From Natrinema halophilum (GTDB lineage: Archaea; Halobacteriota; Halobacteria; Halobacteriales; Natrialbaceae), in NCBI RefSeq assembly GCF_013402815.2, contig NZ_CP058601.1:3224001-3288000 (forward strand): DNA of 64,000 nucleotides, given 5' to 3'. Both the position numbers and the translations under genes were made by a program. This document shows, piece by piece, positions 1-64,000 of this stretch. The number at the start of each line of letters is the position of its first letter. The first letter of the stretch is position 1. A model generated the notes under the pieces. That model was not told the origin of the DNA. It saw only the letters and a program-made list of their open reading frames with translations, and made no database searches.

Positions 1-2
1 TG

Positions 3-650
3 TTCGTCGGTGCCGTCATCGCCTTGCTCGGGCTCAACCTGCTTTACCGCTCCATCGAGGGGCTCGTTGCCGGGACCGAGATCGAATTTAGTGTCCTGTT
101 GCTCGCTGCGCTCGGCTTCGCTATCGTCGATATGTACCTCGTTTACGGCTACACCGTTCGAATCAACGAGCAACTGCAATCGCCCGCGCTCGCGGCGCTC
201 GCGAGGGACTGTCTAAACGACATTTACACCTCGATCGCAGCGATCGCCGGTGTGCTCGGCGTTCTGGCCGGCTATCCGCTGCTCGACCCCGTCGCCGGCG
301 GTCTCGTCAGTCTGCTCGTCATCTACCAGGGCATCGAGATCGGCAAGGAGAACGTCGATTACCTGATCGGCGCCGCACCCGGCCCCGAAAAACGCGGCGA
401 AATCACGCATGCTCTCCGCCGCCACCCGGACGTCGAAGGCGTCCACGATCTTGCCGTGTTCTACGACGGAACCGCTCTCGAGGTCGAAGTCCACGTAGAG
501 GTCGACGGCGACATGCCGTTTCGCGACGCACACGACATCGAGTCGGAACTGGTCGCTCGTCTGCGTGGCCTCGAGGACGTCGGAGACGCCCACGTCCACC
601 TCGACCCGTCGGGTATCGGCGAGTGGAAGGAGTCGGCCGACGAGCACTGA
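3..650 (+). CDS. Cation diffusion facilitator (CDF) metal exporter, C-terminal part
   Basis: The gene enters from the left edge, so its N-terminus is missing. The visible 216 residues hold the last membrane segments followed by the cytoplasmic domain typical of CDF proteins, which export divalent metals in exchange for protons. The motif RDCLNDIYTS places two Asp four residues apart in the metal-site helix. Zinc-type CDFs usually have HxxxD there, so the DxxxD form points towards manganese or iron (family knowledge; inference for this protein). The C-terminal domain shows HDLAVFYDG, a run of VEVHVEVDG and a closing HVHLDP, the usual ferredoxin-like metal-sensing fold. The gene stops 10 bases before the convergent histidine kinase. 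The family call is firm; the metal is not. Confidence 0.9.
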   Translation, partial: FVGAVIALLGLNLLYRSIEGLVAGTEIEFSVLLLAALGFAIVDMYLVYGYTVRINEQLQSPALAALARDCLNDIYTSIAAIAGVLGVLAGYPLLDPVAGGLVSLLVIYQGIEIGKENVDYLIGAAPGPEKRGEITHALRRHPDVEGVHDLAVFYDGTALEVEVHVEVDGDMPFRDAHDIESELVARLRGLEDVGDAHVHLDPSGIGEWKESADEH

Positions 651-659
651 TCAGTCGTC

Positions 660-1808
660 TCATCCGAGAGCGCCCGCGGTGTCGTCTTTCGAACGCGGCA
701 GCGTCACGACGAAGACGCTCCCGTCGGGCCCCGTCTCATCGAGTTCGATCGTTCCGTCGTATCTGTGGGCGAGGATATCGGAGAGATAGAGTCCGAGGCC
801 GTGATTGTCCGTCCGCCGTTCGAACAGCGTTCTCCGTTCCCCCTCGGGAATGCCCGAGCCGTTGTCGGCGACCGTGACAGTCACCGTCTCAGCCGTCGCA
901 TCCGCGGCCACGTGTACGCGCGGCGTCTCGCTGTCGTTGTGAACGATCGCGTTCTCGAGTAGATTCGAGAAGATCCACCGCACGCCCTGATTGCCACTGG
1001 CGTGCACCTCGCTCGGGATGTCCGTCTCGAAGACGGCGTCGTCGAACCGGGCACGGAAGTCGACAAGTTGCGCCTCGAGCACCGCGGCGAGGTCGACACG
1101 GGTGCCGGTTTCGGACCCTCGATTGGCGTCTAACATCGCTCGCACGTCCCTGATGACTTCGACGAGATTTTCGCTCTCGCGTTCGATCGTTTCGAGGCGG
1201 TCACGCTGTTGCTCGTCGTCGCAGTCCGTCCGTACGAGCGACGCGTGGCCGCCGATGATCTGGGACGAATTGAGCACCTCGTGTCGAAGGAGGTCGTTCA
1301 GGTAGGTCAGGAGTTCACGTTCGTCCTCGAGTTGCTCGGTTCGAACGGTGGCGGCCGTCGCTTTTACCTCTCGTCGGATGGCGCGCGCTTCGACGTAGCC
1401 GATGGCGAAGCCGCCGACTGCACCCACGTTCACCGAGAAGTGAGCCCAGTAGATGTTTCCGACGAGCGTATACCACGGGAAAAAGACCATCGTCAGCAAA
1501 TTGAGAGCCAGAAAGCCGATTCCCCCGCCGATACACCACTGGGCGATCCGGGGATATCGACGTGTCTCGATGTCGCTTCGCTCGACTCTATGGCAACCCC
1601 AGATTAGCCCGAGCGCAGGAACGCCAGCCGAAATGAAGCTGACCAGAAAGAGCGTTACGTCGACCACGTCCAGAAATGCGATCCACCAGCCGACGAGGAC
1701 GAAAAACGAGAGGGCGCTGAACCAGCTTACGAGTCGAAGACGGTGTTCCTGCTGGAGCCACCGAGAAGATGGCCGTACGGTGATACGGTCCGACGTATCG
1801 TGGCTCAT
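660..1808 (-). CDS. Membrane-bound sensor histidine kinase
   Basis: The product has 382 residues. Four hydrophobic segments lie roughly at residues 25-140, followed by a linker helix and a HisKA-type dimerisation helix with LLRHEVLNS, whose His (about residue 176) is the expected phosphoacceptor. The ATPase domain follows with N-box NLLENAIVHND (about 282-292), G1 box DNGSGIPEG, F-box-like LFERR and G2 box HGLGLYLS. The N-terminal membrane region resembles the multi-helix sensor modules common in haloarchaeal kinases and has no large extracellular domain. I use the ATG at 1808; an upstream TTG at 1865 would add 19 residues without a good promoter. No response regulator lies nearby, so the partner is unknown. 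Confidence 0.88.
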   Translation of the reverse strand: MSHDTSDRITVRPSSRWLQQEHRLRLVSWFSALSFFVLVGWWIAFLDVVDVTLFLVSFISAGVPALGLIWGCHRVERSDIETRRYPRIAQWCIGGGIGFLALNLLTMVFFPWYTLVGNIYWAHFSVNVGAVGGFAIGYVEARAIRREVKATAATVRTEQLEDERELLTYLNDLLRHEVLNSSQIIGGHASLVRTDCDDEQQRDRLETIERESENLVEVIRDVRAMLDANRGSETGTRVDLAAVLEAQLVDFRARFDDAVFETDIPSEVHASGNQGVRWIFSNLLENAIVHNDSETPRVHVAADATAETVTVTVADNGSGIPEGERRTLFERRTDNHGLGLYLSDILAHRYDGTIELDETGPDGSVFVVTLPRSKDDTAGALG

Positions 1809-1931
1809 CTCGTGGCCGGGGGCGGAGTTGGTTTCGCGACGGTTCGAAGCATCTACTATGTGCAAGAGTACGGTGTGTAAAGTCTGTAACGGCTCGCATC
1901 AACGTGATAGATTCGGCAGACTGCGACGGGA

Positions 1932-1941
1932 GCTTTTATCC
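1932..1941 (+). promoter_or_regulatory. TATA box of the MBL-fold hydrolase gene
   Basis: GCTTTTATCC sits 23-32 bases before the ATG at 1964, the normal archaeal TATA spacing for a leaderless transcript. It lies inside the upstream extension that a start at 1904 would require, so it decides in favour of the 1964 start. Confidence 0.6.
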
Positions 1942-1963
1942 CGTTCGCTATCCGGGTACCGAT

Positions 1964-2884
1964 ATGGAAGTCGGAGACGTCCGTGAAGTTACAACCGGTT
2001 CCTGTTCGGACATCTACTATTTGGACACGGGGATGTACGAAACGAGCGAGTACGGCGCCGTCTACATTATCGACGACGAGCGTCCCGCCGTCGTCGACAC
2101 TGGTATCGGAACTAACCTCGACTTGCTCGAGGACGCACTGGCGGAAGTCGGTATCGAGCGGGACGACCTCGAGGTGATCGCCGTCACTCATATTCACCTC
2201 GATCACGCCGGCGGTGCGGGCTTTCTCGCCCGTGAGCATCCGAACGCCGACGTCTACGTTCACGGTATCGGTGTCGATCATCTGGTCGACCCGTCGCAGC
2301 TGGTCGCGGGAACGAAAAACGCTGTCGGCGACCAGTGGGAGTACTACGTCGAACCACTGTCGATTCCGGCGGAACGTGTCGTCCCGATCGAGGATGGTGA
2401 CGTCATCGACCTCGGCGCCCACGAACTGGTCGTCCATGCCGCTCCCGGCCACGCTCCTCATCAGGTCGTTTTCGAAGACCCGACGAACGATGCGGTCTTC
2501 GTCGCCGACGCCGCCGGCATCTGGGTGCCCGAGGTCGAGATGATTCGGGAAACCTCCCCGCCGTCTCAGTTCGACCTCGAGCAGTGTCTCGACGACCTCG
2601 AGACCCTCAAAGAACTCGACCCAGACGTATTTCTCTATCCGCACTTCGGCCCGCGTTTCGTCGGCGACGACGCCGAACAGGCGCTCGAGGAGTACGCCAC
2701 CGTTCTGACTGAGTGGGTCGCGGCTGTCGAGGCGAAACGCGACGAACTTGCGGACGACGAGGCGGTCATCGACCACTTCGCTACCTCGGGCGCGATGGAC
2801 GACGTCTGGGGCGAAGAAAAATCGAGCGCGGAAGCGGCGATGAACGCGCGCGGTGTACTCGGATACCTCGAGCACCGAAGTTGA
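1964..2884 (+). CDS. MBL-fold metallo-hydrolase
   Basis: The product has 306 residues with the metallo-beta-lactamase fold signature THIHLDHAGG (a di-metal HxHxDH site), followed by APGHAPHQ, FVADAAG and YPHFGP, which supply the remaining His and Asp ligands. This arrangement is seen in glyoxalase II-like and thioesterase-like hydrolases; the true substrate cannot be read from the sequence. The C-terminal 70 residues are helical, as in many haloarchaeal members. The start is set by a TATA box at 1932-1941. It is divergent from the histidine kinase, with 155 bases between the two starts, so the two may share a control region. Confidence 0.88.
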   Translation: MEVGDVREVTTGSCSDIYYLDTGMYETSEYGAVYIIDDERPAVVDTGIGTNLDLLEDALAEVGIERDDLEVIAVTHIHLDHAGGAGFLAREHPNADVYVHGIGVDHLVDPSQLVAGTKNAVGDQWEYYVEPLSIPAERVVPIEDGDVIDLGAHELVVHAAPGHAPHQVVFEDPTNDAVFVADAAGIWVPEVEMIRETSPPSQFDLEQCLDDLETLKELDPDVFLYPHFGPRFVGDDAEQALEEYATVLTEWVAAVEAKRDELADDEAVIDHFATSGAMDDVWGEEKSSAEAAMNARGVLGYLEHRS

Positions 2885-3070
2885 GCGGCGTCTCACCGGA
2901 CGAATCCGAGGCGGTTCTCGAAGATACGCTGTACATAATTACACATCCATTTAGCGTATTGGTAACTATCCAGTGCACTCAAATTGACCGCCAGCGAGCC
3001 GCTGAGTCATTTTTTGTTGACCGTATTGAAATTAATAAACACATGGATAGATGAATTCCATTTCCTCACA

Positions 3071-3078
3071 TTTTATAC
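3071..3078 (+). promoter_or_regulatory. TATA box of the acyl-CoA synthetase gene
   Basis: TTTTATAC lies 25-32 bases before the ATG at 3103 in an otherwise AT-rich leader (2920-3100). The spacing fits a leaderless or nearly leaderless transcript. The rest of the 218-base gap 2885-3102 shows nothing else I recognise. Confidence 0.6.
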
Positions 3079-3102
3079 CATGGGGGCAACTCCCACACCA
3101 AT

Positions 3103-5049
3103 ATGGACTGGAGGGATGCTGAACGGGAGCACGAGGACGAGGTCATCGGGGAAACGACGCTCGCACGGTTATTCGAGGAGTCGGCCGAGCGAAATTCGAA
3201 TCGTCCAGCACAGCAATACAAGGGCGGAATCTACGATCGCTCGTTGACCGACTCAGTCCTGTCTGCCGCGGCATCCGGCGAGTACCGAACGATTTCCTAC
3301 GCCGAGATGCGAGACATCGTCCGGAAACTCTCCGCCGGCTTTCTCGATCTGGGAGTCGACACGGCGGACAGAATCGGTCTCTTCTCGAACACGCGGATGG
3401 AGTGGGCACAGTGTGATTTCGCCTTGCTCGGGGCCGGCGCGGTCATCACGACGGTCTACCCGAGTTCGTCGCCCGATCAGGTCCGGTACCTGCTCGACGA
3501 TCCCGACGCCGACGGTGTCGTCGTCGAAAACGAGACCCTCCTCGAGCGGGTCCTCGAAGTCGAGGACGATCTCGATCTCGAGTTCGTCGTCTCGATAGAC
3601 GATGTCGCCGGCTACGACGACCGGGACGACGTATTGACCCTCGACGAGGTTTACGCGCGCGGCGAGGAGACGTTCGATCTCGATGCGTACGAGGATCGAA
3701 TTGACGCGACGGAACTGGACGATCTGGCGAGCATGATCTATACGAGCGGGACGACGGGCCAGCCGAAAGGCGTCCAGTTGACTCACGGCAACTTCCGGTC
3801 GAACGTCAACGGCGTTCGGAAGCGCTTCGGGCCACGTCCGGACAAGGACGACGATATTCCGGTAATCGACGAAGAGACGCTGGCGATGTCGTATCTGCCG
3901 TTGTCCCACGTCTTCGAGCGAACGGCCGGACACTTCGTCCTGTTTGCAAGCGGCGCGTGCGTCGCGTACGCGGAGAGTCCGGATACGCTCCAGGACGATT
4001 TCAGCGTCGTCCAGCCGACGGCGGCCACGAGCGTCCCGCGCGTCTACGAGAAAATCTACGACGCCATCCGAGAGGAAGCCAGCGGGTCGGGAGTCTCGGA
4101 ACGGATTTTCGGGTGGGCTACCGACGTCGGCGTCGAGTACCAGCAGGCTGACTCACCCGGACCGATGTTGAAAGCGAAGCAGGCACTCGCCGACAAACTC
4201 GTCTTTTCGTCCGTTCGGGAAGCCCTGGGCGGCGAGATCGAAATGCTCATCAGCGGCGGCGGGAGTCTCTCGCCGGAACTCTGTCGACTGTACCACGCGA
4301 TGGGACTGCCGATCTACGAGGGATACGGATTGACCGAGACCGCTCCCGTCGTTTCGACGAACCCACCCGAGGCGGTGGGGGTCGGGACGATCGGACCGCC
4401 GCTCGTCAACGTCGACGTGAAAGTCGACGAAACCGTCGCCGACCAGGAGGCGTTCGCCGGCGACCCTGGCGAGGTCGGAGAACTCCTCGTAAACGGACCG
4501 AACGTTACGCAGGGGTACTGGAACAAACCCGGTGCGACTCAGGGCGCCTTCACGGAAGACGGATGGTTCCGCACGGGAGACATCATCCACATCCGTCCCG
4601 ACGGCTACCTCGAGTTCCGCGACCGCGTCAAGCAGATCATCGTCCTCTCGACGGGGAAGAACGTCGCACCGGGTCCGCTCGAGGATGCGTTCGCGGCGAG
4701 CGAGGTGGTCGAACAGGCGATGGTCGTCGGGAATGACGAGAAGTTCATCGGAGCGTTGCTGGTCCCGAACACCGATCACGTTCGTTCGTGGGCCGAGAAG
4801 GAGGATATCGACCTTCCCGACGATCCGCAGGCGATGTGCGACGACGAACGGGTTCGCGAACACATCCAGCAGGAAGTCGATCGGGTCAACGAGAAATTCG
4901 AGAAACACGAGACGATCAAACAGTTCGAACTCGTCCCACAGGAGTTTACGGAAGAAAATGACATGCTCACGCCGACGATGAAGAAGAAACGTCGCGTCAT
5001 CCTCGAGCGGTTCGAGGACCGCGTCGACCGGATTTACGCGGATGCCTGA
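3103..5049 (+). CDS. Long-chain acyl-CoA synthetase (AMP-forming)
   Basis: The product has 648 residues and belongs to the ANL adenylate-forming superfamily. It activates a fatty acid with ATP to an acyl-adenylate and then to acyl-CoA. The P-loop-like motif IYTSGTTGQPKGVQLTH (about residue 215) and the motif YEGYGLTETAPVVS (about 405) are intact, as are GWFRTGDI and the hinge region with FRDRVKQIIVLSTGKNVAPGPLED. The length over 600 residues and the closing region with TPTMKKKRRVILERF are typical of the FadD15/long-chain subgroup rather than the 520-residue medium-chain enzymes elsewhere in this window. It appears to be a single-gene transcript. Confidence 0.92.
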   Translation: MDWRDAEREHEDEVIGETTLARLFEESAERNSNRPAQQYKGGIYDRSLTDSVLSAAASGEYRTISYAEMRDIVRKLSAGFLDLGVDTADRIGLFSNTRMEWAQCDFALLGAGAVITTVYPSSSPDQVRYLLDDPDADGVVVENETLLERVLEVEDDLDLEFVVSIDDVAGYDDRDDVLTLDEVYARGEETFDLDAYEDRIDATELDDLASMIYTSGTTGQPKGVQLTHGNFRSNVNGVRKRFGPRPDKDDDIPVIDEETLAMSYLPLSHVFERTAGHFVLFASGACVAYAESPDTLQDDFSVVQPTAATSVPRVYEKIYDAIREEASGSGVSERIFGWATDVGVEYQQADSPGPMLKAKQALADKLVFSSVREALGGEIEMLISGGGSLSPELCRLYHAMGLPIYEGYGLTETAPVVSTNPPEAVGVGTIGPPLVNVDVKVDETVADQEAFAGDPGEVGELLVNGPNVTQGYWNKPGATQGAFTEDGWFRTGDIIHIRPDGYLEFRDRVKQIIVLSTGKNVAPGPLEDAFAASEVVEQAMVVGNDEKFIGALLVPNTDHVRSWAEKEDIDLPDDPQAMCDDERVREHIQQEVDRVNEKFEKHETIKQFELVPQEFTEENDMLTPTMKKKRRVILERFEDRVDRIYADA

Positions 5050-5255
5050 TCTCCGAGAATCGAAGTCGAGACGTTCGAGTCGATCGAACGACGGCGGTTA
5101 CGACCGGTTTGGCGTACCGTGTATCGTGTGTGGTATTCTCGCAAGTTGTCCGCCGATTCTCGCAGGAGTTAACCGTCTGGACTGTTTCTGCTGACACGAA
5201 TGGACGCGTCATCAGTATCGTCGTGTCGATCGTTCGCAGACCGACAGTTTCGATT

Positions 5256-7142
5256 ATGACGGGTGCAGAGGCGGGCGGAAATCTACTCATACTGGTCGCT
5301 GCGATCGTCGGACTCGGCGTCGTTTCGCAGCTCCTCTCGGCCCGATTTCGCGTCCCGAGTGTCCTCTTTCTCATCACCGCCGGCGTCCTGATCGGTCCGG
5401 AAGGACTCGGCGTATTGACCGTCGACGCCCTCGGCGGAAGCAGCGGTCTCTCCACGATCGTGGGCCTCTCGGTCGCGATTATCGTTTTCGAGGGTGCGTT
5501 CCACCTCAAGATCGAAAAAATCAAACAGGCACCGTCGGCCGTGTTGCGATTGACGACGATCGGTGCGGCGATCGCACTTGCCGGGACCGCCGTCGCGGTT
5601 CACGTGTTCCTCGAGGCTAACTGGGACATCGCGCTGCTGATCGGCGCGCTTCTTGTCGCGACGGGGCCGACGGTCGTCACCCCGATCTTGAAGGTGGTCC
5701 CCGTCCGCGATCGAGTCGCGGCAACCCTCGAGACGGAAGGAATCGTCAACGACGTGACGGCGGCGATTCTGGCTGTCGTGTTGTTCAAGGCGATGACCGT
5801 TCGCGAACTGACCGCCGACGTCTATCTCCAACTATTCGCCGAGCGACTCGGAACGGGGCTGCTCGTCGGTGTCGTGGTCGCGGCGGTCGTCTGGGCGGTC
5901 CTCCAGTACGTCGATCTCTCTCCAGACAACGCACCCCAAAACGCGCGGCTACTCACGCTGGCTGGAGCGATCATCGCCTTCGGTTCGGCCGACTACATCT
6001 TTTCCGAAGCGGGCGTCGCGGCTGCGGCGACGGCCGGACTCATACTGGGCAATGCCGGCCTCCCCTACGAGGAAGACATTGCGGCGTTTAAAGGCGACAT
6101 TACGCTGCTCGTTCTCTCGTTCGTCTTCATCACCCTCGCCGCGTTGCTCGAGTTCGATCAGCTGTTCGCGCTCGGGCTCGGCGGCGTGGCCGTCGTCGTG
6201 GTCGTGATGTTCGTCTTGCGACCGCTGCTTGTCTTTCTTACGACACGGGGCGATCGATTTACGTTCCGGGAGACGCTGTTCATGAGCTTCGTCGGGCCGC
6301 GTGGCATCATTCCGGCGTCGGTCGCGACGCTCTTTGCCATCCGGTTGCAGACGTCCGAGGCACCGACAAATCAGGCCGGTGCGGACCTGCTCGTCGGGAC
6401 GGTCTTTCTCGTCATCCTCGTGACGGTCGTCCTCGAGGGTGGATTCGCCCGCCAGATCGCAGAGAAACTCGACGTGATACCCATGCGTGTACTCATCATC
6501 GGCGGCGGCCGCGTCGGTCGCTCGCTGGCAGAACGACTCGAAGCGCGCGGTGAAAACGTAGTCCTGATCGACGAGGAACGGACGACCCTCAAGCAACTCC
6601 GCAACGACGGGTTCACCGCCCGCGAGGGCGACGGAACCGATGTCGACGTGTTACGCGAGGCGGGGGCTGACAACGCCCGTATCGTCGTCGCGGCGACCGG
6701 CGACGACGACGTAAACCTCCTCGTGGCACAGCTCGCACAGTCGCACTTCGACGTTCAGACGGTGATCGCTCGCGCGAACAATCCATCGAATGCGGCCGCG
6801 TTCGAGGATCTCGGTGTCGAGACCATTTCGGCGGCGGAGTCCACAGCGTGGGCGATCGACAATGTGATCGAACGGCCCGCGCTCTCGAACTGGATGTCAG
6901 AACTCGGCCGCTCCGGCGACGTCCAGGAGATCGAAGTCACCGACGAAAACCTCATCGGCGAGCGGATCGTCGATGTGGGAAGCGAATTGCCCAACGGCGT
7001 CCTTATCGCGCTCGTGAGCCGGAACGGAACCAACGAGGTCCCGTCCGCCGAGGTCGAACTTCAGGAGGGAGATCACATCACCCTCATCGGCCGGACAGAG
7101 GCGGTTCACGAGGCCATCAAGCAGTGCGGAAAACCGGTGTAG
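5256..7142 (+). CDS. CPA1-type cation/proton antiporter with fused TrkA domains
   Basis: The product has 628 residues. Residues 1-405 form about 12 membrane segments of a Na+(K+)/H+ antiporter, including an extended GALLVATGPTVVTPIL segment and the FVGPRGIIPASVA motif. At about 410 a Rossmann nucleotide-binding TrkA-N domain starts (MRVLIIGGGRVGRSLAERL), followed by a TrkA-C ligand domain (about 545-625, ending with LQEGDHITLIGR). This fusion is known in KefB-like and haloarchaeal NhaP-like proteins and suggests gating by NAD(H) or a cyclic dinucleotide (family knowledge). I chose the ATG at 5256 because it precedes the first membrane segment; the open frame runs 49 codons further upstream without support. 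Confidence 0.9.
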   Translation: MTGAEAGGNLLILVAAIVGLGVVSQLLSARFRVPSVLFLITAGVLIGPEGLGVLTVDALGGSSGLSTIVGLSVAIIVFEGAFHLKIEKIKQAPSAVLRLTTIGAAIALAGTAVAVHVFLEANWDIALLIGALLVATGPTVVTPILKVVPVRDRVAATLETEGIVNDVTAAILAVVLFKAMTVRELTADVYLQLFAERLGTGLLVGVVVAAVVWAVLQYVDLSPDNAPQNARLLTLAGAIIAFGSADYIFSEAGVAAAATAGLILGNAGLPYEEDIAAFKGDITLLVLSFVFITLAALLEFDQLFALGLGGVAVVVVVMFVLRPLLVFLTTRGDRFTFRETLFMSFVGPRGIIPASVATLFAIRLQTSEAPTNQAGADLLVGTVFLVILVTVVLEGGFARQIAEKLDVIPMRVLIIGGGRVGRSLAERLEARGENVVLIDEERTTLKQLRNDGFTAREGDGTDVDVLREAGADNARIVVAATGDDDVNLLVAQLAQSHFDVQTVIARANNPSNAAAFEDLGVETISAAESTAWAIDNVIERPALSNWMSELGRSGDVQEIEVTDENLIGERIVDVGSELPNGVLIALVSRNGTNEVPSAEVELQEGDHITLIGRTEAVHEAIKQCGKPV

Positions 7143-7462
7143 GGTAGGGTCGGCTCGGCGGCGATTGTTCGCGCTGTGGCTCGATCGGGGCTGGCAGCGA
7201 CCGCGACGGTCCGGCGACTGAGAGTCCGTTCGTCGACAGTATCGACCGTCGTTTCGAGCGTCTCGAGTTACTCGGAGATGTCGTCATGACTCGTCTTCTC
7301 GTGTCGCTCTGCCGAGCGGGACATGGGCGAGAGCAGATTCCACAGGGGGATTAACGCTCGTGGAGACGGTCACCGCAGTCGGTTCGCGGCCGTTCGATAC
7401 AGGCGGTCACGAGGCCGGAAAAACCGGTACCGTTTTGCGCACGTGTCTTAAACTGTCGTACC

Positions 7463-9148
7463 ATGAATCACGCACGGGGACCGCTGTGTTCGATCGACGT
7501 CGGCAATCGGACGGCTGAAACCGAGGAGATCGACGACGTCCTCGAGTCGTTCATCGGTGGACGGGCGCTGGGGACGAAACTCGCCCACGACCGGGTTCCG
7601 TTCGACGCCGACCCGCTGGGGCCGGAGAACCGACTGTACTTCGCGACGGGGCCGATGCAACACTCGACGATGAGCTTTACGGGCCGGATGTCGGCGACCG
7701 GCGTCTCGCCGTTGACCAACGGCCTGCTTTCGTCGAACGCGGGCGGGTTCCTCTCGCGGAACTTCACCGGCACGGGCTACAGCGCCGTCGAGATCACCGG
7801 ATCGAGCGACGAACTCGTCGTCGTCCACGTCACCGACGACGGGGTCGAGTTCGAAGCGGTGCCGGACCTCGCCGAGGCGACCGTCTCCGAGACCTGCGAA
7901 TACATCGAGGACGAACACGGACTCGGCTCCGATCACACGACGGTCATCGGCCCCGCGGGTGAGAACCGAGTTCGCTTCGCCTCGATCATGACCTCGAAGG
8001 AGCGGGCCTTCGGTCGCGGCGGACTCGGTGCCGTTCTGGGATCGAAGAACGTCAAGGCGATCACCTTCGATGGCGACTCGACTCGCGAGGTCGAGATCCC
8101 GCCGCTTCAGATGGAGATTCACGGCGAAGCCGCCCAGGCGGAACATCCGATGAAAGCCCAGGGGACGACTTCGGTCACGGAGTACGCGAACATGGTCGAA
8201 GCACTGCCGACGCGGTACTTTTCTGCCCTCTCCTTCGAAGGCGTCGAGGGAATCAGCGGCGACCGCGTCGAGGAGAAAAAGTACAAGAAGGGGACCTGCT
8301 CGGCGTGTGCGTTCGCCTGCAAGCTGCCGACCCGTGACGAGGAGTCGGGCCTCGAGACCGAAGGGCCTGAGTACGAGACGGTCATGGCCTTCGGCTCGAA
8401 CGCCGGCATCGACGACATCGTCGACGTGATGCAGTCGAACAAACTCTGCGACGAGTACGGGCTCGATACGATCTCTGCCGGCGATGTCGTCTCGGCGTAC
8501 CTCGAGAGCGAAGACGAGTTCGGCAACGCCGACCTCATCCACGACCTCGTCGAGAAGATCGCTCACAGGGAAGGTATCGGCGACACACTCGCCGAGGGCG
8601 TCGATCGCATCCACGACGAACTCGGCGTCGAAAACTGGTCGGTCAAGGGGATGGAATTCTCCGCCCACGACGGCCGCACGTTGAACGGTCAGGGACTGGC
8701 CTTCGCCACCTCCAATCGCGGCGCGGACCACATGTACGCCGAGTTTTATCCCTACGAGTACCCGCTGGTAGACGCCGACGACGCCTTCGACAAGGAAGGC
8801 CTCGAGGACAAACCGCCGAAACTCGTGGAACTCGAGAACGCAAACGCGATCAAGGACAGCGCCGTGTTCTGTAAGTTCTCGCGGGACTTCATGACCGAAG
8901 AGCGAATGGAGACGTTACTGGACGCCGACTACGAGGAACTGCTTCGCGTCGGCGCGGAGGTCGTCACGCTCGAGCGTCATTTCAACAACCAGCGCGGCTT
9001 CGACCGAGACGACGACCGGCTTCCCTACGAAATTCCGGAATTCGAACAGGGTCTCACCGAGTATTACGACGAGCGCGGGTGGAACGACGATGGAACAGTT
9101 CCGTCGGCGGCGTTCGACGGCGATCACGGTGCGCCGGCTGACGACTGA
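7463..9148 (+). CDS. Aldehyde ferredoxin oxidoreductase family protein (tungstopterin enzyme)
   Basis: The product has 561 residues and aligns in character with the AOR family, which oxidises aldehydes to acids and passes electrons to ferredoxin using a tungsten bis-pterin and a [4Fe-4S] cluster. The cluster ligands are visible as C279, C282 and C286 in CSACAFACK plus C470 in DSAVFCKFSRDF, the usual 3+1 layout. The N-terminal segment with FIGGRALGTKLAHDRV and the SKERAFGRGGLGAVLGSKNVK motif are family hallmarks. It is a little short compared with 600-residue archaeal AORs. It stands alone; the nearest ferredoxin gene is about 9.7 kb away. The 320-base gap before it (7143-7462) shows no repeat or second gene that I can recognise. 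Confidence 0.92.
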   Translation: MNHARGPLCSIDVGNRTAETEEIDDVLESFIGGRALGTKLAHDRVPFDADPLGPENRLYFATGPMQHSTMSFTGRMSATGVSPLTNGLLSSNAGGFLSRNFTGTGYSAVEITGSSDELVVVHVTDDGVEFEAVPDLAEATVSETCEYIEDEHGLGSDHTTVIGPAGENRVRFASIMTSKERAFGRGGLGAVLGSKNVKAITFDGDSTREVEIPPLQMEIHGEAAQAEHPMKAQGTTSVTEYANMVEALPTRYFSALSFEGVEGISGDRVEEKKYKKGTCSACAFACKLPTRDEESGLETEGPEYETVMAFGSNAGIDDIVDVMQSNKLCDEYGLDTISAGDVVSAYLESEDEFGNADLIHDLVEKIAHREGIGDTLAEGVDRIHDELGVENWSVKGMEFSAHDGRTLNGQGLAFATSNRGADHMYAEFYPYEYPLVDADDAFDKEGLEDKPPKLVELENANAIKDSAVFCKFSRDFMTEERMETLLDADYEELLRVGAEVVTLERHFNNQRGFDRDDDRLPYEIPEFEQGLTEYYDERGWNDDGTVPSAAFDGDHGAPADD

Positions 9149-9184
9149 GCGAGGCGGATAACCGGCCCTTCGGTTTCCACCTTG

Positions 9185-9943
9185 TCACTGGATCGGAATT
9201 CGGGTCACTGATCGCGCAGGTGATCGAATCGGGACCGTCGTTGCCGGCGATCCGTCTGCGGCCCTCATTTCGAGTTCGTCGAGGATTCGCTCGACGCCGT
9301 TGTGGTGCCCGGCACCGATGACCGCAACCACGTCGTAGCCGTCACGCCGAAGCACGTCGAGTCGCTCCGCCATGGCGCGGTCGCGCCGGTCGATCAGCAC
9401 GGTTGCGACCTCCGGAAGGAGCCACCGAAGATGGTCGATCGCCGGTTGCACGTCGTCGCCGTGGTGCACGTCTTTGAGCGGCAGCGCCAGCATGTCGACC
9501 TGATTGACGTACTCTTCGGGTCCCATCGCTCCCATTCGGAGTGCGATCTTCGGGAGCGTCTCCGGCCCAAGTCGGCTCGAGAGTTCGGTTATGGTTTCCA
9601 CGATCGGTTCGTCGATCAGCGCGACGTCGGTGTCCCGTTCGGCAGCCGTTTCGATGGCTGCTTCCATGTCGGTCTGTCCGGGATCGAGCCCGTAGAGCCG
9701 GACGACGGTTCGCTGAATCGCCTGCATGGCCCTGTAGGCGACAGCGGTCGCCGGCGGCAACTCTTGGGCCAGTTCCTTTGGTTTTGGGCGATCGTTCTGT
9801 TCGAGGCGGTCAAAGCGGGTTTCGTCGAGTTCGACGGCGACGAGGTCGGGGTCAGTCTCGCGGATCGTCGCTCGAACGCGGCGGCGGTGCGTTTCCGAAA
9901 AGTGAACGCTGGGGACGAGGGTGATGGTGCCGTCGTCGGACAT
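9185..9943 (-). CDS. TraB-domain protein
   Basis: The product has 252 residues and matches the TraB/PrgY family, named after enterococcal pheromone shutdown proteins and related to the EreA/ChaN/TIKI fold. Conserved elements are VPSVHFS near the N-terminus, the Glu-rich VAVELDETRFDRL motif, and GAGHHNGVERILDEL near the C-terminus, where paired His residues would form a metal or catalytic centre. Longer haloarchaeal TraB proteins carry C-terminal membrane helices; this one stops before them, so it is a soluble short form. The ATG at 9943 is preferred over a GTG at 9967. The biochemical role of archaeal TraB proteins is unknown. Confidence 0.85.
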   Translation of the reverse strand: MSDDGTITLVPSVHFSETHRRRVRATIRETDPDLVAVELDETRFDRLEQNDRPKPKELAQELPPATAVAYRAMQAIQRTVVRLYGLDPGQTDMEAAIETAAERDTDVALIDEPIVETITELSSRLGPETLPKIALRMGAMGPEEYVNQVDMLALPLKDVHHGDDVQPAIDHLRWLLPEVATVLIDRRDRAMAERLDVLRRDGYDVVAVIGAGHHNGVERILDELEMRAADGSPATTVPIRSPARSVTRIPIQ

Positions 9944-10007
9944 CTCGGTCGATCGTTCGTCGGCCACCGGCTTGAAGCCACGACCCGTGCCGGATCGACG
10001 GCCGGTG

Positions 10008-10121
10008 GTATAGTCGTCGGTAAAAGTCAGTGCACGTCCCGCCCGCGAATTCGCGACCAGCGAGTCTTCGCTGACCGCCCCACTACGAGCGGTGGGTACA
10101 TCGTTTCACCGTCTACTATGC
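10008..10121. mobile_element. MITE-like repeat, copy 1
   Basis: This 114-bp copy aligns without gaps to the repeat at 29176-29289. Shared parts are the left end (TATAGT.GTCG), the GCGAATTCGCG core followed by CCAGCGAG..TTCGCTG, the AGCGGTGGGTA.ATCGTTTCACC stretch and the right end CTACTAT. Its termini have drifted, so the inverted repeat is imperfect. The right end overlaps the last codons of the minus-strand gene at 10106. It encodes no protein of its own. Confidence 0.75.
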
Positions 10122-10432
10122 TCGTCGTCTTCGTCATCCGCTGGCGAGAGCCTGTCGTCGCCTCGCGACGGGAGCGGACTGTCGTCGGCCCGTGAGGGAT
10201 GGATGTTGAAGTTGTTCCCTCGGTAGGGGTCGTTTTCCGGCTCGTAGGAGAGCTCGCTGCGCTCGAACAGATAGATGAAAAAGCCGATCATCGGAAGACA
10301 GAACGTGATTGCCGCCCACTTCCTCGGCGGCTCGAGACCGACACGACCAGCGTCGTAGTATGCGACGGCGGTCAGGCCGAGGTGCCAGGCGAGCGGGATC
10401 CCGACGACGATCGCGAGGGGGCCCGTGTTCAT
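10106..10432 (-). CDS. Small membrane protein, PLDc_N-like
   Basis: The product has 108 residues with two hydrophobic segments, at about 5-25 and 39-58 (WAAITFCLPMIGFFIYLFER), then a highly acidic tail. A helix pair followed by a charged tail and the PPRKWAAITF...YLFERSE pattern recalls the PLDc_N module found alone in many haloarchaeal small membrane proteins; this is a resemblance only. A TATA box (plus strand TATAAAA at 10455-10461) sits about 25 bases before the start, giving a leaderless transcript. The stop codon and the last four residues (HSRR) come from the right end of the MITE-like repeat, so the original C-terminus was probably replaced. Confidence 0.65.
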   Translation of the reverse strand: MNTGPLAIVVGIPLAWHLGLTAVAYYDAGRVGLEPPRKWAAITFCLPMIGFFIYLFERSELSYEPENDPYRGNNFNIHPSRADDSPLPSRGDDRLSPADDEDDEHSRR

Positions 10433-10705
10433 GTGCGAGCGTACGGCTCGAGAGTATAAAACGGGCAGACATGCGGAGTGGGGGCTCGGTTCGACAGGGC
10501 CTGTTCGGGAGGGGCGATAGACGCATTCTTTCGAGCGACACTACGGCTTTCGGACCGCCAACGCTCGTTAGGCGAACGCTATGGCCGCCGTATCGTCTCC
10601 GTTCGGATCGGTCGTGGTTGCGCCGGGTTCGTCCCCGGTCGTGTATGGCATCCTGAACCCGTTTTCGTCGTCGTAATCAGTCGTTCCGGCGGCGAACGGT
10701 CTGCA

Positions 10706-10730
10706 CGGTTTATTTCCAATAGAAATAACC
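10706..10730 (+). promoter_or_regulatory. Inverted repeat around the TATA box of the 10747 gene
   Basis: GGTTTATTTC and GAAATAACC form arms with a one-base bulge around a five-base centre. The TATA-like TTTATT lies in the left arm, 30-35 bases before the ATG at 10747. A site like this can bind a repressor that blocks TBP, but no regulator is identified. The rest of the gap 10433-10705 contains nothing I recognise. Confidence 0.35.
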
Positions 10731-10746
10731 AGACACGTTGCCCTCG

Positions 10747-11079
10747 ATGGGCAGTCATATCATGATTCGGAGACGAAATCGATTCGGAACGATACTTATC
10801 GTCGTGATCACGGCCGGTCTGCTCGCAGCGGTCGTCGGGACGGGTGCGGTAGCGGCCGCCGAGGAGCAGTCGACCACGGAAAACGACTCGATGACCGTCG
10901 TCGAAGAGTCGGCCAACGAAGCCACACAGGACTCGACCGAGATTACCGAGCAGGTCGATCCGGACGGCGCGCAGAGCGACGCACTCGAGGACGCGTTTAC
11001 AGCGCTCCCCGAGGACCCAGTGGCCCCACTCGAAGACCCGTTCGCGGCCGGTCTCGGGTGGCTCGACCGGCTCGGATAG
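10747..11079 (+). CDS. Predicted secreted or anchored small acidic protein
   Basis: The product has 110 residues. The N-terminus IMIRRRNRFG followed by TILIVVITAGLLAAVVGTGAVAAAEEQ is a Sec-type signal or anchor ending in an AxAA-like cleavage site near residue 35. The mature part is Asp/Glu/Ser/Thr-rich, has no cysteines, and ends with two similar DP.APLEDPFAAG-like stretches. No family recognised. An inner ATG at 10762 would remove five residues and is equally possible. The TATA-containing inverted repeat upstream supports expression. Confidence 0.55.
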   Translation: MGSHIMIRRRNRFGTILIVVITAGLLAAVVGTGAVAAAEEQSTTENDSMTVVEESANEATQDSTEITEQVDPDGAQSDALEDAFTALPEDPVAPLEDPFAAGLGWLDRLG

Positions 11080-11174
11080 ACCCGTCCGACGATCATCTCG
11101 GTCGGCTGCGTCGCAGCCCCGTTTACGGTATCACCGTTTCATCCCGATTCTCGGCCCCTTCGAACCGTGTTTCC

Positions 11175-11245
11175 CTCGCAAAACCTGGACCAAAAAGGCA
11201 CCCGTCCGGCTCAGTTCACGTCGAACTCTATCGCCGCACCCTGGC
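11175..11245. repeat. 71-bp direct repeat, orphan copy of the thiolase gene end
   Basis: Bases 11175-11245 are identical to 11295-11365. The second copy is the true 3' end of the thiolase gene (last 11 codons, stop) plus 36 bases beyond it. The first copy, exactly 120 bases away, repeats these with no gene body attached. Both copies carry a run of five A on the plus strand (five T on the thiolase transcript; 11192-11196 and 11312-11316), consistent with a duplicated transcription terminator. Confidence 0.9.
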
Positions 11246-11294
11246 GCGACCACCTTTTGTCTCGACCGCGTCGCTCACTACGTTCGCGAGCGGT

Positions 11295-11365
11295 CTCGCA
11301 AAACCTGGACCAAAAAGGCACCCGTCCGGCTCAGTTCACGTCGAACTCTATCGCCGCACCCTGGC
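11295..11365. repeat. 71-bp direct repeat, copy inside the thiolase gene end
   Basis: This is the parental copy of the repeat at 11175-11245. Bases 11331-11365 encode the C-terminus of the thiolase and its stop codon; bases 11295-11330 are its downstream trailer with the T-rich tract on the minus strand. The 49-base spacer between the copies (11246-11294) is not part of the repeat. Confidence 0.9.
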
Positions 11366-12467
11366 CGAAGCCGACGCAAAGCGTCGCCAGACCGAGGCCG
11401 CCGCCGCGCTTCTGGAGTTCGTTGATCAGCGTGACAGGCAGGCGAGCACCCGATGCACCCAGCGGGTGACCGATCGCGATCGCACCGCCGTTGACGTTGA
11501 ATATCTCGGGGTCGATGCCGAGTTCGTCGCGCGAGTACAGCGTCTGACTGGCGAAGGCTTCGTTGAGTTCGACCAGGTCGTACTCGTCGATGTCGCGTCC
11601 GTTTCGCTCGAGCAGGCCGCGAGTCGCCGGGACCGGGCCGATGCCCATGACGGTCGGATCGACGCCGGCCACGTTGTTCCGACCGACTTCGGCCATGATT
11701 TCGAGGTCGTGTTCGTCCGCGAAGGCCTCGCTCGTAACGAGCAGGGCAGATGCGCCGTCGGAAATCTGCGAGGCGTTACCGGGCGTAACGGTGCCGTCAT
11801 CCTTGAAAACGGTCGGCAGTTCGGCGAGTTTCTCGGCGGTGGTGCCGGGACGAATTCCCTCGTCTTCGTCGACGGTACCCTCGTCGGTCTCGATCGGAAT
11901 GATTTCGTCGTCGAACCGGCCCTCTTCGGTGGCTTCGACCGCACGTTGCTGGCTCTGGGCGGCGTACTCGTCCTGTTCCTCGCGGGAGATGTCGTACTCC
12001 TCGGCGACCTTCTCGGCGGTCATTCCCATCTGGAGGTCGCCGAGGTCGTACAGTTCGGCCAGCCGCGGGTGAATGCTGCCGTAGCTCTCGCCCATCGGAA
12101 CGCGGCTCATGTTCTCGACGCCACCGGCGATGATGGCGTCGCGGTTGCCGGCCGCAATGGCGTCAGACGCGGAGATAACCGACTGCATCGAGGAGGCACA
12201 CCAGCGGTTGATCGTCGTCGCCGGGACGTCTTCCCCGAGTTCCGAGAGCACGGCGATGACGCGGGCGAGGTTGTTGTCCTGTTCGCCGCGCTGCTGGGCA
12301 CAGCCCCACATCAGATCGTCGATCTCCTCGCCGGAGAGGCTGGTTTCGGCCAGGATTTCGTCGATCAGTGGTACCGAGAGATCCTCGCTTCGGACGTCGG
12401 CGAATGCGCCGTCTTCTTTCCCCTGTGGCGTCCGAACTGCCTTCACAACGACTGGTGTCTGTGACAT
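11331..12467 (-). CDS. Acetyl-CoA C-acyltransferase (thiolase)
   Basis: The product has 378 residues and is a thiolase of the degradative/biosynthetic class that condenses or cleaves acyl-CoA. The nucleophile is C90 in NRWCASSMQS, with H334 in GHPLGASG and C364 in LCVGFGQG completing the triad; the VENMSRVPMG signature is also present. A TATA-like ACTTAAGTTC lies about 25-34 bases before the ATG, so the transcript looks leaderless. It is a stand-alone gene. The 3' end has been tandemly duplicated (71-bp repeat). It is about 40% the same in motif layout as the second thiolase at 49771 by eye, but clearly a paralogue, not a recent copy. Confidence 0.93.
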   Translation of the reverse strand: MSQTPVVVKAVRTPQGKEDGAFADVRSEDLSVPLIDEILAETSLSGEEIDDLMWGCAQQRGEQDNNLARVIAVLSELGEDVPATTINRWCASSMQSVISASDAIAAGNRDAIIAGGVENMSRVPMGESYGSIHPRLAELYDLGDLQMGMTAEKVAEEYDISREEQDEYAAQSQQRAVEATEEGRFDDEIIPIETDEGTVDEDEGIRPGTTAEKLAELPTVFKDDGTVTPGNASQISDGASALLVTSEAFADEHDLEIMAEVGRNNVAGVDPTVMGIGPVPATRGLLERNGRDIDEYDLVELNEAFASQTLYSRDELGIDPEIFNVNGGAIAIGHPLGASGARLPVTLINELQKRGGGLGLATLCVGFGQGAAIEFDVN

Positions 12468-12615
12468 GTACTATCGAATGTCCCACACGAACTTAAGTCC
12501 GGTCGAACTCGAGGAGGCGGGCAAATCGTTTACAGAATGACTGCGACCGTTACTGGGTGAAAGTACCATTTTACCTAGCGGAGCCGCCTTAGTATAGCAT
12601 GCCATTGACAGGCAT

Positions 12616-14586
12616 ATGTCCGATCGAACGAAGCTGATCGCGGTCGCTCTCACAGCATTGCTTGTGGGCTCGGTCGTCGGTGCTGGCGTCGCCGGGCTGT
12701 TCGCCGACGACCGTCCCGTCGATGCCGACCTCGAGCGGGATCGTAGTTCCCTCGCTGGGATGACTGAACCCGAACTGACGACCTTCGCGTCCGACGAGGC
12801 GTTCGACGAGTTCTTCCGCGACCACTCGAGCAGCGTCCGTCGGGGCGGACCGACTGACGTCGTTCCCACGGATGGCGTCGGTGCAGGGGATGGAACCGAT
12901 ATGGCACGCGAGGATGGACCGGTTAGCGATCCCGGGTCCCCTGCTGGATCGGCCCCCGGCGGAGACGAAGCGACAGCGGGGGATTACAGCGACGCACCAC
13001 GACACTCCGAGACGAACGTTCAGGAGGCTGCACTCGACGAACCGGACGTTCTGAAGACCGACGGCGAGTCGGTCTACTACGCCTCCTATCGATACACGTC
13101 AAAGTGGGACGAGACGTCGATCGTCGACGTGAGCGATCCCGCAACGCCACGAGCCGTGGGGTCGATTCCGATCTCCGGCGACCTCCTCCTCACGAACGAT
13201 ACTCTCGTCGTCCTCGGCGACGAGCAGGCGGCCGGCTACGACGTGAGCGACCCCGAAAACCCAACTGAGACGTGGCGCAAGGACCTCGAGGCGTCGATCG
13301 ACACCGCCCGTCTGTACGACGGCGACCTCTATCTCGTTCTCGTCGATCGGCCCGACAGCGACCCGTGTCCGATAGTTCCGTACGGCGACACGGCTATCGA
13401 GTGCACCGACGTGGTTCGCCCGGCCGCGCCCGCCGATGCCGATGCCGTCTACACCGCCGCCCGCGTCGATCCCGAGACGGGATCGCTCGAGAGCGAAGCG
13501 AGCGTCGTCGGCTCGAGTTCTCTGTCGGCGACGTACGTCTCCGAAAACGGCATCTACCTCTCCTATACGCGCTCGACCGACGGGTACGAACTACGGCGAG
13601 CCTTCCTCGACAGCGAGAACGGCTCCGACCTGCTCGACACAGACGCCCGCGCTCGCGTCGCCGCCCTCGACGATCTCGACATCTCGAAGCGCGCCAAAGC
13701 CGTCGAACTGCAGGCGATTCTCGAGGACTGGTACGCCCGGATGGACGACGACGAACGTCGAGCGGCCCGTCAGGCGTTCGAGAACGGACTGCGTGACTAC
13801 ATCGCGGCTCATCACCGCGAACTGACGACGACCGGGATCGTCAGGATCGGCATCGACGGCGAACTGTCAGCCGAGGCCAACGGCGAAGTCCCCGGAACGC
13901 CGCTCAACCAGTTTTCGATGGACGAACACGACGACCACCTCCGCATCGCGACGACGATTCCGCGAACCCACGGAATCGACTCCGAGAACGACGTCTACGT
14001 CCTCGATTCCGACCTCGAGACCGTCGGCTCCGTGACGGGACTGGGCGTCGATCAGCGCATCTACTCCGTCCGCTTCGAGGGCGACGAGGGCTACGTCGTC
14101 ACGTACCGGGAGATCGATCCGTTTTACACGCTCGATCTCTCCGACCCCACGGACCCGTCCGTTGACGGAGAGCTCAAGCTCCCGGGCTTCTCGTCGTACC
14201 TTCACCCGCTCGAGGACAACCTCGTCCTCGGGATCGGGCAGGAAGACCGCAGACCCAAGGCCACCCTCTTCGACGTGAGCGATCCCGAAAACCCGCTCGA
14301 ACTGGACTCTCAGGTTCTCACCGGAGAGCGCTACAGCGCCGTGAGCCGAACGCACACCGCATTCCTGCAGGACGAGGCCCACGGGGTCTTCTTCATGCCC
14401 GGCGGCGAGCAGAGCTACGTGTTCGACTACACAGGCGGCGAACTCGAGGAGGTCGCCCGCGTCGATCTGGGCGGTCCCGGGACGCGAGCGATGTACGTCG
14501 ACGATTACCTCTACGTCTTCGGCGAGAACCGGGCGGTCGTCTTAGACGAGACGACCTGGACGGTGGAGCAGCGACTCGAACTGTAA
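12616..14586 (+). CDS. Secreted beta-propeller domain protein (COG4880-like)
   Basis: The product has 656 residues. An N-terminal hydrophobic segment (about 6-28) is a signal or anchor, followed by a low-complexity acidic linker to about residue 130. From there repeated blade motifs of the type SIVDVSDPATPR, GYDVSDPENPT and TLFDVSDPENPL occur, each a strand pair with V-S-D-P. A helical insertion (about 350-395, rich in Asp/Arg) interrupts the propeller, as is usual for this family of predicted surface proteins. The function is unknown. The TATA-like TTAGTATAG at 12589-12597 fits a leaderless start at the ATG 12616. Confidence 0.85.
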   Translation: MSDRTKLIAVALTALLVGSVVGAGVAGLFADDRPVDADLERDRSSLAGMTEPELTTFASDEAFDEFFRDHSSSVRRGGPTDVVPTDGVGAGDGTDMAREDGPVSDPGSPAGSAPGGDEATAGDYSDAPRHSETNVQEAALDEPDVLKTDGESVYYASYRYTSKWDETSIVDVSDPATPRAVGSIPISGDLLLTNDTLVVLGDEQAAGYDVSDPENPTETWRKDLEASIDTARLYDGDLYLVLVDRPDSDPCPIVPYGDTAIECTDVVRPAAPADADAVYTAARVDPETGSLESEASVVGSSSLSATYVSENGIYLSYTRSTDGYELRRAFLDSENGSDLLDTDARARVAALDDLDISKRAKAVELQAILEDWYARMDDDERRAARQAFENGLRDYIAAHHRELTTTGIVRIGIDGELSAEANGEVPGTPLNQFSMDEHDDHLRIATTIPRTHGIDSENDVYVLDSDLETVGSVTGLGVDQRIYSVRFEGDEGYVVTYREIDPFYTLDLSDPTDPSVDGELKLPGFSSYLHPLEDNLVLGIGQEDRRPKATLFDVSDPENPLELDSQVLTGERYSAVSRTHTAFLQDEAHGVFFMPGGEQSYVFDYTGGELEEVARVDLGGPGTRAMYVDDYLYVFGENRAVVLDETTWTVEQRLEL

Positions 14587-14614
14587 CGGACGCGTTTCCA
14601 ACCGTCGCGGCGGC

Positions 14615-14716
14615 ATCGGATCAGCCTCGCTATCGGTCCCGGCCCGCTATCGGATCAGCCTCGCTATCGGTCCCGGCCCGCTATCGGTCCCGGCCCGCTA
14701 TCGGTCCCGGCCGTCC
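14615..14716. repeat. Six tandem 17-bp units in an A-B-A-B-B-B' pattern
   Basis: Unit A is ATCGGATCAGCCTCGCT and unit B is ATCGGTCCCGGCCCGCT. They follow one another without gaps as A (14615), B (14632), A (14649), B (14666), B (14683) and a diverged B' (14700-14716). Both share ATCGG at the start and CT at the end. The array fills most of the space between the propeller gene stop and the promoter of the next gene. Confidence 0.9.
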
Positions 14717-14790
14717 GACCGGCGATCGGGTCGTCGCGGTCGACCGCGGGGAGGGGAACCCTTTTGCCCGCCGTTTGGCAATGCCACCTC

Positions 14791-15579
14791 ATGGACGGCA
14801 ACGAGACGGTCGATCGACCCGACTCCGACCGCCCGGAACGGACCGATCGACCGAACGGAACGGACGACGACTCGAGCGGTACTGCGGTGGACGCCTCGAC
14901 GGACGCGGAACCGTCGGACGGGGCGGTACCCGAGACGGACGCTGAAACGGCAAACGAAACGAGTCCCTCCGCAGACGATACGTCTTCCGCGGCGGACGAC
15001 CACGAGCAGTCGTCCACGAGTGACGCCGACTCGTCGATGCCGGCCGTCCCCGATCCCGATCCACAAGAGAACGACGTCCCCGAAGACGTCCAGAAATACG
15101 CTCGGTTCAAGAAAATGGACGGCGCGGAGTACGAGCGGGTCAACGAGTTCCTGCGGGAACGGACATACATCACCGCCCGCGAGTGGGCGATCGCGCGGCT
15201 CTGTTCGGACTTCCGGACCGAAACCGGCGTCGAGATGACCAAAATCGGGGAGAATCTGCCCGAACTCATCCCCTTCATGACCGATACATACACGCCACAG
15301 GCCGTCAATCAGGCCCGCTCCTCGTTCGAGGAGAAAGTCCGGACTGCCGGCGCAACCTTCCTCTACGGCGCGATGTGCGACTTCTTTACCGCCGAAGAAC
15401 TCGACGACGTGATGTACGAAGCCACGGAAGTCGCAAAGTTCCTCCTCGAGGTCGAGGGCGTCGATCTCTCGGTCGAGGACGAACTCGAGGCCGAGGAGCG
15501 CATCTCGAGCGTGATGCGGGAGGTCCGCGAGGCCAGCGAGGAACTCCGCGCGGAGGACATCGCCGAGAGCGAGGACTAG
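14791..15579 (+). CDS. DUF5806-like conserved haloarchaeal protein
   Basis: The product has 262 residues. The first about 85 residues are a disordered acidic Ser/Thr/Asp tail. The remaining 175 form a conserved, mostly helical domain starting with VQKYARFKKMDG and including TYITAREWAIARLC and FMTDTYTPQAVNQARS. I recognise this as the haloarchaeal family DUF5806; its function is not known. The helical domain could be a regulatory or DNA-associated scaffold, but no catalytic motif is visible. CCCTTTTGCC just before 14770 is a possible TATA box; I prefer the ATG at 14791 over a TTG at 14764. The 17-bp array lies directly upstream. Confidence 0.75.
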   Translation: MDGNETVDRPDSDRPERTDRPNGTDDDSSGTAVDASTDAEPSDGAVPETDAETANETSPSADDTSSAADDHEQSSTSDADSSMPAVPDPDPQENDVPEDVQKYARFKKMDGAEYERVNEFLRERTYITAREWAIARLCSDFRTETGVEMTKIGENLPELIPFMTDTYTPQAVNQARSSFEEKVRTAGATFLYGAMCDFFTAEELDDVMYEATEVAKFLLEVEGVDLSVEDELEAEERISSVMREVREASEELRAEDIAESED

Positions 15580-15799
15580 CGCCGATTCCGTCCCTCTGTC
15601 CGTCGACGGTGGTGTTTCCGGTTTGTCGGACGAATCGCCTGTCCGAGCGTGTCGCCTCGACCGCGACCGAGCCCGTTCGAGCTTGCGAAGACGACGGCGC
15701 GTTTTCGGTCGAGTGAGCGTATTGATCCGCCGTGAGCGTCAACAGCGGACAGAGAGACAGAGAACTATAATATGTCTGTGGCGAATCGGTCGGAATACG

Positions 15800-16231
15800 A
15801 TGAACGACTCACGCGACGCACAGTCGGATTCTCTCGACGAAGGGGGAGTGTCGCCACGACTGATCGCGCTCGGTGCCGGTATCGTGGACGTTCCGGTGTT
15901 CGCATACGTTAGCCTCGAGCTGTTCGACAACCCGTCGTTCGGCGCGTTCGTTGGTCTCGTGGTCGGTCTCGGAACGTTCCTGTTTCTCCCCGCAGTGATC
16001 ACGGACGACGACGAACGCGATGTCGACGACCTCGAACCGACGAACGTCGGGACTCGCCTCCGCGGCTTCCACCGAGCGGCCGCCGGACTCGCGCTCCCGC
16101 CGGCGGGCATCGCGCTATTCGGGTGGCGGTTCGTCTCCGAGAATCTTCTCCTCGGCATCCTCGTGGCGCTCGTGATCGCAGTCGCGATATACTTCCCGCT
16201 CGCAGTGTTGCTTCCGAGACGCCTCTCCTGA
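15800..16231 (+). CDS. Four-helix membrane protein of unknown function
   Basis: The product has 143 residues. Four hydrophobic segments lie at about 20-40, 45-67, 95-112 and 115-138, with an acidic loop (DDDERDVDDLEP) after the second. There are no catalytic motifs and no family I can name. The TATA box ACTATAATAT at 15764-15773 stands about 30 bases before the ATG at 15800, which is why I reject the longer open frame that starts at 15623. Confidence 0.65.
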   Translation: MNDSRDAQSDSLDEGGVSPRLIALGAGIVDVPVFAYVSLELFDNPSFGAFVGLVVGLGTFLFLPAVITDDDERDVDDLEPTNVGTRLRGFHRAAAGLALPPAGIALFGWRFVSENLLLGILVALVIAVAIYFPLAVLLPRRLS

Positions 16232-16334
16232 GACCGCGGAGCCAGTCCGAGGTCGACGCGCGTTCGATCCCGATTCGAGGCTCGTTGCACCTGCGAGTGT
16301 GCTCCTTTTGCCGACTCGAAGGATACCGTCTCGT

Positions 16335-17807
16335 ATGACCGACCTGCCTCTGGCGCCCGATGACGGCTGGAATTCGCTGTACATCGCCGGTGACTGGATC
16401 GATAGCGGCGAGAGAGACGGGATCCCCGTCGAGAACCCGTACACGCGCACGGAGATCACGACCGTCCCGGCGGGTACCGAAGACGACGTCGACCGAGCCT
16501 ACGAGATCGCCGCCGAGGCCCAGGCGGCGTGGGCCGACCAGCCGCCGCAAGCGCGAGCTGGTGTGATCAACGCCGCTCTCGAGTTCCTCGGCGATCACCG
16601 CGAAGAAATCGCCGAGTTGCTCGCGCTCGAGGCCGGCAGCACGCAGGTCAAGTGCGAGGCTGAACTGGAGACCGCCCGCGGGATGATGCAGCAGGCGGCC
16701 AGCTACCCGTTTCGGATGGATGGTCAGCACGCGGACTCGATCACGCCGGGGAAAGAGAACATCGCCGAACGGATACCCGTTGGCGTCGTCGGCGTTATTT
16801 CACCGTGGAACTTCCCGCTTCATCTCTCGATGCGGGCGGTCGCACCGGCGATCGCAGCGGGCAACGCCGTCGTCCTCAAACCAGCTTCGAACACCCCCAT
16901 TACGGGCGGCTTGCTACTCGCGCGAATTTTCGAGGCAGCCGGCGTTCCGGCGGGGATTATCAACGTGGTTCCCGGTCGCGGCTCCGAAATCGGCGACGCG
17001 ATCGCCGGTCACGAAATCCCGAGCGTCCTCGCATTTACCGGCTCGACCGAGATCGGCGAGCGCGTCGGCGAGCAGGCAGCCGGTACTGCTGCGCTCCCCG
17101 CCCTCGAGCTCGGCGGGAACAACGTCCACGTCGTGACAGAGAACGCAGCCCTCGAGCAGGCCGTCGACGGCGGCGTTTTCGGCTCGTTTCTCCATCAGGG
17201 CCAGATCTGCATCTCGACCAATCGTCACCTCGTCCACGAATCGCTGTACGACGACTACGTCGACGCGCTCGCCGATCGGGCCGCGTCGTTGCCGACCGGC
17301 GATCCGACCGAAGACGACACGGTTGTCGGCCCCATCATCGACGAGAGCCAGCGCGACCAGATCATAGAGTACGTCGAGCGGACAGTCGACGCGGGAGCGA
17401 CGCTCGAGTCTGGCGGCGAACACGACGGCCTCGTCGTGGAACCGACGGTCCTCTCGAACGTCGACAACGACATGGCCGCGGCCTGCAACGAGCACTTCGG
17501 CCCTCTCGCACCCGTGATCTCCTACGCGAGCGACGAGGAGGCGATCGAACTCGCCAACGACACGATCCACGGGCTCTCGGGATCGGTCCACAGTGAGGAT
17601 ATGGAGCAGGCTCGCCGGGTCGCAGACGGGATCGAGACGGGAATGATCCACATCAACGATCAGCCGGTCAACGACGAACCCCACGTTCCGTTCGGCGGGA
17701 TGAAACAGTCCGGGATCGGCCGCTACAACGGCGAGCAGATCCTCGAGGAAGTGACGACGACGAAGTGGATCTCGATTCAACACGAGCCGCGCGAGTATCC
17801 GTTCTGA
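16335..17807 (+). CDS. NAD(P)-dependent aldehyde dehydrogenase
   Basis: The product has 490 residues and oxidises aldehydes to carboxylic acids. It has the ALDH landmarks in order: VISPWNFPLH (cofactor site), GNAVVLKPAS, FTGSTEIGE, LELGGNN with the general-base Glu, and HQGQICISTNRH with the catalytic Cys; it closes with PFGGMKQSGIGRYNG. QGQICIS with Ile after Gln resembles benzaldehyde/vanillin dehydrogenase-type members, so an aromatic substrate is possible (inference). The TATA-like CTCCTTTTGCC about 30 bases upstream and the ATG at 16335 give the start. It is a single-gene unit. Confidence 0.93.
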   Translation: MTDLPLAPDDGWNSLYIAGDWIDSGERDGIPVENPYTRTEITTVPAGTEDDVDRAYEIAAEAQAAWADQPPQARAGVINAALEFLGDHREEIAELLALEAGSTQVKCEAELETARGMMQQAASYPFRMDGQHADSITPGKENIAERIPVGVVGVISPWNFPLHLSMRAVAPAIAAGNAVVLKPASNTPITGGLLLARIFEAAGVPAGIINVVPGRGSEIGDAIAGHEIPSVLAFTGSTEIGERVGEQAAGTAALPALELGGNNVHVVTENAALEQAVDGGVFGSFLHQGQICISTNRHLVHESLYDDYVDALADRAASLPTGDPTEDDTVVGPIIDESQRDQIIEYVERTVDAGATLESGGEHDGLVVEPTVLSNVDNDMAAACNEHFGPLAPVISYASDEEAIELANDTIHGLSGSVHSEDMEQARRVADGIETGMIHINDQPVNDEPHVPFGGMKQSGIGRYNGEQILEEVTTTKWISIQHEPREYPF

Positions 17808-18003
17808 GGGGCTACTCGCGAGGAGTCGACGGAGAAAACAGCAACGAGAAACGAACGTCGCTTCCGTTACTCGATGTCTGCCCGTTCTCGTGTTAGCCGT
17901 GTTTTTGCGTCGCGTCGTAGTCGTCGGTTGCGCCGTGATCGTGGGTCGCGCCGTGGTCGTTCCAAATCGTGTTCGTTATCCGCTGTTGTCTCTGAGGGCA
18001 AAT

Positions 18004-18177
18004 GTGAACTCCCCTGAATCCGTCTCCGACGAGGGTCGAACGCTAACAAGTCGTGGGTACCGTATTACTGTCGACGATGGACGTGACTCGTTTTTCGCGA
18101 TCTGTCTCGAGGATCCGGATAGTGACACGGCATGGATCATGTCGGATACCGTCCGATCGGTCGAAGACATGCAGTAA
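18004..18177 (+). CDS. Possible small haloarchaeal protein (57 residues)
   Basis: A GTG at 18004 opens a 57-codon frame whose product (SRGYRITVDDGRDSFFAICL and DTAWIMSDTVRSVEDM) has the length, acidity and Trp-Ile-x-Ser-Asp pattern of short haloarchaeal families such as DUF7331. TTCGTTATCC about 25 bases upstream could be the TATA box. The codon use is less GC-biased than that of neighbours. The longer frame to 17890 looks spurious. The gap 17808-18003 shows nothing else. Confidence 0.4.
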   Translation: MNSPESVSDEGRTLTSRGYRITVDDGRDSFFAICLEDPDSDTAWIMSDTVRSVEDMQ

Positions 18178-18240
18178 GAAGCCAGTCTGCGGTGGTCGTC
18201 TCGAGCGACGAAGCCAGAAAGTGGTACTGACGAGTCGCTC

Positions 18241-18293
18241 TCTACAGGCGGGGTAAGCCGAGTGTCTCGGGGACGAGTCCCGATCCAGTTCAC
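18241..18293 (+). mobile_element. Solo hairpin end resembling an IS200/IS605-type right end, copy 1
   Basis: These 53 bases align without gaps to 29325-29377 with ten mismatches. The core is TCTACAGGCGG, GCCGAGTG, then a stem-loop built on CTCGGGG/CCCGA, then GTTCAC. Hairpin-bearing ends of this look close haloarchaeal IS1341/IS605-type (tnpB) elements; no tnpA or tnpB frame is found next to it. In this copy the hairpin stem is partly decayed. Confidence 0.5.
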
Positions 18294-18514
18294 CGCCGCC
18301 GAGTATCTGTTCACGTCAATCGCGGACCCTCGCGCCGAACAGGACGCCGACGTTTCGTTCGCCGTCGCTCGTGGAATACGTTCGACAGCGATGTGACGGT
18401 CGTCCGATTCGAACCACCTTCAGACGCTCCCCCTCACGCTATTCTGACGCTGCGGCTGACGTGCTACAAATCACGACTACCCCAGTCGCCACTCACGAAT
18501 CGACCGCGTCGATA

Positions 18515-18598
18515 TGCGAGGGTTGGGATTCGAACCCAAGGACCCCTACGGGAGCGGGTCTTAAGCCCACCGCCGTTGGCCTGCTTGGCTACCCTCGC
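18515..18598 (-). tRNA. tRNA-Leu (anticodon TAA)
   Basis: The minus strand folds as a complete 84-nt class II tRNA. The acceptor GCGAGGG pairs with CCCTCGC, the discriminator is A, the D-arm is TAGCCAAGCAGGCCAACGGC, and the anticodon stem-loop GGGCTTAAGACCC carries TAA. A long variable arm typical of leucine tRNAs (CTCCCGTAGGGGTC) precedes the T-arm GGGTTCGAATCCC. The 3' CCA is not encoded, and I see no intron. Around it, 18178-18514 and 18599-18816 hold no convincing protein gene other than the solo IS-type end. Confidence 0.96.
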
Positions 18599-18816
18599 AC
18601 AGAAGCGCACTCGATGGTTGTCGCCGGGTTGGAATGTGCGTTTCGATGTCCGCGTCACGGAGAATGCAGTGGGCGTTCGGTTTGAGAACCCCTAATCGGG
18701 GCTGTTACCGTCTAAAACTCCAGACCGCTGATGGAAAAGCGCCGTCCCAGCAACGGCTGTCGATTCGTCTCGTTTGTGCCCGCCATCACAGCTCCGGATC
18801 GCGTCCGTCGGCAGTG

Positions 18817-19155
18817 CTACCAGTCGACGCTCAGCGTCCCGTCGCCGTTCGGATCGGGCGCGATTTCCTCGTCGGTCCGCCGGTCGATGACGTGGATGCA
18901 GCCGTCGTCTTTCTTTGCCGGGCAGACTTCGGCGGCGCGAACGTTGTGCTCGAGGTCGTCCTCGTCGAAGAAATACTCCGTGGGCTGGGCTATGCCCGAG
19001 ACGATGGACATCTCCCAGTTGTCGCTGACTTCGGCGCACTTGCCCGCGCCGAAGCACTTGTTCGCCTCGAAAATTATCTTGTAGGGCTTTTCTTCGACCG
19101 GCGGGGCGTCGGCCGAGCCGACGTCGCTGGCACGCTGAATGCCGTCGTCGCTCAT
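18817..19155 (-). CDS. Ferredoxin with a single [3Fe-4S]/[4Fe-4S] cluster
   Basis: The product has 112 residues. It has KCFGAGKCAEV, a C-x5-C pattern in which a middle ligand is replaced by Ala or Gly, and AAEVCPAKKDDGCIHV. The first spacing is typical of [3Fe-4S] ferredoxins that serve cytochromes P450 or oxidoreductases. The N-terminal 25 residues and the C-terminus are acidic haloarchaeal extensions. It would carry one electron at low potential in the cytoplasm. The partner is not adjacent; the aldehyde oxidoreductase at 7463 and the R2-like oxidase at 60379 are candidates only by function. Confidence 0.85.
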   Translation of the reverse strand: MSDDGIQRASDVGSADAPPVEEKPYKIIFEANKCFGAGKCAEVSDNWEMSIVSGIAQPTEYFFDEDDLEHNVRAAEVCPAKKDDGCIHVIDRRTDEEIAPDPNGDGTLSVDW

Positions 19156-19350
19156 TGCGTTATACTTCGGCCGACCGGTCTTTCGCCTTACGGTTGGCGC
19201 GAACGACGGAACCGAATCCGGCCTCGATTGAGCGGTCTCGGTGGTAACCGGACGCCCGTTTACGTCCGCGATGAATTCGACAACCGAGCGACCGCCGCGT
19301 CGTCCGTGGTGTTCGCGGATGAGAACACCACTCCATGCGCCGTGCGAATA

Positions 19351-20109
19351 CTATCCGATCGCGGCGAGGATTGTTTCGAACCCATCCTCGGCTGCTTCGA
19401 ACGTTTCCCGAGAGTTGAACTCGATCTTCGTCGGGCGATCAGGACCGATCCTCTCGACCAAGCCGGTGATCGCGGCGAGAATCGCGTTCGACGGCCGCGA
19501 CGACGCCCACTCGAGAGATATCGTCATCGTCCCGGGATCGATCGTGACGTTTCGGAGATTCTCGAGCCCGAAACACGCGCTTCCGACGCAAAGACTCGGT
19601 GGAGACAGCACGTAGCGTGTGCCGTCGACCACCCACTCGCAGAGGGGACGCTTCGGAAGGACGCCGGCGGCGACGCCGTCGAACGCGGTCTCGATTTCGG
19701 TCAGCGCCCCCGGCACGGCATCGCCGTCGATATCGAACTGTCGGTGATCGGCGTTATACAGGAGGACGGTCTCTCCGTCACGATCGAGACGGACGTGCTG
19801 GACGCACGCGTACAGATGCCAGCTTTCGACGGTGAGAATATCGTGGACGACGGGTGTCTCGTTCACTTCGCGCGTGCAATAATCGTCGTAGTTCGCGTCA
19901 GCCGATGTGACGCGATCGCAGGTGGTTCGCAATCGATCGATACGGTCCGGATATTCCTCGACGAAGCAGTCGCAGTCGATCCGCAGACAGACGCGGCCCG
20001 CGTGGGCGGCGGCCCCCGTGATCGCGTCAGCTGTGGCTGCGCGCTCGCTCCCTCTGTCGATCGCGCCGAAGACGACCGTATGGGTCGGTCGAAACGTGGA
20101 ATGGCTCAT
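19351..20109 (-). CDS. Hypothetical haloarchaeal protein
   Basis: The product has 252 residues, counted from the ATG at 20109 (MSHSTFRPTHTVVFG); an open frame continues upstream without a plausible start. The middle contains several Cys and His (RIDCDCFVEEYPD, DYCTREVNETPVVHD, SWHLYACVQHV, SLCVGSACFGLEN), which might bind metal, and the C-terminus is an alpha/beta stretch ending FETILAAIG. I recognise no family. Composition and codon use match the neighbours, so I believe it is a real gene. The gap to the SDR gene (20110-20371) shows nothing. Confidence 0.6.
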   Translation of the reverse strand: MSHSTFRPTHTVVFGAIDRGSERAATADAITGAAAHAGRVCLRIDCDCFVEEYPDRIDRLRTTCDRVTSADANYDDYCTREVNETPVVHDILTVESWHLYACVQHVRLDRDGETVLLYNADHRQFDIDGDAVPGALTEIETAFDGVAAGVLPKRPLCEWVVDGTRYVLSPPSLCVGSACFGLENLRNVTIDPGTMTISLEWASSRPSNAILAAITGLVERIGPDRPTKIEFNSRETFEAAEDGFETILAAIG

Positions 20110-20371
20110 CGATGGGGTCGACCTCGGTACAGCGTGTGGATGGATGGTATCCGCCCGATCGGGTATAGGAGTTGCTAGTTGACGGCCGAAAGGGCAGCGA
20201 GCGGGTACGGCCGCCGCTGTAGCGGTCACCGCGGCCGCCATGTCGATCGTTCCGACCCGAATCCGAACTCGACCATCGCTCGTCGACAGCGTTGCCGGTG
20301 ATACGCCGGTGCTTACACGTGGCCACCGGACTGAAATCGCGACGCGACGAACGACGGTCGTCGCGGGCCAG

Positions 20372-21322
20372 TTAGGCCTGCATTTCGACCTCCGGCTCCG
20401 GGAGGTCGTACGTGACGCCCGTCAACTCGCTCGAGACGGCCCACAATCGCTGGGCCGTCTCCTCGTCGTAGGAGCGATCCGACGAAGCCTGCCGCTCGGG
20501 AGTCCCGCGCATGTTCTGGAAGCCGCCGGGGCCGTAGTACGCGCCGCCCTCGGCGTCCGGATCGGTTGCGGCGTAGAGCGTCGGGAGCGCGCCTTTCTCG
20601 GCCGATTGTGCGAGAACGGTGTTCAAGATCCACATCCCGGCTTTCCGGAGGCGGCTGCCGCTTTGCTCCGGGCCGCGGTACTGCAGTCGCGTGTCGGCGT
20701 AGCCCGGGTGGACGGCGATGCTCTTTGCATTCGCGTTCGCCGTGAGCAACCGTCGCTCGAGTTCGTACGCGAAGAGGACGTTCGCCAGTTTCGACTGCGC
20801 GTAGGCGTCCCACTTGTCGTAGGACTGCTCGTGCTGGAGGTCGTCGAAGTCGATCTCACCGCGCTCGTGGACGCCGCTCGAAACGGTGACGATCCGAGAG
20901 TCGGGGTCCTCGTCGAGGGCCAAATTGTCGAGCAGTAACCCCGTCAGTGCGAAGTGGCCGAGGTGGTTGACGCCGAACTGGGTTTCGAAGCCGTCCTCGG
21001 TCTCCGAGCGTGGGATCGCCATTACTCCCGCGTTGTTGATCAGGACGTCGACGGGTTCGTCCCCCAGCCGGCCCGCGAACGTTCGGATCGACTCGAGGGA
21101 CCCCAGATCACACGCTTCGACGCGGAGGTCGACGTCGGAACCGTTTTCGCGGATGGTCCGTGCCGCGTCCTCGCCGCGGTCGAGACTCCGGCACGCCATG
21201 ATCACCGTGGCGCCGTTGCGTGCGAGGTCGCGGGTCGCCTCGAAACCGATCCCGCTGTTCGCGCCGGTGACGACGATCGTTTGCCCGTGCTGATCAGGTA
21301 TATCGGCGGCTGTCCATCCCAT
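20372..21322 (-). CDS. SDR-family oxidoreductase (retinol dehydrogenase-like)
   Basis: The product has 316 residues. The Rossmann motif VVTGANSGIGFE is at about residue 18, NNAG at about 96, the catalytic Ser in VTVSSGVH, and YAQSKLA supplies the Tyr-Lys pair. The spacing and the GVNHLGHFALT and HPGYADTRL segments match the retinol dehydrogenase/WW-domain oxidoreductase-like branch of classical SDRs, which reduce or oxidise alcohols with NADP(H). The start at 21322 gives a compact N-terminus; the frame continues 107 codons upstream but overlaps the downstream kinase end. It follows the large kinase gene in the same direction with a 73-base gap. Confidence 0.88.
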   Translation of the reverse strand: MGWTAADIPDQHGQTIVVTGANSGIGFEATRDLARNGATVIMACRSLDRGEDAARTIRENGSDVDLRVEACDLGSLESIRTFAGRLGDEPVDVLINNAGVMAIPRSETEDGFETQFGVNHLGHFALTGLLLDNLALDEDPDSRIVTVSSGVHERGEIDFDDLQHEQSYDKWDAYAQSKLANVLFAYELERRLLTANANAKSIAVHPGYADTRLQYRGPEQSGSRLRKAGMWILNTVLAQSAEKGALPTLYAATDPDAEGGAYYGPGGFQNMRGTPERQASSDRSYDEETAQRLWAVSSELTGVTYDLPEPEVEMQA

Positions 21323-21395
21323 ACGGGCCCTACGTCGGCCGACTCCTAAATGACCGCCCTGTACGCGGCGTTCGAGTTGGTTCCGCGGGCGTCCA

Positions 21396-24300
21396 TCATC
21401 GTTCGTGGTCGTCTGAGGCGGGAAGGGAAAACGAGAAGGTTGCGCCCTCGCCGCGCTCGGATTCGACCCAGATGTCGCCGCCGTGGCGCTCGACGATCCG
21501 CTCGCACAGGGCCAGGCCGATCCCCATTCCGTCGTACTCCTCGCGACTGTGGAGTCGATCGAAGATGGTGAACACTCGTTCCTGATCCTCGGGGTCGATG
21601 CCGATCCCTTCGTCGCAGACTGAGATAACCCAGTCTCTGCCACGCCGTTCGGCCTCGATGTGGACTCGCGGCGCTCCGTCGCCGCTGTAGGTTATCGCGT
21701 TGCCGAGGAGGTTCTGCAACACCTGACGCAGCTGACTGGTATCGCCCTCGACCTGGGGGAGATCTTCGGCCGTAATTTCCGCATCGGTCTCCTCGATTTG
21801 CAGCTGCAGGTCCGCGATGACGTCGTCGAGAATCTCGCCCAGATCGGTCGGCTCGAACGGATCGCCCCGCGTTTCGATCCGCGAGTATTCGAGCAGGGCG
21901 TCGATCATCTCGCGCATCCGCTCGGCCCCGTCGACGGCGAATTCGAGGAACTCCTGGCCGTCCTCATCGAAGGCGTCTTCGTACCGGTTCTCGAGCAGTT
22001 GCAGGTAGCTCGTGACCATCCGCAGCGGTTCCTGCAGGTCGTGGGAGGCGGCGTAGGCGAACTGCTCTAAGCGCTCGTTCGATTCCTCGAGCTTTCGCTG
22101 GTACTCCCGGCGCTCGGTGACGTCCTGGACGACGACCATGCCGGCGAAGATATCGCCGTTGGCGTTTTTGACGGGTAGCGTATTGGCGTACAGGTGCCGG
22201 TCGTACAGTTCGAGTTCGAACGAGTGGTGCTCCCCCTCGAGCGCCGCCCGAAAGTGTGGCTCGTATTTGTCGACCAGCGGATCGGGATGGATGTCGTCGA
22301 CCTTGTTCCCGACGCGGTCTTTCGCATCGATGCCGATCTCTTCGAGGAGCTGTCCGCCCACGGCCGTATACGTCAGGTCCTCGTCGAATAGCCCCACCGA
22401 TCCCTCGGGGAAGTTCTCGACGAGCGTCCGATAGCGGTGTTCGCTTTCGGCGAGTTTCTGCTGATACTCGCGGCGTTTGGTGATGTCCGTGATCGTAATG
22501 ACGCCGCGAGTGACGTCGCCCGCTGTCTCGCGTACCGGCATCCCCTCGACCCTGATAATTCGACGCTCCCCGTCGACGGCTTCGATTTCGAAGATATCCG
22601 GCTCCCGAACCTTTTCACCGTCGAGGACTCGACTCATCGTCGTTTCTTCGGGTTCGACGAGCTCGCCCGAATCCGCCCACCATATCGAGTATTTTTCGTA
22701 TTCGGTGATGGAGCCAGCGTCGAACACGTCTCCGCCCCAGATTTCTCGTGCGGCGTCGTTGGCCTCGACGAGTTCGCCGTCGGCGTCGGCGACCACGACG
22801 CCGACCGGGAGGACCTCGAACAGCGTCTCGAGTTGCTCCTGGTTACGCTTGCGCTCGAGTTCAGCCCGCTTGCGCTCAGTGATGTCTGTGAGCGCGCCGG
22901 GGAAGGTCGTCGGGTTGCCCTCGTCGTCGCATTCGACGTGTCCGCGGGAGAAGACCCATCGGATCTCGCCGTCGACGTTTCGGACGCGATACTCCGTTTC
23001 GTACTCGTCGCAGGTTTCGACGGCATCCGTGATTTCGTCGACGACCCGTTCGCGATCGTCCTCGTGGATCGCTTCGATGAATCGGTCGAGCGACACGCCC
23101 TCACGAGCCGCATCCGGATCGACCCCGAACGTCCGGGCGAACGACGGACCGACGACCATCTGGTCGGCTTGAACGTCCCACTCCCAGGTCCCAACCGCAC
23201 CGGCTTCTGTCGCCGCTTCCAGTTGCGACTTGGCGTCGTGCAGGTAGCGTTCCCGTCTCTTCTGCTCGGTGATGTCCTGTGCCATCGTCATTCCGGCGAA
23301 GACCTCGCCGCGCTCGTCGGTGATCGGGACCGCGTGTAGTACCCATTCACGGTCGGCGTACTCGAGTTCGACCGCCCGTTCTCTGCCCGCGAGAGCGGCT
23401 TGGAACGCCGGCTGGAGTGCGTCGACGGTCTCCTCGGGCCAGACGTCGTGGAACTTCCGGCCCTCGAGATCGTCGGGATCGACGGGAATCTGGGCGAAGC
23501 CCTGACCCGCGGCCAGCGTGTACTCGAGGTCGTGGTCGAACAGCGTAACCAGCCCGTTGGGGAAGTACTCCACGAGGGTTCGATAGCGCTGCTCTGATTG
23601 CTCGAGCTGGCGCTCGTATTCGCGGCGCTCGGTGATCTCCTGGGACAGTCCGAGCGCGGCAAACACCGTGCCGTCGTCGTCGCGGACCGGCACGATGCGC
23701 GCGTCGAAGACGTGGTCGCCGGACGAGAGCTCGAACTCGGTTCCTTCGCCGTCCAGCGCGGCTTCGTAGTGGGGAACGAGTTTGTCAGCCAACGCCGGTG
23801 GAAGGGCTTCTCGAACCGGTTTCCCCTCGAGCTCGTCGCTCGTCGCACCCGCTCTGCTCAGGGGGCTTCCGCCGACAGCCTGGTATCGCATCTCCTCGTC
23901 GACCAGGGTGACGGCCCCGTTCGGAAACTGTTCGATGAGCGTCCGGTAGCGCCGTTCCGACTCCTCCAGTTCTCGCTCGCGCTCGACACGCTCGGTGATA
24001 TCGCTGTCCGAGACGATGATCGAAACGACGTCGCCGTCGTCGTTCGTAACGGGTCTGAAAACGCCGTTCAGGACGTACCGTTGTCCGCCCGGTCGCGTGA
24101 GTTCCGCCTCGAAGTTGACGTACTCACCGCTTGCGGCTCGTTCGACCCATTCTTTGACGTCGGCCTGAATTTCCCTCCCCGCTCCCCACCAGGGCGTCTC
24201 CCAGAACAGTTCGCCGGTCACCGCCGACAGATCAGCGTCGATGTACTCCATCGCGGTCCGGTTGATATCGATGACCGTTCCGTCGGGCTCGAGGAGGCCG

Positions 24301-25583
24301 ACGAGGATGTTCGGGTCCTCGAAAATCGCTTCGAATCGACGCTCGGTCCGCCGGAGGTCACGTTCTCGCTCTCGGCGTTCGGTCACGTCCCGGGCGACCG
24401 CGAGGACGTATTCCCTGTCGTGTTCGATGTGTGTGGCGTTGACTTCGACCGGATACGTCGTCCCGTCGTGCCGCCGATGATGACTATCGAACGTAACCGA
24501 CCCACTCGTTTGCAGGTCGTCGACGAACGATTGCCACGCCGTCCGATCGTCGATTTCGACGTCGATATCTGGGACCGTCAGGTCCAGTAACTCGTCTCGT
24601 GAATAGCCGCGGCGCTGACAGGCGGTTTCATTGACGTCCAGATACCGGCCGGTGTCCGGATCGATGACCAGCACGCTATCGGTCGACTGGTCGAGGAGCG
24701 TCCGAAACAACTCGAGTTCGCGTTCACGTCCCTTGCGTTCGGTGACGTCGCGGAAGTAGATTGAAAGCCCCGTTTCCGACGGATAGGTTCGTATTTCGAA
24801 CCAGGCGTCGAGCGGTTCCGGGTAATACTCCTCGAATTCGACGGTCTCTTGCTCGCGCATCGCGCGTTCGTACTTCGATTTGAATGCGCGGGTCGGCCCC
24901 TCGGGGAACTCCTCCCAGATACTGTTCCCGAGCAGCGATCGATCGTCGGGGTTGATCAGTTCGTGTGCGCGTTCGTTGAGATAGGTAAATTTCCAGTCTT
25001 CGTCGAGGGCGAAGAACGCATCAGAAATGCGTCCGTACACTTCCTTGAGTTCGCCCTGATTCGGCTTCGTCTCGATGGCAGACGCGAGGAGTTCCGCGAC
25101 GCGTTCGACGAATTCGACGCTCGACTCGGCAAACGCCCGTTTCTCGGTCGAATATACTCCCAGAACCCCCTGTGGTTCGTCCGTCGGTCCGATACGGACG
25201 TTGATTCCGCTGCGAACGTTACTGTCGGCGAGCAACGTCGAGTCAGCGAACCGACCGTCGTCTCGTCGGTTGTCGACGACGACTGCCCCAGCGGCCGAGA
25301 CCGTCTGTCCAATCTGCGAGTCGTCTTTCATCGGCACCGTCGTGCCGACGATCTCCTCATCCCACCCGATTCCCGCCGTCAGAACGCTTTCGTCATCGCC
25401 GGGTAATAACTCGAGTATGGCACAGTACTCGGCCTCAATCGTTTCCGCGACGGCGCTGACTGCATCGCGTCGAAGTCGGTCGACGTCGTCCGTCTTCATC
25501 GCCTGCTGGTAGAGTTCCATCACCACCTCCTGTTGGCGGAGTCGCATTTGGCAGTTCGCGTCAGTGGATGAAGGCGGTCCCAT
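21396..25583 (-). CDS. Multi-sensor hybrid-free histidine kinase: GAF plus eight PAS domains
   Basis: The product has 1395 residues and is probably cytoplasmic, as no membrane segment is visible. A GAF domain (about 30-170) is followed by eight PAS/PAC units (about 185, 295, 415, 545, 670, 800, 930 and 1055), most closing with a D(V/I)TERxxRE coil. HisKA has FAYAASHDLQEPLRM (His about 1187). The ATPase shows QNLLGNAITYS, DEGIGID, FTIFDRLH and GMGIGLALC. There is no receiver domain. Units 4, 5 and 8 start with nearly the same words (YRTLxExFPxGxVxLxD), so they arose by internal duplication. Bacterio-opsin activator-like kinases in haloarchaea have similar builds. The ligands are unknown and no response regulator is near. 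Confidence 0.93.
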   Translation of the reverse strand: MGPPSSTDANCQMRLRQQEVVMELYQQAMKTDDVDRLRRDAVSAVAETIEAEYCAILELLPGDDESVLTAGIGWDEEIVGTTVPMKDDSQIGQTVSAAGAVVVDNRRDDGRFADSTLLADSNVRSGINVRIGPTDEPQGVLGVYSTEKRAFAESSVEFVERVAELLASAIETKPNQGELKEVYGRISDAFFALDEDWKFTYLNERAHELINPDDRSLLGNSIWEEFPEGPTRAFKSKYERAMREQETVEFEEYYPEPLDAWFEIRTYPSETGLSIYFRDVTERKGRERELELFRTLLDQSTDSVLVIDPDTGRYLDVNETACQRRGYSRDELLDLTVPDIDVEIDDRTAWQSFVDDLQTSGSVTFDSHHRRHDGTTYPVEVNATHIEHDREYVLAVARDVTERRERERDLRRTERRFEAIFEDPNILVGLLEPDGTVIDINRTAMEYIDADLSAVTGELFWETPWWGAGREIQADVKEWVERAASGEYVNFEAELTRPGGQRYVLNGVFRPVTNDDGDVVSIIVSDSDITERVERERELEESERRYRTLIEQFPNGAVTLVDEEMRYQAVGGSPLSRAGATSDELEGKPVREALPPALADKLVPHYEAALDGEGTEFELSSGDHVFDARIVPVRDDDGTVFAALGLSQEITERREYERQLEQSEQRYRTLVEYFPNGLVTLFDHDLEYTLAAGQGFAQIPVDPDDLEGRKFHDVWPEETVDALQPAFQAALAGRERAVELEYADREWVLHAVPITDERGEVFAGMTMAQDITEQKRRERYLHDAKSQLEAATEAGAVGTWEWDVQADQMVVGPSFARTFGVDPDAAREGVSLDRFIEAIHEDDRERVVDEITDAVETCDEYETEYRVRNVDGEIRWVFSRGHVECDDEGNPTTFPGALTDITERKRAELERKRNQEQLETLFEVLPVGVVVADADGELVEANDAAREIWGGDVFDAGSITEYEKYSIWWADSGELVEPEETTMSRVLDGEKVREPDIFEIEAVDGERRIIRVEGMPVRETAGDVTRGVITITDITKRREYQQKLAESEHRYRTLVENFPEGSVGLFDEDLTYTAVGGQLLEEIGIDAKDRVGNKVDDIHPDPLVDKYEPHFRAALEGEHHSFELELYDRHLYANTLPVKNANGDIFAGMVVVQDVTERREYQRKLEESNERLEQFAYAASHDLQEPLRMVTSYLQLLENRYEDAFDEDGQEFLEFAVDGAERMREMIDALLEYSRIETRGDPFEPTDLGEILDDVIADLQLQIEETDAEITAEDLPQVEGDTSQLRQVLQNLLGNAITYSGDGAPRVHIEAERRGRDWVISVCDEGIGIDPEDQERVFTIFDRLHSREEYDGMGIGLALCERIVERHGGDIWVESERGEGATFSFSLPASDDHER

Positions 25584-25704
25584 TCTACCCGAACACAGTT
25601 GCGCGGGTGTAAAACGTCTTGGTTCAGTATCCTTTCGGCACGACTCGTCTGCCGTTCATAACGTAGAATAATGGCCCCGGCGACTCGGGGCGACGGCCGA
25701 CTGG

Positions 25705-26223
25705 TTACTCGTAGTCGACTGAAACTGACTCGAGGACGACGTCCTCTCGCGGCCGGTCGTTGGCGTCGGTGTCGACGCTTCCGATTTCGCGGACGACGTC
25801 CATCCCGTCGACGACCTGTCCGAAGACGGAATGTCGATCGTCGAGATGGGGTTGGGCGTCGAGCGTGATGAAGAACTGCGAACCGTTGGTGTCGGGGCCG
25901 GAGTTGGCCATGCTCAGGACCCCCTCGTCGTCGTGACGGAGTTCATCGTGGAACTCGTCGTCGAACTGGTAGCCTGGGCCGCCTCGTCCGGTTTCGGTCG
26001 GGTCGCCGCCCTGAATCATGAAGCCCTCGATGACCCGGTGGAAGGCGACGTCATCGTACAGGGGTTCGCCCTCGACTTCTTCGCCCGACTCTGGATCGGT
26101 CCAGGTCTTCCCGCCGGTTGCGAGTCCGACGAAGTTATCGACGGTTCGCGGTGCGCGGTCGTCGTAGAGTTCGACTTCGATGTCGCCCTCGGTCGTATGC
26201 AGGGTAGCAGTAACGTCTCCCAT
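25705..26223 (-). CDS. Peptidyl-prolyl cis-trans isomerase, cyclophilin type
   Basis: The product has 172 residues. The cyclophilin fold is complete: [32 protein letters not shown] with the catalytic Arg, then [18 protein letters not shown] and [19 protein letters not shown]. It catalyses proline isomerisation during protein folding in the cytoplasm. I chose the ATG at 26223 ([16 protein letters not shown]); the longer frame to 26289 adds an arginine-rich stretch that is not part of the family. It is divergent from the aspartoacylase-like gene. Confidence 0.95.
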
Positions 26224-26383
26224 ACGTCGGCGTCGACGGGGCGACTGAAAACGATAGTGGTCTCGAGTCGTGACGGCAGGCGTTTGCACTAATTCACCCG
26301 GAATGCGGTCGCCGTGACCGGTTCGAGCGTCGAAAGTAACGGCCGGCCGCAGCTACATACCGACGGACGTGAAACGTTAGATC

Positions 26384-27355
26384 ATGAGCGACGGCACGCA
26401 CACGGGGGAACAGGTAACACTTGCGCGGTTACCGTCGGGCGTGGAACTGACGACGACCGTCCACACCTATCGTGGCGACGAGCCGGGGCCGACACTGTAC
26501 GTGCAGGCGGCCCAGCACGGCCGCGAAATAAACGGCACCGAGGTGCTTCGACGGTTCCACGAGCGCCTGTCGCTCGAGTCGCTGTCGGGAACCGTAATCG
26601 CCGTTCCCGTCGCAAACCCGCTGACGTTCGACCGCGTGTCCTACACGACACCGGAACAACTCGACAGCGTCAACCCGAACATGAACCGTATCTGGCCGGG
26701 TGATTGCGACGGTAGTCTTCACCAGCGCATGGCCGCTCGCCTCTGGGAGTACGTCACGGGGGCCGACGCTATCGTCGACCTCCACACGGGCAGTCCGAAT
26801 ATGCTTCCGCACGTCGTCTACCGCGAGGGCGACGAGCGGTCCCGATCACTTGCCGAAGCCTTCGGAACCGACCTCTTGCTGTCCGAACAGGCCGACGAGG
26901 ACGCCCCCGACGAGTGGCACCGCCGTGGCTTCGCGGGCAAACTCCGCGTCGCCGCCGCTGACGAGGGAATCCCGTCGATCACGCCCGAACTCGCCTACAA
27001 CAAACAGATCCTCGAGACGGTCGTCAAGGAGGGCGTCGAGGGGCTAATCGACGTTTGCCGGTACATCGATGTCCTCCCCGGAGACGTTCCCGACCGTGAT
27101 CAGCACATCGCCCGAAACCATCTCGGACAGGTCACAGCCGGCGAGTCCGGGCTTTTCCGGCCGAACCCCTCGATCGAGGTCGGCGAGTTCGTCCCGGAAG
27201 GGACGGCGATTGGAACGGTTTACCACCCGACGCGCTACGAGCCGTTGGACGAGGCATCGGCGGATCGAGATGGAATCATCTATGCGCTCACGCAAGAGGC
27301 GACGGTAACCGCTGGTGACCAGCTCGCGAGTGTCGCACTGATTCGCGATGAATAA
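26384..27355 (+). CDS. Succinylglutamate desuccinylase/aspartoacylase family hydrolase
   Basis: The product has 323 residues. The zinc carboxypeptidase-like site is visible as H45 and E48 in QAAQHGREINGTE and H134 in IVDLHTGS; the NPNMNRIWPG motif binds substrate carboxylate in relatives. The second half contains the EVGEFVPEGTAIGTV beta-barrel lid. Members remove acyl groups from amino acids (N-acetylaspartate, N-succinylglutamate) or similar amides. In haloarchaea such paralogues are often assigned to ectoine or N-acyl compounds, but I cannot fix the substrate. It stands just before the acyl-CoA gene region. Confidence 0.88.
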   Translation: MSDGTHTGEQVTLARLPSGVELTTTVHTYRGDEPGPTLYVQAAQHGREINGTEVLRRFHERLSLESLSGTVIAVPVANPLTFDRVSYTTPEQLDSVNPNMNRIWPGDCDGSLHQRMAARLWEYVTGADAIVDLHTGSPNMLPHVVYREGDERSRSLAEAFGTDLLLSEQADEDAPDEWHRRGFAGKLRVAAADEGIPSITPELAYNKQILETVVKEGVEGLIDVCRYIDVLPGDVPDRDQHIARNHLGQVTAGESGLFRPNPSIEVGEFVPEGTAIGTVYHPTRYEPLDEASADRDGIIYALTQEATVTAGDQLASVALIRDE

Positions 27356-27426
27356 CGGACCCTCGGGCACCACGCTCGCGAGCGTGATACAGAGTAGGAA
27401 GTCATCGAGGAGACGCCGAGTCCGGT

Positions 27427-28188
27427 TCAGTTGGTCGAGAACCCGCCGTCGACGACCAGTCCATGGCCGCTGACGAACGACGACTCGTCGCTTGCGAGGA
27501 ATAGAATCGCGTCCGCGATTTCCTCGGGTTCGCCGAATCGCTTGAGCGGGTATTGCGCTGCCATCCGTTCGCGGGCCGCGTCAGGATCGTCCTGTTGTTC
27601 GAGATACCCCTCGAGCATCTGCGTGTCGGTAAAGCCGGGACAGATGGCGTTTGCGCGGATACCGTATGGTCCCGCTTCGGCGGCGATGGTTCGGGTCATG
27701 TTCAATACCGCGGCTTTGCTCGTCGAGTAGGCCGCTTGCTTGGGGAGTCCGAGAATACTCGCCAGCGAGCCGACGTTGACTATCGCGCCGCTTTCTTGCT
27801 CTTTCATGTGTGGCAGCGCCGCGTGACAGCCGTTCCAGACTCCTTTGATGTTGATGTCGATGACGAAGTCACGGATTTCGTCGTCCAGTTCCTCCAAACT
27901 ACCGCCCGGATGACCGGTGCCGGCGTTGTTGACCATCACGTCCAGACCATAATCGTCGGCGACGGCATCGACGACTGCGTGGCACTGATCGCTGTCAGTA
28001 ACGTCGAGTTCGTGAAACTCGGCTTCTCCTCCGGCATCTTCAATGGTCTCAGCGACTGCACGACCGCCCTCGGTGTCGACATCGGTAACGATGACCCGTG
28101 CACCCTCCTCGGCGCAGCGTTCGGCTGTCGCTTGCCCGATTCCCGAGGCTGCACCCGTGATAACTACCGTCTTCCGTTCGAGTCGCAT
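27427..28188 (-). CDS. SDR-family oxidoreductase
   Basis: The product has 253 residues with the classical SDR plan: VVITGAASGIGQ, the DVTD adenine pocket, VNNAG, catalytic Ser in NVGSLAS, YSTSKAA and PGFTDTQM. The closing FLASDESSFVSGHGLVVDGG is typical of FabG-like or 3-hydroxyacyl dehydrogenases. It probably oxidises a secondary alcohol, possibly a 3-hydroxyacyl-CoA. The TATA element (plus CCCATAAATT, 28211-28220) sits about 25 bases before the ATG at 28188, supporting this start over the frame to 28455. A large gene-free stretch begins upstream. Confidence 0.9.
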   Translation of the reverse strand: MRLERKTVVITGAASGIGQATAERCAEEGARVIVTDVDTEGGRAVAETIEDAGGEAEFHELDVTDSDQCHAVVDAVADDYGLDVMVNNAGTGHPGGSLEELDDEIRDFVIDINIKGVWNGCHAALPHMKEQESGAIVNVGSLASILGLPKQAAYSTSKAAVLNMTRTIAAEAGPYGIRANAICPGFTDTQMLEGYLEQQDDPDAARERMAAQYPLKRFGEPEEIADAILFLASDESSFVSGHGLVVDGGFSTN

Positions 28189-29175
28189 ACGTCCACTATC
28201 GGACAACAACCCCATAAATTCGTTCATCACTCGACGGCCAATTATCGACGTTGTTTCCGATACGACCGCTATGATCGACCACTGGTAAACTCCCCCTCTC
28301 TGAGCCCCTCCGTTTTTCGCACTGGTCGTCACCATTACCCTCTCCATTTCCCCTGCTCGAGCGTCGACGGATCGATCCGTTTCCGCTGAACGTACGATAT
28401 CGGAGTAACGGGTACGCCAAATTTTTCTAGAAAACTTACAATTATGGCTAAACATAATAGTACTGTTACTATTGGGGTGAGTGGGCGCTACTTCGGCATC
28501 TCAGTCGCCGGTTACTGCTGAGATCGGTTCTCCCACAGGAAGACGGCGCTGTACGTTCGGCATGCCTGGAGGGCAGCAAACTGTCCCCTTGCTCGAAGCA
28601 TCTGTCGGTGAAACGGGACGCGAAGACAGAAACTCGTCCTCTGACCCATATTTACCGTCTAGAGGGCCTCTGGAGGATTATTGTTGAAATCAACAAGGGA
28701 AATATGTGGGTAATTGAAATCTCCCCAAAGATATAGAATATAATACATGTTTGGTTTAGTAGTTATATGTAAAAACACCATGTTGCAGTTGATAGATCTC
28801 CCGTGGCCGCTATCAACGCGCCGATCCGACCGGTTATCGGATTCGAACCACCGGTATCCCGGTGCGTCCCGTAACGTCGTCTTCGGAGTGGTGCGCTCCC
28901 GAACTCGGTGGCCGCGGGTTACCAGCCGTTCGACCCGATACTGTAGTGACTACCGTTTCCGTCACCTGGTCGTTCTCACCGTCGACTGTTAGCACGTCTC
29001 CAACGGATCGCCGACAACCGTCGGGTCGTCCCGCTTGTTCAGTCGGGTGAGCCACGCATCGTGCCGTTTTCGATCCGAATTCGTGCTGCTTTCGTCTTGC
29101 TACCCCGAACGAAAAGCCGGCTACGGGCAGACGAATCGATCGGACGAGTCGTTGTCTTTGTTTCTCTTCTTCCAG

Positions 29176-29289
29176 CTATAGTAGTCGTTGACGGTCATTG
29201 CACACCCTGCTCGCGAATTCGCGGCCAGCGAGCAGTCGCTGGCCGCAGCAATGTGAGGGAGGGGTATCTCTGTTCAACGACTACTATAG
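29176..29289. mobile_element. MITE-like repeat, copy 2, with perfect 16-bp terminal inverted repeats
   Basis: CTATAGTAGTCGTTGA at 29176-29191 is exactly the reverse complement of TCAACGACTACTATAG at 29274-29289. Inside, GCGAATTCGC is a palindrome and GGCCAGCGA/TCGCTGGCC form a strong hairpin. There is no coding capacity. The ends contain TA steps, compatible with TA target duplication as in IS630/Tc1-type elements; an AG on both flanks is an alternative 2-bp duplication. Confidence 0.85.
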
Positions 29290-29324
29290 AGTTCCCTGCC
29301 GATGCAATCCGTTCTATCCTCGTT

Positions 29325-29377
29325 TCTACAGGCGGAGCAGGCCGAGTGCCTCGGGGTCAAGCCCCGAGGCGGTTCAC
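29325..29377 (+). mobile_element. Solo hairpin end resembling an IS200/IS605-type right end, copy 2
   Basis: The core GCCTCGGGG/CCCCGAGGC is a near-perfect stem with a short loop, preceded by TCTACAGGCGGAGCAGGCCGAGT and followed by GGTTCAC, and is about 81% identical to 18241-18293. I know this type of stem-loop from the 3' ends of haloarchaeal tnpB-carrying elements, where the end of the transcript acts as guide-RNA scaffold. Here no tnpB remains. Confidence 0.5.
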
Positions 29378-29665
29378 TACCTGTGTCATATAGCCGTCCC
29401 GTGATTGCGGAGTGTATGACCTGTGTTCCGACTGCAGTCCGGGAATGCGCCAGTGGCCCTCGACGCGAGTCCGAAATCGGTCGCCGGGTAGCCGCCCTCT
29501 CCCAATTACAAACGTATGGCTGTAACTCATACCGCTCGTCAGTGAGGGGCCGCCTCTCCTCGGTCACCTGGTCGTCACGCACTGGCCGCCGCGACGGACT
29601 CGCTGATTCACGGATTGATCGTCCCGATTGTGGCCGTTCGACCGCCGTTCTTACTGATTGAACGG

Positions 29666-30439
29666 CTACGAGAACATGATGTTCACTTCGATCGTGTTCG
29701 CTGTCGACAGCAACTGATTACGGAGGTTATTTTCTTCCCACTCGTTTTCGAGTCGGTGTTCGGGGCCGGCAACGGTAACTGCCCCGTACACTGTTCCGTC
29801 CGTGTCCAGTATCGGGACACCGATCGCGCTGATGCCGGGTAAGTACTCCCCGGTACTGTATGCGACGCCGTCGTCTCGAATCGCCTCGAGTTCGTCGTGG
29901 AGGGTCGCTCGATCGGTAATCGTCTCCTCGGTGAACGCTGGAAGTCCCCAGTCTTCGATTATCTCGTCGACCCGCTGTTTGGAGAAATGAGCAAGCATGG
30001 CCTTTCCACCGGCCGAATTGTGGAGATACGTGTGCGTACCGATGCCGATGTCGCTCGTAAACGACCGGGTCCCTTTGCGGACGTTGATGATCGCCCCGAG
30101 CCCGTTCTGATGTGTCGAACACAGCACTCGCTCACCGGTTTCCTCCGAGAGTTCGGTGATAGGACCGTCCGATGCTTCGTATAGCGGCTCAGCGTGTTTG
30201 ACGTGCTCACCGAAGGAGAGAAATCGAAGACTGAGCCGGTATTCCTCCTCGTCCTGGACGACGTACCCCTTCGAGTGGAGCGTCATCAGATGGGTGTGAA
30301 CCGTACTCTTTGCGAGATCTGTTCGGTCGGCCAGTTCCGTGACGCCGGCCCCTTCAGCCTGCCACAACGCTTCGAGAACGTCGAGCGTTTTAACCACTGC
30401 CTCGACCCGCTTCCTCCCGTTCGTTCCCGATGTTGCCAT
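29666..30439 (-). CDS. IclR-family transcriptional regulator
   Basis: The product has 257 residues. Residues 10-70 form a winged helix-turn-helix (LDVLEALWQAEGAGVTELAD, then DLAKSTVHTHLMTLHSKGYV). The rest is the IclR effector domain, with GTHTYLHNSAGGKAMLA, STGEYLPGISAIGVPI and AVTVAGPEHRL. IclR proteins sense small organic acids or CoA pathway intermediates and usually control the neighbouring catabolic operon, often as repressors with autoregulation. Here the neighbour is a divergent acyl-CoA dehydrogenase operon, and similar 13-base elements sit at both starts (30452-30464 and 30617-30629). The effector is unknown. Confidence 0.93.
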   Translation of the reverse strand: MATSGTNGRKRVEAVVKTLDVLEALWQAEGAGVTELADRTDLAKSTVHTHLMTLHSKGYVVQDEEEYRLSLRFLSFGEHVKHAEPLYEASDGPITELSEETGERVLCSTHQNGLGAIINVRKGTRSFTSDIGIGTHTYLHNSAGGKAMLAHFSKQRVDEIIEDWGLPAFTEETITDRATLHDELEAIRDDGVAYSTGEYLPGISAIGVPILDTDGTVYGAVTVAGPEHRLENEWEENNLRNQLLSTANTIEVNIMFS

Positions 30440-30451
30440 ACTTCAAATTCT

Positions 30452-30464
30452 CTTACATGAAATA
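30452..30464 (+). promoter_or_regulatory. Candidate IclR operator overlapping the iclR-gene TATA box
   Basis: TTACATGAAATAA reads on the minus strand as TTATTTCATGTAA and overlaps the TATA-like ATTTTATTTC about 25 bases before the regulator's start at 30439. Its centre TT.CATG.AA is pseudo-palindromic. Its near copy lies at 30617-30629 on the other side of the divergent region, which suggests autoregulation. Confidence 0.45.
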
Positions 30465-30616
30465 AAATTGTTTCGCTCTGTTGAACGCTGTTAATTCTCG
30501 AAAAATTCGCAGAGATCAGCGAACAGTAATACAGTCGCTGACTCGCCAGTACTGCCCGTATTCGCTATCAGGCTTTTCCTTGAAAACAATTCCCACGGCA
30601 ACGCTTAAGTGACACG

Positions 30617-30629
30617 TTATATGAAATAA
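30617..30629 (+). promoter_or_regulatory. Candidate IclR operator at the acyl-CoA dehydrogenase start
   Basis: TTATATGAAATAA differs from 30452-30464 by one base in 13. It lies directly before the ATG at 30633, downstream of a TATA-like GCTTAAGT (30603-30610), at the expected transcription start. A protein bound here would block initiation. Confidence 0.45.
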
Positions 30630-30632
30630 GCT

Positions 30633-31829
30633 ATGGACTTCAGCGAACCGTCCGAAGCCGTGCAAATCAAGAAAGCAATCGACGACTTCATCGATCAGGA
30701 AGTTGCCCCTCTCGAGAACGAATACGATCAGTTTCTTGGAGCGGACTACGAAAAGAACATCGTCGACGACGAGCATCGACAGGTTCCAGAATACCGAAAC
30801 ATCGTCGAGCAGATCCGCAAAAAGTCCGTCGAGGCGGGTTTTTACGGGATGACGATGCCGGAAGAAGTCGGCGGCGGCGACGTCGACATCCTCACTCGGG
30901 CGATCGTCGGCGAACACCTGTCCAACCGGCCGCCGGGCTTTCACAGCGCCATTTTCGGCGGTGCCGGCGGTCCAACGCTAATCCTGCTCGCCTGCGACAA
31001 GCGCCAACGAGAGCAATATCTCCGGCCGCTGATGGACGGCGAGATCACGACCTGCTTTGCACTGACCGAACCAGGCCATGGCAGCGACGCACACCACATG
31101 GACACAAGCGCCGAGAAGGACGGCGACGAGTGGGTTATCAACGGTCAGAAGGTCTATATCACGAACGGGCCGTACGCGGACTTCGCCATGGTGTTCGCTC
31201 GCACCAGCGGCGACGATGGGGACCTCGGCGGGATCACGTGCTTCCTCGTAGAGGACGACAATCCGGGCTTCGAGGTCGGGACGATTCACCGCGCGATGGG
31301 GATGACCCCCGGCACGCACGCCGAACTCCATTTCGACGACTGCCGCGTCGGCGAGGAGCAAGTTCTCGGGGAGGTCGATCACGGGTTCCAGTCCGCGATG
31401 GACTGGATCGGCGGCGGTCGGATCAACATCGCCGCTGGCGCAGTCGGAACTGCCCAGTTCCTCCTCGACATGTCGGTGGAGTACGCTCGCAGTCGGGAGA
31501 CGTTCGGGAAGCCGATCGGGCACCGACAGGGGATTTCGTTCCAGTTGGCCGAACTGGCGACCGACCTCGAGCAGGTTCGTCAGCTCTATCGGTATGCCGC
31601 CTGGAAGATGGACAACGGCGAGCGCGCCCGCAAAGAGGAATCGATGGCAAAACTTCGAGGGGCACAACTCGCCAACGACGCCGCCGATATCGCCATGCAG
31701 GTTCACGGCGGCGCCGGCTTCATGAAGGATCTCCCCATCGAGCGCAACTACCGTTCGGCCCGCGTCTTCCGTATCTTCGAGGGGACCGACGAAATTCAGC
31801 GACGAACGATCGCCCGCGAACTCATTTAA
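30633..31829 (+). CDS. Acyl-CoA dehydrogenase
   Basis: The product has 398 residues. FAD-dependent alpha,beta-dehydrogenation of an acyl-CoA is indicated by the N-terminal helical domain, the CFALTEPGHGSDAHHM strand motif, WVINGQKVYITNGPYAD, FGKPIGHRQGISFQLAEL and the closing HGGAGFMKDLPIERNYR...RIFEGTDEIQRRT. It fits the medium/short-chain ACAD length. It is the first gene of a two-gene operon with the MBL protein (8 bases after the stop) and is divergent from the IclR regulator, so it is the likely target of that regulator. The specific acyl chain cannot be told. Confidence 0.94.
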   Translation: MDFSEPSEAVQIKKAIDDFIDQEVAPLENEYDQFLGADYEKNIVDDEHRQVPEYRNIVEQIRKKSVEAGFYGMTMPEEVGGGDVDILTRAIVGEHLSNRPPGFHSAIFGGAGGPTLILLACDKRQREQYLRPLMDGEITTCFALTEPGHGSDAHHMDTSAEKDGDEWVINGQKVYITNGPYADFAMVFARTSGDDGDLGGITCFLVEDDNPGFEVGTIHRAMGMTPGTHAELHFDDCRVGEEQVLGEVDHGFQSAMDWIGGGRINIAAGAVGTAQFLLDMSVEYARSRETFGKPIGHRQGISFQLAELATDLEQVRQLYRYAAWKMDNGERARKEESMAKLRGAQLANDAADIAMQVHGGAGFMKDLPIERNYRSARVFRIFEGTDEIQRRTIARELI

Positions 31830-31837
31830 AATCGACA

Positions 31838-32836
31838 ATGGAGGACTCGACGGAACCGCAGACGTTATCCGCTACGATGCGGGTGTCGAGGCTCGATTTC
31901 GATATCGAATGGCCGCCGAAACACGCCGCGGCGTACATCATAGAGGACCCAGCCCCGATCGTAATCGACGCCGGTGATCCGGAGAAACGCGCCGAAATGA
32001 CGATCCGAGAGGGACTGGCCGCGAGTGACTACGACCTCAGCGATGTCGAAGCGGTCGTCGTAACCCACCCCCATAGCGATCACATCGGCCAGGTCCCGCT
32101 CCTCCGAGAAGCAGGGGCGACGGTGTACGCCCCGCAGCCGGTACTCGAGCAACTCGATCGCGACGAAGACGACCTCGCCGACGGTGTCCGCGAGATCGGT
32201 CGATCTGCTGGATATCACGGGGAAGCGATCGACCGAGAGGTCGAACGCGCTCAGTCGTCCTTGCGTCGTAACCGCAAGCTGCTCGCACCGAACGAAGCAG
32301 TCTCCTTCGAACACGGCGAGTCGTTTACCGTCGCCGGTCGCGAGTTCGAGGCCATCCACACGCCAGGCCACCAGGTCCACCACGCGAGCCTGGTGATTGA
32401 GCGAAGGGGCAGGAAGCTGCTATTCAGCGGCGACGCGCTTATCGAGCCGTTTCGCCCCGGCGCGATCAACGTCGGTCTCGATCATGGGGCCTACGAAGCC
32501 GTCGACGCGTTCCACCGCGCGCTGGACCGTCTCGAGGGGCGAGACGTCGATCGGGTGTACCCCGGTCACGGTCCTATCTTCGACGACAACGAAGGTGTCA
32601 TCGCGAACACCCGAGTTGGACTCGAGTCGCTGACGGACGCGACCCTCGAGGCGGTCGAAGCCGTCGGCCCCGCGACGCCGAGAGAAATCACCCGTCACCG
32701 AACCGGTGAGGCGCGCCATCCGGCGCAGTTGCTCGACACGCTCGGTGCGCTCGGCACGCTCGAGCGCCGAAACTGGATTCGATTCGAGGATCGCGACGGC
32801 GTCCGTTACTATTCGGTCAGAAACGCCTCACCGTGA
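31838..32836 (+). CDS. MBL-fold hydrolase with C-terminal winged-helix-like domain
   Basis: The product has 332 residues. The metal site is THPHSDHIGQ, then IHTPGHQVHHASL, LLFSGDAL and YPGHGPIF. The last 80 residues (from about 250) form a helical domain ending in RFEDRDGVRYYSV, as in the LACTB2/winged-helix MBL subgroup. Such enzymes often hydrolyse thioesters or lactones; a thioesterase or lactonase role beside the acyl-CoA dehydrogenase is plausible (inference). It starts 8 bases after the dehydrogenase stop, so it is co-transcribed. Its last 28 bases overlap the convergent gene that ends at 32809. Confidence 0.9.
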   Translation: MEDSTEPQTLSATMRVSRLDFDIEWPPKHAAAYIIEDPAPIVIDAGDPEKRAEMTIREGLAASDYDLSDVEAVVVTHPHSDHIGQVPLLREAGATVYAPQPVLEQLDRDEDDLADGVREIGRSAGYHGEAIDREVERAQSSLRRNRKLLAPNEAVSFEHGESFTVAGREFEAIHTPGHQVHHASLVIERRGRKLLFSGDALIEPFRPGAINVGLDHGAYEAVDAFHRALDRLEGRDVDRVYPGHGPIFDDNEGVIANTRVGLESLTDATLEAVEAVGPATPREITRHRTGEARHPAQLLDTLGALGTLERRNWIRFEDRDGVRYYSVRNASP

Positions 32837-33798
32837 TCGAGCGGGAGCACGATGCGGTCTGCGATTCCCCCGTACAGCTCTCGTGCTCGGACGAGCAGTT
32901 CGCCAGGTGGCGCTTCGATTGCGAACGCTGCAACCATCTCGTCGGTGATCAGGTCGGTCATTTCGTCCCATCGCTGGTCCCGCGAGAGCTCGTGTAATTC
33001 TTCGCCGACCGACCGCCAGCCGTGGTGGTCGAGGACGTCGTGGTACGTTCGGGTGCTCCCGTAGAACGCGATGCGCCGCTTGACCTCCGCGCGCGACTGC
33101 TCGCGCTCCTCGTCGGTTTCGCCCGTCACGACGAACGGACTGGCCGAGAGCGACACGTCCTCGAGCGCTCGGTCCTCGCGCTCGGCTCCCTCTGCAACGG
33201 TCGGTGCGATGACCTCGTCGGTGTACTCCGGAGTGTTAAACGCGTGCATCGCCAGCCCGTCGCAGAGTTCGCCCGCAAGCCGGATGTTGTATTCGTTGAC
33301 ACCCGCGATGTAGATCGGAACGTCCGGATGATCGCTCGGTCCCGGATTGAAGGTTTCGGTCATAAGCGAGAACGCGTAGTGATCGCCCTGATAATCGAGG
33401 TCGGTCTCGCCCTGGAAGACGTCGAATATGTGGCGCAGCGACTCGACTACTTCGCGAAGGCGCGGCCCGGGGGAGTCCCAGTCCACGCTGAATCGGCGCT
33501 CGTTGTGTCCCTTGACTTGCGTTCCGAGTCCGAGGACGAACCGACCGTCCGTGTACCGGGCGAGGTCCCAGGCCGCGTACGCGAGCGCCATCGGACTCCG
33601 AGTAAACGAGAGCGCGATGCGCGTTCCCTGCTGGATGTCGTCGGTTTGATCCGCGATTACCGGATGCGGGAGGAACGCATCGTTGTCCGTCTCGGGCGTC
33701 CAGACGCCATCGAACCCGAACGATTCCGCGCGTGCAGCCATCGCACCGGAGTCCGCCGGCAGTCCGGGCACCATCGCGTCAATGCGAAGATCTGACAT
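32809..33798 (-). CDS. LLM-class flavin/F420-dependent oxidoreductase
   Basis: The product has 329 residues with a luciferase-like TIM barrel: GFDGVWTPETDNDAFLPH, then IALSFTRSPMALAYAAWDLARYTDGRFVLGLGTQVKGHNERRF in the cofactor and substrate region and FNPGPSDHPDVPIYIAG. It resembles the TIGR03617-type F420-dependent group common in actinobacteria and haloarchaea. It would reduce or oxygenate a substrate with F420 or FMN. It follows the 2-hydroxyacid dehydrogenase gene by 53 bases and probably belongs to its operon. Start at ATG 33798; 33819 is an alternative GTG. Confidence 0.88.
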   Translation of the reverse strand: MSDLRIDAMVPGLPADSGAMAARAESFGFDGVWTPETDNDAFLPHPVIADQTDDIQQGTRIALSFTRSPMALAYAAWDLARYTDGRFVLGLGTQVKGHNERRFSVDWDSPGPRLREVVESLRHIFDVFQGETDLDYQGDHYAFSLMTETFNPGPSDHPDVPIYIAGVNEYNIRLAGELCDGLAMHAFNTPEYTDEVIAPTVAEGAEREDRALEDVSLSASPFVVTGETDEEREQSRAEVKRRIAFYGSTRTYHDVLDHHGWRSVGEELHELSRDQRWDEMTDLITDEMVAAFAIEAPPGELLVRARELYGGIADRIVLPLDHGEAFLTE

Positions 33799-33851
33799 AC
33801 ATGCTGATCGATGGGCCACTCCTTCAATCTATGGACGGACGACGGGATTAC

Positions 33852-34790
33852 TCAGAGGACGCGGTTCTCGAGGGCTTCGCCCGCACGAAAACGGTCGTAG
33901 TTGCGTCCAAAGACATCGGCACAGCGCTCCCAGTAGTGGGGGGTGCTACCTGCCATATGCGGCGTAACGAGGACGTCCTCGCGGTCCCACAGCGGCGACT
34001 TTTCGGGTAGGGGTTCCTCTTCGAAGACGTCCAGTGCCGCACCGCCGAGCGCGTCGGCCTCGAGCGCATCGACGAGCGCAGTCTGATCGACTACCTCGCC
34101 ACGGGCGACGTTGACCACCACTGCCTCGTCGGGGAGGCGTGCCAGCGCGGTCGCATCGATCAGTCGTCGCGTCTCGTCGGTCAGTGGACAGGCGAGCACG
34201 AGGTACTCGCTCTCGGACAGGACGGACTCGAGACCGTCTGGACCGTACAGTTCGTCGACGCAGTCAGGTGCGTCGGTCGGATCGCGTTTGGTCCCGATCA
34301 GGTGGGCGTCGAACGCCTGGCAGTAGTCGGCGACTTTCGAACCGATCGCGCCGACGCCCACGATCCCGACCGTTCGATCCCCGAGTTCGCCGGCCAGATA
34401 CCGCTCCCACTCCCGTCGGTTTTGCTGGACGATCGCGCGATCGAAACGCCGTTCGAAGTAGAGGAGATAGCCGAGGACCTGCTGGGCGATCGGCTTTGCG
34501 TGGATTCCGGAGACGGTCGTCAGCGCGACGCTGCGGTCGGAAAGCGTCTCGTAATCGTAGAAATCCGCCCCCGCGCTGAGCGCCTGGACCCATTCGAGAT
34601 CATCAGCGGCCGCCAGGACGTCGTCGGGAAGTCGCTGGGTGACGAGCACGTCGGCGTCGGCGACGGCGTCGAGCAACGCGTCCGCATCGTCGACGTGCTC
34701 GAGGTCGATGTCGGGCCGTCGCTTCCGGATCGTCGCGACCAGTTTCGGCCCACCGCCCTCGATGATATGCGGGGTGACGACAACTCTCAC
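33852..34790 (-). CDS. D-2-hydroxyacid dehydrogenase
   Basis: The product has 312 residues. The NAD-binding motif VGIVGVGAIGSKVADYC starts near residue 140. The catalytic Arg is in VVNVARGEVVD, the Glu in DVFEEEPLPEKSPLW and the His in TPHMAGSTPHYWER, where the family normally has a similar His. It reduces 2-oxoacids to D-2-hydroxyacids or the reverse. Only 3 bases separate it from the acyl-CoA ligase stop, so the two are one transcript. In this setting it could act on a 2-hydroxy- or 2-oxoacid derived from the same substrate as the ligase (inference). Confidence 0.9.
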   Translation of the reverse strand: MRVVVTPHIIEGGGPKLVATIRKRRPDIDLEHVDDADALLDAVADADVLVTQRLPDDVLAAADDLEWVQALSAGADFYDYETLSDRSVALTTVSGIHAKPIAQQVLGYLLYFERRFDRAIVQQNRREWERYLAGELGDRTVGIVGVGAIGSKVADYCQAFDAHLIGTKRDPTDAPDCVDELYGPDGLESVLSESEYLVLACPLTDETRRLIDATALARLPDEAVVVNVARGEVVDQTALVDALEADALGGAALDVFEEEPLPEKSPLWDREDVLVTPHMAGSTPHYWERCADVFGRNYDRFRAGEALENRVL

Positions 34791-34793
34791 GGG

Positions 34794-36368
34794 TCAGGCG
34801 GCCTCCGACTCGTCGCGCTCCTCGAGTTTGAACTTCTGGATCTTCCCCGACGTCGTCCGCGGGAGTTCGTCGATGAACTCGACCTCGCGCGGGTGTTTGT
34901 AGGAGGCGACGTTCTCGAGGAAGTACTCCTGAATTTCGTCGGCGGTGACGTCGACCCCCGGTTCGACGCCCGGGGCGGTGACGACGTAGGCCTTCGGCAC
35001 TTCGTTGCGCCGATCGTCGGGGATCCCGATCACCGCGCCTTCGGCGACGGCGTCGTGTTCGGCCAGTAGTTCCTCGAGTTCACTCGGGTAGATGTTGTAC
35101 CCGGCGGAGTTGATCATGTGTTTCTTCCGGTCGACGATTTCGTAGTAGTTGTCAGCATCCCGGCGAGCGATGTCGCCGGTCCGGAAGAAGCCGTCGTCGG
35201 TAAAGACCGCATCGGTGGCCCCTGGCATGTCGTGGTAGCCTTTCATGACCTGCGGACCGCGAACGAGGAGTTCCCCTTCCTCCCCAATGGCGACCGTTTC
35301 GCCGGTTTCGTCGACGATCTTCGCTTCGGTCATCCGGAGCGGCTGGCCGATCGTGCCGTGTTTCAGGCCGAACGTCGACCCGCTCTGGGAGTGGGTTGCC
35401 CCATTCGTCTCCGTCAGCCCGTACCCCTCGCTCATCTCGACGCCTGCGGTCTCCTCGAATTCCTCCTGGACCGCGACGGACATCTTCGCACCTCCTTCGC
35501 CGGCTGACTCGAGGCTCGTGAGATCGTACTCGCCGAAGCGTTCACTGTTGATCATGTCGACGTACATCGCGGTAACGCCGACGTAGTGGGTGATATCCTC
35601 TTCTTCGATCAGCGCCATGCAGTCATCGCCGTCCCAGTTGGCGGCGCTCCGGAGATAGACGCTGCCGCCGCGGATCAGCGGTTGCCACGCGGTGTGGGTG
35701 AAGCCGGTGATGTGATACAGCGGGAGCCAGACCAGACTGCGAACGTCTTCGTCGTCGATCGCGCCCTCTCGGGAGAGGATCGCAAACGTCTGGGCGCGGA
35801 AGTTGCGGTGAGTGAGCTCGACGCCCTTCGGCTTTCCGGTCGTGCCCGAGGTGTACGGCAGCAGTGCCACGTCTTCGTCGTCGCGTTCGACGAACGTTTC
35901 GTCGCCGCGGACGTCCGAGAACGCGTGAACGTCGTCGGAATCGGTGTCGACCGACACGACGATCGGCTCCCACGCTATTTCAGCGAGAGCCGCTTCCAGA
36001 TACGGTTCCAGTGCGACGTGAGTAAAGACGGCCGCTGCGTCTGTATCCTCGAGTTGGTACGTGAGTTCTCGCTTGCGGTACTGCGGATTGACCGGCGAGA
36101 CGATAGCACCGGCTTTGAACGCACCGAGCGCACCGATCAGGGATGGCGGACAGTTCGGCAGATACTGTAACACGACGTCGCCGGGTTCGATCCCGAGGTC
36201 GGCTAATCCGCCGGCGACCCGCGAGCTTTCGGCCTGCAGTTCCTCGTGAGTCATCGTCTGGCCGTGGTACTCGATCGCTTGCGTCTCGCCGTGGTGGCCC
36301 ACCGTCTCGTCGTGTAGCCGTGCGACGTTCCCAGATTTGGCAACCTCCCTCACACTTGCTAAATCCAT
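34794..36368 (-). CDS. Acyl-CoA ligase (AMP-forming)
   Basis: The product has 524 residues. The ANL motifs are LLPYTSGTTGKPKGVELTH, MSEGYGLTETNGATH, FFRTGDIARR and the core hinge DRKKHMINSAGYNIYPSELEELL, with the catalytic Lys in TTSGKIQKFKL. The 520-residue size matches the medium-chain/fatty-acyl or aromatic acid ligases rather than the long form at 3103. It is closely built like the ligase at 40098 (same PQYRKRE/PEYRRRE and MKGY stretches), so the two are paralogues. The TATA (minus strand TATTTTATATTC, around 36390-36400) fixes the ATG at 36368. It leads the operon with the 2-hydroxyacid dehydrogenase and probably the F420 oxidoreductase. Confidence 0.92.
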   Translation of the reverse strand: MDLASVREVAKSGNVARLHDETVGHHGETQAIEYHGQTMTHEELQAESSRVAGGLADLGIEPGDVVLQYLPNCPPSLIGALGAFKAGAIVSPVNPQYRKRELTYQLEDTDAAAVFTHVALEPYLEAALAEIAWEPIVVSVDTDSDDVHAFSDVRGDETFVERDDEDVALLPYTSGTTGKPKGVELTHRNFRAQTFAILSREGAIDDEDVRSLVWLPLYHITGFTHTAWQPLIRGGSVYLRSAANWDGDDCMALIEEEDITHYVGVTAMYVDMINSERFGEYDLTSLESAGEGGAKMSVAVQEEFEETAGVEMSEGYGLTETNGATHSQSGSTFGLKHGTIGQPLRMTEAKIVDETGETVAIGEEGELLVRGPQVMKGYHDMPGATDAVFTDDGFFRTGDIARRDADNYYEIVDRKKHMINSAGYNIYPSELEELLAEHDAVAEGAVIGIPDDRRNEVPKAYVVTAPGVEPGVDVTADEIQEYFLENVASYKHPREVEFIDELPRTTSGKIQKFKLEERDESEAA

Positions 36369-36371
36369 GCA

Positions 36372-36385
36372 CCATGATATCATGG
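36372..36385. promoter_or_regulatory. Perfect 14-bp palindrome between TATA box and start of the ligase gene
   Basis: CCATGATATCATGG is its own reverse complement. It lies immediately before the ATG at 36368 and after the TATA stretch near 36395, where a repressor would cover the transcription start. No matching site is seen elsewhere in the window. Confidence 0.45.
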
Positions 36386-36585
36386 ATGAATATAAAATAG
36401 TATTCCCGTCCCTGGTGGCGCCCCGGGAATCGTCCCGATCCATCCGCGAGAGACAGGTCGGGCCGACCGCGATTTCCCGCTGCCCACCGATCTTCGAGCC
36501 GTTTACGCGGTTTTCCTCGGTCGGAGCGACGGCTCGAGCGATTCCTCACGAACGTTGCTCAGGACATCAGGTTCTGGTAGACGGT

Positions 36586-36678
36586 GAGAGTCGCTCCACA
36601 TAGTAAGCGATGCGAGTCACTCCACATAGTAAGCGATGCGAGTCACTCCACATAGTAAGCGATGAGAGTCACTCCACA
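36586..36678. repeat. 26-bp tandem repeat, about 3.6 copies
   Basis: Units start at 36586, 36612, 36638 and 36664 (the last one partial, 15 bases). Each reads G(A/C)GAGTC(G/A)CTCCACA followed by TAGTAAGCGAT, with at most two differences between units. The unit equals the left end of the MITE-like copy 3 that follows, so the array is an amplification of that end. The part 36444-36585 contains nothing recognised. Confidence 0.9.
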
Positions 36679-36763
36679 CTTCGGTCGTGAATTCGCGACC
36701 AGCGGGTACTCGTTGGCCGCCCCAGTGCAAGCGGTGGGCAAATCGTTTCACCAAAACCATGTG
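36651..36763. mobile_element. MITE-like repeat, copy 3
   Basis: About 113 bp, aligning without gaps to copies 1 and 2: ATAGTA..CG.TGA..GTCA.T.CACAC at the left, then GTGAATTCGCGACCAGCG, TCGTTGGCCGC and AGCGGTGGGCAAATCGTTTCACC. The right terminus (CAAAACCATG) has decayed. It ends 86 bases before the broken thiolase/DUF35 gene. Confidence 0.75.
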
Positions 36764-36848
36764 CTGAGGTACCGTTCACCACAAACTATTTGCGTTCGGT
36801 TGCGATATCGAGAGACGATGCCACGATTCGCAGAACGGAAGGATACCG

Positions 36849-37530
36849 GTGGCTGAACCGATTTTGGCAGGTGTCGCCGAGAGTGACCTCGGCGAGACGC
36901 CCGACCGGAACTGGCTCGACAACGCAGCGATCGCGACTGTACGCGGGACTGTTCCGGCCGCCTGGCGCGTACGCGATGGCTGCTCGACGTCATCTGCACG
37001 AGTACGGCACGACCGAGGAACAGTTCGCGGAGATTGCCGTGTCGACCCGCGAATGGGCGTCGATGAACCCGAAGGCGGCCCAACGGGAGCCGATCACCGT
37101 CGACGACGTTCTCGAGTCCCGGCCGATTGCCGAGCCGTTTACCCTCCTCGACTGTTGTCTGGTCTCCGACGGCGGCGGCGCAGTCGTCCTGGTCTCCGAA
37201 GAGAAAGCGCGCGAACTCGACGTCTGTTGCGGCAACCGTCACCAGTACCCGCGAGCGGTCTGTACCGCCTGCGGAGCCGAAGACCCGCCGTTCACAGAAC
37301 GCGATGGCACCGGGACGATTTACACCTACACTACTTGCCACGTCCCCGGCGAACCCGGCTTCGGTGATCGGATGCCGTACGTCGTCGGCGCTGTCGAACT
37401 GGCGGAAGGCCCACGACTGCTTGCGATAATCGACGCGGACTCGGCGGACGTCGAGGTCGGATCGCCGGTCGAAGTCTCCTTCTGGCGAATGTCCGACGAG
37501 CCCGCGATGCCGGCGTTCGTCCCGGAGTGA
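36849..37530 (+). pseudogene. Fused remnant of a thiolase gene and a DUF35 OB-fold gene
   Basis: The GTG at 36849 opens a typical lipid-transfer-type thiolase N-terminus (GVAESDLGETPDRNWLDNAA) that loses sense near 36945. The sequence then continues in another frame with a thiolase middle part (PPGAYAMAARRHLHEYGTT, then ITVDDVLES and TLLDCCLVSDGGGAVVL). At about 37220 this runs without a stop into a DUF35 acyl-CoA-binding protein: HQYPRAVCTACGAED (zinc ribbon), GTGTIYTYTTCHVPGEPGF and MPYVVGAVELAEGPRLLAI. The thiolase lacks its nucleophile Cys region and its whole C-terminal half. In intact genomes the two genes are separate neighbours that work as a complex. Two deletions or one complex rearrangement best explain it. 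Confidence 0.8.
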
Positions 37531-37597
37531 GCGAGCGCTCACCGTATGGCGGCGTTCGGTCCGATTGGTTCCCCCGGAAAAGCTGCTGTTCGCGTTC

Positions 37598-38647
37598 TTA
37601 TTCGAGATCGACCGATGCCGTTCCGGTCAATAGCGTTTCGCCAGTCGTGGTGGTGGCCTCGAGTTCCGCTTCGGCCGTCCCCTCATCTCGATCGATCTCA
37701 GCGACCTCGCCGGTCGCGACGATGGTGTCGCCCGGGAAGACCCGCGACTGAAATCGGACGCCAAAAGACGTGACGTCCGCGACGTCGAACCAGGTTGTGA
37801 CCACACGGGACGTGACTCCGGCGGTGAACATGCCCTGTCCGAAGATGCTCTCGTTACCCGCGGCCGTGGCATAGGGTTCGTCGTAATGGATCGGATTGAA
37901 GTCGCCGCTGGCACCGGCGTACTTGACGAAATGCTGGCGCTCGAGGTCCTCAACGACGACCGTCGGGCCGGCGTCGCCGACTGCGAGGCCGTCGATCGTT
38001 CGCACGCGCTCGAATTCACCGGCAGTAGACGACGGGACGTCTCGATCGGCCGTGACAGTTCCGCCGTTCGCTTCGGCCACGTCTTCGGTGCTCGAAGCAA
38101 CGTCCTCGCCACTCGAGTCGTCGTCCCCGCCCACGTCGCTGCCATCGTCACCGTTGTCGTCGACCGCGCCCGACGTCTCGATTGCAGTCGACCGATCGGT
38201 CAGCACGAGGTCGTCGTTTTGATCCCGATATTCGGTTTCGAGGACGGCAAACGTCATCGTTCCTGCGCGGCCCCCCTCTCGCTGGAAGACGTTCGTAAGC
38301 GTCGTCGTCCCCTCGAGGACGTCTCCGACTGCGACCGGGCGCTCGTACTCGTGGGCTTGCTCGCCGTGAAGGACGTACTCCGGCTGGAAACCGAGATCGA
38401 AGCCCTTGCCGTCGACGTCCTCGGGCGTGTACCGGGGGAACCTGCCGACCTGACTGTACGTCAGCGGCGCGGGAACGCGCTCATATCCCCGGTTTACGGC
38501 GACCGATTCGTCTCTGAACACTGGATCGTCGGCCGTGATCGCACGCGCGAACTCTTCGACTTTGCCGGCCTCGATGCGAAAATCCTCTACCGTGACTCGC
38601 GAGTCGCCGACCATCGCCTCGAGTTCCTCGAGCGATTTCGTTGGCAT
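37598..38647 (-). CDS. Double-hotdog MaoC-family enoyl-CoA hydratase/dehydratase
   Basis: The product has 349 residues. The N-terminal half (about 15-160) is the FAS1-like/MaoC_dehydrat_N hotdog with FQPEYVLHGEQAHEYERPV. A 55-residue linker rich in Asp, Ser and Thr follows. The C-terminal MaoC hotdog carries YAGASGDFNPIHYDEPYA (catalytic Asp and His) and GQGMFTAGVTSRVV. It would hydrate enoyl-CoA to 3-hydroxyacyl-CoA or the reverse. The pair-domain build resembles R-specific hydratases of steroid or branched-chain degradation. The acidic linker is probably a halophilic feature. It is convergent with the broken thiolase/DUF35 gene, which would catalyse the following step in such pathways. Confidence 0.88.
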   Translation of the reverse strand: MPTKSLEELEAMVGDSRVTVEDFRIEAGKVEEFARAITADDPVFRDESVAVNRGYERVPAPLTYSQVGRFPRYTPEDVDGKGFDLGFQPEYVLHGEQAHEYERPVAVGDVLEGTTTLTNVFQREGGRAGTMTFAVLETEYRDQNDDLVLTDRSTAIETSGAVDDNGDDGSDVGGDDDSSGEDVASSTEDVAEANGGTVTADRDVPSSTAGEFERVRTIDGLAVGDAGPTVVVEDLERQHFVKYAGASGDFNPIHYDEPYATAAGNESIFGQGMFTAGVTSRVVTTWFDVADVTSFGVRFQSRVFPGDTIVATGEVAEIDRDEGTAEAELEATTTTGETLLTGTASVDLE

Positions 38648-38831
38648 CGTCGTTCACCGCCTCCTCGGTTTGGCTACTACTGCTGGTGCCAGTCCTCTCG
38701 CCGCTCCATGCCGGGCCGCGCTTCGTTGCTGTCTCCGTCTCATTACGCAATTAATACGTCACGAGTGGTATAATAGTACCTTTTGGAGAACCCGGGTCGC
38801 ACCCCTCAGGTGATCCGGTGAGCCAAATTAT

Positions 38832-38957
38832 TCAGCTTCGTCTGGACCAGTCACAGAAATTCGGTTCCCTGACAGTTGTCAGAATGGCCCACCCAACCGC
38901 TCCAAGACCAATACCCGCAGTTCCTAGTTGTTTGAGAACTGCACGCCTCTTTTTCAT
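38832..38957 (-). CDS. Short ORF consisting of a twin-arginine signal peptide (41 residues)
   Basis: The product begins MKKRRAVLKQLGTAGIG and continues LGAVGWAILTTV, a clear Tat-type signal with two Arg followed by a hydrophobic core, but stops after 41 residues. Such a signal normally starts a lipoprotein or binding protein. It may be the surviving head of a deleted gene or a small membrane peptide. The surrounding 38750-39225 is AT-rich (TATAATAG, TAGTATAAACG) and otherwise empty; a 106-codon overlapping frame at 38851-39171 on the same strand looks like chance. Confidence 0.35.
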   Translation of the reverse strand: MKKRRAVLKQLGTAGIGLGAVGWAILTTVREPNFCDWSRRS

Positions 38958-39225
38958 TCACTATACTAAAACAAATGCTGTGTAAGTACAAAAACTTTTT
39001 ATGAGGATACCATTCAAAAGTGCGGTTAGGTATAGTATAAACGAATATACAGTTCTCCATCGCTGAATCTGATTGGAGAAGTAAACCCCCTCGATTATCG
39101 AGTGAACGTGGGTCGAATAGCTTATAGTGACGGTTGATAAACCCGTAGACGAGAATGACTGGAGATATCATACAAGGTTCAAACGCACAGACAGTAGAAC
39201 GTATTGAGAGTTTGGAGGACTGTTG

Positions 39226-39996
39226 ATGACGACAGATCAGTTCAGCGTCGACGGTCAGACTGCGATCGTTACGGGTTCCTCGAGCGGGATCGGGAAATCG
39301 ATCGTCGAGCGGTTCGCCGAGGACGGCGCGAACGTCGTGGTCACGTCACGGGAGATGGAAAACGTCGAACCAGTCGCCGACGAGATCAACGAGAGCGAGC
39401 GTCCCGGGAACGCGCTCGCGTTCGAGTGCGACGTGACGGACCGCGACGCGGTGCAGGAGCTAGTCGACGCAACCGTCGACGAGTTCGGTTCGCTCGACAT
39501 TCTGGTTAACAACGCCGGGGCGGGCTTTCAGGCGCCGCCGACCGAGATTACCGAGAACGGCTGGAAGACGATCGTCGATATCAATCTGCACGGAACGTTC
39601 CATTGCTCGCAGATCGCCGCCGAGTACATGAAGGACAATGGTGGTGGCCGGATCGTCAATTTAGCCAGCGTCGCGGGTGTGCGCGGCTCCAAGACGATGA
39701 GCCATTACGGGGCCGCCAAGGCCGGCGTCATCAACTTTACCACGTCCTTCGCGGCCGACCGGGCCGAAGACGACATCTGGGTCAACTGCATCGCACCGGG
39801 CCTCGTCGCGACCGAGGGCGTCCGTTCTCAGATGGGCGTCGAGGACGACGCCGGCGGGATCGAACGCACGACCCCGGATCGCACGATCGGCAAGCCCGAG
39901 GAGATCGCCGACCTCACGCAGTTTCTCGCCAGTCCTGCTTCCTCGTACATGGTCGGCGAGACGGTGACGATTAAGGGGCTGCCACGTCTCGAGTAG
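39226..39996 (+). CDS. SDR-family oxidoreductase
   Basis: The product has 256 residues with VTGSSSGIGKS, CDVTDRD, VNNAGAGF, catalytic Ser in NLASVAG, YGAAKAG and APGLVATEG. The FLASPASSYMVGETVTIKG end is that of FabG-like or 3-hydroxyacyl-CoA/steroid dehydrogenases. A real Shine-Dalgarno site (GGAGG, 39213-39217) precedes the ATG at 39226, unusual in this window, so the transcript has a leader. It is followed after 101 bases by an acyl-CoA ligase with its own TATA (CATATACTTTT, near 40060). Confidence 0.9.
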   Translation: MTTDQFSVDGQTAIVTGSSSGIGKSIVERFAEDGANVVVTSREMENVEPVADEINESERPGNALAFECDVTDRDAVQELVDATVDEFGSLDILVNNAGAGFQAPPTEITENGWKTIVDINLHGTFHCSQIAAEYMKDNGGGRIVNLASVAGVRGSKTMSHYGAAKAGVINFTTSFAADRAEDDIWVNCIAPGLVATEGVRSQMGVEDDAGGIERTTPDRTIGKPEEIADLTQFLASPASSYMVGETVTIKGLPRLE

Positions 39997-40087
39997 CCGA
40001 GACGCGCGGCTCACGAATCGCCGTCGGCGAGTTCGAAACACGGTGTCTGTTACCACCACCCATATACTTTTCATCTTGAGTGAGAAA

Positions 40088-40093
40088 TGGAGG
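40088..40093 (+). promoter_or_regulatory. Shine-Dalgarno site of the acyl-CoA ligase gene
   Basis: GGAGGT ends four bases before the ATG at 40098. With the TATA-like CATATACTTTT about 30-40 bases upstream it decides for the MELDVV start over the in-frame codon at 40080. Confidence 0.55.
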
Positions 40094-40097
40094 TCAC

Positions 40098-41678
40098 ATG
40101 GAACTCGACGTTGTCCCCGCAGAATCCCTCTTAGAGCCCCCTTACGACGGCAACGTTGCACATCTGCTAGAGCGTGGAGCCGCAGAAGACCCCGACGCTG
40201 TTGCGATCGAACACGCCGGCGAGTCGATCACCTACCGCGAATTCGGCGAGGGCGTCTCGCAGTTCGCCGCTGGTCTCCGGGAACTCGGCATCGAGGCTGG
40301 CGACCGGGTCGGCGTCTACATGCCTAACGGGATCCCGTTCTGTACCGTCATCTGGGCCTGCTGTCACGCCGGCGTGATCGCGAGCCCGTTGAATCCTGAA
40401 TATCGCCGCCGCGAAATCGAATATCAGCTCGACCACGCCGATACCGAGGCGGTTATCGTCGCGGGGGATGCCGAGGACCACGTCCGCGAGGCAGTCGAGA
40501 CGCTCGAGACCGACATCGTCAGCGCGACCGCCGCCGCCGACCACGTATCGGTACCGGATCTCGGCGCGGGTGATTCCACCGTCGATATCGTCGACCGCGA
40601 GGACGACGACGTCCTCCTCCAGCCCTATACCTCGGGGACGACCGGCCAGCCGAAAGGCGTCTTGCTGACCCACCGCAATTTCCGGGTCCAGATCGTACAG
40701 AGCGTCTCGAGTTACAGCGCCGGACCGATCGATGGCGACGGAATTATCGTCTTGCCGATGTACCACATCACCGGTCTGCTCGGGATGATGGTGTCGCTGT
40801 GTGCCGGCCGAACGCTGCATCTACTTCGACCCGACCAATGGGACCCCGACCGCGTCCTCGAGAAACTCGACGAACACGACATTCCGGCGTTCAACGCCGT
40901 TGCCGCGATGTTCGTGGATTTGCTCGAAGCCTACGACCCTGACGAGTACGATCTGTCGTCGCTAGTACGGGCCGGTCAGGGAGGCGACAAGTTACCCGCG
41001 CCGATTCAGCAACAGTTCGAGGAGGCATTCGACGCATCGCTTTCGGAGGGATACGGGCTAACGGAGACGACGGCGACGACCCATACGATCCGGTGGTCGA
41101 CGCTCGGAAATCGGCCCGGAAGCGTCGGTCAACCCGTCGGCCACACGCGGTCGAAGATCGTCGACGGTGACGGAAACGAAGTCGGGGTCATGGAGGAAGG
41201 CGAGATTCTGATCGCTGGCCCGCAGGTGATGAAAGGCTACTACGGGAATCCGGAGGCGAACGAGGCGGTCTTTACCGACGACGGGTTCTTTCGCACGGGC
41301 GACATCGGAATGCGAGACGAAGATAATTACTACTACATCGTGGGCCGCGAAAAAGAGATGATCCTGACCGCGGGCTACAACGTATATCCGCGCGAGGTAG
41401 AAAACCTGCTGTACGAGCACCCCCAGATCCACGAGGCAGCTGTCTTCGGCGTTCCCGACGATCGACGTGGCGAGACCGTCGCCGCCGCTATTTCCCCGAA
41501 GGAAGGGGCGGACTTGACCGAGGACGACATCAAGAGATACATCCTCGGCGAACTCGCTCCCTACAAGCATCCGCGGCTCGTCGAGATACGTCGTGACCTT
41601 CCCAAGACGGGCAGCGGCAAAATCCGAAAGACGATGTTGCTCGACGAGTTCATCCAAGAGCATGAACTGGAATCGTGA
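40098..41678 (+). CDS. Acyl-CoA ligase (AMP-forming)
   Basis: The product has 526 residues. It has LQPYTSGTTGQPKGVLLTH, LPMYHITGLLGMMVSL, LSEGYGLTETTATTH, FFRTGDIGMRDEDNYY, the hinge GREKEMILTAGYNVYPREVE and the catalytic Lys in PKTGSGKIRKTML. This is the class of 4-coumarate/medium-chain fatty acid CoA ligases. A paralogue of the ligase at 34794 by shared motif wording. It probably forms one unit with the SDR before it and the MFS carrier after it (141-base gap), giving uptake, activation and oxidation in order (inference). Confidence 0.93.
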   Translation: MELDVVPAESLLEPPYDGNVAHLLERGAAEDPDAVAIEHAGESITYREFGEGVSQFAAGLRELGIEAGDRVGVYMPNGIPFCTVIWACCHAGVIASPLNPEYRRREIEYQLDHADTEAVIVAGDAEDHVREAVETLETDIVSATAAADHVSVPDLGAGDSTVDIVDREDDDVLLQPYTSGTTGQPKGVLLTHRNFRVQIVQSVSSYSAGPIDGDGIIVLPMYHITGLLGMMVSLCAGRTLHLLRPDQWDPDRVLEKLDEHDIPAFNAVAAMFVDLLEAYDPDEYDLSSLVRAGQGGDKLPAPIQQQFEEAFDASLSEGYGLTETTATTHTIRWSTLGNRPGSVGQPVGHTRSKIVDGDGNEVGVMEEGEILIAGPQVMKGYYGNPEANEAVFTDDGFFRTGDIGMRDEDNYYYIVGREKEMILTAGYNVYPREVENLLYEHPQIHEAAVFGVPDDRRGETVAAAISPKEGADLTEDDIKRYILGELAPYKHPRLVEIRRDLPKTGSGKIRKTMLLDEFIQEHELES

Positions 41679-41819
41679 TGGGGTGCCCTCTCCACACCCG
41701 GTCTGCACGCCGACGGTCGGTCGACGAGACGTACGGCCGCGCGACCCGTTCGATCTGGACGGTCTGTTCGGCTATCGACCGTTCGTTCGAATGACAGCCG
41801 TCTCTCCCGGTCGGTACTG

Positions 41820-43112
41820 ATGACTGATACGCCATCGTATTCGGCGGCGGAAATCAGGACGATTGCTTTCGCAGTCATCGCTGGCGTCTTCTTCGGCGGC
41901 GTTGCGACTGGTGTGGCCTTTCCGACGCTCCCGCTGCTCGACGAAAAGCTCGTTATCAGCACGGTAATGCTAAGCGTGATCCTCTCGACTAACCGGATCG
42001 CGCGACTGTTCATGAACACGCCCGCCGGGACGATTATCGATCGAGTCGGCGCGCGACGCCCGATGATTTTCGGACTGTTCACGCAGGCGCTTGCCCCTTT
42101 CGGCTACATTCTCGGTCTCGTCGTTCCCCAGACCGATCTCGGAACGGTACCAGTGCTTGGCAACGTATCGCTCCCCGGTGTCGTCTTTATTCTCTCGCGG
42201 CTGTTCTGGGGCATCGGAAGCGCGTTCGTCTTCATCGGGGCGTTCGCGACGATCACGTACGTTACGACGCCTGACAACCGCGGTCGGTGGGTCGGCTACA
42301 TGCGCGGCGGCCAGTCACTTGGCTTCCCAACTGGTCTCGTCGTCGGCGGTCTCCTGACCGACATCGCCAGCATGCAAATGGCATTTCTTATGGCCGGGGC
42401 CCTCGCGTTGCTCGCCGGTATCGTCGCGATGATCGTCCTGCCGGACGTCCACGCCGGTACAGAGGGGCGTTCCGCAAGTCTTCGGGAGGTTCCGTCGTTG
42501 CTTGCCAGTAATCCAACCGTCGTCTTGGTCGGGTACGGGAACTTCACGGTACGACTCTTGTGGGGTGGCATCGTTCTCACGACGCTCGCCCGTTACGCGA
42601 ACGATTTTAGCCTCGAACTGTCCGCTTTGGATGCAGCCGGTATAAGCGGAGTCGTTATGGGACTTGGCGTCGTTACGTCGGGATCGATGACAGTCGCTTC
42701 TGGCAGGATTTCGGACCTGATCAGCGATCGGACGCTAGTAACGATTCCAGCGTTTCTGTCGATGGGTGCTGGCTTTCTGATCATCGCATACGTCCCGACG
42801 ATCAAAGCGCTACTCGGTGCAATCGTCCTCATCGGGGGCGGTATGGGAGCGGCAGCACCAGCGCTACTCGCGATCATGGGCGATCTCACACCCGGCGACG
42901 AACTCGGACGAATTGGCGGGGCGTACCAGGTGATGGGGGATATCGGGCTCAGTCTCGGCCCGCTCATCGCGATCCCGGCGGTCGACAACTGGTTCGGGTA
43001 CCAGTTGACGTACGTTCTCTGTGCCGCACTCGTGGTGAGCTGCCTGACCGTCGTTTCAGTCCCCCTGCTTCGCAATCCTGAGGTCTCGAGGGCGCCGGTG
43101 GAAGCTGACTAG
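41820..43112 (+). CDS. MFS transporter
   Basis: The product has 430 residues and twelve predicted membrane segments. The loop 2-3 signature is readable as AGTIIDRVGARRPMIFGL, and a similar loop (SGRISDLISDRTLVTI) starts the second half, as expected from the duplicated MFS fold. Positively charged residues are few, fitting a halophile. It could bring in the organic acid activated by the ligase upstream or export a product; the direction is unknown. The next gene, an ABC permease, begins 14 bases after its stop, so read-through between the two is possible. Confidence 0.9.
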   Translation: MTDTPSYSAAEIRTIAFAVIAGVFFGGVATGVAFPTLPLLDEKLVISTVMLSVILSTNRIARLFMNTPAGTIIDRVGARRPMIFGLFTQALAPFGYILGLVVPQTDLGTVPVLGNVSLPGVVFILSRLFWGIGSAFVFIGAFATITYVTTPDNRGRWVGYMRGGQSLGFPTGLVVGGLLTDIASMQMAFLMAGALALLAGIVAMIVLPDVHAGTEGRSASLREVPSLLASNPTVVLVGYGNFTVRLLWGGIVLTTLARYANDFSLELSALDAAGISGVVMGLGVVTSGSMTVASGRISDLISDRTLVTIPAFLSMGAGFLIIAYVPTIKALLGAIVLIGGGMGAAAPALLAIMGDLTPGDELGRIGGAYQVMGDIGLSLGPLIAIPAVDNWFGYQLTYVLCAALVVSCLTVVSVPLLRNPEVSRAPVEAD

Positions 43113-43126
43113 AAGGCGAAACTGTT

Positions 43127-44128
43127 ATGAAAAAAGGTGTGTATGATAGGCCCATGGCAATAGATAACGAGAGACTCGATCGATCCCGTCGTTTTTACGA
43201 GGACGGGTTTTCGATCGGCCGACTCGAAATCACGCCTGACGATTTCTGGGGGTGGCTGACGATACTCCCCGTCTTGGGCTTGTACACGCTTATTGCACTG
43301 ATTCCGATCGCCTTTGCCATCGTGGCATCGTTTCACAGCATTCATCTGCTCAGTCCGGAGTGGCAGTTCGTCGGTCTGCAGAACTATCAGAAAGTGTTCC
43401 GGATCGACGAGTTCTGGGGCTCGATGTGGCGTGGCAGCGTCTTCATGGTCGGTTCGACGCTGCTTCAACTGGTCGTCGGTGTCTGGATGGCGCTCGTCAT
43501 CAACAAGATCACCCGTGGTGGCCGCATTTTGAGCACGTTTGTATTTACGTCGTATCTCATTCCCACGATCATCGTCGCGATGGTGTTCCAGTTCATGCTC
43601 GATCCCACTGACGGGGTCCTTCACTGGCTCGGGGTCGACAAAATCGGGCTGTGGGAGGGTTACCTGTTCGGAAACACCGGAACGACCCTGTTCGGAACCG
43701 TCAAACTGGCGATGCTCGCAACGGTCATCATCAGTAGCTGGAAGTTCGCGGCGTTCGTAACACTGTTTACGCTGGCACAGCTCCAGTCGATTCCCGACCG
43801 GTTCTACGAGGCTGCCAAGATCTGTGGGGCGACGACCTGGGAGATGTTCCGAGATATCACGCTGCCCCGAGTCTGGGGGGCAATCCTCGTCGTGGTCTTC
43901 CTCCGAGCGGTGTTCATGTTCAACAAGTACGATATTATCTGGCAGCTCACCCAGGGCGGTCCCGGCGTCTCGACGAAGACGATGCCGATCCTCGCGTACG
44001 ATACGACTTTCCAGACCAGTGCGTACGGGCTCGGGAACGCGATCGCGATCGTAATGTTCCTGTTCCTGATGGCCGGGGGAATCGTATATCTCTCCGTTCT
44101 CAACCCGAGCCAGGAGGTGGAAACATGA
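43127..44128 (+). CDS. ABC transporter permease, carbohydrate type (MalF/UgpA-like)
   Basis: The product has 333 residues and six or seven membrane segments. The EAA loop that contacts the ATPase is YEAAKICGATTWEMFRDITLPRVW (about residues 227-250). The N-terminal 40 residues are cytoplasmic. Start at ATG 43127; an inner ATG at 43154 is possible. The stop codon overlaps the next permease's start (ATGA), showing translational coupling. Together with the following permease, ATPase and binding protein it forms a full importer. Confidence 0.92.
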   Translation: MKKGVYDRPMAIDNERLDRSRRFYEDGFSIGRLEITPDDFWGWLTILPVLGLYTLIALIPIAFAIVASFHSIHLLSPEWQFVGLQNYQKVFRIDEFWGSMWRGSVFMVGSTLLQLVVGVWMALVINKITRGGRILSTFVFTSYLIPTIIVAMVFQFMLDPTDGVLHWLGVDKIGLWEGYLFGNTGTTLFGTVKLAMLATVIISSWKFAAFVTLFTLAQLQSIPDRFYEAAKICGATTWEMFRDITLPRVWGAILVVVFLRAVFMFNKYDIIWQLTQGGPGVSTKTMPILAYDTTFQTSAYGLGNAIAIVMFLFLMAGGIVYLSVLNPSQEVET

Positions 44129-45015
44129 GTACACTCGATGACACCGATGGAGACCAGGAGTTCGGACGATCGTTCCGAATCCCCTATCAGTACCGCAGCC
44201 TCGCCTACCGGGTGGCCCTGTACGGTAGCGGGGTCGTACTGACGGTCTTGCTCGCATTCCCCCTCTACTGGATGGCACAGAGTGCGTTCAAGACCCAGAC
44301 CGCACTTGGCGGATTCGATCTGCTGCCCCTCGGAGACGCGTTCACGACGGCCACCTTCGATATCGTGATGGACTCGGTCGTCGCCAACTACCTCCTCAAC
44401 AGCATTATCGTGACGGCGGGGACAGTCATATTCGTCCTCGTCGTGTCGCTAATTGCCGGGTATGGTCTCGCACGATTTAACTACCGCGGGAAGGTCGGGA
44501 CCGCGCGTTTCCTCCTCCTGGGATACATGTTCAGTCCGATCGTGCTGGCGATTCCACTGTACCAGATCTGGAAATCGCTCGGCCTGATCAATACCTACAT
44601 CGGTCTGATCCTGGCTCTCAGTGCGATCTCGATGCCATTCGCCGTCTGGCTCATGTGGAAGTACATCCAGACGATTCCGCCGTCCGTCGAAGAATCCGCC
44701 TGGATCGCCGGTGCGCCGCGGTGGCGCGGGTTCGTCGACGTCGTCGTCCCACAGACCAAGCCTGCAATGATCGCAAACGCCATCTTCGCGTTCGCGATCG
44801 CGTGGGGTGACTTTACGTTCTCGTTTATCATTCTCCCGTCCGCCGACGCAACGACGTTCCCGCCAGGATTATTCCGGATGCTCGGTTCCTCGACGTGGGA
44901 TACCGGCTGGAACGAGTTCATGGCTGTGGCTTTGCTCGTCTCCCTTCCGCCGCTTCTGTTCGCGTTCTTCCTGCAGTCGTACCTCCTGCAGGGCTTCAAG
45001 ATCAGGGCACTGTGA
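44125..45015 (+). CDS. ABC transporter permease, carbohydrate type (MalG/UgpE-like)
   Basis: The product has 296 residues with six membrane segments. The EAA loop is VEESAWIAGAPRWRGFVDVVVPQTKP (about 190-215). The first 30 residues are polar and acidic. It overlaps the previous permease by four bases and is followed after 56 bases by the ATPase gene. The second permease of the pair forms the translocation channel for the bound substrate. The C-terminus FFLQSYLLQGFKIRAL is typical of this subgroup. Confidence 0.93.
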   Translation: MSTLDDTDGDQEFGRSFRIPYQYRSLAYRVALYGSGVVLTVLLAFPLYWMAQSAFKTQTALGGFDLLPLGDAFTTATFDIVMDSVVANYLLNSIIVTAGTVIFVLVVSLIAGYGLARFNYRGKVGTARFLLLGYMFSPIVLAIPLYQIWKSLGLINTYIGLILALSAISMPFAVWLMWKYIQTIPPSVEESAWIAGAPRWRGFVDVVVPQTKPAMIANAIFAFAIAWGDFTFSFIILPSADATTFPPGLFRMLGSSTWDTGWNEFMAVALLVSLPPLLFAFFLQSYLLQGFKIRAL

Positions 45016-45071
45016 GGTGTGAACAATGATCAAGAATAAATACCGGTAACCGAAAATACACACATCACATA

Positions 45072-46148
45072 ATGGTCGAAATCAACGTCGAAAACCTACG
45101 CAAAGAGTATGGATCGTTAGTCGCTGTCGAGGACTTCGATCTGACGATCGAAGAAGGCGAATTCGTCACACTCGTCGGCCCGTCAGGATGCGGCAAAACG
45201 ACGACGCTGCGCTGTCTCGCCGGTCTCGAGACCGTAACGTCCGGTCAGGTGAGATACGGCGACACTGACGTAACGGATCTGCCGCCACAACAGCGCGGTA
45301 TCGCGCTTCTTTTCCAGGACATCGCGCTCTACCCACATATGACCGTCGAGGAGAATATGGCCTACCCGCTCAAGATCCTCGGAATGGGTAAAGAAAAGCG
45401 ACGAGACCGAGTCAAGGATGCTGCGAATCGGCTCCAGATCGAGGATCAACTCGAGAAGATGCCGAGCGAACTTTCCGGCGGGCAACAACAGCGGGTCGCG
45501 CTGGGCCGATCGATCGTTCGGGAGCCGACGATGTTCCTCTTCGACGAGCCGATGAGCGATCTCGACGCGAAGCTCAAACGCGAGTTACGGCCGCTGTTCG
45601 CCGAAGTGACTCAGGAAGTGGGATGCCCGACGATGTACGTGACCCACGACCAGGAGGAAGCGATGACGATGAGCGATCGCGTCGCGGTCATGAACGACGG
45701 GCAGATGGAACAGATCGGTCCGCCCGAGGAGGTGTACGACGAGCCAACCTCCGAGTTCGTCGGCCAGTTCATCGGCCAACCGACGATGGAGTTCTTCGAC
45801 GCAACCGTCACTCAGGTCAACGGGTCAGTGACGTTCGACATCGAAGGCACCACATACGAGATGCCAGCCGACGAGTCACTCGAGTCCTACGCCGGAAACG
45901 ACGTTCGGATCGGGATCAGACCGCAGCACATCTCGGCAAAAGAGGGTTCAAACGGCGAGATTCCGGCAGAGCACGTCTTCGACGAACCGCTTGGGGACCA
46001 GACGCACAGCCTCTTCGAGACCCCGCTCGGTCGTCTCACCGTTGTCACGTCGCCGAAATTCCGCGGGAACGGCGGCGACTACTCCCTCGAACTTACGGAG
46101 TCGCAGCTGAAAGCGTTTGACCCCGATAGCGGGATTCGAATCGCGTAA
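45072..46148 (+). CDS. ABC transporter ATP-binding protein (MalK/UgpC-like)
   Basis: The product has 358 residues. Walker A is GPSGCGKTTTLR (about 38-49), the Q-loop is LFQDIALYPHMTVEENMAYP, the signature is LSGGQQQRVALGRS, Walker B is MFLFDEPMSDLDAKL and the switch is YVTHDQEEAMTM. Residues 240-358 form the OB-fold regulatory domain with RIGIRPQHI, the part that lets MalK-type ATPases power several sugar importers. The ATPase lies between the permeases and the binding protein in the same direction. Confidence 0.95.
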   Translation: MVEINVENLRKEYGSLVAVEDFDLTIEEGEFVTLVGPSGCGKTTTLRCLAGLETVTSGQVRYGDTDVTDLPPQQRGIALLFQDIALYPHMTVEENMAYPLKILGMGKEKRRDRVKDAANRLQIEDQLEKMPSELSGGQQQRVALGRSIVREPTMFLFDEPMSDLDAKLKRELRPLFAEVTQEVGCPTMYVTHDQEEAMTMSDRVAVMNDGQMEQIGPPEEVYDEPTSEFVGQFIGQPTMEFFDATVTQVNGSVTFDIEGTTYEMPADESLESYAGNDVRIGIRPQHISAKEGSNGEIPAEHVFDEPLGDQTHSLFETPLGRLTVVTSPKFRGNGGDYSLELTESQLKAFDPDSGIRIA

Positions 46149-46216
46149 TCGTATTTTGAAGCCTGATTGAACGCTTCTGCGGCTTTGACCTCCGGTATTC
46201 GATCCTTGGTTGCGGC

Positions 46217-46232
46217 AGTTTACCAGTAAACT
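46217..46232. promoter_or_regulatory. Perfect inverted repeat upstream of the binding-protein promoter
   Basis: AGTTTACCAGTAAACT has 7-bp arms around a CA centre. It ends nine bases before the TATA-like GTTTATGA (46240-46247) that serves the binding-protein gene, a position where activators bind in archaea. A similar full site is not seen elsewhere in the window. Confidence 0.45.
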
Positions 46233-46267
46233 AAGCGGAAGGTTTATGATGGTTGTTAACGACTATC

Positions 46268-47659
46268 ATGTGTATGGTAATTCAAGGGTCTACTAGGCGA
46301 CAGATCCTACGAGGTTCAGGCATCGGTGCGGCAGGACTAATCGCAGGCTGTCTCGGTACCGGTGGTGGTGGGTCTGAAGACGAACTGCACATCATGACCG
46401 ATTACACCGGTGATGCATGGGACAAACACTGGAATACGCTCACGGACGGATTCAACGAGCAAAACGATATTTCGATCAACCTCGAGAAGGTCGGGATGCA
46501 AGGCACCGGCGGGCAACGGCTTGCGACGCTGATGCAGTCCGGAAACCCGCCGGAAATGTTCCACGGGACGATCACGCAGATCGGTGACCTCGTGAACATT
46601 GGACGAACGCAATCGGTTTCCGGCGTCGTCGACGACCTGGCTGACGAGTGGGGCGAGGCGATGTTTCGGGATACGATCACCCCGATCGAAGGCGAGACGC
46701 ACATGATTCCCCATGGGGTCTACGCCGGGGGGACCCTCAACTACCGAGCCGATCTATACGCGGAACTCGGACTGGAGGAACCCGAAACCTGGAGCGAACT
46801 CGTCGAGAACGTGAAAGCGATCGACGAGGCCGGGATCGAAACCTCGCAGGGCGACAAAGTCCGCGGGTTCGCGCTTCCGGCGCAACCGGCCGGAAAGCCG
46901 GGATCGGATTTCTCGAACTGGCTGTACAACGCTGGCGGCGACGTCTGGCAACCAGGCACCGAGAACGATCTGGAGTTGTGGTTAGACGAGGATCACGTCC
47001 TGGCAGTCTTCGACCATCTAAACGAACTCGCGAACTACTCGCCCGATCCGTCGGGCCTGAACTGGACGTCGACGATCGAGGACTGGACGCTCGGCCGGCT
47101 CGGGCACTGTATCATGAACAACGCGTGGCTGTGCGGCCCGGCCATCGCCAACGGGCTTACGGACCTCGCCCTCGCGACCGAACAGACGCTCATCCCGAAG
47201 CGTGAAGGTGCCGATCCGATCCAGCGGGGCTGGGTCCTCGCGGACGGGACGCCGGTGATCAACGGCTCCAGCAATCCGGATACGGCGAAGGACTTCGGCC
47301 GACACATGTACGGCGCCGAACAGGGTGTCGCGACCACTCTGGTCGAGCCGATGCGGTTCATGCCACCGTACAGGGGTATTCTGGAAACTGACGAATATCA
47401 GAGTCACGAATATTTCCAGATGGAAGACGGTGCCTTCCTCGAAAAGCAGCGCTACTGCATGGACGAAATCGCACCGAAGCTCACCAGCGAGGAGGCCGTG
47501 ACGACGCCAGAGACGCTTCACATCAACAGCATGGACATCACCAGCGAGGCGGTAAACCGACTCGTCGTCAGTGGGAACGATCCCCAGGATGTCTACGACT
47601 GGACCATCAGCGAGTACGAGTCTGCCCTCGAAGACGTCCAATCCCAGAGCAATTATTAA
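46268..47659 (+). CDS. ABC transporter substrate-binding lipoprotein (Tat-exported)
   Basis: The product has 463 residues. The signal peptide has the twin-Arg motif STRRQILRGSGIGAAGLIAG followed directly by Cys, a Tat lipobox as usual for haloarchaeal binding proteins, so the protein is lipid-anchored outside the membrane. The mature part is an SBP_bac_1 (MalE/UgpB-like) fold, for example GGQRLATLMQSGNPPEMFHG and LNYRADLYAELGLEEPETWSEL. Substrates in the family are sugars, polyols or glycerol-3-phosphate. The gene has its own TATA box (near 46242) after a 104-base gap, which allows high expression compared with the permeases. An inner ATG at 46274 is an alternative start. Confidence 0.92.
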   Translation: MCMVIQGSTRRQILRGSGIGAAGLIAGCLGTGGGGSEDELHIMTDYTGDAWDKHWNTLTDGFNEQNDISINLEKVGMQGTGGQRLATLMQSGNPPEMFHGTITQIGDLVNIGRTQSVSGVVDDLADEWGEAMFRDTITPIEGETHMIPHGVYAGGTLNYRADLYAELGLEEPETWSELVENVKAIDEAGIETSQGDKVRGFALPAQPAGKPGSDFSNWLYNAGGDVWQPGTENDLELWLDEDHVLAVFDHLNELANYSPDPSGLNWTSTIEDWTLGRLGHCIMNNAWLCGPAIANGLTDLALATEQTLIPKREGADPIQRGWVLADGTPVINGSSNPDTAKDFGRHMYGAEQGVATTLVEPMRFMPPYRGILETDEYQSHEYFQMEDGAFLEKQRYCMDEIAPKLTSEEAVTTPETLHINSMDITSEAVNRLVVSGNDPQDVYDWTISEYESALEDVQSQSNY

Positions 47660-48291
47660 CTGTTCTCGTGGTCGGTTTCATCGATCGGCTCGTCGCTGGA
47701 CGCGACGCGGGCGTCCCCTGCAAAGAGTGGCTCGATCTCCGTTTCCGGTCGAACCACCAGCGTATCGGCAAGACGATCGCCCAGCCGACGACCCCGTGGC
47801 GACCGCCGTGCGAAGATCCATCCGATCAGGTACCCGACCGGGAGGAAGTCCACGTATCGCAACGCATTTCGCGTCGCTGCCGGAACGAGACCCGGCTTCG
47901 AACCGTCTTCAGTCGCGACCAGCAGTCCCATTCGTTTCTTTCCGGGCGTCGTCCCGTAACGCCACTCGAACGCGAACGTATAGAGCAAGTAGACCGGAAC
48001 GAGACCGATAATACTCAATCCCATCGCCTCGCCTCCGTTCGCGACGAAGTAATCCGAAAACGCGACCATCAGACCGGCCAGAACGACTGTCTCGATGGCG
48101 ACGTACGCAACGACGAGATCGATGATCGTCGCGACCGCGCGTCGTCTGAGTAGCACCGGTGAAGCCGACTCGAGGTCCGGCGTCGGCCGTCGCTTCGTCG
48201 GCAGCCAGTCCAGTACGCTCATCGCTCCGGTTCCGTTGACGTACCGTATCGGGGTATCAGTTGCGGGGCGCACCGTTCGGATGACTGGCAT
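47656..48291 (-). CDS. RDD-family membrane protein
   Basis: The product has 211 residues. The defining Arg-Asp-Asp-type opening is RRRAVATIIDLVVAYVAIE, followed by a second helix pair (LSIIGLVPVYLLYTFAFEWRYGTTPGKKRMGL) and a third (YVDFLPVGYLIGWIFARRSPRGRRLGDRLADTLVV). The PGKK loop is conserved in RDD proteins, whose role is debated; some act in Na+/H+ exchange or export. An inner ATG at 48222 would remove 23 residues of uncertain value. It is convergent with the binding-protein gene, and the two stop codons overlap by four bases. Confidence 0.85.
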   Translation of the reverse strand: MPVIRTVRPATDTPIRYVNGTGAMSVLDWLPTKRRPTPDLESASPVLLRRRAVATIIDLVVAYVAIETVVLAGLMVAFSDYFVANGGEAMGLSIIGLVPVYLLYTFAFEWRYGTTPGKKRMGLLVATEDGSKPGLVPAATRNALRYVDFLPVGYLIGWIFARRSPRGRRLGDRLADTLVVRPETEIEPLFAGDARVASSDEPIDETDHENS

Positions 48292-48392
48292 CGCATACGT
48301 GAAAACTCGTCTCCCGGGTTGGTATATCGTTCGGCCACGTCGAGCACGGAGTCGCGTTGACGAAGGACGCGACTACGGTGTCGCTCGGTGGC

Positions 48393-49652
48393 TTACTCGT
48401 CGAGCGCGTCGATGCGCAGATCCTCGTCGAACTGCAGCGTGTTCTCTATCTCGGTTTCGTCGACGTCTTCGAACGCCCAGCGGGCGATCGAGCGGCGGTG
48501 GACCTCGTCGGCTCCGTCGACGATACGGAATGCGCGGACGTTCTCGTAGAAGTGGGCAATCGGGAGGTCCTTGCCGATTCCGTTGCCACCACAACACTGC
48601 AAAGCGAGATCGATGGTATCGTTGGTAACGTTCGCGGTAAACATTTTCGACATCGCGACCTCGATGCGGGCGTCGCTGCGGTCGAGTTCGCGCGCGGCGT
48701 GGCGGACCATCGTTCGTGCGGCGTGCAGGCGCGTTTCGGCGTCGGCGATGCGGTGACGTAACGCCTGCTTCTCCTCGAGTTTCGTCCCGAAGCCTTCGCG
48801 CTCCTGCAGATAGGCCTTCGCGATGTCGAGCGAGCGCTCTGCCATCCCGGAGTAGCGCATGCAGTGGGTGAGGCGGCCGCCGCCGAGTCGGAGTTGCGCG
48901 ATGCGGAACCCGTCTCCTTCCTCGCCGATCGTGTTCTCGACGGGAACGCGGACGTTGTCGAACTTGACTTCGGCGTGGCCGCCCTCGCGCTCGGTGATTC
49001 CGTGCCCGCCCAGATGGGGGACGTTGCGCTGGACTTCGACGCCGTCGGCGTCCCGCGGCACCAGGATGATCGACGTGCCCTCGTAGGGGTGTGCGTCCAG
49101 ATCGGTTCGAGCCATCAGCAGATAGAAGTCGGCGCCCAGTCCGTCCGAGGTCCACCACTTGTGTGCGTTGATGACCCATTCGTCGCCGTCTTTGACGGCG
49201 GTGCTCTGGAGCATCTTCGGGTCCGATCCGGCGCCGATCCTGGGCTCGGTCATCGCAAACGCCGAAGACATCTCACCCTGCACGAGCGGCCGAAGGTACT
49301 CCTCTTTTTGCTCTTCGGTGCCGGCGAACTCCAGGGTGTGCATGTTCCCCTCCTGGGGGGAATTCGCTCGAATAGCCTGTGCGCCGATGAGCGAGCGCCC
49401 GACCTGTTCGAACGAGGGCAGCATGTCGCGAAAGCCGAGTCCTTGACCGCCGTACTTTTCCGGGACTTGCGGCGCGAACAGATCGCGCTCCCTGGCCAGC
49501 TCCCACATGTCGTGGATCTCGTTCAGCGTGATCTCCTCGCCCGTAGCCAGTGCCTCGCGCTCGCGCGGAATAACGACTTCGTCCATGAAGTCCGCTACTC
49601 GGCCCGCCACTTCCTTCGCTTTCTCAGAGTCGTGGTACTCCATATCACCCAT
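48393..49652 (-). CDS. Acyl-CoA dehydrogenase (ACAD10/11-like)
   Basis: The product has 419 residues. Key motifs are FAMTEPRIGAGSDPKMLQST, WVINAHKWWTSDGLGADFY, FGTKLEEKQALRHRIADAETRLHAARTMV and QCCGGNGIGKDLPIAHFYENVRAFRIVDGADEVHRRSIAR. The Trp-Trp pair in HKWWTS and the DGADEVH end set it in the ACAD10/ACAD11-type group that prefers unusual or 4-hydroxy acids in other organisms (inference by motif). A TATA-like CTATAGCTTTAC upstream supports the ATG at 49652. It follows the thiolase gene on the same strand with 118 bases between. Confidence 0.9.
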   Translation of the reverse strand: MGDMEYHDSEKAKEVAGRVADFMDEVVIPREREALATGEEITLNEIHDMWELARERDLFAPQVPEKYGGQGLGFRDMLPSFEQVGRSLIGAQAIRANSPQEGNMHTLEFAGTEEQKEEYLRPLVQGEMSSAFAMTEPRIGAGSDPKMLQSTAVKDGDEWVINAHKWWTSDGLGADFYLLMARTDLDAHPYEGTSIILVPRDADGVEVQRNVPHLGGHGITEREGGHAEVKFDNVRVPVENTIGEEGDGFRIAQLRLGGGRLTHCMRYSGMAERSLDIAKAYLQEREGFGTKLEEKQALRHRIADAETRLHAARTMVRHAARELDRSDARIEVAMSKMFTANVTNDTIDLALQCCGGNGIGKDLPIAHFYENVRAFRIVDGADEVHRRSIARWAFEDVDETEIENTLQFDEDLRIDALDE

Positions 49653-49770
49653 GATCGCATACAGCATTGTAAAGCTATAGGTAAGTGAACTCATACATTG
49701 GCAAGCCACGAAAAAGCGACAATCCGTCCGTCTCAGGGCTGTTTTCCTCCGGTTTACGGCCGTAGTTAGC

Positions 49771-50919
49771 TCAGACCCGTTCTATGATCGTCGCGATGCC
49801 CTGACCGAAGCCGATACACATCGTCGACAGCGCCGTGTCCTGGCCAGTTCGCTCGAGTTCGTGTGCGAGTTTCGTCAGTAACATCGCGCCAGTCGCACCG
49901 AGCGGGTGACCGTGGGCGATCGCACCGCCGTTGACGTTGACGTCCTCCCACGATGCGCCGTGCTCGTCGAGCCAGGCGGCGACGACAGACGCGAACGCCT
50001 CGTTGACCTCGAAGAGGTCGATGTCGCCGATCGTCATGTCGGCCTTCTCGAGGACGTTCTCGGTCGCCGGGATCGGTCCCCGAAGCATCGTGATGGGATC
50101 GACGCCGACGACTTCCGTCTGGACGATCCGGGCCATCGGCTCCCAGCCGTGTTCCGCGGCGGCTTCTTCGCTCGCGATCAACAACGCACAGGAGCCGTCG
50201 ACGATTCCCGAGGAGTTTCCGGGGTGGTGGAAGCCGTCCCCTTCGTCGCGGAACGAAAGCGGCAGCTGGGAGAGCGTTTCCACGTCGGTGCCGGGTCGTG
50301 GATGTTCGTCCTGCTCGACGACGACTTCCTCGCCGTCGAGTTCGGTTTCGACAGGCGTGATCTGGTCGTCGTAACGCCCCTCGTCCCAGGCTTCCTTCCA
50401 GCGACGCTGGGAGTCGGCGGCGATTTCGTCGAGTTCAGTGCGGGTTAGGTCGTAGTTCTCGGCGATGCGCTCGGCTCCTTCGCCCTGCGTGGTCAATTCG
50501 TCGAAGTACTCGAAGTACGTGTCCGTCGGTTTGTCGCCGTCTGATCCCATCGGAACGCGGGTCATGTGCTCGACCCCGCCAGCGACGAGGACGTCGTGCT
50601 GGTCGGCTATGACGTTCGTCGCGGCGAAGTTGGCTGCCTGCTGCCCCGAGCCACACATCCGGTTGAGTTGCACTCCAGGAACGCCGTCGCCCCAGCCGGC
50701 GACCATCGGCGCGAGCCGCGCGATGTTGAGCCCCTGCTCGTCGACCGGCGTCACGCAGCCGTAGATGACGTCCTCGATCGTTTCCGGATCGAACCCGTTG
50801 CGCTCTCTGAGCGCTTCGAGGGGTTCTGCGGCCAGATCCTGTGGATGTGTGTCGCGGAACGAGCCGTCCCGCTTTCCAAACGGGGTGCGGACAGCGTCGA
50901 CGATAACTGCGGATTTCAT
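49771..50919 (-). CDS. Acetyl-CoA C-acyltransferase (thiolase)
   Basis: The product has 382 residues. The nucleophile is C89 in LNRMCGSGQQAA, with H338 in HGHPLGATGA and C368 in STMCIGFGQG; VEHMTRVPMGSDG completes the signature. It cleaves 3-ketoacyl-CoA in the last step of beta-oxidation, or condenses acetyl-CoA. It lies upstream of an acyl-CoA dehydrogenase on the same strand, so both may be transcribed together. It can complement the lost activity of the broken thiolase at 36849 only if the substrate ranges overlap. Confidence 0.94.
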   Translation of the reverse strand: MKSAVIVDAVRTPFGKRDGSFRDTHPQDLAAEPLEALRERNGFDPETIEDVIYGCVTPVDEQGLNIARLAPMVAGWGDGVPGVQLNRMCGSGQQAANFAATNVIADQHDVLVAGGVEHMTRVPMGSDGDKPTDTYFEYFDELTTQGEGAERIAENYDLTRTELDEIAADSQRRWKEAWDEGRYDDQITPVETELDGEEVVVEQDEHPRPGTDVETLSQLPLSFRDEGDGFHHPGNSSGIVDGSCALLIASEEAAAEHGWEPMARIVQTEVVGVDPITMLRGPIPATENVLEKADMTIGDIDLFEVNEAFASVVAAWLDEHGASWEDVNVNGGAIAHGHPLGATGAMLLTKLAHELERTGQDTALSTMCIGFGQGIATIIERV

Positions 50920-51079
50920 GACGTGTTTCTAACTCGGTGTCATCGATCATAGAAGTTGTGCATACAGTCATGATACTCTCCGCTGGAGACTGATCGACGT
51001 CGGAGCGGTCGACACCGAGCGCGAACGCCGCTTTCCCTCCCCAACGATTAAGTCAAATAACGAAGTATTCGCGGAGGAG

Positions 51080-51865
51080 ATGGATTTTGGCATCCAGAAC
51101 AGGACTGCCGTCGTCACCGGCGGTGCCGGTCGAATCGGAAGCGCTGACTGTCGAACCCTCGCGAACGAGGGCGCGAACGTCGTCGTTCTCGACGTCGATG
51201 CCGACGGAGCACGGGAGGTCGCCGACGAAATCGACGACACGGCGGACGCCGGTGCGGCGATGGCCCTCGAATGTGACCTCACCGACCGCGAAGACGTCGC
51301 CGATTCGATGAACGAGGTACGCGACGCCTTCGGCGGCGTCGACATCCTCGTTAACAATGCGGCAATGGTCGACGCGCGCTCGCGCCTCGTAGACTACGAT
51401 GACGACGTCTGGGACCGCGACGTCGAAATCAACCTGACGGGGACGTACAACATCAGCGCGGAGGTGTTTCCGCGAATGTGCGAACGCGGCTGGGGTCGGA
51501 TCGTGAACATGTCCTCGATGGCGGGCTGGTACGGCGGCTTCGGACAAATCTCCTATTCGGCGACGAAGGCCGCCATGATCGGCGTCGGCCGAACGATGGC
51601 TCTCGAGGGGGCCCAATCCGGCGTCACCTCGAACGTCATCGCTCCGAACATCGTCGTCGGGCCGTGGTCGGAGATGAGCCCCGACGAACTCAGGGAAAAC
51701 GTCGACGAGTACTACGCTCGGATCGCGGAGGCCACCCCGATGCGTCACCTCGGGACCGAGGAGGACGTCGCCAACATGGTCGCCTATCTCTGTTCGGAGC
51801 AGGCCTCCTACGTCACGGGCCAGATCATCGGCGTCACCGGCGGTATCGATTTGTTCAGCTTCTAA
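51080..51865 (+). CDS. SDR-family oxidoreductase
   Basis: The product has 261 residues with VVTGGAGRIGSADCRTLA (an Arg in place of the usual Gly-Ile pair partner), VLDVDAD, VNNAAMVDARSRL, catalytic Ser in MSSMAG, YSATKAA and PNIVVGPWSEM. The tail LCSEQASYVTGQIIGVTGG is FabG-like. It probably oxidises a 3-hydroxyacyl or cyclic alcohol. GGAGGAG just before the ATG (51072-51078) is a Shine-Dalgarno-like run, and TTAAGTCAAA near 51048 may be the TATA box. It is divergent from the thiolase and convergent with the next acyl-CoA dehydrogenase. Confidence 0.9.
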   Translation: MDFGIQNRTAVVTGGAGRIGSADCRTLANEGANVVVLDVDADGAREVADEIDDTADAGAAMALECDLTDREDVADSMNEVRDAFGGVDILVNNAAMVDARSRLVDYDDDVWDRDVEINLTGTYNISAEVFPRMCERGWGRIVNMSSMAGWYGGFGQISYSATKAAMIGVGRTMALEGAQSGVTSNVIAPNIVVGPWSEMSPDELRENVDEYYARIAEATPMRHLGTEEDVANMVAYLCSEQASYVTGQIIGVTGGIDLFSF

Positions 51866-51958
51866 TACTCCGTTCTCCGTCGACTCCCGTTATCGTTTGC
51901 GATCGACCCGCAGGCGATTGCTCCACTCGAGCGAGTTGTCGATCGGAAATCTGTTCAA

Positions 51959-53179
51959 TCAGTCCATAATCCCCATCGACTTCGCGATCGTGTTGAGCTG
52001 AATCTCGTCGGTTCCCTCGACGATCCGAAGGATGCGCGCCTGGTGGACGAGATCCATGTAGGGACTTTCTTCGGCGAGCCCGTTCGCGCCATTGACCTGA
52101 ACGGCGGCGTCGGCGACCTCCCAGAGGACGTTCGTGGCGAACCACTTGAACACCGAGGAGTCCATAATCGTTCGCTCGTCCTGGGCCACCTTCCAGGCGA
52201 GTTTGAGACCTGCCGCGTCGGCAGCGTAGGTCTTTGCTCGCCCCTCCGCGAGCTTCGCGGAGACCTGCTGGAAGTTCCCGATCGTCTTTCCGAAGGCTTC
52301 GCGCTCATTTACGTACTCGCCAGCTTTCTCGAGCAGGTACTCCGAATATCCGACGGCTTCGGCCCCCAACTCGAGGCGCCCGAGCGAGAGGAAGTCCATC
52401 GCCGCGTAGAAGGCGTCGTCGACCTCGCCGAGGACGCGGTCGTCGGGGATGCGCACGTCGTTCAGAATGATCTCGGCCTGCGTTCCCTCGGCACCGACCG
52501 CGTTGTTGTACGACCCCAGCTCGTACTCATCCCGCTCGACGATGAAGCAGGTGATGCCGCCGTAGCGGCCGGCTTCCTCCTGGGGAGTCGTCCGGGCGAA
52601 CAGCTGGACGTAATCCGCGTACGGGGCGTTGGTGATCCACTGCTTACGGCCGTCGATCACCCACTCGTCGCCATCTCGCTCGGCGGTCGTCTCCATATTC
52701 GGCGAATCTGACCCGTACCCGGGTTCGGTCTGGCCGAACGCCGTCGATTTCTCCCCCCGGACAGTCGGCTCGAGATAGCGATCGCGCTGGTCGCCCTCGG
52801 CCTGCAAGAGGAGCGGTTTCGGCCCCTCAGGACCGGCGAGGACGTAGCGTTCGAGGCCGCCGCCGTGGGATGCAAGGTGTTTCTTCGCTCGATACCAGGT
52901 GACCGGCGATATCCCGTCGCCACCCGCATCTTCGGGCAGGTTCATCGCGTAGAAGCCTGCCTCGGCCGACTTTCGACGGATCTCCTCGCGGGCCTCGAGC
53001 AGGTCGTCGGTCCAGCGACCGTTTTCGTGGCGGCCCTTTCTGGGGTTCGTATAGACGTCCCCGAGGTCATCGACGATCGGCTCGACCTCGCGCTCGATAA
53101 ATTCGTCCAGACTGTCGAGGATGAGTCGCGTTTCTTCGTCCGTGGTGAAGCTCACGCCGCTCGTCGTGTTTGCTCCCAT
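51959..53179 (-). CDS. Acyl-CoA dehydrogenase
   Basis: The product has 406 residues. Motifs in order: AFGQTEPGYGSDSPNMETTA, WVIDGRKQWITNAPYADY, FGKTIGNFQQVSAKLAEGRAKTYAADAAG and the end VNGANGLAEESPYMDLVHQARILRIVEGTDEIQLNTIAKSMG. It would form enoyl-CoA using FAD and pass electrons to ETF. It differs in wording from the other two dehydrogenases of this window, suggesting separate substrates. It is convergent with the SDR before it. The gap 53180-53376 on its 5' side contains no gene; the trailing part of the next locus follows. Confidence 0.93.
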   Translation of the reverse strand: MGANTTSGVSFTTDEETRLILDSLDEFIEREVEPIVDDLGDVYTNPRKGRHENGRWTDDLLEAREEIRRKSAEAGFYAMNLPEDAGGDGISPVTWYRAKKHLASHGGGLERYVLAGPEGPKPLLLQAEGDQRDRYLEPTVRGEKSTAFGQTEPGYGSDSPNMETTAERDGDEWVIDGRKQWITNAPYADYVQLFARTTPQEEAGRYGGITCFIVERDEYELGSYNNAVGAEGTQAEIILNDVRIPDDRVLGEVDDAFYAAMDFLSLGRLELGAEAVGYSEYLLEKAGEYVNEREAFGKTIGNFQQVSAKLAEGRAKTYAADAAGLKLAWKVAQDERTIMDSSVFKWFATNVLWEVADAAVQVNGANGLAEESPYMDLVHQARILRIVEGTDEIQLNTIAKSMGIMD

Positions 53180-53376
53180 AGCGACATATCTGCATCAGGA
53201 CTCTTACCGTTTGGCGTCCCACGGGTCGTTTGCCTCGAGGTTCCGCTTTTCTCGAGAGCGCTGATCGACGGACGTTCCCCGAATACGTCACTTGGAATCA
53301 CTCACCGGACGGCGGTCGGCGAGCACTCGCTGGCCGCGAGTCGCGAGCGGGGTGGAAGCCCCCGCGGGCGACGATC

Positions 53377-53772
53377 CTATTCGAACCAGATCTTCCGAAT
53401 TTCGATCGCGCCGCGTTCGTTTCGACCGTTCCAGAAGTTCACCGAGAGCTCCCGCGGATTAGACGCTTCGATACCGTCATCGTCCATGTCGATCGACACC
53501 CTCGAGAAACACGTTCCGACACTGTCACCAGAGAGCCACCGCAACGACTCGAACTCCCCGCCGATGGCGACCGCGAAATGCTCTCCCTCGCAGCCAGCAT
53601 CGCCCTTGATCCGGACATTGAGCGTCTCGTACGCCGACACGTCTCGTTTGATTTCAGTGTTGAACCAGCCGGCGTTCGCGTACGCCAGTCGAAGCGTGCT
53701 CTCGACGGCCGCACCGTCGGCGTTCGTAACGGAGCCGGCACCGGCCCCGTTGTCGAGGCCGTTGGTACCCGG
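53377..53772 (-). pseudogene. In-frame C-terminal domain cut off from the PhoD gene by a TAG codon
   Basis: After the TAG at 53773-53775 the same frame stays open for 131 more codons. The product starts PGTNGLDNGAGAGSV and continues through TLRLAYANAGWFNTEIKRDVSAYETLNVRIKG and ELSVNFWNGRNERGAIEIRKIWFE, ending at its own stop. It reads as a folded beta-sandwich, like the glycan-binding domains at the ends of haloarchaeal secreted hydrolases, and shows no decay. A Trp codon (TGG) changed to TAG would be the simplest event, as Trp-Pro-Gly-Thr-Asn is what I would expect there. It is either a lost domain or read through. Confidence 0.7.
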
Positions 53773-56136
53773 CTAGCTCGACCGTTCGTCGAAGTCCTCG
53801 AGAACGAGTTCCTCATCATCGTCGCCGGGTGTGCTGAACTCGAGCCAGTCGAGGTTCCAGGAGCCGTCCTCGACGACCAGACGCAGCGTGTGTTCGCCAC
53901 CGGCCAGACGTAGGTCGCGTTCCGAGACTGTCGTCCAGGACTGCCAGCCACCGGTTGTTTCGACGGGGATCGTTCCGGTGACGTCCTTGCCGTCGACTTC
54001 GAGGTGGAATGCGCCGCCAGTATCGCTGTCGCTGGCCACACGGCCGGTGAGATCGTACTCGCCGCCTTCGGCGACGGCAACGTCGTATTCGAGCCACTCC
54101 CCGTCGGCGGTCCAACCCACGCTAAACCGATCGTTCGAATACTCCTTGATGTCGACGCTGCCGTCTCGGTACGCGCCGCCCCGGTTGCCGTCGGTCGTGT
54201 CGGATGCGTCGTGGTAGTCCTCCGCCTCGAGTCGATCCGGCAATTCGAGGATCGCCGGTGGATCGTTACTGCCGTTCATCGTCACCTCGAGCGGATCGCT
54301 GATCGGCGATCTGTTCCCGTCGTCGTCGACGAGTGCGACCGAGAAGCTGTAGGTCATGCCCGGAGTCAGGTCGGATACGGTCGTTTGCGTCTCGGTCGTT
54401 TCTATTCGCTTCTCGCCGTCGACGTACACCCAGTATTCCCGGACGTTGCCTTCGAGTCCGTGTGGTGCGTTCCACTCGAGAGTCACATCGGTTTCCGAGA
54501 CGGATGCTGCCGATAGCTCGACCGGGGACGTGGGGCGCGGCTGGAGGCCGGGAACGCCGTCTTCCACGACGAACCGTGCGTCGGTCCGGATCGGTGCGTC
54601 CGGTTCGGTCACGTGGTCGACGACCTGGTACTCGGCGATCCACTCCTCGGGCGTGACCGTACAGCGGACGTAGCCGCGCTTGTTACAGTAGTATTTGACG
54701 TGTTCGTTTTCCGAGATCACGTGTCTTCCGAAGTCGTCCATTTCGATTCCATCACCACCTGATGCGATCGACGTGCCGACGAACTCCGCACCGACGGTCC
54801 TGGCCGATCCCCGTTTCGGGCTTTTGAGGTTGGTTGCCCAGTTGTTGTGGAAATCGCCCGTGATGACGATCGGATTGGTAGCGTCCTCCTCTAGGGCCCG
54901 CAGGACGGTTTCCTGATCGGCGACGTAACCGTCCCACTGGTCCGTTCTGTACCCCTCCTCGGGCCCTTGCTTGAAATCCATCTTCGCTATGGGCAACTGG
55001 TTCGCCAGCACGTTCCACGTCGCGGTCGAGTCCTCGAGGTTGTCAAGCAGCCATTGCTCCTGATCGTCACCGAGAATACTGCGATCCTCGCCGAACCGCT
55101 CCTGACAATCGACCACGGTGAACGCGTCCCCGCAGGCCTGGTCGCTCCGATACTGACGGGTATCGAGAACGTTGAATTCGACCAACTCACCGAACGAGTA
55201 GTTCCGGTAGAGCTTCTGGTCGGGCCCGTCCGGCCGCTGTGCCCGTCGGAAGGGCATGTGTTCGTAGTACGCCTTGAACGCGGCCGCCTGCCGTTTCAGG
55301 AACTCCTTCGTCGTCTGTTCGTCAGGGTCCTGTGGCACGTCACCGGCCCAGTTGTTGTCGGCTTCGTGGTCGTCCCGCGTGATGAGCCACGGCGCACTGG
55401 CGTGTGCGGCCTTTAGATCGCGATCCGATTTGTAGAGGCCGTACTGGAGCCGATATCGCTCGAGTGTCTCCGTTTCGGTTCGGTACGCGCTCGGAACGGA
55501 CGTGTTTCGCACCCCTCCGCTGGCCCCGATCGGATATTCGTAGATGTAATCCCCGAGATGGACGATCAGGTCAAGTTCGTCGGCGGCCATGTACCGGTAG
55601 GCTGTGTAGAACCCGTCTGGCCACGACTGACACGAGGCGAATCCGAATCGAAACTCCTCGAGTTCGGCGTCGGATGCGGGAGCGGTTTTCGTCCGCCCCA
55701 CGGCGCTTCGCTTTCCACCGGCCTCGAACCGATAGTAATATTCGGTGTTCGCGGCGAGCCCGGTCACGTCCACGTGGACCGTGTGGGCGTGTTCCGGCCA
55801 GGCAGTCGCCGTCCCGGTCTGTACGACATCGGTCATCGACTCGTCCGTCGCGATGGACCACCGGACATCGACGTTCTCCGCGGGCATTCCACCGCCCCGT
55901 GTCAGCGGGTTCGGTGCGATCCGGGTCCAGAGGATAACTGAATCGGGTAGCGGATCACCCGACGCGATCCCCAGTGTGAACGGGTCCGTCTCGAACATCC
56001 CGTCGTCGGTCATCGCCGTCGCCGTCCCGGTCGAGAGCCCGAGGGTCGATACGACCGACGCAGCGCTCGTTCGTTGCAAGAACTGTCGACGATTCTGTTC
56101 CGTCAGCTCGCGGTCCGATTGGGATGTTCCATCCAT
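53773..56136 (-). CDS. PhoD-type alkaline phosphatase/phosphodiesterase with FN3 and CBM6 domains (Tat-exported)
   Basis: The product has 787 residues to the TAG. The Tat signal is NRRQFLQRTSAASVV (about 15-45). The PhoD core follows: FGFASCQSWPDGFY, LIVHLGDYIYEYPIG, TRDDHEADNNWAG and IVITGDFHNNWATNL, the ligands of the Fe-Ca/Mn centre. A fibronectin type III domain (about 525-615) and a CBM6-like domain (about 640-770, beginning RLEAEDYHDASDTT) follow. It cleaves phosphomonoesters or diesters outside the cell; with the UgpB/MalK-type importer at 43-47 kb this could supply phosphate or glycerol phosphate (inference). The frame continues past TAG, so the natural protein was probably about 918 residues. 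Confidence 0.9.
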   Translation of the reverse strand: MDGTSQSDRELTEQNRRQFLQRTSAASVVSTLGLSTGTATAMTDDGMFETDPFTLGIASGDPLPDSVILWTRIAPNPLTRGGGMPAENVDVRWSIATDESMTDVVQTGTATAWPEHAHTVHVDVTGLAANTEYYYRFEAGGKRSAVGRTKTAPASDAELEEFRFGFASCQSWPDGFYTAYRYMAADELDLIVHLGDYIYEYPIGASGGVRNTSVPSAYRTETETLERYRLQYGLYKSDRDLKAAHASAPWLITRDDHEADNNWAGDVPQDPDEQTTKEFLKRQAAAFKAYYEHMPFRRAQRPDGPDQKLYRNYSFGELVEFNVLDTRQYRSDQACGDAFTVVDCQERFGEDRSILGDDQEQWLLDNLEDSTATWNVLANQLPIAKMDFKQGPEEGYRTDQWDGYVADQETVLRALEEDATNPIVITGDFHNNWATNLKSPKRGSARTVGAEFVGTSIASGGDGIEMDDFGRHVISENEHVKYYCNKRGYVRCTVTPEEWIAEYQVVDHVTEPDAPIRTDARFVVEDGVPGLQPRPTSPVELSAASVSETDVTLEWNAPHGLEGNVREYWVYVDGEKRIETTETQTTVSDLTPGMTYSFSVALVDDDGNRSPISDPLEVTMNGSNDPPAILELPDRLEAEDYHDASDTTDGNRGGAYRDGSVDIKEYSNDRFSVGWTADGEWLEYDVAVAEGGEYDLTGRVASDSDTGGAFHLEVDGKDVTGTIPVETTGGWQSWTTVSERDLRLAGGEHTLRLVVEDGSWNLDWLEFSTPGDDDEELVLEDFDERSS

Positions 56137-56594
56137 ATCCCGAACTCAACGACGATAATTTCAAACCTTTATATTTTTGATATTTATACGATCTTATGGA
56201 GAGTGCCGATATGAAATAGATGAACTAGACTGTGTAACGTATCGACATACGGAGCGGATATTGCGGCTACATATGTCCACTGGTGTCTCACGGTGGGCTC
56301 CCCATCAGAGAAGTAAGGCGGTGGAGAAGCGAGGCTGGTCGCGCTGTTCGCAGACCTGCTCAGCGAGACCGATGCGACGGGACTCGACGAATCGGTGTGA
56401 CGATAGGCGATGCGAAGCGTCCGAGCAAGTTTCTGTGGGTGCCAATAGGAGGATTCGACTCCGACGAACCGCTCGGCGCTCAACGTGAACTACGGTCTCG
56501 TCTTCGTCGATCCGCTACAATTGCATCAGCGATGAGGGACGAGGTCAACGACGGCGGGAGTTCACCCCTCTACGGGCCGTTCGAGTCGCGGTTC
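56137..56594. other. Gene-free gap
   Basis: This 458-base gap separates the PhoD start from the end of the next acyl-CoA ligase gene. Bases 56137-56230 are AT-rich and contain the PhoD promoter on the minus strand. The short frames in the rest have no motifs and no haloarchaeal codon pattern. I see no repeat, hairpin or RNA gene. Confidence 0.5.
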
Positions 56595-58232
56595 TCACCG
56601 TTCGGTTTCGGTCGCTTCGTCCGCCTCAAGAACGACGTCGAACCGGTCGCGCAGCGTTTTCTTGTCGAATTTGCCGGTGGAGGTTTTGGGAATCTCGTCG
56701 ATGAACCGGTAGGCGTCCGGCAGCCACCAGGCGGGGAACGTCTCCGAGAGGTGGTCGTCGAGTTCGGCTTCGGTAAGTTCCGCACCGTCTCGCTGCACGA
56801 CGCAGGCCATGGGTCGTTCTTGCCAGCGCTCGTGGTCGACCGCGATCACCGATGCTTCGCTGACGCCGTCGTGAGCGATGAGTTCGTTCTCGAGTTGGAC
56901 CGACGAGATCCACTCGCCGCCGGACTTGATCACGTCTTTGTCACGGTCGACGACGTCGACGTACCCGAGCTCGTCGCGGGTGGCGATGTCGCCGGTTCGG
57001 AGATACCCGTCGTCCGTAAACGCCTCCTCGTTCTCGTCGGGCCGGTTGTGGTAGTGGTCGGTCACCCAGGGGCTGCGTACCTGTAGTTCACCCATCGTTT
57101 CGCCGTCGGCGGGGACTTCGTCGCCGTCGTCGTCGATGATACGAGTCTGCATTCCCGGCACGGGGAGGCCCGCCTTTGCACGGTAGGCGTACTGTTCGTC
57201 GCTCGACAGTTCCGTCGCTTCTTTTCGAAGCGTGCTGAGGGTCCCAAGCGGAGAGGTTTCGGTCATCCCCCAGCCCTGGATGATCGGCGCGTCGTACTCC
57301 TCGTCGTACGTTCGAATGAGTGACTCCGGCGGCGCGGAGCCACCGACGGTCAAGCGGTCGATGTTCGAAATATCGACGTCCGGGTTCTCGTCTAAGTACT
57401 CGGCCATTTCGAGCCAGATGGTGGGGACGGCCGCCGAGAACGTAACTCCCTCGTCGGCGATCAGATGTGCGATCGATTCCGGATCGGTGTGAATCGAGGG
57501 GAATACCTGCTTCGCTCCGACGAACGTCGCAGCGTAGGGGACTCCCCAGCCGTTGGCGTGAAACATCGGGACGACCGGAAGCGACACGTCGCTCTGGCTG
57601 ATCCCGTTTGCGTCCGCGTGTCCGCTCATGATGCTGTGCAGGTACATCGCACGGTGGGTGTACGGAACCCCCTTTGGTAGCCCCGTCGTCCCCGAGGTGT
57701 GACACATGCCGTACTCCGCGTCCTCGTCGATATCGGGCCAGTCGTACTCCCTCGATTGCTCCTCCAGCAGCGACTCGTAGTCGGTCACCGGTTCGAGACT
57801 CGTCTCCGGAACGTCGTCGTCGAGGACGACGTACTGCTCGACGGTCTCGAGGTCGTCGGCGTTGGCTTCGACTTTCTCGATGAGTCCCGGATCGACGAAC
57901 ACGACGCGATCCTCAGCGTCGTCGATCGTATGGACGAAGTGGTGGTCCGGCAGCCGCATGTTACACATGTGGATCGACCGTCCCGAACAGGCCGGGCCGA
58001 AGTAGAGTTCGAAGTGACGATAGTGGTTCGTCGCCACGACGCCGACTCTGTCTCCCGTCTCGAGACCGAGGTCGTCGAGCGCGCCTGCGAGCTGGCAGAT
58101 TCGGTCGTAGGCGTCCGCGTACGTGTATCTGTGTATGCCTCCGTCGGGCAGTTTCGTCACCAGTTCCCGGTCTGGAAACAGGGTTACGGCCCGCTCGAGA
58201 ACCTTGTCAAGTGTTAACTGGACCCCCATCAT
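56595..58232 (-). CDS. Acyl-CoA ligase (AMP-forming), fatty-acyl type
   Basis: The product has 545 residues. It has CHTSGTTGLPKGVPYTH, PMFHANGWGVPYAATFVGAKQ, QGWGMTETSPLGTLS, GYLRTGDIATRDELGYV, DKDVIKSGGEWISSVQLENEL and the Lys in PKTSTGKFDKKTL. The HANGW and GEWISS words mark the FadD3.8/DmdB-like medium-to-long-chain group, which includes 3-methylmercaptopropionyl-CoA ligases. The start at 58232 (or ATG 58229) follows from the N-terminal MGVQLTLDKVLERA. It is divergent from the ligase at 58445 with a 212-base shared control region. Confidence 0.93.
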   Translation of the reverse strand: MMGVQLTLDKVLERAVTLFPDRELVTKLPDGGIHRYTYADAYDRICQLAGALDDLGLETGDRVGVVATNHYRHFELYFGPACSGRSIHMCNMRLPDHHFVHTIDDAEDRVVFVDPGLIEKVEANADDLETVEQYVVLDDDVPETSLEPVTDYESLLEEQSREYDWPDIDEDAEYGMCHTSGTTGLPKGVPYTHRAMYLHSIMSGHADANGISQSDVSLPVVPMFHANGWGVPYAATFVGAKQVFPSIHTDPESIAHLIADEGVTFSAAVPTIWLEMAEYLDENPDVDISNIDRLTVGGSAPPESLIRTYDEEYDAPIIQGWGMTETSPLGTLSTLRKEATELSSDEQYAYRAKAGLPVPGMQTRIIDDDGDEVPADGETMGELQVRSPWVTDHYHNRPDENEEAFTDDGYLRTGDIATRDELGYVDVVDRDKDVIKSGGEWISSVQLENELIAHDGVSEASVIAVDHERWQERPMACVVQRDGAELTEAELDDHLSETFPAWWLPDAYRFIDEIPKTSTGKFDKKTLRDRFDVVLEADEATETER

Positions 58233-58356
58233 GGCAGTGTACAGAGAATTCGTCCAGTGACTTATGATTTATGCTGCACGCCGCTTTCGAAGCGCCCGTG
58301 AGCCACAGCGGGCGCCCTCCTCGAGTGGCCGATGCGGTGTCCGTTGGTTCCAGGGC

Positions 58357-58389
58357 CTGTGTGAACCGGTTGTGAGTATATTTCACAGG
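58357..58389. promoter_or_regulatory. Imperfect inverted repeat between two divergent ligase genes
   Basis: CCTGTGTGAA (58357-58366) and TTTCACAGG (58381-58389) form arms with one unpaired base around a 14-base centre. It lies upstream of the ATTATGG box near 58415 that would serve the gene at 58445, and may be a regulator site for one or both ligases. Confidence 0.35.
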
Positions 58390-58444
58390 CGTCTTTTGTC
58401 AATTCGGCGGAAGAATTATGGCCGCAGTCGTCGAGTGGTGTTTC

Positions 58445-60067
58445 ATGACATACGATAGTATCTATGATGCCGTTTCGGATCGATACGAGACTGGAATGGG
58501 GTGGGACGAACATGCACACGTCGGCGACGAAGAATCGCTCAACATCGCCGACGAAGCACTGGGACGACACGCCGATTCCGACGAGGTAGGGCTTCGTATC
58601 CGCGATTTCGAGCGCGACGAGACCGAGACGTTCACGTTTGCTGAACTCGCCGCGGCCGCGAATCGAGTTAGCAACTACCTCGCCGAACACACCGAACGCG
58701 GCGACCGCGTTGGCGCCATGCTTCCGACGCGACTGGAGTTGTACGCCGTCGTATTCGGGACGATTGCTGCCGGTCGGATCTACCTGCCGCTCGCACCGGT
58801 ATTCGGCCCCGATGCGCTGAATTACCGGCTCGAGGATTCGGGTGCCGCCGCGTTGTTTACCACAGCCGAGGGGTGTGCTGCCGTCGATGGCGATCTGCCA
58901 GCACTCGAGCGTGTGATCTCCATCGACGAGGGAACGGTCGACGGCGATGTGACGGGAGACGAGTACGACGCCGTCCGCGCTCACAGCGACAGCTTCGAGA
59001 CGGTCGAAACGCATCCGAACGATCCGTACTCGCTGACCTACACTTCCGGCACGACCGGCCCGCCAAAGGGCGTTCCGACGACGCACGGCGGCCCGATCGA
59101 ACTGTACGCCTACACCGAGTACGTCGTCGACCTCCGTCCTGACGACGTCTATCTGGTCGCGGCATCGCCGTCGTGGTCGTACGGGCTCACGATGGGAACC
59201 ATAATGTCCGGCATTCGAGGAACAGCTATCGGGTGCTATCGCGGCCAGTTCGACCCGCACGCGTTCTTCGAGACGCTCGAGACGTGGGACGTCGACAACG
59301 CGATGATCCCGCCGACGGCGCTTCGGCAGTCGCGAGCCGCGGGGATCGACCTCGAGGGATACGACGTCGACCTCCGGGTGCTGATCTCGGCGGGGGAATC
59401 CTTAGACGAGGAGACCGTCGACTGGTGCGAGACGGGCCTCGGTGCACCGCCGCAGGACGCGTACGGGCTTACCGAGGCCGGCATGGTCATTTGCAACTAC
59501 GCGTTCGACGATTGGGCGGTCCGTCCCGGAAGTATGGGGAAGGTCACGCCAGGTGTCGAGGTGGCGCTGCTGGACGACGAGGGGAACGAAGTCGAGCAAG
59601 GCGACGTTGGAGAGATCGCAATCAGGCGCGACGAGGACGCCCACGGTTCGTACTGGGGACGGCCCGAAGCAACCCTCGAGACCTTCACTGGACGCTGGCT
59701 CCGGACCGGCGACCTGGCGCGTCGGGACGAAGACGGCTACTTCTGGTACGTCAGTCGGGCCGACGACGTCATCATCTCCGCCGGCTATCGGATCGGCCCC
59801 GCGGAGGTCGAAGAGACGCTGCTCGACCATCCGGCGGTCGTGGAAGCCGCCGTCGTCGGGAAAGACCACGAGACCCGTGGTCAGATCGTCACGGCGTACG
59901 TCACCCTCGTCGACGACTACGAACCGTCACCGGATCTCGCCGACGAGTTGAGCGAGTTCGCCCGCACCGAACTCTCGAAACACGAGTACCCGCGCGAGAT
60001 CGAGTTCCTCGAGGACCTGCCAAAGACCGCAAGCGGGAAAATAAAGCGCTCTGCGCTCGCGGAGTGA
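58445..60067 (+). CDS. Acyl-CoA ligase (AMP-forming), benzoate/medium-chain type
   Basis: The product has 540 residues. The motifs are LTYTSGTTGPPKGVPTTH, PSWSYGLTMGT, QDAYGLTEAGMVICNY, RWLRTGDLARRDEDGYFWY, the hinge SRADDVIISAGYRIGPAEVEETL and the Lys in PKTASGKIKRSAL. The words WSYG and GYRIGPAEVE are characteristic of benzoate-CoA/acetyl-CoA-like (ACSM) enzymes, which activate aromatic or medium-chain acids. ATTATGG about 30 bases before the ATG at 58445 supports this start over 58418. It is the fifth ligase in the window and is not a near copy of any of the others. Confidence 0.93.
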   Translation: MTYDSIYDAVSDRYETGMGWDEHAHVGDEESLNIADEALGRHADSDEVGLRIRDFERDETETFTFAELAAAANRVSNYLAEHTERGDRVGAMLPTRLELYAVVFGTIAAGRIYLPLAPVFGPDALNYRLEDSGAAALFTTAEGCAAVDGDLPALERVISIDEGTVDGDVTGDEYDAVRAHSDSFETVETHPNDPYSLTYTSGTTGPPKGVPTTHGGPIELYAYTEYVVDLRPDDVYLVAASPSWSYGLTMGTIMSGIRGTAIGCYRGQFDPHAFFETLETWDVDNAMIPPTALRQSRAAGIDLEGYDVDLRVLISAGESLDEETVDWCETGLGAPPQDAYGLTEAGMVICNYAFDDWAVRPGSMGKVTPGVEVALLDDEGNEVEQGDVGEIAIRRDEDAHGSYWGRPEATLETFTGRWLRTGDLARRDEDGYFWYVSRADDVIISAGYRIGPAEVEETLLDHPAVVEAAVVGKDHETRGQIVTAYVTLVDDYEPSPDLADELSEFARTELSKHEYPREIEFLEDLPKTASGKIKRSALAE

Positions 60068-60240
60068 TGCGAACCGATCCGCAGTCGGTCGCCCGCCGTT
60101 TCCGACCGCCGGTCGTCAGACGGCCGTTGCGTATCCGAACTGTGCATTGCCCGGTGGTTTACTTCCCTCCGGTTCTCACACCCTCCTGTTAGCGTTCAGC
60201 TACCCGGCTACCGACCGAGCCTTCAGACCAGGTATCACCG

Positions 60241-60339
60241 ACTTTTCGGACTATCGACGGTCCCCACAGACTTTTCGGACTATCGACGGTCCCCACAGAC
60301 TTTTCGGACTATCGACGGTCCCCACAGACTTTTCGGACC
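60241..60339. repeat. 29-bp tandem repeat, three full units and a decayed fourth
   Basis: Identical 29-base units start at 60241, 60270 and 60299; a fourth starts at 60328 and loses the match after 11 bases. Each unit opens ACTTTTCGGACTATCGACGG and closes TCCCCACAG. There are no spacers, so this is a plain tandem array. It lies between the convergent ligase and R2-like oxidase genes. The other parts of the 311-base gap 60068-60378 contain nothing recognised. Confidence 0.92.
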
Positions 60340-60378
60340 TCCGACGATCGACTGCCGGTCCCACTGCCGGAGACCCCT

Positions 60379-61311
60379 TCAATCGTCGCCCTCGAGTTGC
60401 ACCAGTTCGTCGACGTCCGGAATGTCGGCCGCGGCGTCGGTGATCTGTCGCATTCGGTCGGTGTGCTTGTCGACGGCGTAGGCGGCGAGTTTTCCTTCCT
60501 CGAGGCCGACGCGTTCGTCGGGGTCGTCGGGCTGGAACCGCTGGTCCTCGGTGATCCCCTGAACGAGTGGGAGGAGTTCGTCGACGGTGTCCTCGACGAT
60601 TGCCGGGTCGACGCCCTCGGCGATGAGCTTCTTGAGCTGATTCATGCCGAAGCCGACGTGACGGCCTTCGTCGCTGCGGATCTTCGTGAATCCCTCGACC
60701 AGCCCCGTCAAGTGCGGAAGCTCCTCGAACTCGCCGCCGTATGACGTTTGCATCCCGTAGTAGCCGGTCTGGGCGAGGATTCCCTCGACCGTGAGGTGGT
60801 AGTGACAGTACGCTTTCGCTCGGTTCTCGGGTGTATCCGCCTCGAGCAATCGAAACTGCGCTTTTCGGTTTCGGTCGAACAGTTCGATATACGGGTCGTT
60901 GAACCAGCGCTCGTGCCGTGGGTTTGACCGTTCCCAGCCCATCTCGTCTTCGACCGTCCAGATGACTTCCCGCCAGTATCGATCGAAGAAGTCCGCGTGT
61001 TTCGCCTCTTCGTACAGCTGCGTCGTCAGGAACAACTGGTCGTCGATGTCGTCGAGTACCGCCCCGAGCGGGGCGAGGTCTTCGGTGACCGCGTCTTCGC
61101 CCGCGCCGAACTTCGCGATTCCGTTGAGCGTCCCGTACCACGATTCTCGGTCGTACTCTTCTGTACCCTCGATGTACGTCAGCAGGTTCTCGACGTCCTC
61201 CTCGAGGTCGATCTCCGCGGGGTCCCAGTGTCGTTCGACCGCGTTGCGATAGTAGCGGTTCGATCTGGACTCCCGGTCCATCATTTCCGTTGGCGTGTAC
61301 TCAGTTGCCAT
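60379..61311 (-). CDS. R2-like ligand-binding oxidase (R2lox)
   Basis: The product has 310 residues with a ferritin-like four-helix core similar to ribonucleotide reductase R2. The metal ligands can be placed as E72, E102, H105 (EEAKH), E176 (YHLTVEG), E215 and H218 (DEGRH). The features that separate R2lox from true R2 are present: V75 three residues after the first ligand and Y171 five residues before the fourth, the pair that forms a Val-Tyr ether crosslink in characterised R2lox. These proteins hold a Mn/Fe centre with a bound long-chain fatty acid and are thought to oxidise lipids (family knowledge). The setting beside fatty-acyl ligases fits that idea. Confidence 0.88.
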   Translation of the reverse strand: MATEYTPTEMMDRESRSNRYYRNAVERHWDPAEIDLEEDVENLLTYIEGTEEYDRESWYGTLNGIAKFGAGEDAVTEDLAPLGAVLDDIDDQLFLTTQLYEEAKHADFFDRYWREVIWTVEDEMGWERSNPRHERWFNDPYIELFDRNRKAQFRLLEADTPENRAKAYCHYHLTVEGILAQTGYYGMQTSYGGEFEELPHLTGLVEGFTKIRSDEGRHVGFGMNQLKKLIAEGVDPAIVEDTVDELLPLVQGITEDQRFQPDDPDERVGLEEGKLAAYAVDKHTDRMRQITDAAADIPDVDELVQLEGDD

Positions 61312-61407
61312 ATACCAAACACGCCGACGGAACTATTAAATGTACGGCCGATAGCGCACGAACGTTATATCCTGACAAAACGCCCGTTTCAGTCGGCCTG
61401 GACGTCG

Positions 61408-62796
61408 CTACTCTCCGCTATGGTCACCGGTATTTCGGTCGACGCGCTCGTGGCCCTCGAGCGAGGTCATCGTCCGATAGATTTCGACTCGGTCGGTCTT
61501 GCTGAGTCGGTACCGATAGTAACAGTATGCGACGGCGAACCAGCCGATGAGGACGACGCCGACGACGGGCCGCTGGAGGAGCGTGACGATCCAGAACGCA
61601 CCGGTGACGACCGCGCCGCCGAGGACCGATACGAGGAGGCCACGGTAACGCCGAAGGCGGAAGGGAGCGTTGGCGTAATGGTCGGGAAATTCCCTCGGAA
61701 GGTTCCAGAGGCCGATCGCACAGAAGAAGTACGCGGTGAGACTGGCTAGCCCGATGAAAACGGAGAGACCGACGATTTCGTCGGCGAGGGGGACGAGCAG
61801 GAACGGTGGCACGCCGAGGACGGCGATGGCGTAGTGTGGCGTGTCGAATTGCGGATGGATTTGAGAGAGCGCAGCCGGGAGAATGCCGTCGCGACTCGCG
61901 CGCATGAGCGTCCGAGAGAAGACCAGCAACGTCGTGTTCACCGTCGTGACGACCGCAAAGATCGCTCCCGCTGCAACGACGTACTCCCCCCACCACGGGA
62001 GAAATCGCGAGGCGGCAAATGCGAGGTCCGCCTCGTTTCCCAGTTGCGTGTACGGCACGACGCCGACGAGAACTGCGATGAGCGCCACGTAAAACAGCGC
62101 CACGATGCCGATTCCCAGCCCCAGTACGAGCGGAATCGTCCGCCGGGGATCGTCGATCTCTTCACCGAGTTCGATCAGCAATCCGAAGCCGAGAAACGGA
62201 TAGAACAGCGCGATAACCGCGAGACCGAACGCTCCGTAATCCGGGAAAAACGGTGCGTAATTGGCGGTGTCGACTGCGCTCGCACCTGGAACGATGAACG
62301 TCAGTAACACCCCGATGAGACCGACGAAGAAGACGAGCTGTATTTGTGCGACCAGTCTGAGTCCGAGCAGGTTGATGAGCAATACGAAGCCGAGCAAAAC
62401 GTAAATGAGCAGCGTTGACGGCACGTCAAAGAAGAGACGCGTGTACTCGGCGAAACCGGTCGCCGTCACGAGTAGGGATGCCCAGGCGACGAGCGGGATG
62501 GTAAAAGGGACCAAAAACCCCCAGTAGGGGGCCGTGAGACGAGAGATATAGACGTACAAACCGCCAGCGACCGGCATTGCCGAACCCAGCAACGCGTTGT
62601 ACAGTACGACGAAACTCGCCGGAATCGACGCCAGCACGATCGCCAACACGAGTGCCGGTCCGGCTGCGCCTGCCAGTGGTCCCGGCAGGACGAATATCGG
62701 CACCGAAATCGCGTTGCCGACCAGCAATGCGAGCACGCCGACGATACCGATGCTAGAGGTAAGCGTGTCCGACTCACCGCTTGCCTGTTCGCTCAT
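61408..62796 (-). CDS. APC-family amino acid permease
   Basis: The product has 462 residues with twelve membrane segments. The opening GIVGVLALLVGNAISVPIFVLPG is the glycine-rich helix 1 of APC transporters, followed by GSAMPVAGGLYVYISRLTAPYWGFL and FGLLIELGEEIDDPRRTIPLVLGLG. The substrate is an amino acid or related amine taken up with H+ or Na+. It overlaps the upstream small membrane protein gene by four bases (ATGA), so the two are coupled. The soluble tail after the last helix is short. Confidence 0.9.
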   Translation of the reverse strand: MSEQASGESDTLTSSIGIVGVLALLVGNAISVPIFVLPGPLAGAAGPALVLAIVLASIPASFVVLYNALLGSAMPVAGGLYVYISRLTAPYWGFLVPFTIPLVAWASLLVTATGFAEYTRLFFDVPSTLLIYVLLGFVLLINLLGLRLVAQIQLVFFVGLIGVLLTFIVPGASAVDTANYAPFFPDYGAFGLAVIALFYPFLGFGLLIELGEEIDDPRRTIPLVLGLGIGIVALFYVALIAVLVGVVPYTQLGNEADLAFAASRFLPWWGEYVVAAGAIFAVVTTVNTTLLVFSRTLMRASRDGILPAALSQIHPQFDTPHYAIAVLGVPPFLLVPLADEIVGLSVFIGLASLTAYFFCAIGLWNLPREFPDHYANAPFRLRRYRGLLVSVLGGAVVTGAFWIVTLLQRPVVGVVLIGWFAVAYCYYRYRLSKTDRVEIYRTMTSLEGHERVDRNTGDHSGE

Positions 62797-63044
62797 TCCT
62801 TCATCGTGCGGTCAGCCCGACGGCGGCGGATTTCGAAGTCGTGAACGCGACGACCGAGAACGAATCCTGCAACACCGCAGAGAATGGGTGCGAAAACCAA
62901 CAGCACTTCGACGGTCGCTATCGACAGGACGATCCCGACACCGAGTCCGAACACCAAGCCGCTCTGTGGGTACTGCGCTGCGGCCACTTCACACTCGACA
63001 TCGTCCATCTCCGACGGGACGTCCCGGTATCGTCCTATTGCCAT
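62793..63044 (-). CDS. Small two-helix membrane protein
   Basis: The product has 83 residues. After a charged N-terminus (AIGRYRDVPSEMDDVE) come two hydrophobic helices, GLVFGLGVGIVLSIATVEVLLVFAPIL and CGVAGFVLGRRV, and a basic end. No family known to me. The TATA region (plus strand GTAAATGTAAAGTAT, 63060-63075) stands about 25 bases before the ATG at 63044, giving a leaderless start; the in-frame codon at 63059 is inside that spacing. Overlap with the permease start points to a shared role, possibly as an accessory subunit. Confidence 0.65.
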   Translation of the reverse strand: MAIGRYRDVPSEMDDVECEVAAAQYPQSGLVFGLGVGIVLSIATVEVLLVFAPILCGVAGFVLGRRVHDFEIRRRRADRTMKE

Positions 63045-63252
63045 GTCATAACACACCACAGTAAATGTAAAGTATTTTTCGGAGACATGATTGCTGGTGC
63101 AACTCCCTTCAGTGATCGAACGACTACCGCAAATCGTCGGGTCGTTCAGATCAATCTGACTCGTTCGGTCTCGACTTCGGTATGACGTCGTCCGTTGCTA
63201 CTGTCTCTGTGCGTTGACAAGAACTAAGCCCGACCCTGTGAAGGTTGGTATC

Positions 63253-63991
63253 ATGACACAACAGAGTGCGACTGTCGTCGGTGGCGGTATCATGGGCACC
63301 GGTATCGCACAGGTACTGGCACGAAACGGCTACGATGTATCCGTCCGGGAACTAAACGACGAACTGGTCGGTGAAGCCCGCGAACGGCTAATCTCGGGCA
63401 ATTATGGTCTCGACGATGCCGTCGAGGGCGGCTATCTTTCCGAAGACGAACGGGACGAAGTCGTCGACCGAGTGACGTTTACGACTGATCTCGCTGACGC
63501 AACCAATGGCACCGATTTCGTTATCGAAGCGGTCACCGAAGACCTCGCCGTCAAGGGACAGGTGTTCCGCAACTTAAACGACGTCACGGACGATCAGCCG
63601 CTCTATTCGAATACGAGCGGGTATTTCGGTAGCCTCGATTGCGAACGCCGTCTCCGATCCCTTGAGAGTTGCCGTCACTCACTTCTTCAACCCGGTTCCA
63701 GTCATGTCCATGGTAGAGATTGTACAGGCACCGGAGACGAGTGACGCGGTCGTCGAGCGAGCCGAAACCCTCGTCGACGAACTCGGCAAGACCAGCGTCA
63801 CCGTCGACGACGATCCCGGCTCCTACGGCTTTATCGCCAACCGTTGTTACGGTGCGATGCACGAAGAGGCACAGAAACTCGTCGACGAGGGCATCGCGAC
63901 CGAAGAGCAGGTCGACAAAGCCCTCGAAGAAGGATACAACCTCCCCGTTGGACCGTTCTCGCTGCGCGGTATCGGTGAAGAGTGGGAGTGA
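63253..63991 (+). pseudogene. 3-hydroxyacyl-CoA dehydrogenase gene with a +1 frameshift
   Basis: The first frame from ATG 63253 gives the NAD-binding domain (TVVGGGIMGTGIAQVLARNGY, then TDFVIEAVTEDLAVKG and LYSNTSG). After LYSNTSG the reading goes wrong. Shifting by one base at the TTT run 63624-63626 restores SVASIANAVSDP, then VAVTHFFNPVPVMSMVEIV and GSYGFIANRCYGAM. The protein would oxidise 3-hydroxyacyl-CoA in beta-oxidation. After ALEEGYNLPVGPFSLRGIGEEWE it stops at 63991, giving about 246 residues, some 40 fewer than usual. This may be the real end or a second lesion; the window ends nine bases on. Confidence 0.8.
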
Positions 63992-64000
63992 GTGAACAAC

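Follow-up and report, generated by a model that had tools for sequence, protein, structure and literature searches.

A TAG codon inside a CBM-like C-terminal domain probably shortens a lineage-specific PhoD-type phosphatase of Natrinema halophilum

The 64,000-nucleotide stretch of Natrinema halophilum DNA analysed here (the window) contains a gene for a predicted secreted PhoD-type phosphatase. Its reading frame is closed by a TAG codon and then continues, unchanged, through 131 sense codons to a second TAG, which raises the question of what became of the distal part of the protein. An earlier note on this DNA had described the product before the first TAG as a three-module protein, and had claimed that the same frame runs on beyond the TAG to a stop of its own without any frameshift. 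Both points were confirmed. Pfam identified PhoD, fn3, and CBM6 upstream of the TAG, and the list of open reading frames (ORFs) gave the distal stretch as open, with no further stops and no indels. The GC3 value past the TAG was 0.76 vs 0.77 upstream of it, indicating a coding-like composition, and a random 131-codon stretch of equal composition would be stop-free in about 1.5% of cases. Translation through the TAG gives a 919-residue product with four modules, the fourth of which is referred to below as domain X (Table 1).

Table 1 Features of the phoD locus. Positions are those of the window.
Feature	Position	Strand	Remarks
AMP-ligase	56595-58232		
Lineage-specific insert with the phoD gene	53203..56594	-	About 3.4 kb; flanked by the AMP-ligase and acyl-CoA dehydrogenase genes
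Present ORF	53773..56136	-	787 aa; Tat-type N-terminus, PhoD_N, PhoD, fn3, CBM6
PhoD catalytic domain	54628..55647	-	Residues 164-503; Pfam PF09423, E 7e-111, profile 1-343/343
fn3 domain	54283..54528	-	Residues 537-618; PF00041, E 1e-15
CBM6 domain	53830..54231	-	Approx. residues 636-769; PF03422, E 2e-22; PDB CBM6 matches
Domain X (fourth module, CBM-like jelly roll)	53380..53808	-	Broken by the TAG after the first beta-strand
RNA segment around the TAG	53653..53790	-	Predicted structure unusually stable, z about -3.4
In-frame TAG	53775-53773	-	At an aromatic column of domain X
Second stop TAG	53379-53377	-	Coincides with the natural C-terminus of domain X; likewise in GH5 proteins
Acyl-CoA dehydrogenase	51959-53179		
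Example peptide of the 919-residue read-through product			LAYANAGWFNTEIK

The phosphatase part of the gene showed no sign of damage. The best solved match of the ORF was alkaline phosphatase D (2yeq; E 3e-152), haloarchaeal PhoD proteins were up to 65-68% identical to the PhoD of the window, and the PhoD region (residues 1-540) was changed at only 9 of 190 conserved positions, which is typical of the family. Since the PhoD catalytic domain is complete, the predicted enzyme probably still works. The window protein shares complete N-terminal and catalytic domains with the PhoD family (PF09423; 2yeq), whereas the C-termini of its PhoD relatives differ from its own, consisting of a dockerin-like end or none. 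The X tail was not found in any other PhoD ORF among the loci compared. When the whole read-through protein was used to search the named genomes, no relatives were returned, and the matches listed from plasmid records were PhoD relatives only, none of which spanned 80% of the query.

We compared the surroundings of the gene with those in other members of the genus. In 12 congeners, the orthologues of the flanking AMP-ligase and acyl-CoA dehydrogenase genes are only a few tens of bases apart, and in the two closest, whose ligase and dehydrogenase are 91% and 93% identical, 27 bp separate the matched ends. In addition, GCCAAACGGTAAG at 53203-53215, beside the dehydrogenase gene, corresponds to the ligase 3' end of these closest congeners. 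A close PhoD of the window type was absent from the other genomes of the genus. The empty site in the congeners and the lack of a close PhoD in the genus mark the phoD gene as an insertion specific to this lineage, and we infer that it arrived by transfer. No transposase ORF was noticed in the 53203-56594 insert. Elsewhere in the same genome (contig C1, about 908.5-909.9 kb), another gene encodes a CBM6 together with a phosphoesterase-like start and a dockerin-like end; it is apparently broken by a frameshift within CBM6.

Alignments of domain X begin about 11 residues before the TAG, at ELVLEDF, and a profile constructed from 57 other copies, with the query excluded, matched the read-through domain across the TAG (E 1.6e-49). 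The earlier description of an undamaged domain beyond the TAG does not hold, because the domain already begins upstream of the TAG and, as described below, has changed at several conserved residues. A search covering 392 genomes of the order detected domain X in 23 of them, from 10 of 95 genera and often in multiple copies; across the loci examined, some of which overlap, there were about 130 matches. Domain X was joined to GH5 and GH10 enzymes, and in the relatives examined it was attached to other modules or followed an N-terminal leader. Among the copies listed in the genome and family searches, none had an internal stop. Homologues ending early, with the distal domain found only as a separate gene, had been named in the earlier note as the counter-evidence to look for; all copies listed were continuous. 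In the GH5 proteins of two other genomes (L154 and L155), the modules are arranged in the order fn3-CBM6-X, uninterrupted and with X at the ORF end. The window gene therefore matches haloarchaeal GH5 cellulase-type proteins in its fn3-CBM6-X order and C-terminal X, but those proteins carry a glycosidase and an X without a stop, whereas the window gene carries a phosphatase and a stopped X. Given this shared order, the window gene seems to combine a phosphatase with an accessory cassette already known from haloarchaea.

Searches of Pfam, NCBIfam, and PDB sequences provided no name for domain X of the window. Its members did not reach any curated CBM cut-off; sub-threshold matches to CBM60 and CBM_11 were obtained for a few of them, CBM_11 being matched weakly by 2 of 25. 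We then predicted its structure with AlphaFold2, using the read-through domain and aligned copies from Halosimplex, Halocatena, Natronoglomus, Halovivax, and one further strain, and obtained a confident beta-sandwich (pLDDT 85, pTM 0.83). Foldseek matched this model to CBM30, CBM11, CBM8, and CBM4 with E values of about 1e-6 to 1e-4. The predicted domain X thus resembles the CBM11/CBM30/CBM4 jelly rolls in fold (TM about 0.5-0.6 by query) but has no significant sequence membership in these families. Its placement in GH5 and GH10 proteins suggests that domain X may bind carbohydrate. The suggestion that readthrough would add a fourth, glycan-binding module can be retained as far as the fourth module is CBM-like, with binding taken from this placement; the TAG, however, lies inside the module and not in front of it. 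As the TAG comes just past the predicted first strand (residues 7-11), the truncated product should be unable to fold domain X.

To identify the residue lost at the TAG, we aligned 57 distinct copies of domain X. The TAG column contained Trp in 35 copies, Tyr in 19, Phe in one, Leu in one, and a gap in one (codons TGG 35, TAT 16, TAC 3, CTG 1, and TTC 1). Since 55 of the 56 copies having a residue are aromatic there, the alignment supports the view that an aromatic codon became TAG, and the lost codon was likely TGG for Trp. The single TGG to TAG change proposed earlier is accordingly favored in part: an aromatic codon was presumably lost and the alignment has Trp as the commonest residue (35/56), but the rows nearest to the query by path in the tree have Tyr (TAT/TAC), and the long branch of the query makes its placement uncertain.

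Divergence past the TAG was evaluated at the conserved columns of domain X, defined by conservation in 85% or more of the copies (n = 23; residues counted from 53826). The query was changed at six of the 23, namely W27G, F33V, G43S, D50A, G79C, and I103V. This number of losses was the third highest of 58 and was exceeded by 2 of the 57 other copies; position 27 was aromatic in 57/57 copies. The end branch of the query (1.43) was the second-longest of 58, the median being 0.098. The earlier note had claimed that there was no decay and that the change would be very recent. W27G, F33V, G43S, D50A, and G79C at strongly conserved positions, together with the long end branch, leave both claims unsupported. 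The lost sites and the long branch suggest relaxed selection past the stop, with no close relative available for dN/dS. On the other hand, the CBM6 module upstream of the stop was also changed at 6 of 39 conserved positions, which is above average, and hence part of the divergence of domain X may be lineage-specific and not due to relaxed selection. Because the frame is open, with neither stop nor indel and an unchanged GC3, decay is at most early.

These observations were weighed against several explanations. If the TAG were a sequencing or assembly error, the gene would encode a continuous 919-residue four-module protein; a change of one base is enough for this, and the open frame with coding composition on either side of the TAG and the continuity of all other copies listed are consistent with it. 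However, the assembly is essentially complete in three contigs, and a single error does not account for the additional loss of the conserved W27 and F33 beside the TAG, and we consider an error unlikely. Alternatively, the stretch past the TAG could be a small gene of its own, starting from a GTG at 53640 with an ORF of 87 aa. This start lies so deep in the domain that about 40% of the fold and an export signal would be missing, and the relatives examined have domain X joined to modules or behind an N-terminal leader, making a separate gene highly improbable. Recoding of the amber codon through pyrrolysine or a suppressor tRNA, which the earlier note had rated as a remote option, is suggested by nothing other than the in-frame TAG itself and is disfavored. 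The genome searches proposed there found no PylS over the cut-off in the genome of N. halophilum, the same search giving exactly one positive among 14 control genomes, and no CUA anticodon among the 45 tRNA genes over the Rfam cut-off, from which tRNA genes with large introns may escape. TAG is moreover an ordinary stop here, ending 10 of the 43 coding-like ORFs within the window as well as the same frame a second time, and we give recoding practically no credence. A single sub-threshold PylS match fell in a 676-codon frame, which in all likelihood encodes a normal class II synthetase. For one tRNA gene with an intron, inspection by eye gave Asn-GTT. A short, intronless tRNA-Trp(CCA) gene is located at C3:28139-28213, on a smaller contig that is perhaps a plasmid or provirus, and a partial tRNA-like 3' fragment at C1:3378510-3378558 is a possible integration-site remnant.

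Programmed or structure-aided readthrough, by which some ribosomes would pass the UAG and produce a minority four-module form, was examined through the predicted RNA structure. No other segment of the gene is predicted to fold as stably as the one around the TAG, which scored z -3.47 against a gene mean of -0.25 (sd 1.06). A z of -3.36 was reached by 0.6% of control windows but by none of the 56 homologous positions, whose minimum was -2.79, and the frame past the TAG is still open. The bases behind W27G and F33V are both paired in the central hairpin stem; since they are so paired, a quasipalindrome-type mutation could explain both substitutions and the structure, although this is speculation. 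Against readthrough, the structure was tested post hoc, its predicted stem takes in the UAG itself, and folding just the sequence 3' of the stop gives a weaker structure (z -1.8). Furthermore, conserved residues of domain X are changed, and a stop kept in relatives was seen in none of the copies listed, so that there is nothing conserved about it. Among the titles and abstracts consulted on haloarchaeal readthrough and pyrrolysine, none was directly relevant. Readthrough is distinctly unlikely; a genuine instance would be a rarity among archaea. It is very unlikely that the UAG structure promotes partial readthrough and that the gene thereby gives rise to two forms of the secreted phosphatase, one with a lone glycan-binding-type module and a minority one with an additional CBM-like module; if true, an archaeon would be using stop readthrough to switch the targeting of an enzyme.

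Taken together, the gene is most simply read as one for a lineage-specific secreted phosphatase, complete except for a C-terminal CBM-like module that a nonsense mutation has probably trimmed off. This reading is favored because the TAG lies inside a homologous domain that is without a stop in any copy listed, intact homologues being continuous across the site, and because the PhoD core is typical while domain X combines lost conserved sites with a long end branch. A secreted PhoD-type phosphatase carrying fn3-CBM6-X would have been inserted between the AMP-ligase and acyl-CoA dehydrogenase genes, and an early codon of domain X, for an aromatic residue that was most likely Trp, would then have mutated to a stop. 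This would have left PhoD-fn3-CBM6 with a short stub, roughly a dozen residues long. Ribosomes would halt at the TAG, with the loss of the second glycan-binding-type module alone, and the unread remainder would stay open and recognisable while probably starting to drift. The still open frame and unchanged GC3 count against truncation, which also does not explain why the RNA around the TAG is so strongly structured. In its single stop, open frame, and complete upstream domains, the window gene resembles other genes truncated of a C-terminal domain by a nonsense mutation, this RNA structure being its one notable difference.

As a truncation, the case would be an ordinary loss of a module in a newly acquired secreted enzyme. 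In a genomics study of such organisms (PMC10267330), GH5-containing proteins were noted to have "yet undetectable domains". The more useful outcome of the analysis than the truncation is that it exposes an unnamed family of CBM-like domains, which has many copies in haloarchaeal GH5 and GH10 proteins and no Pfam model.
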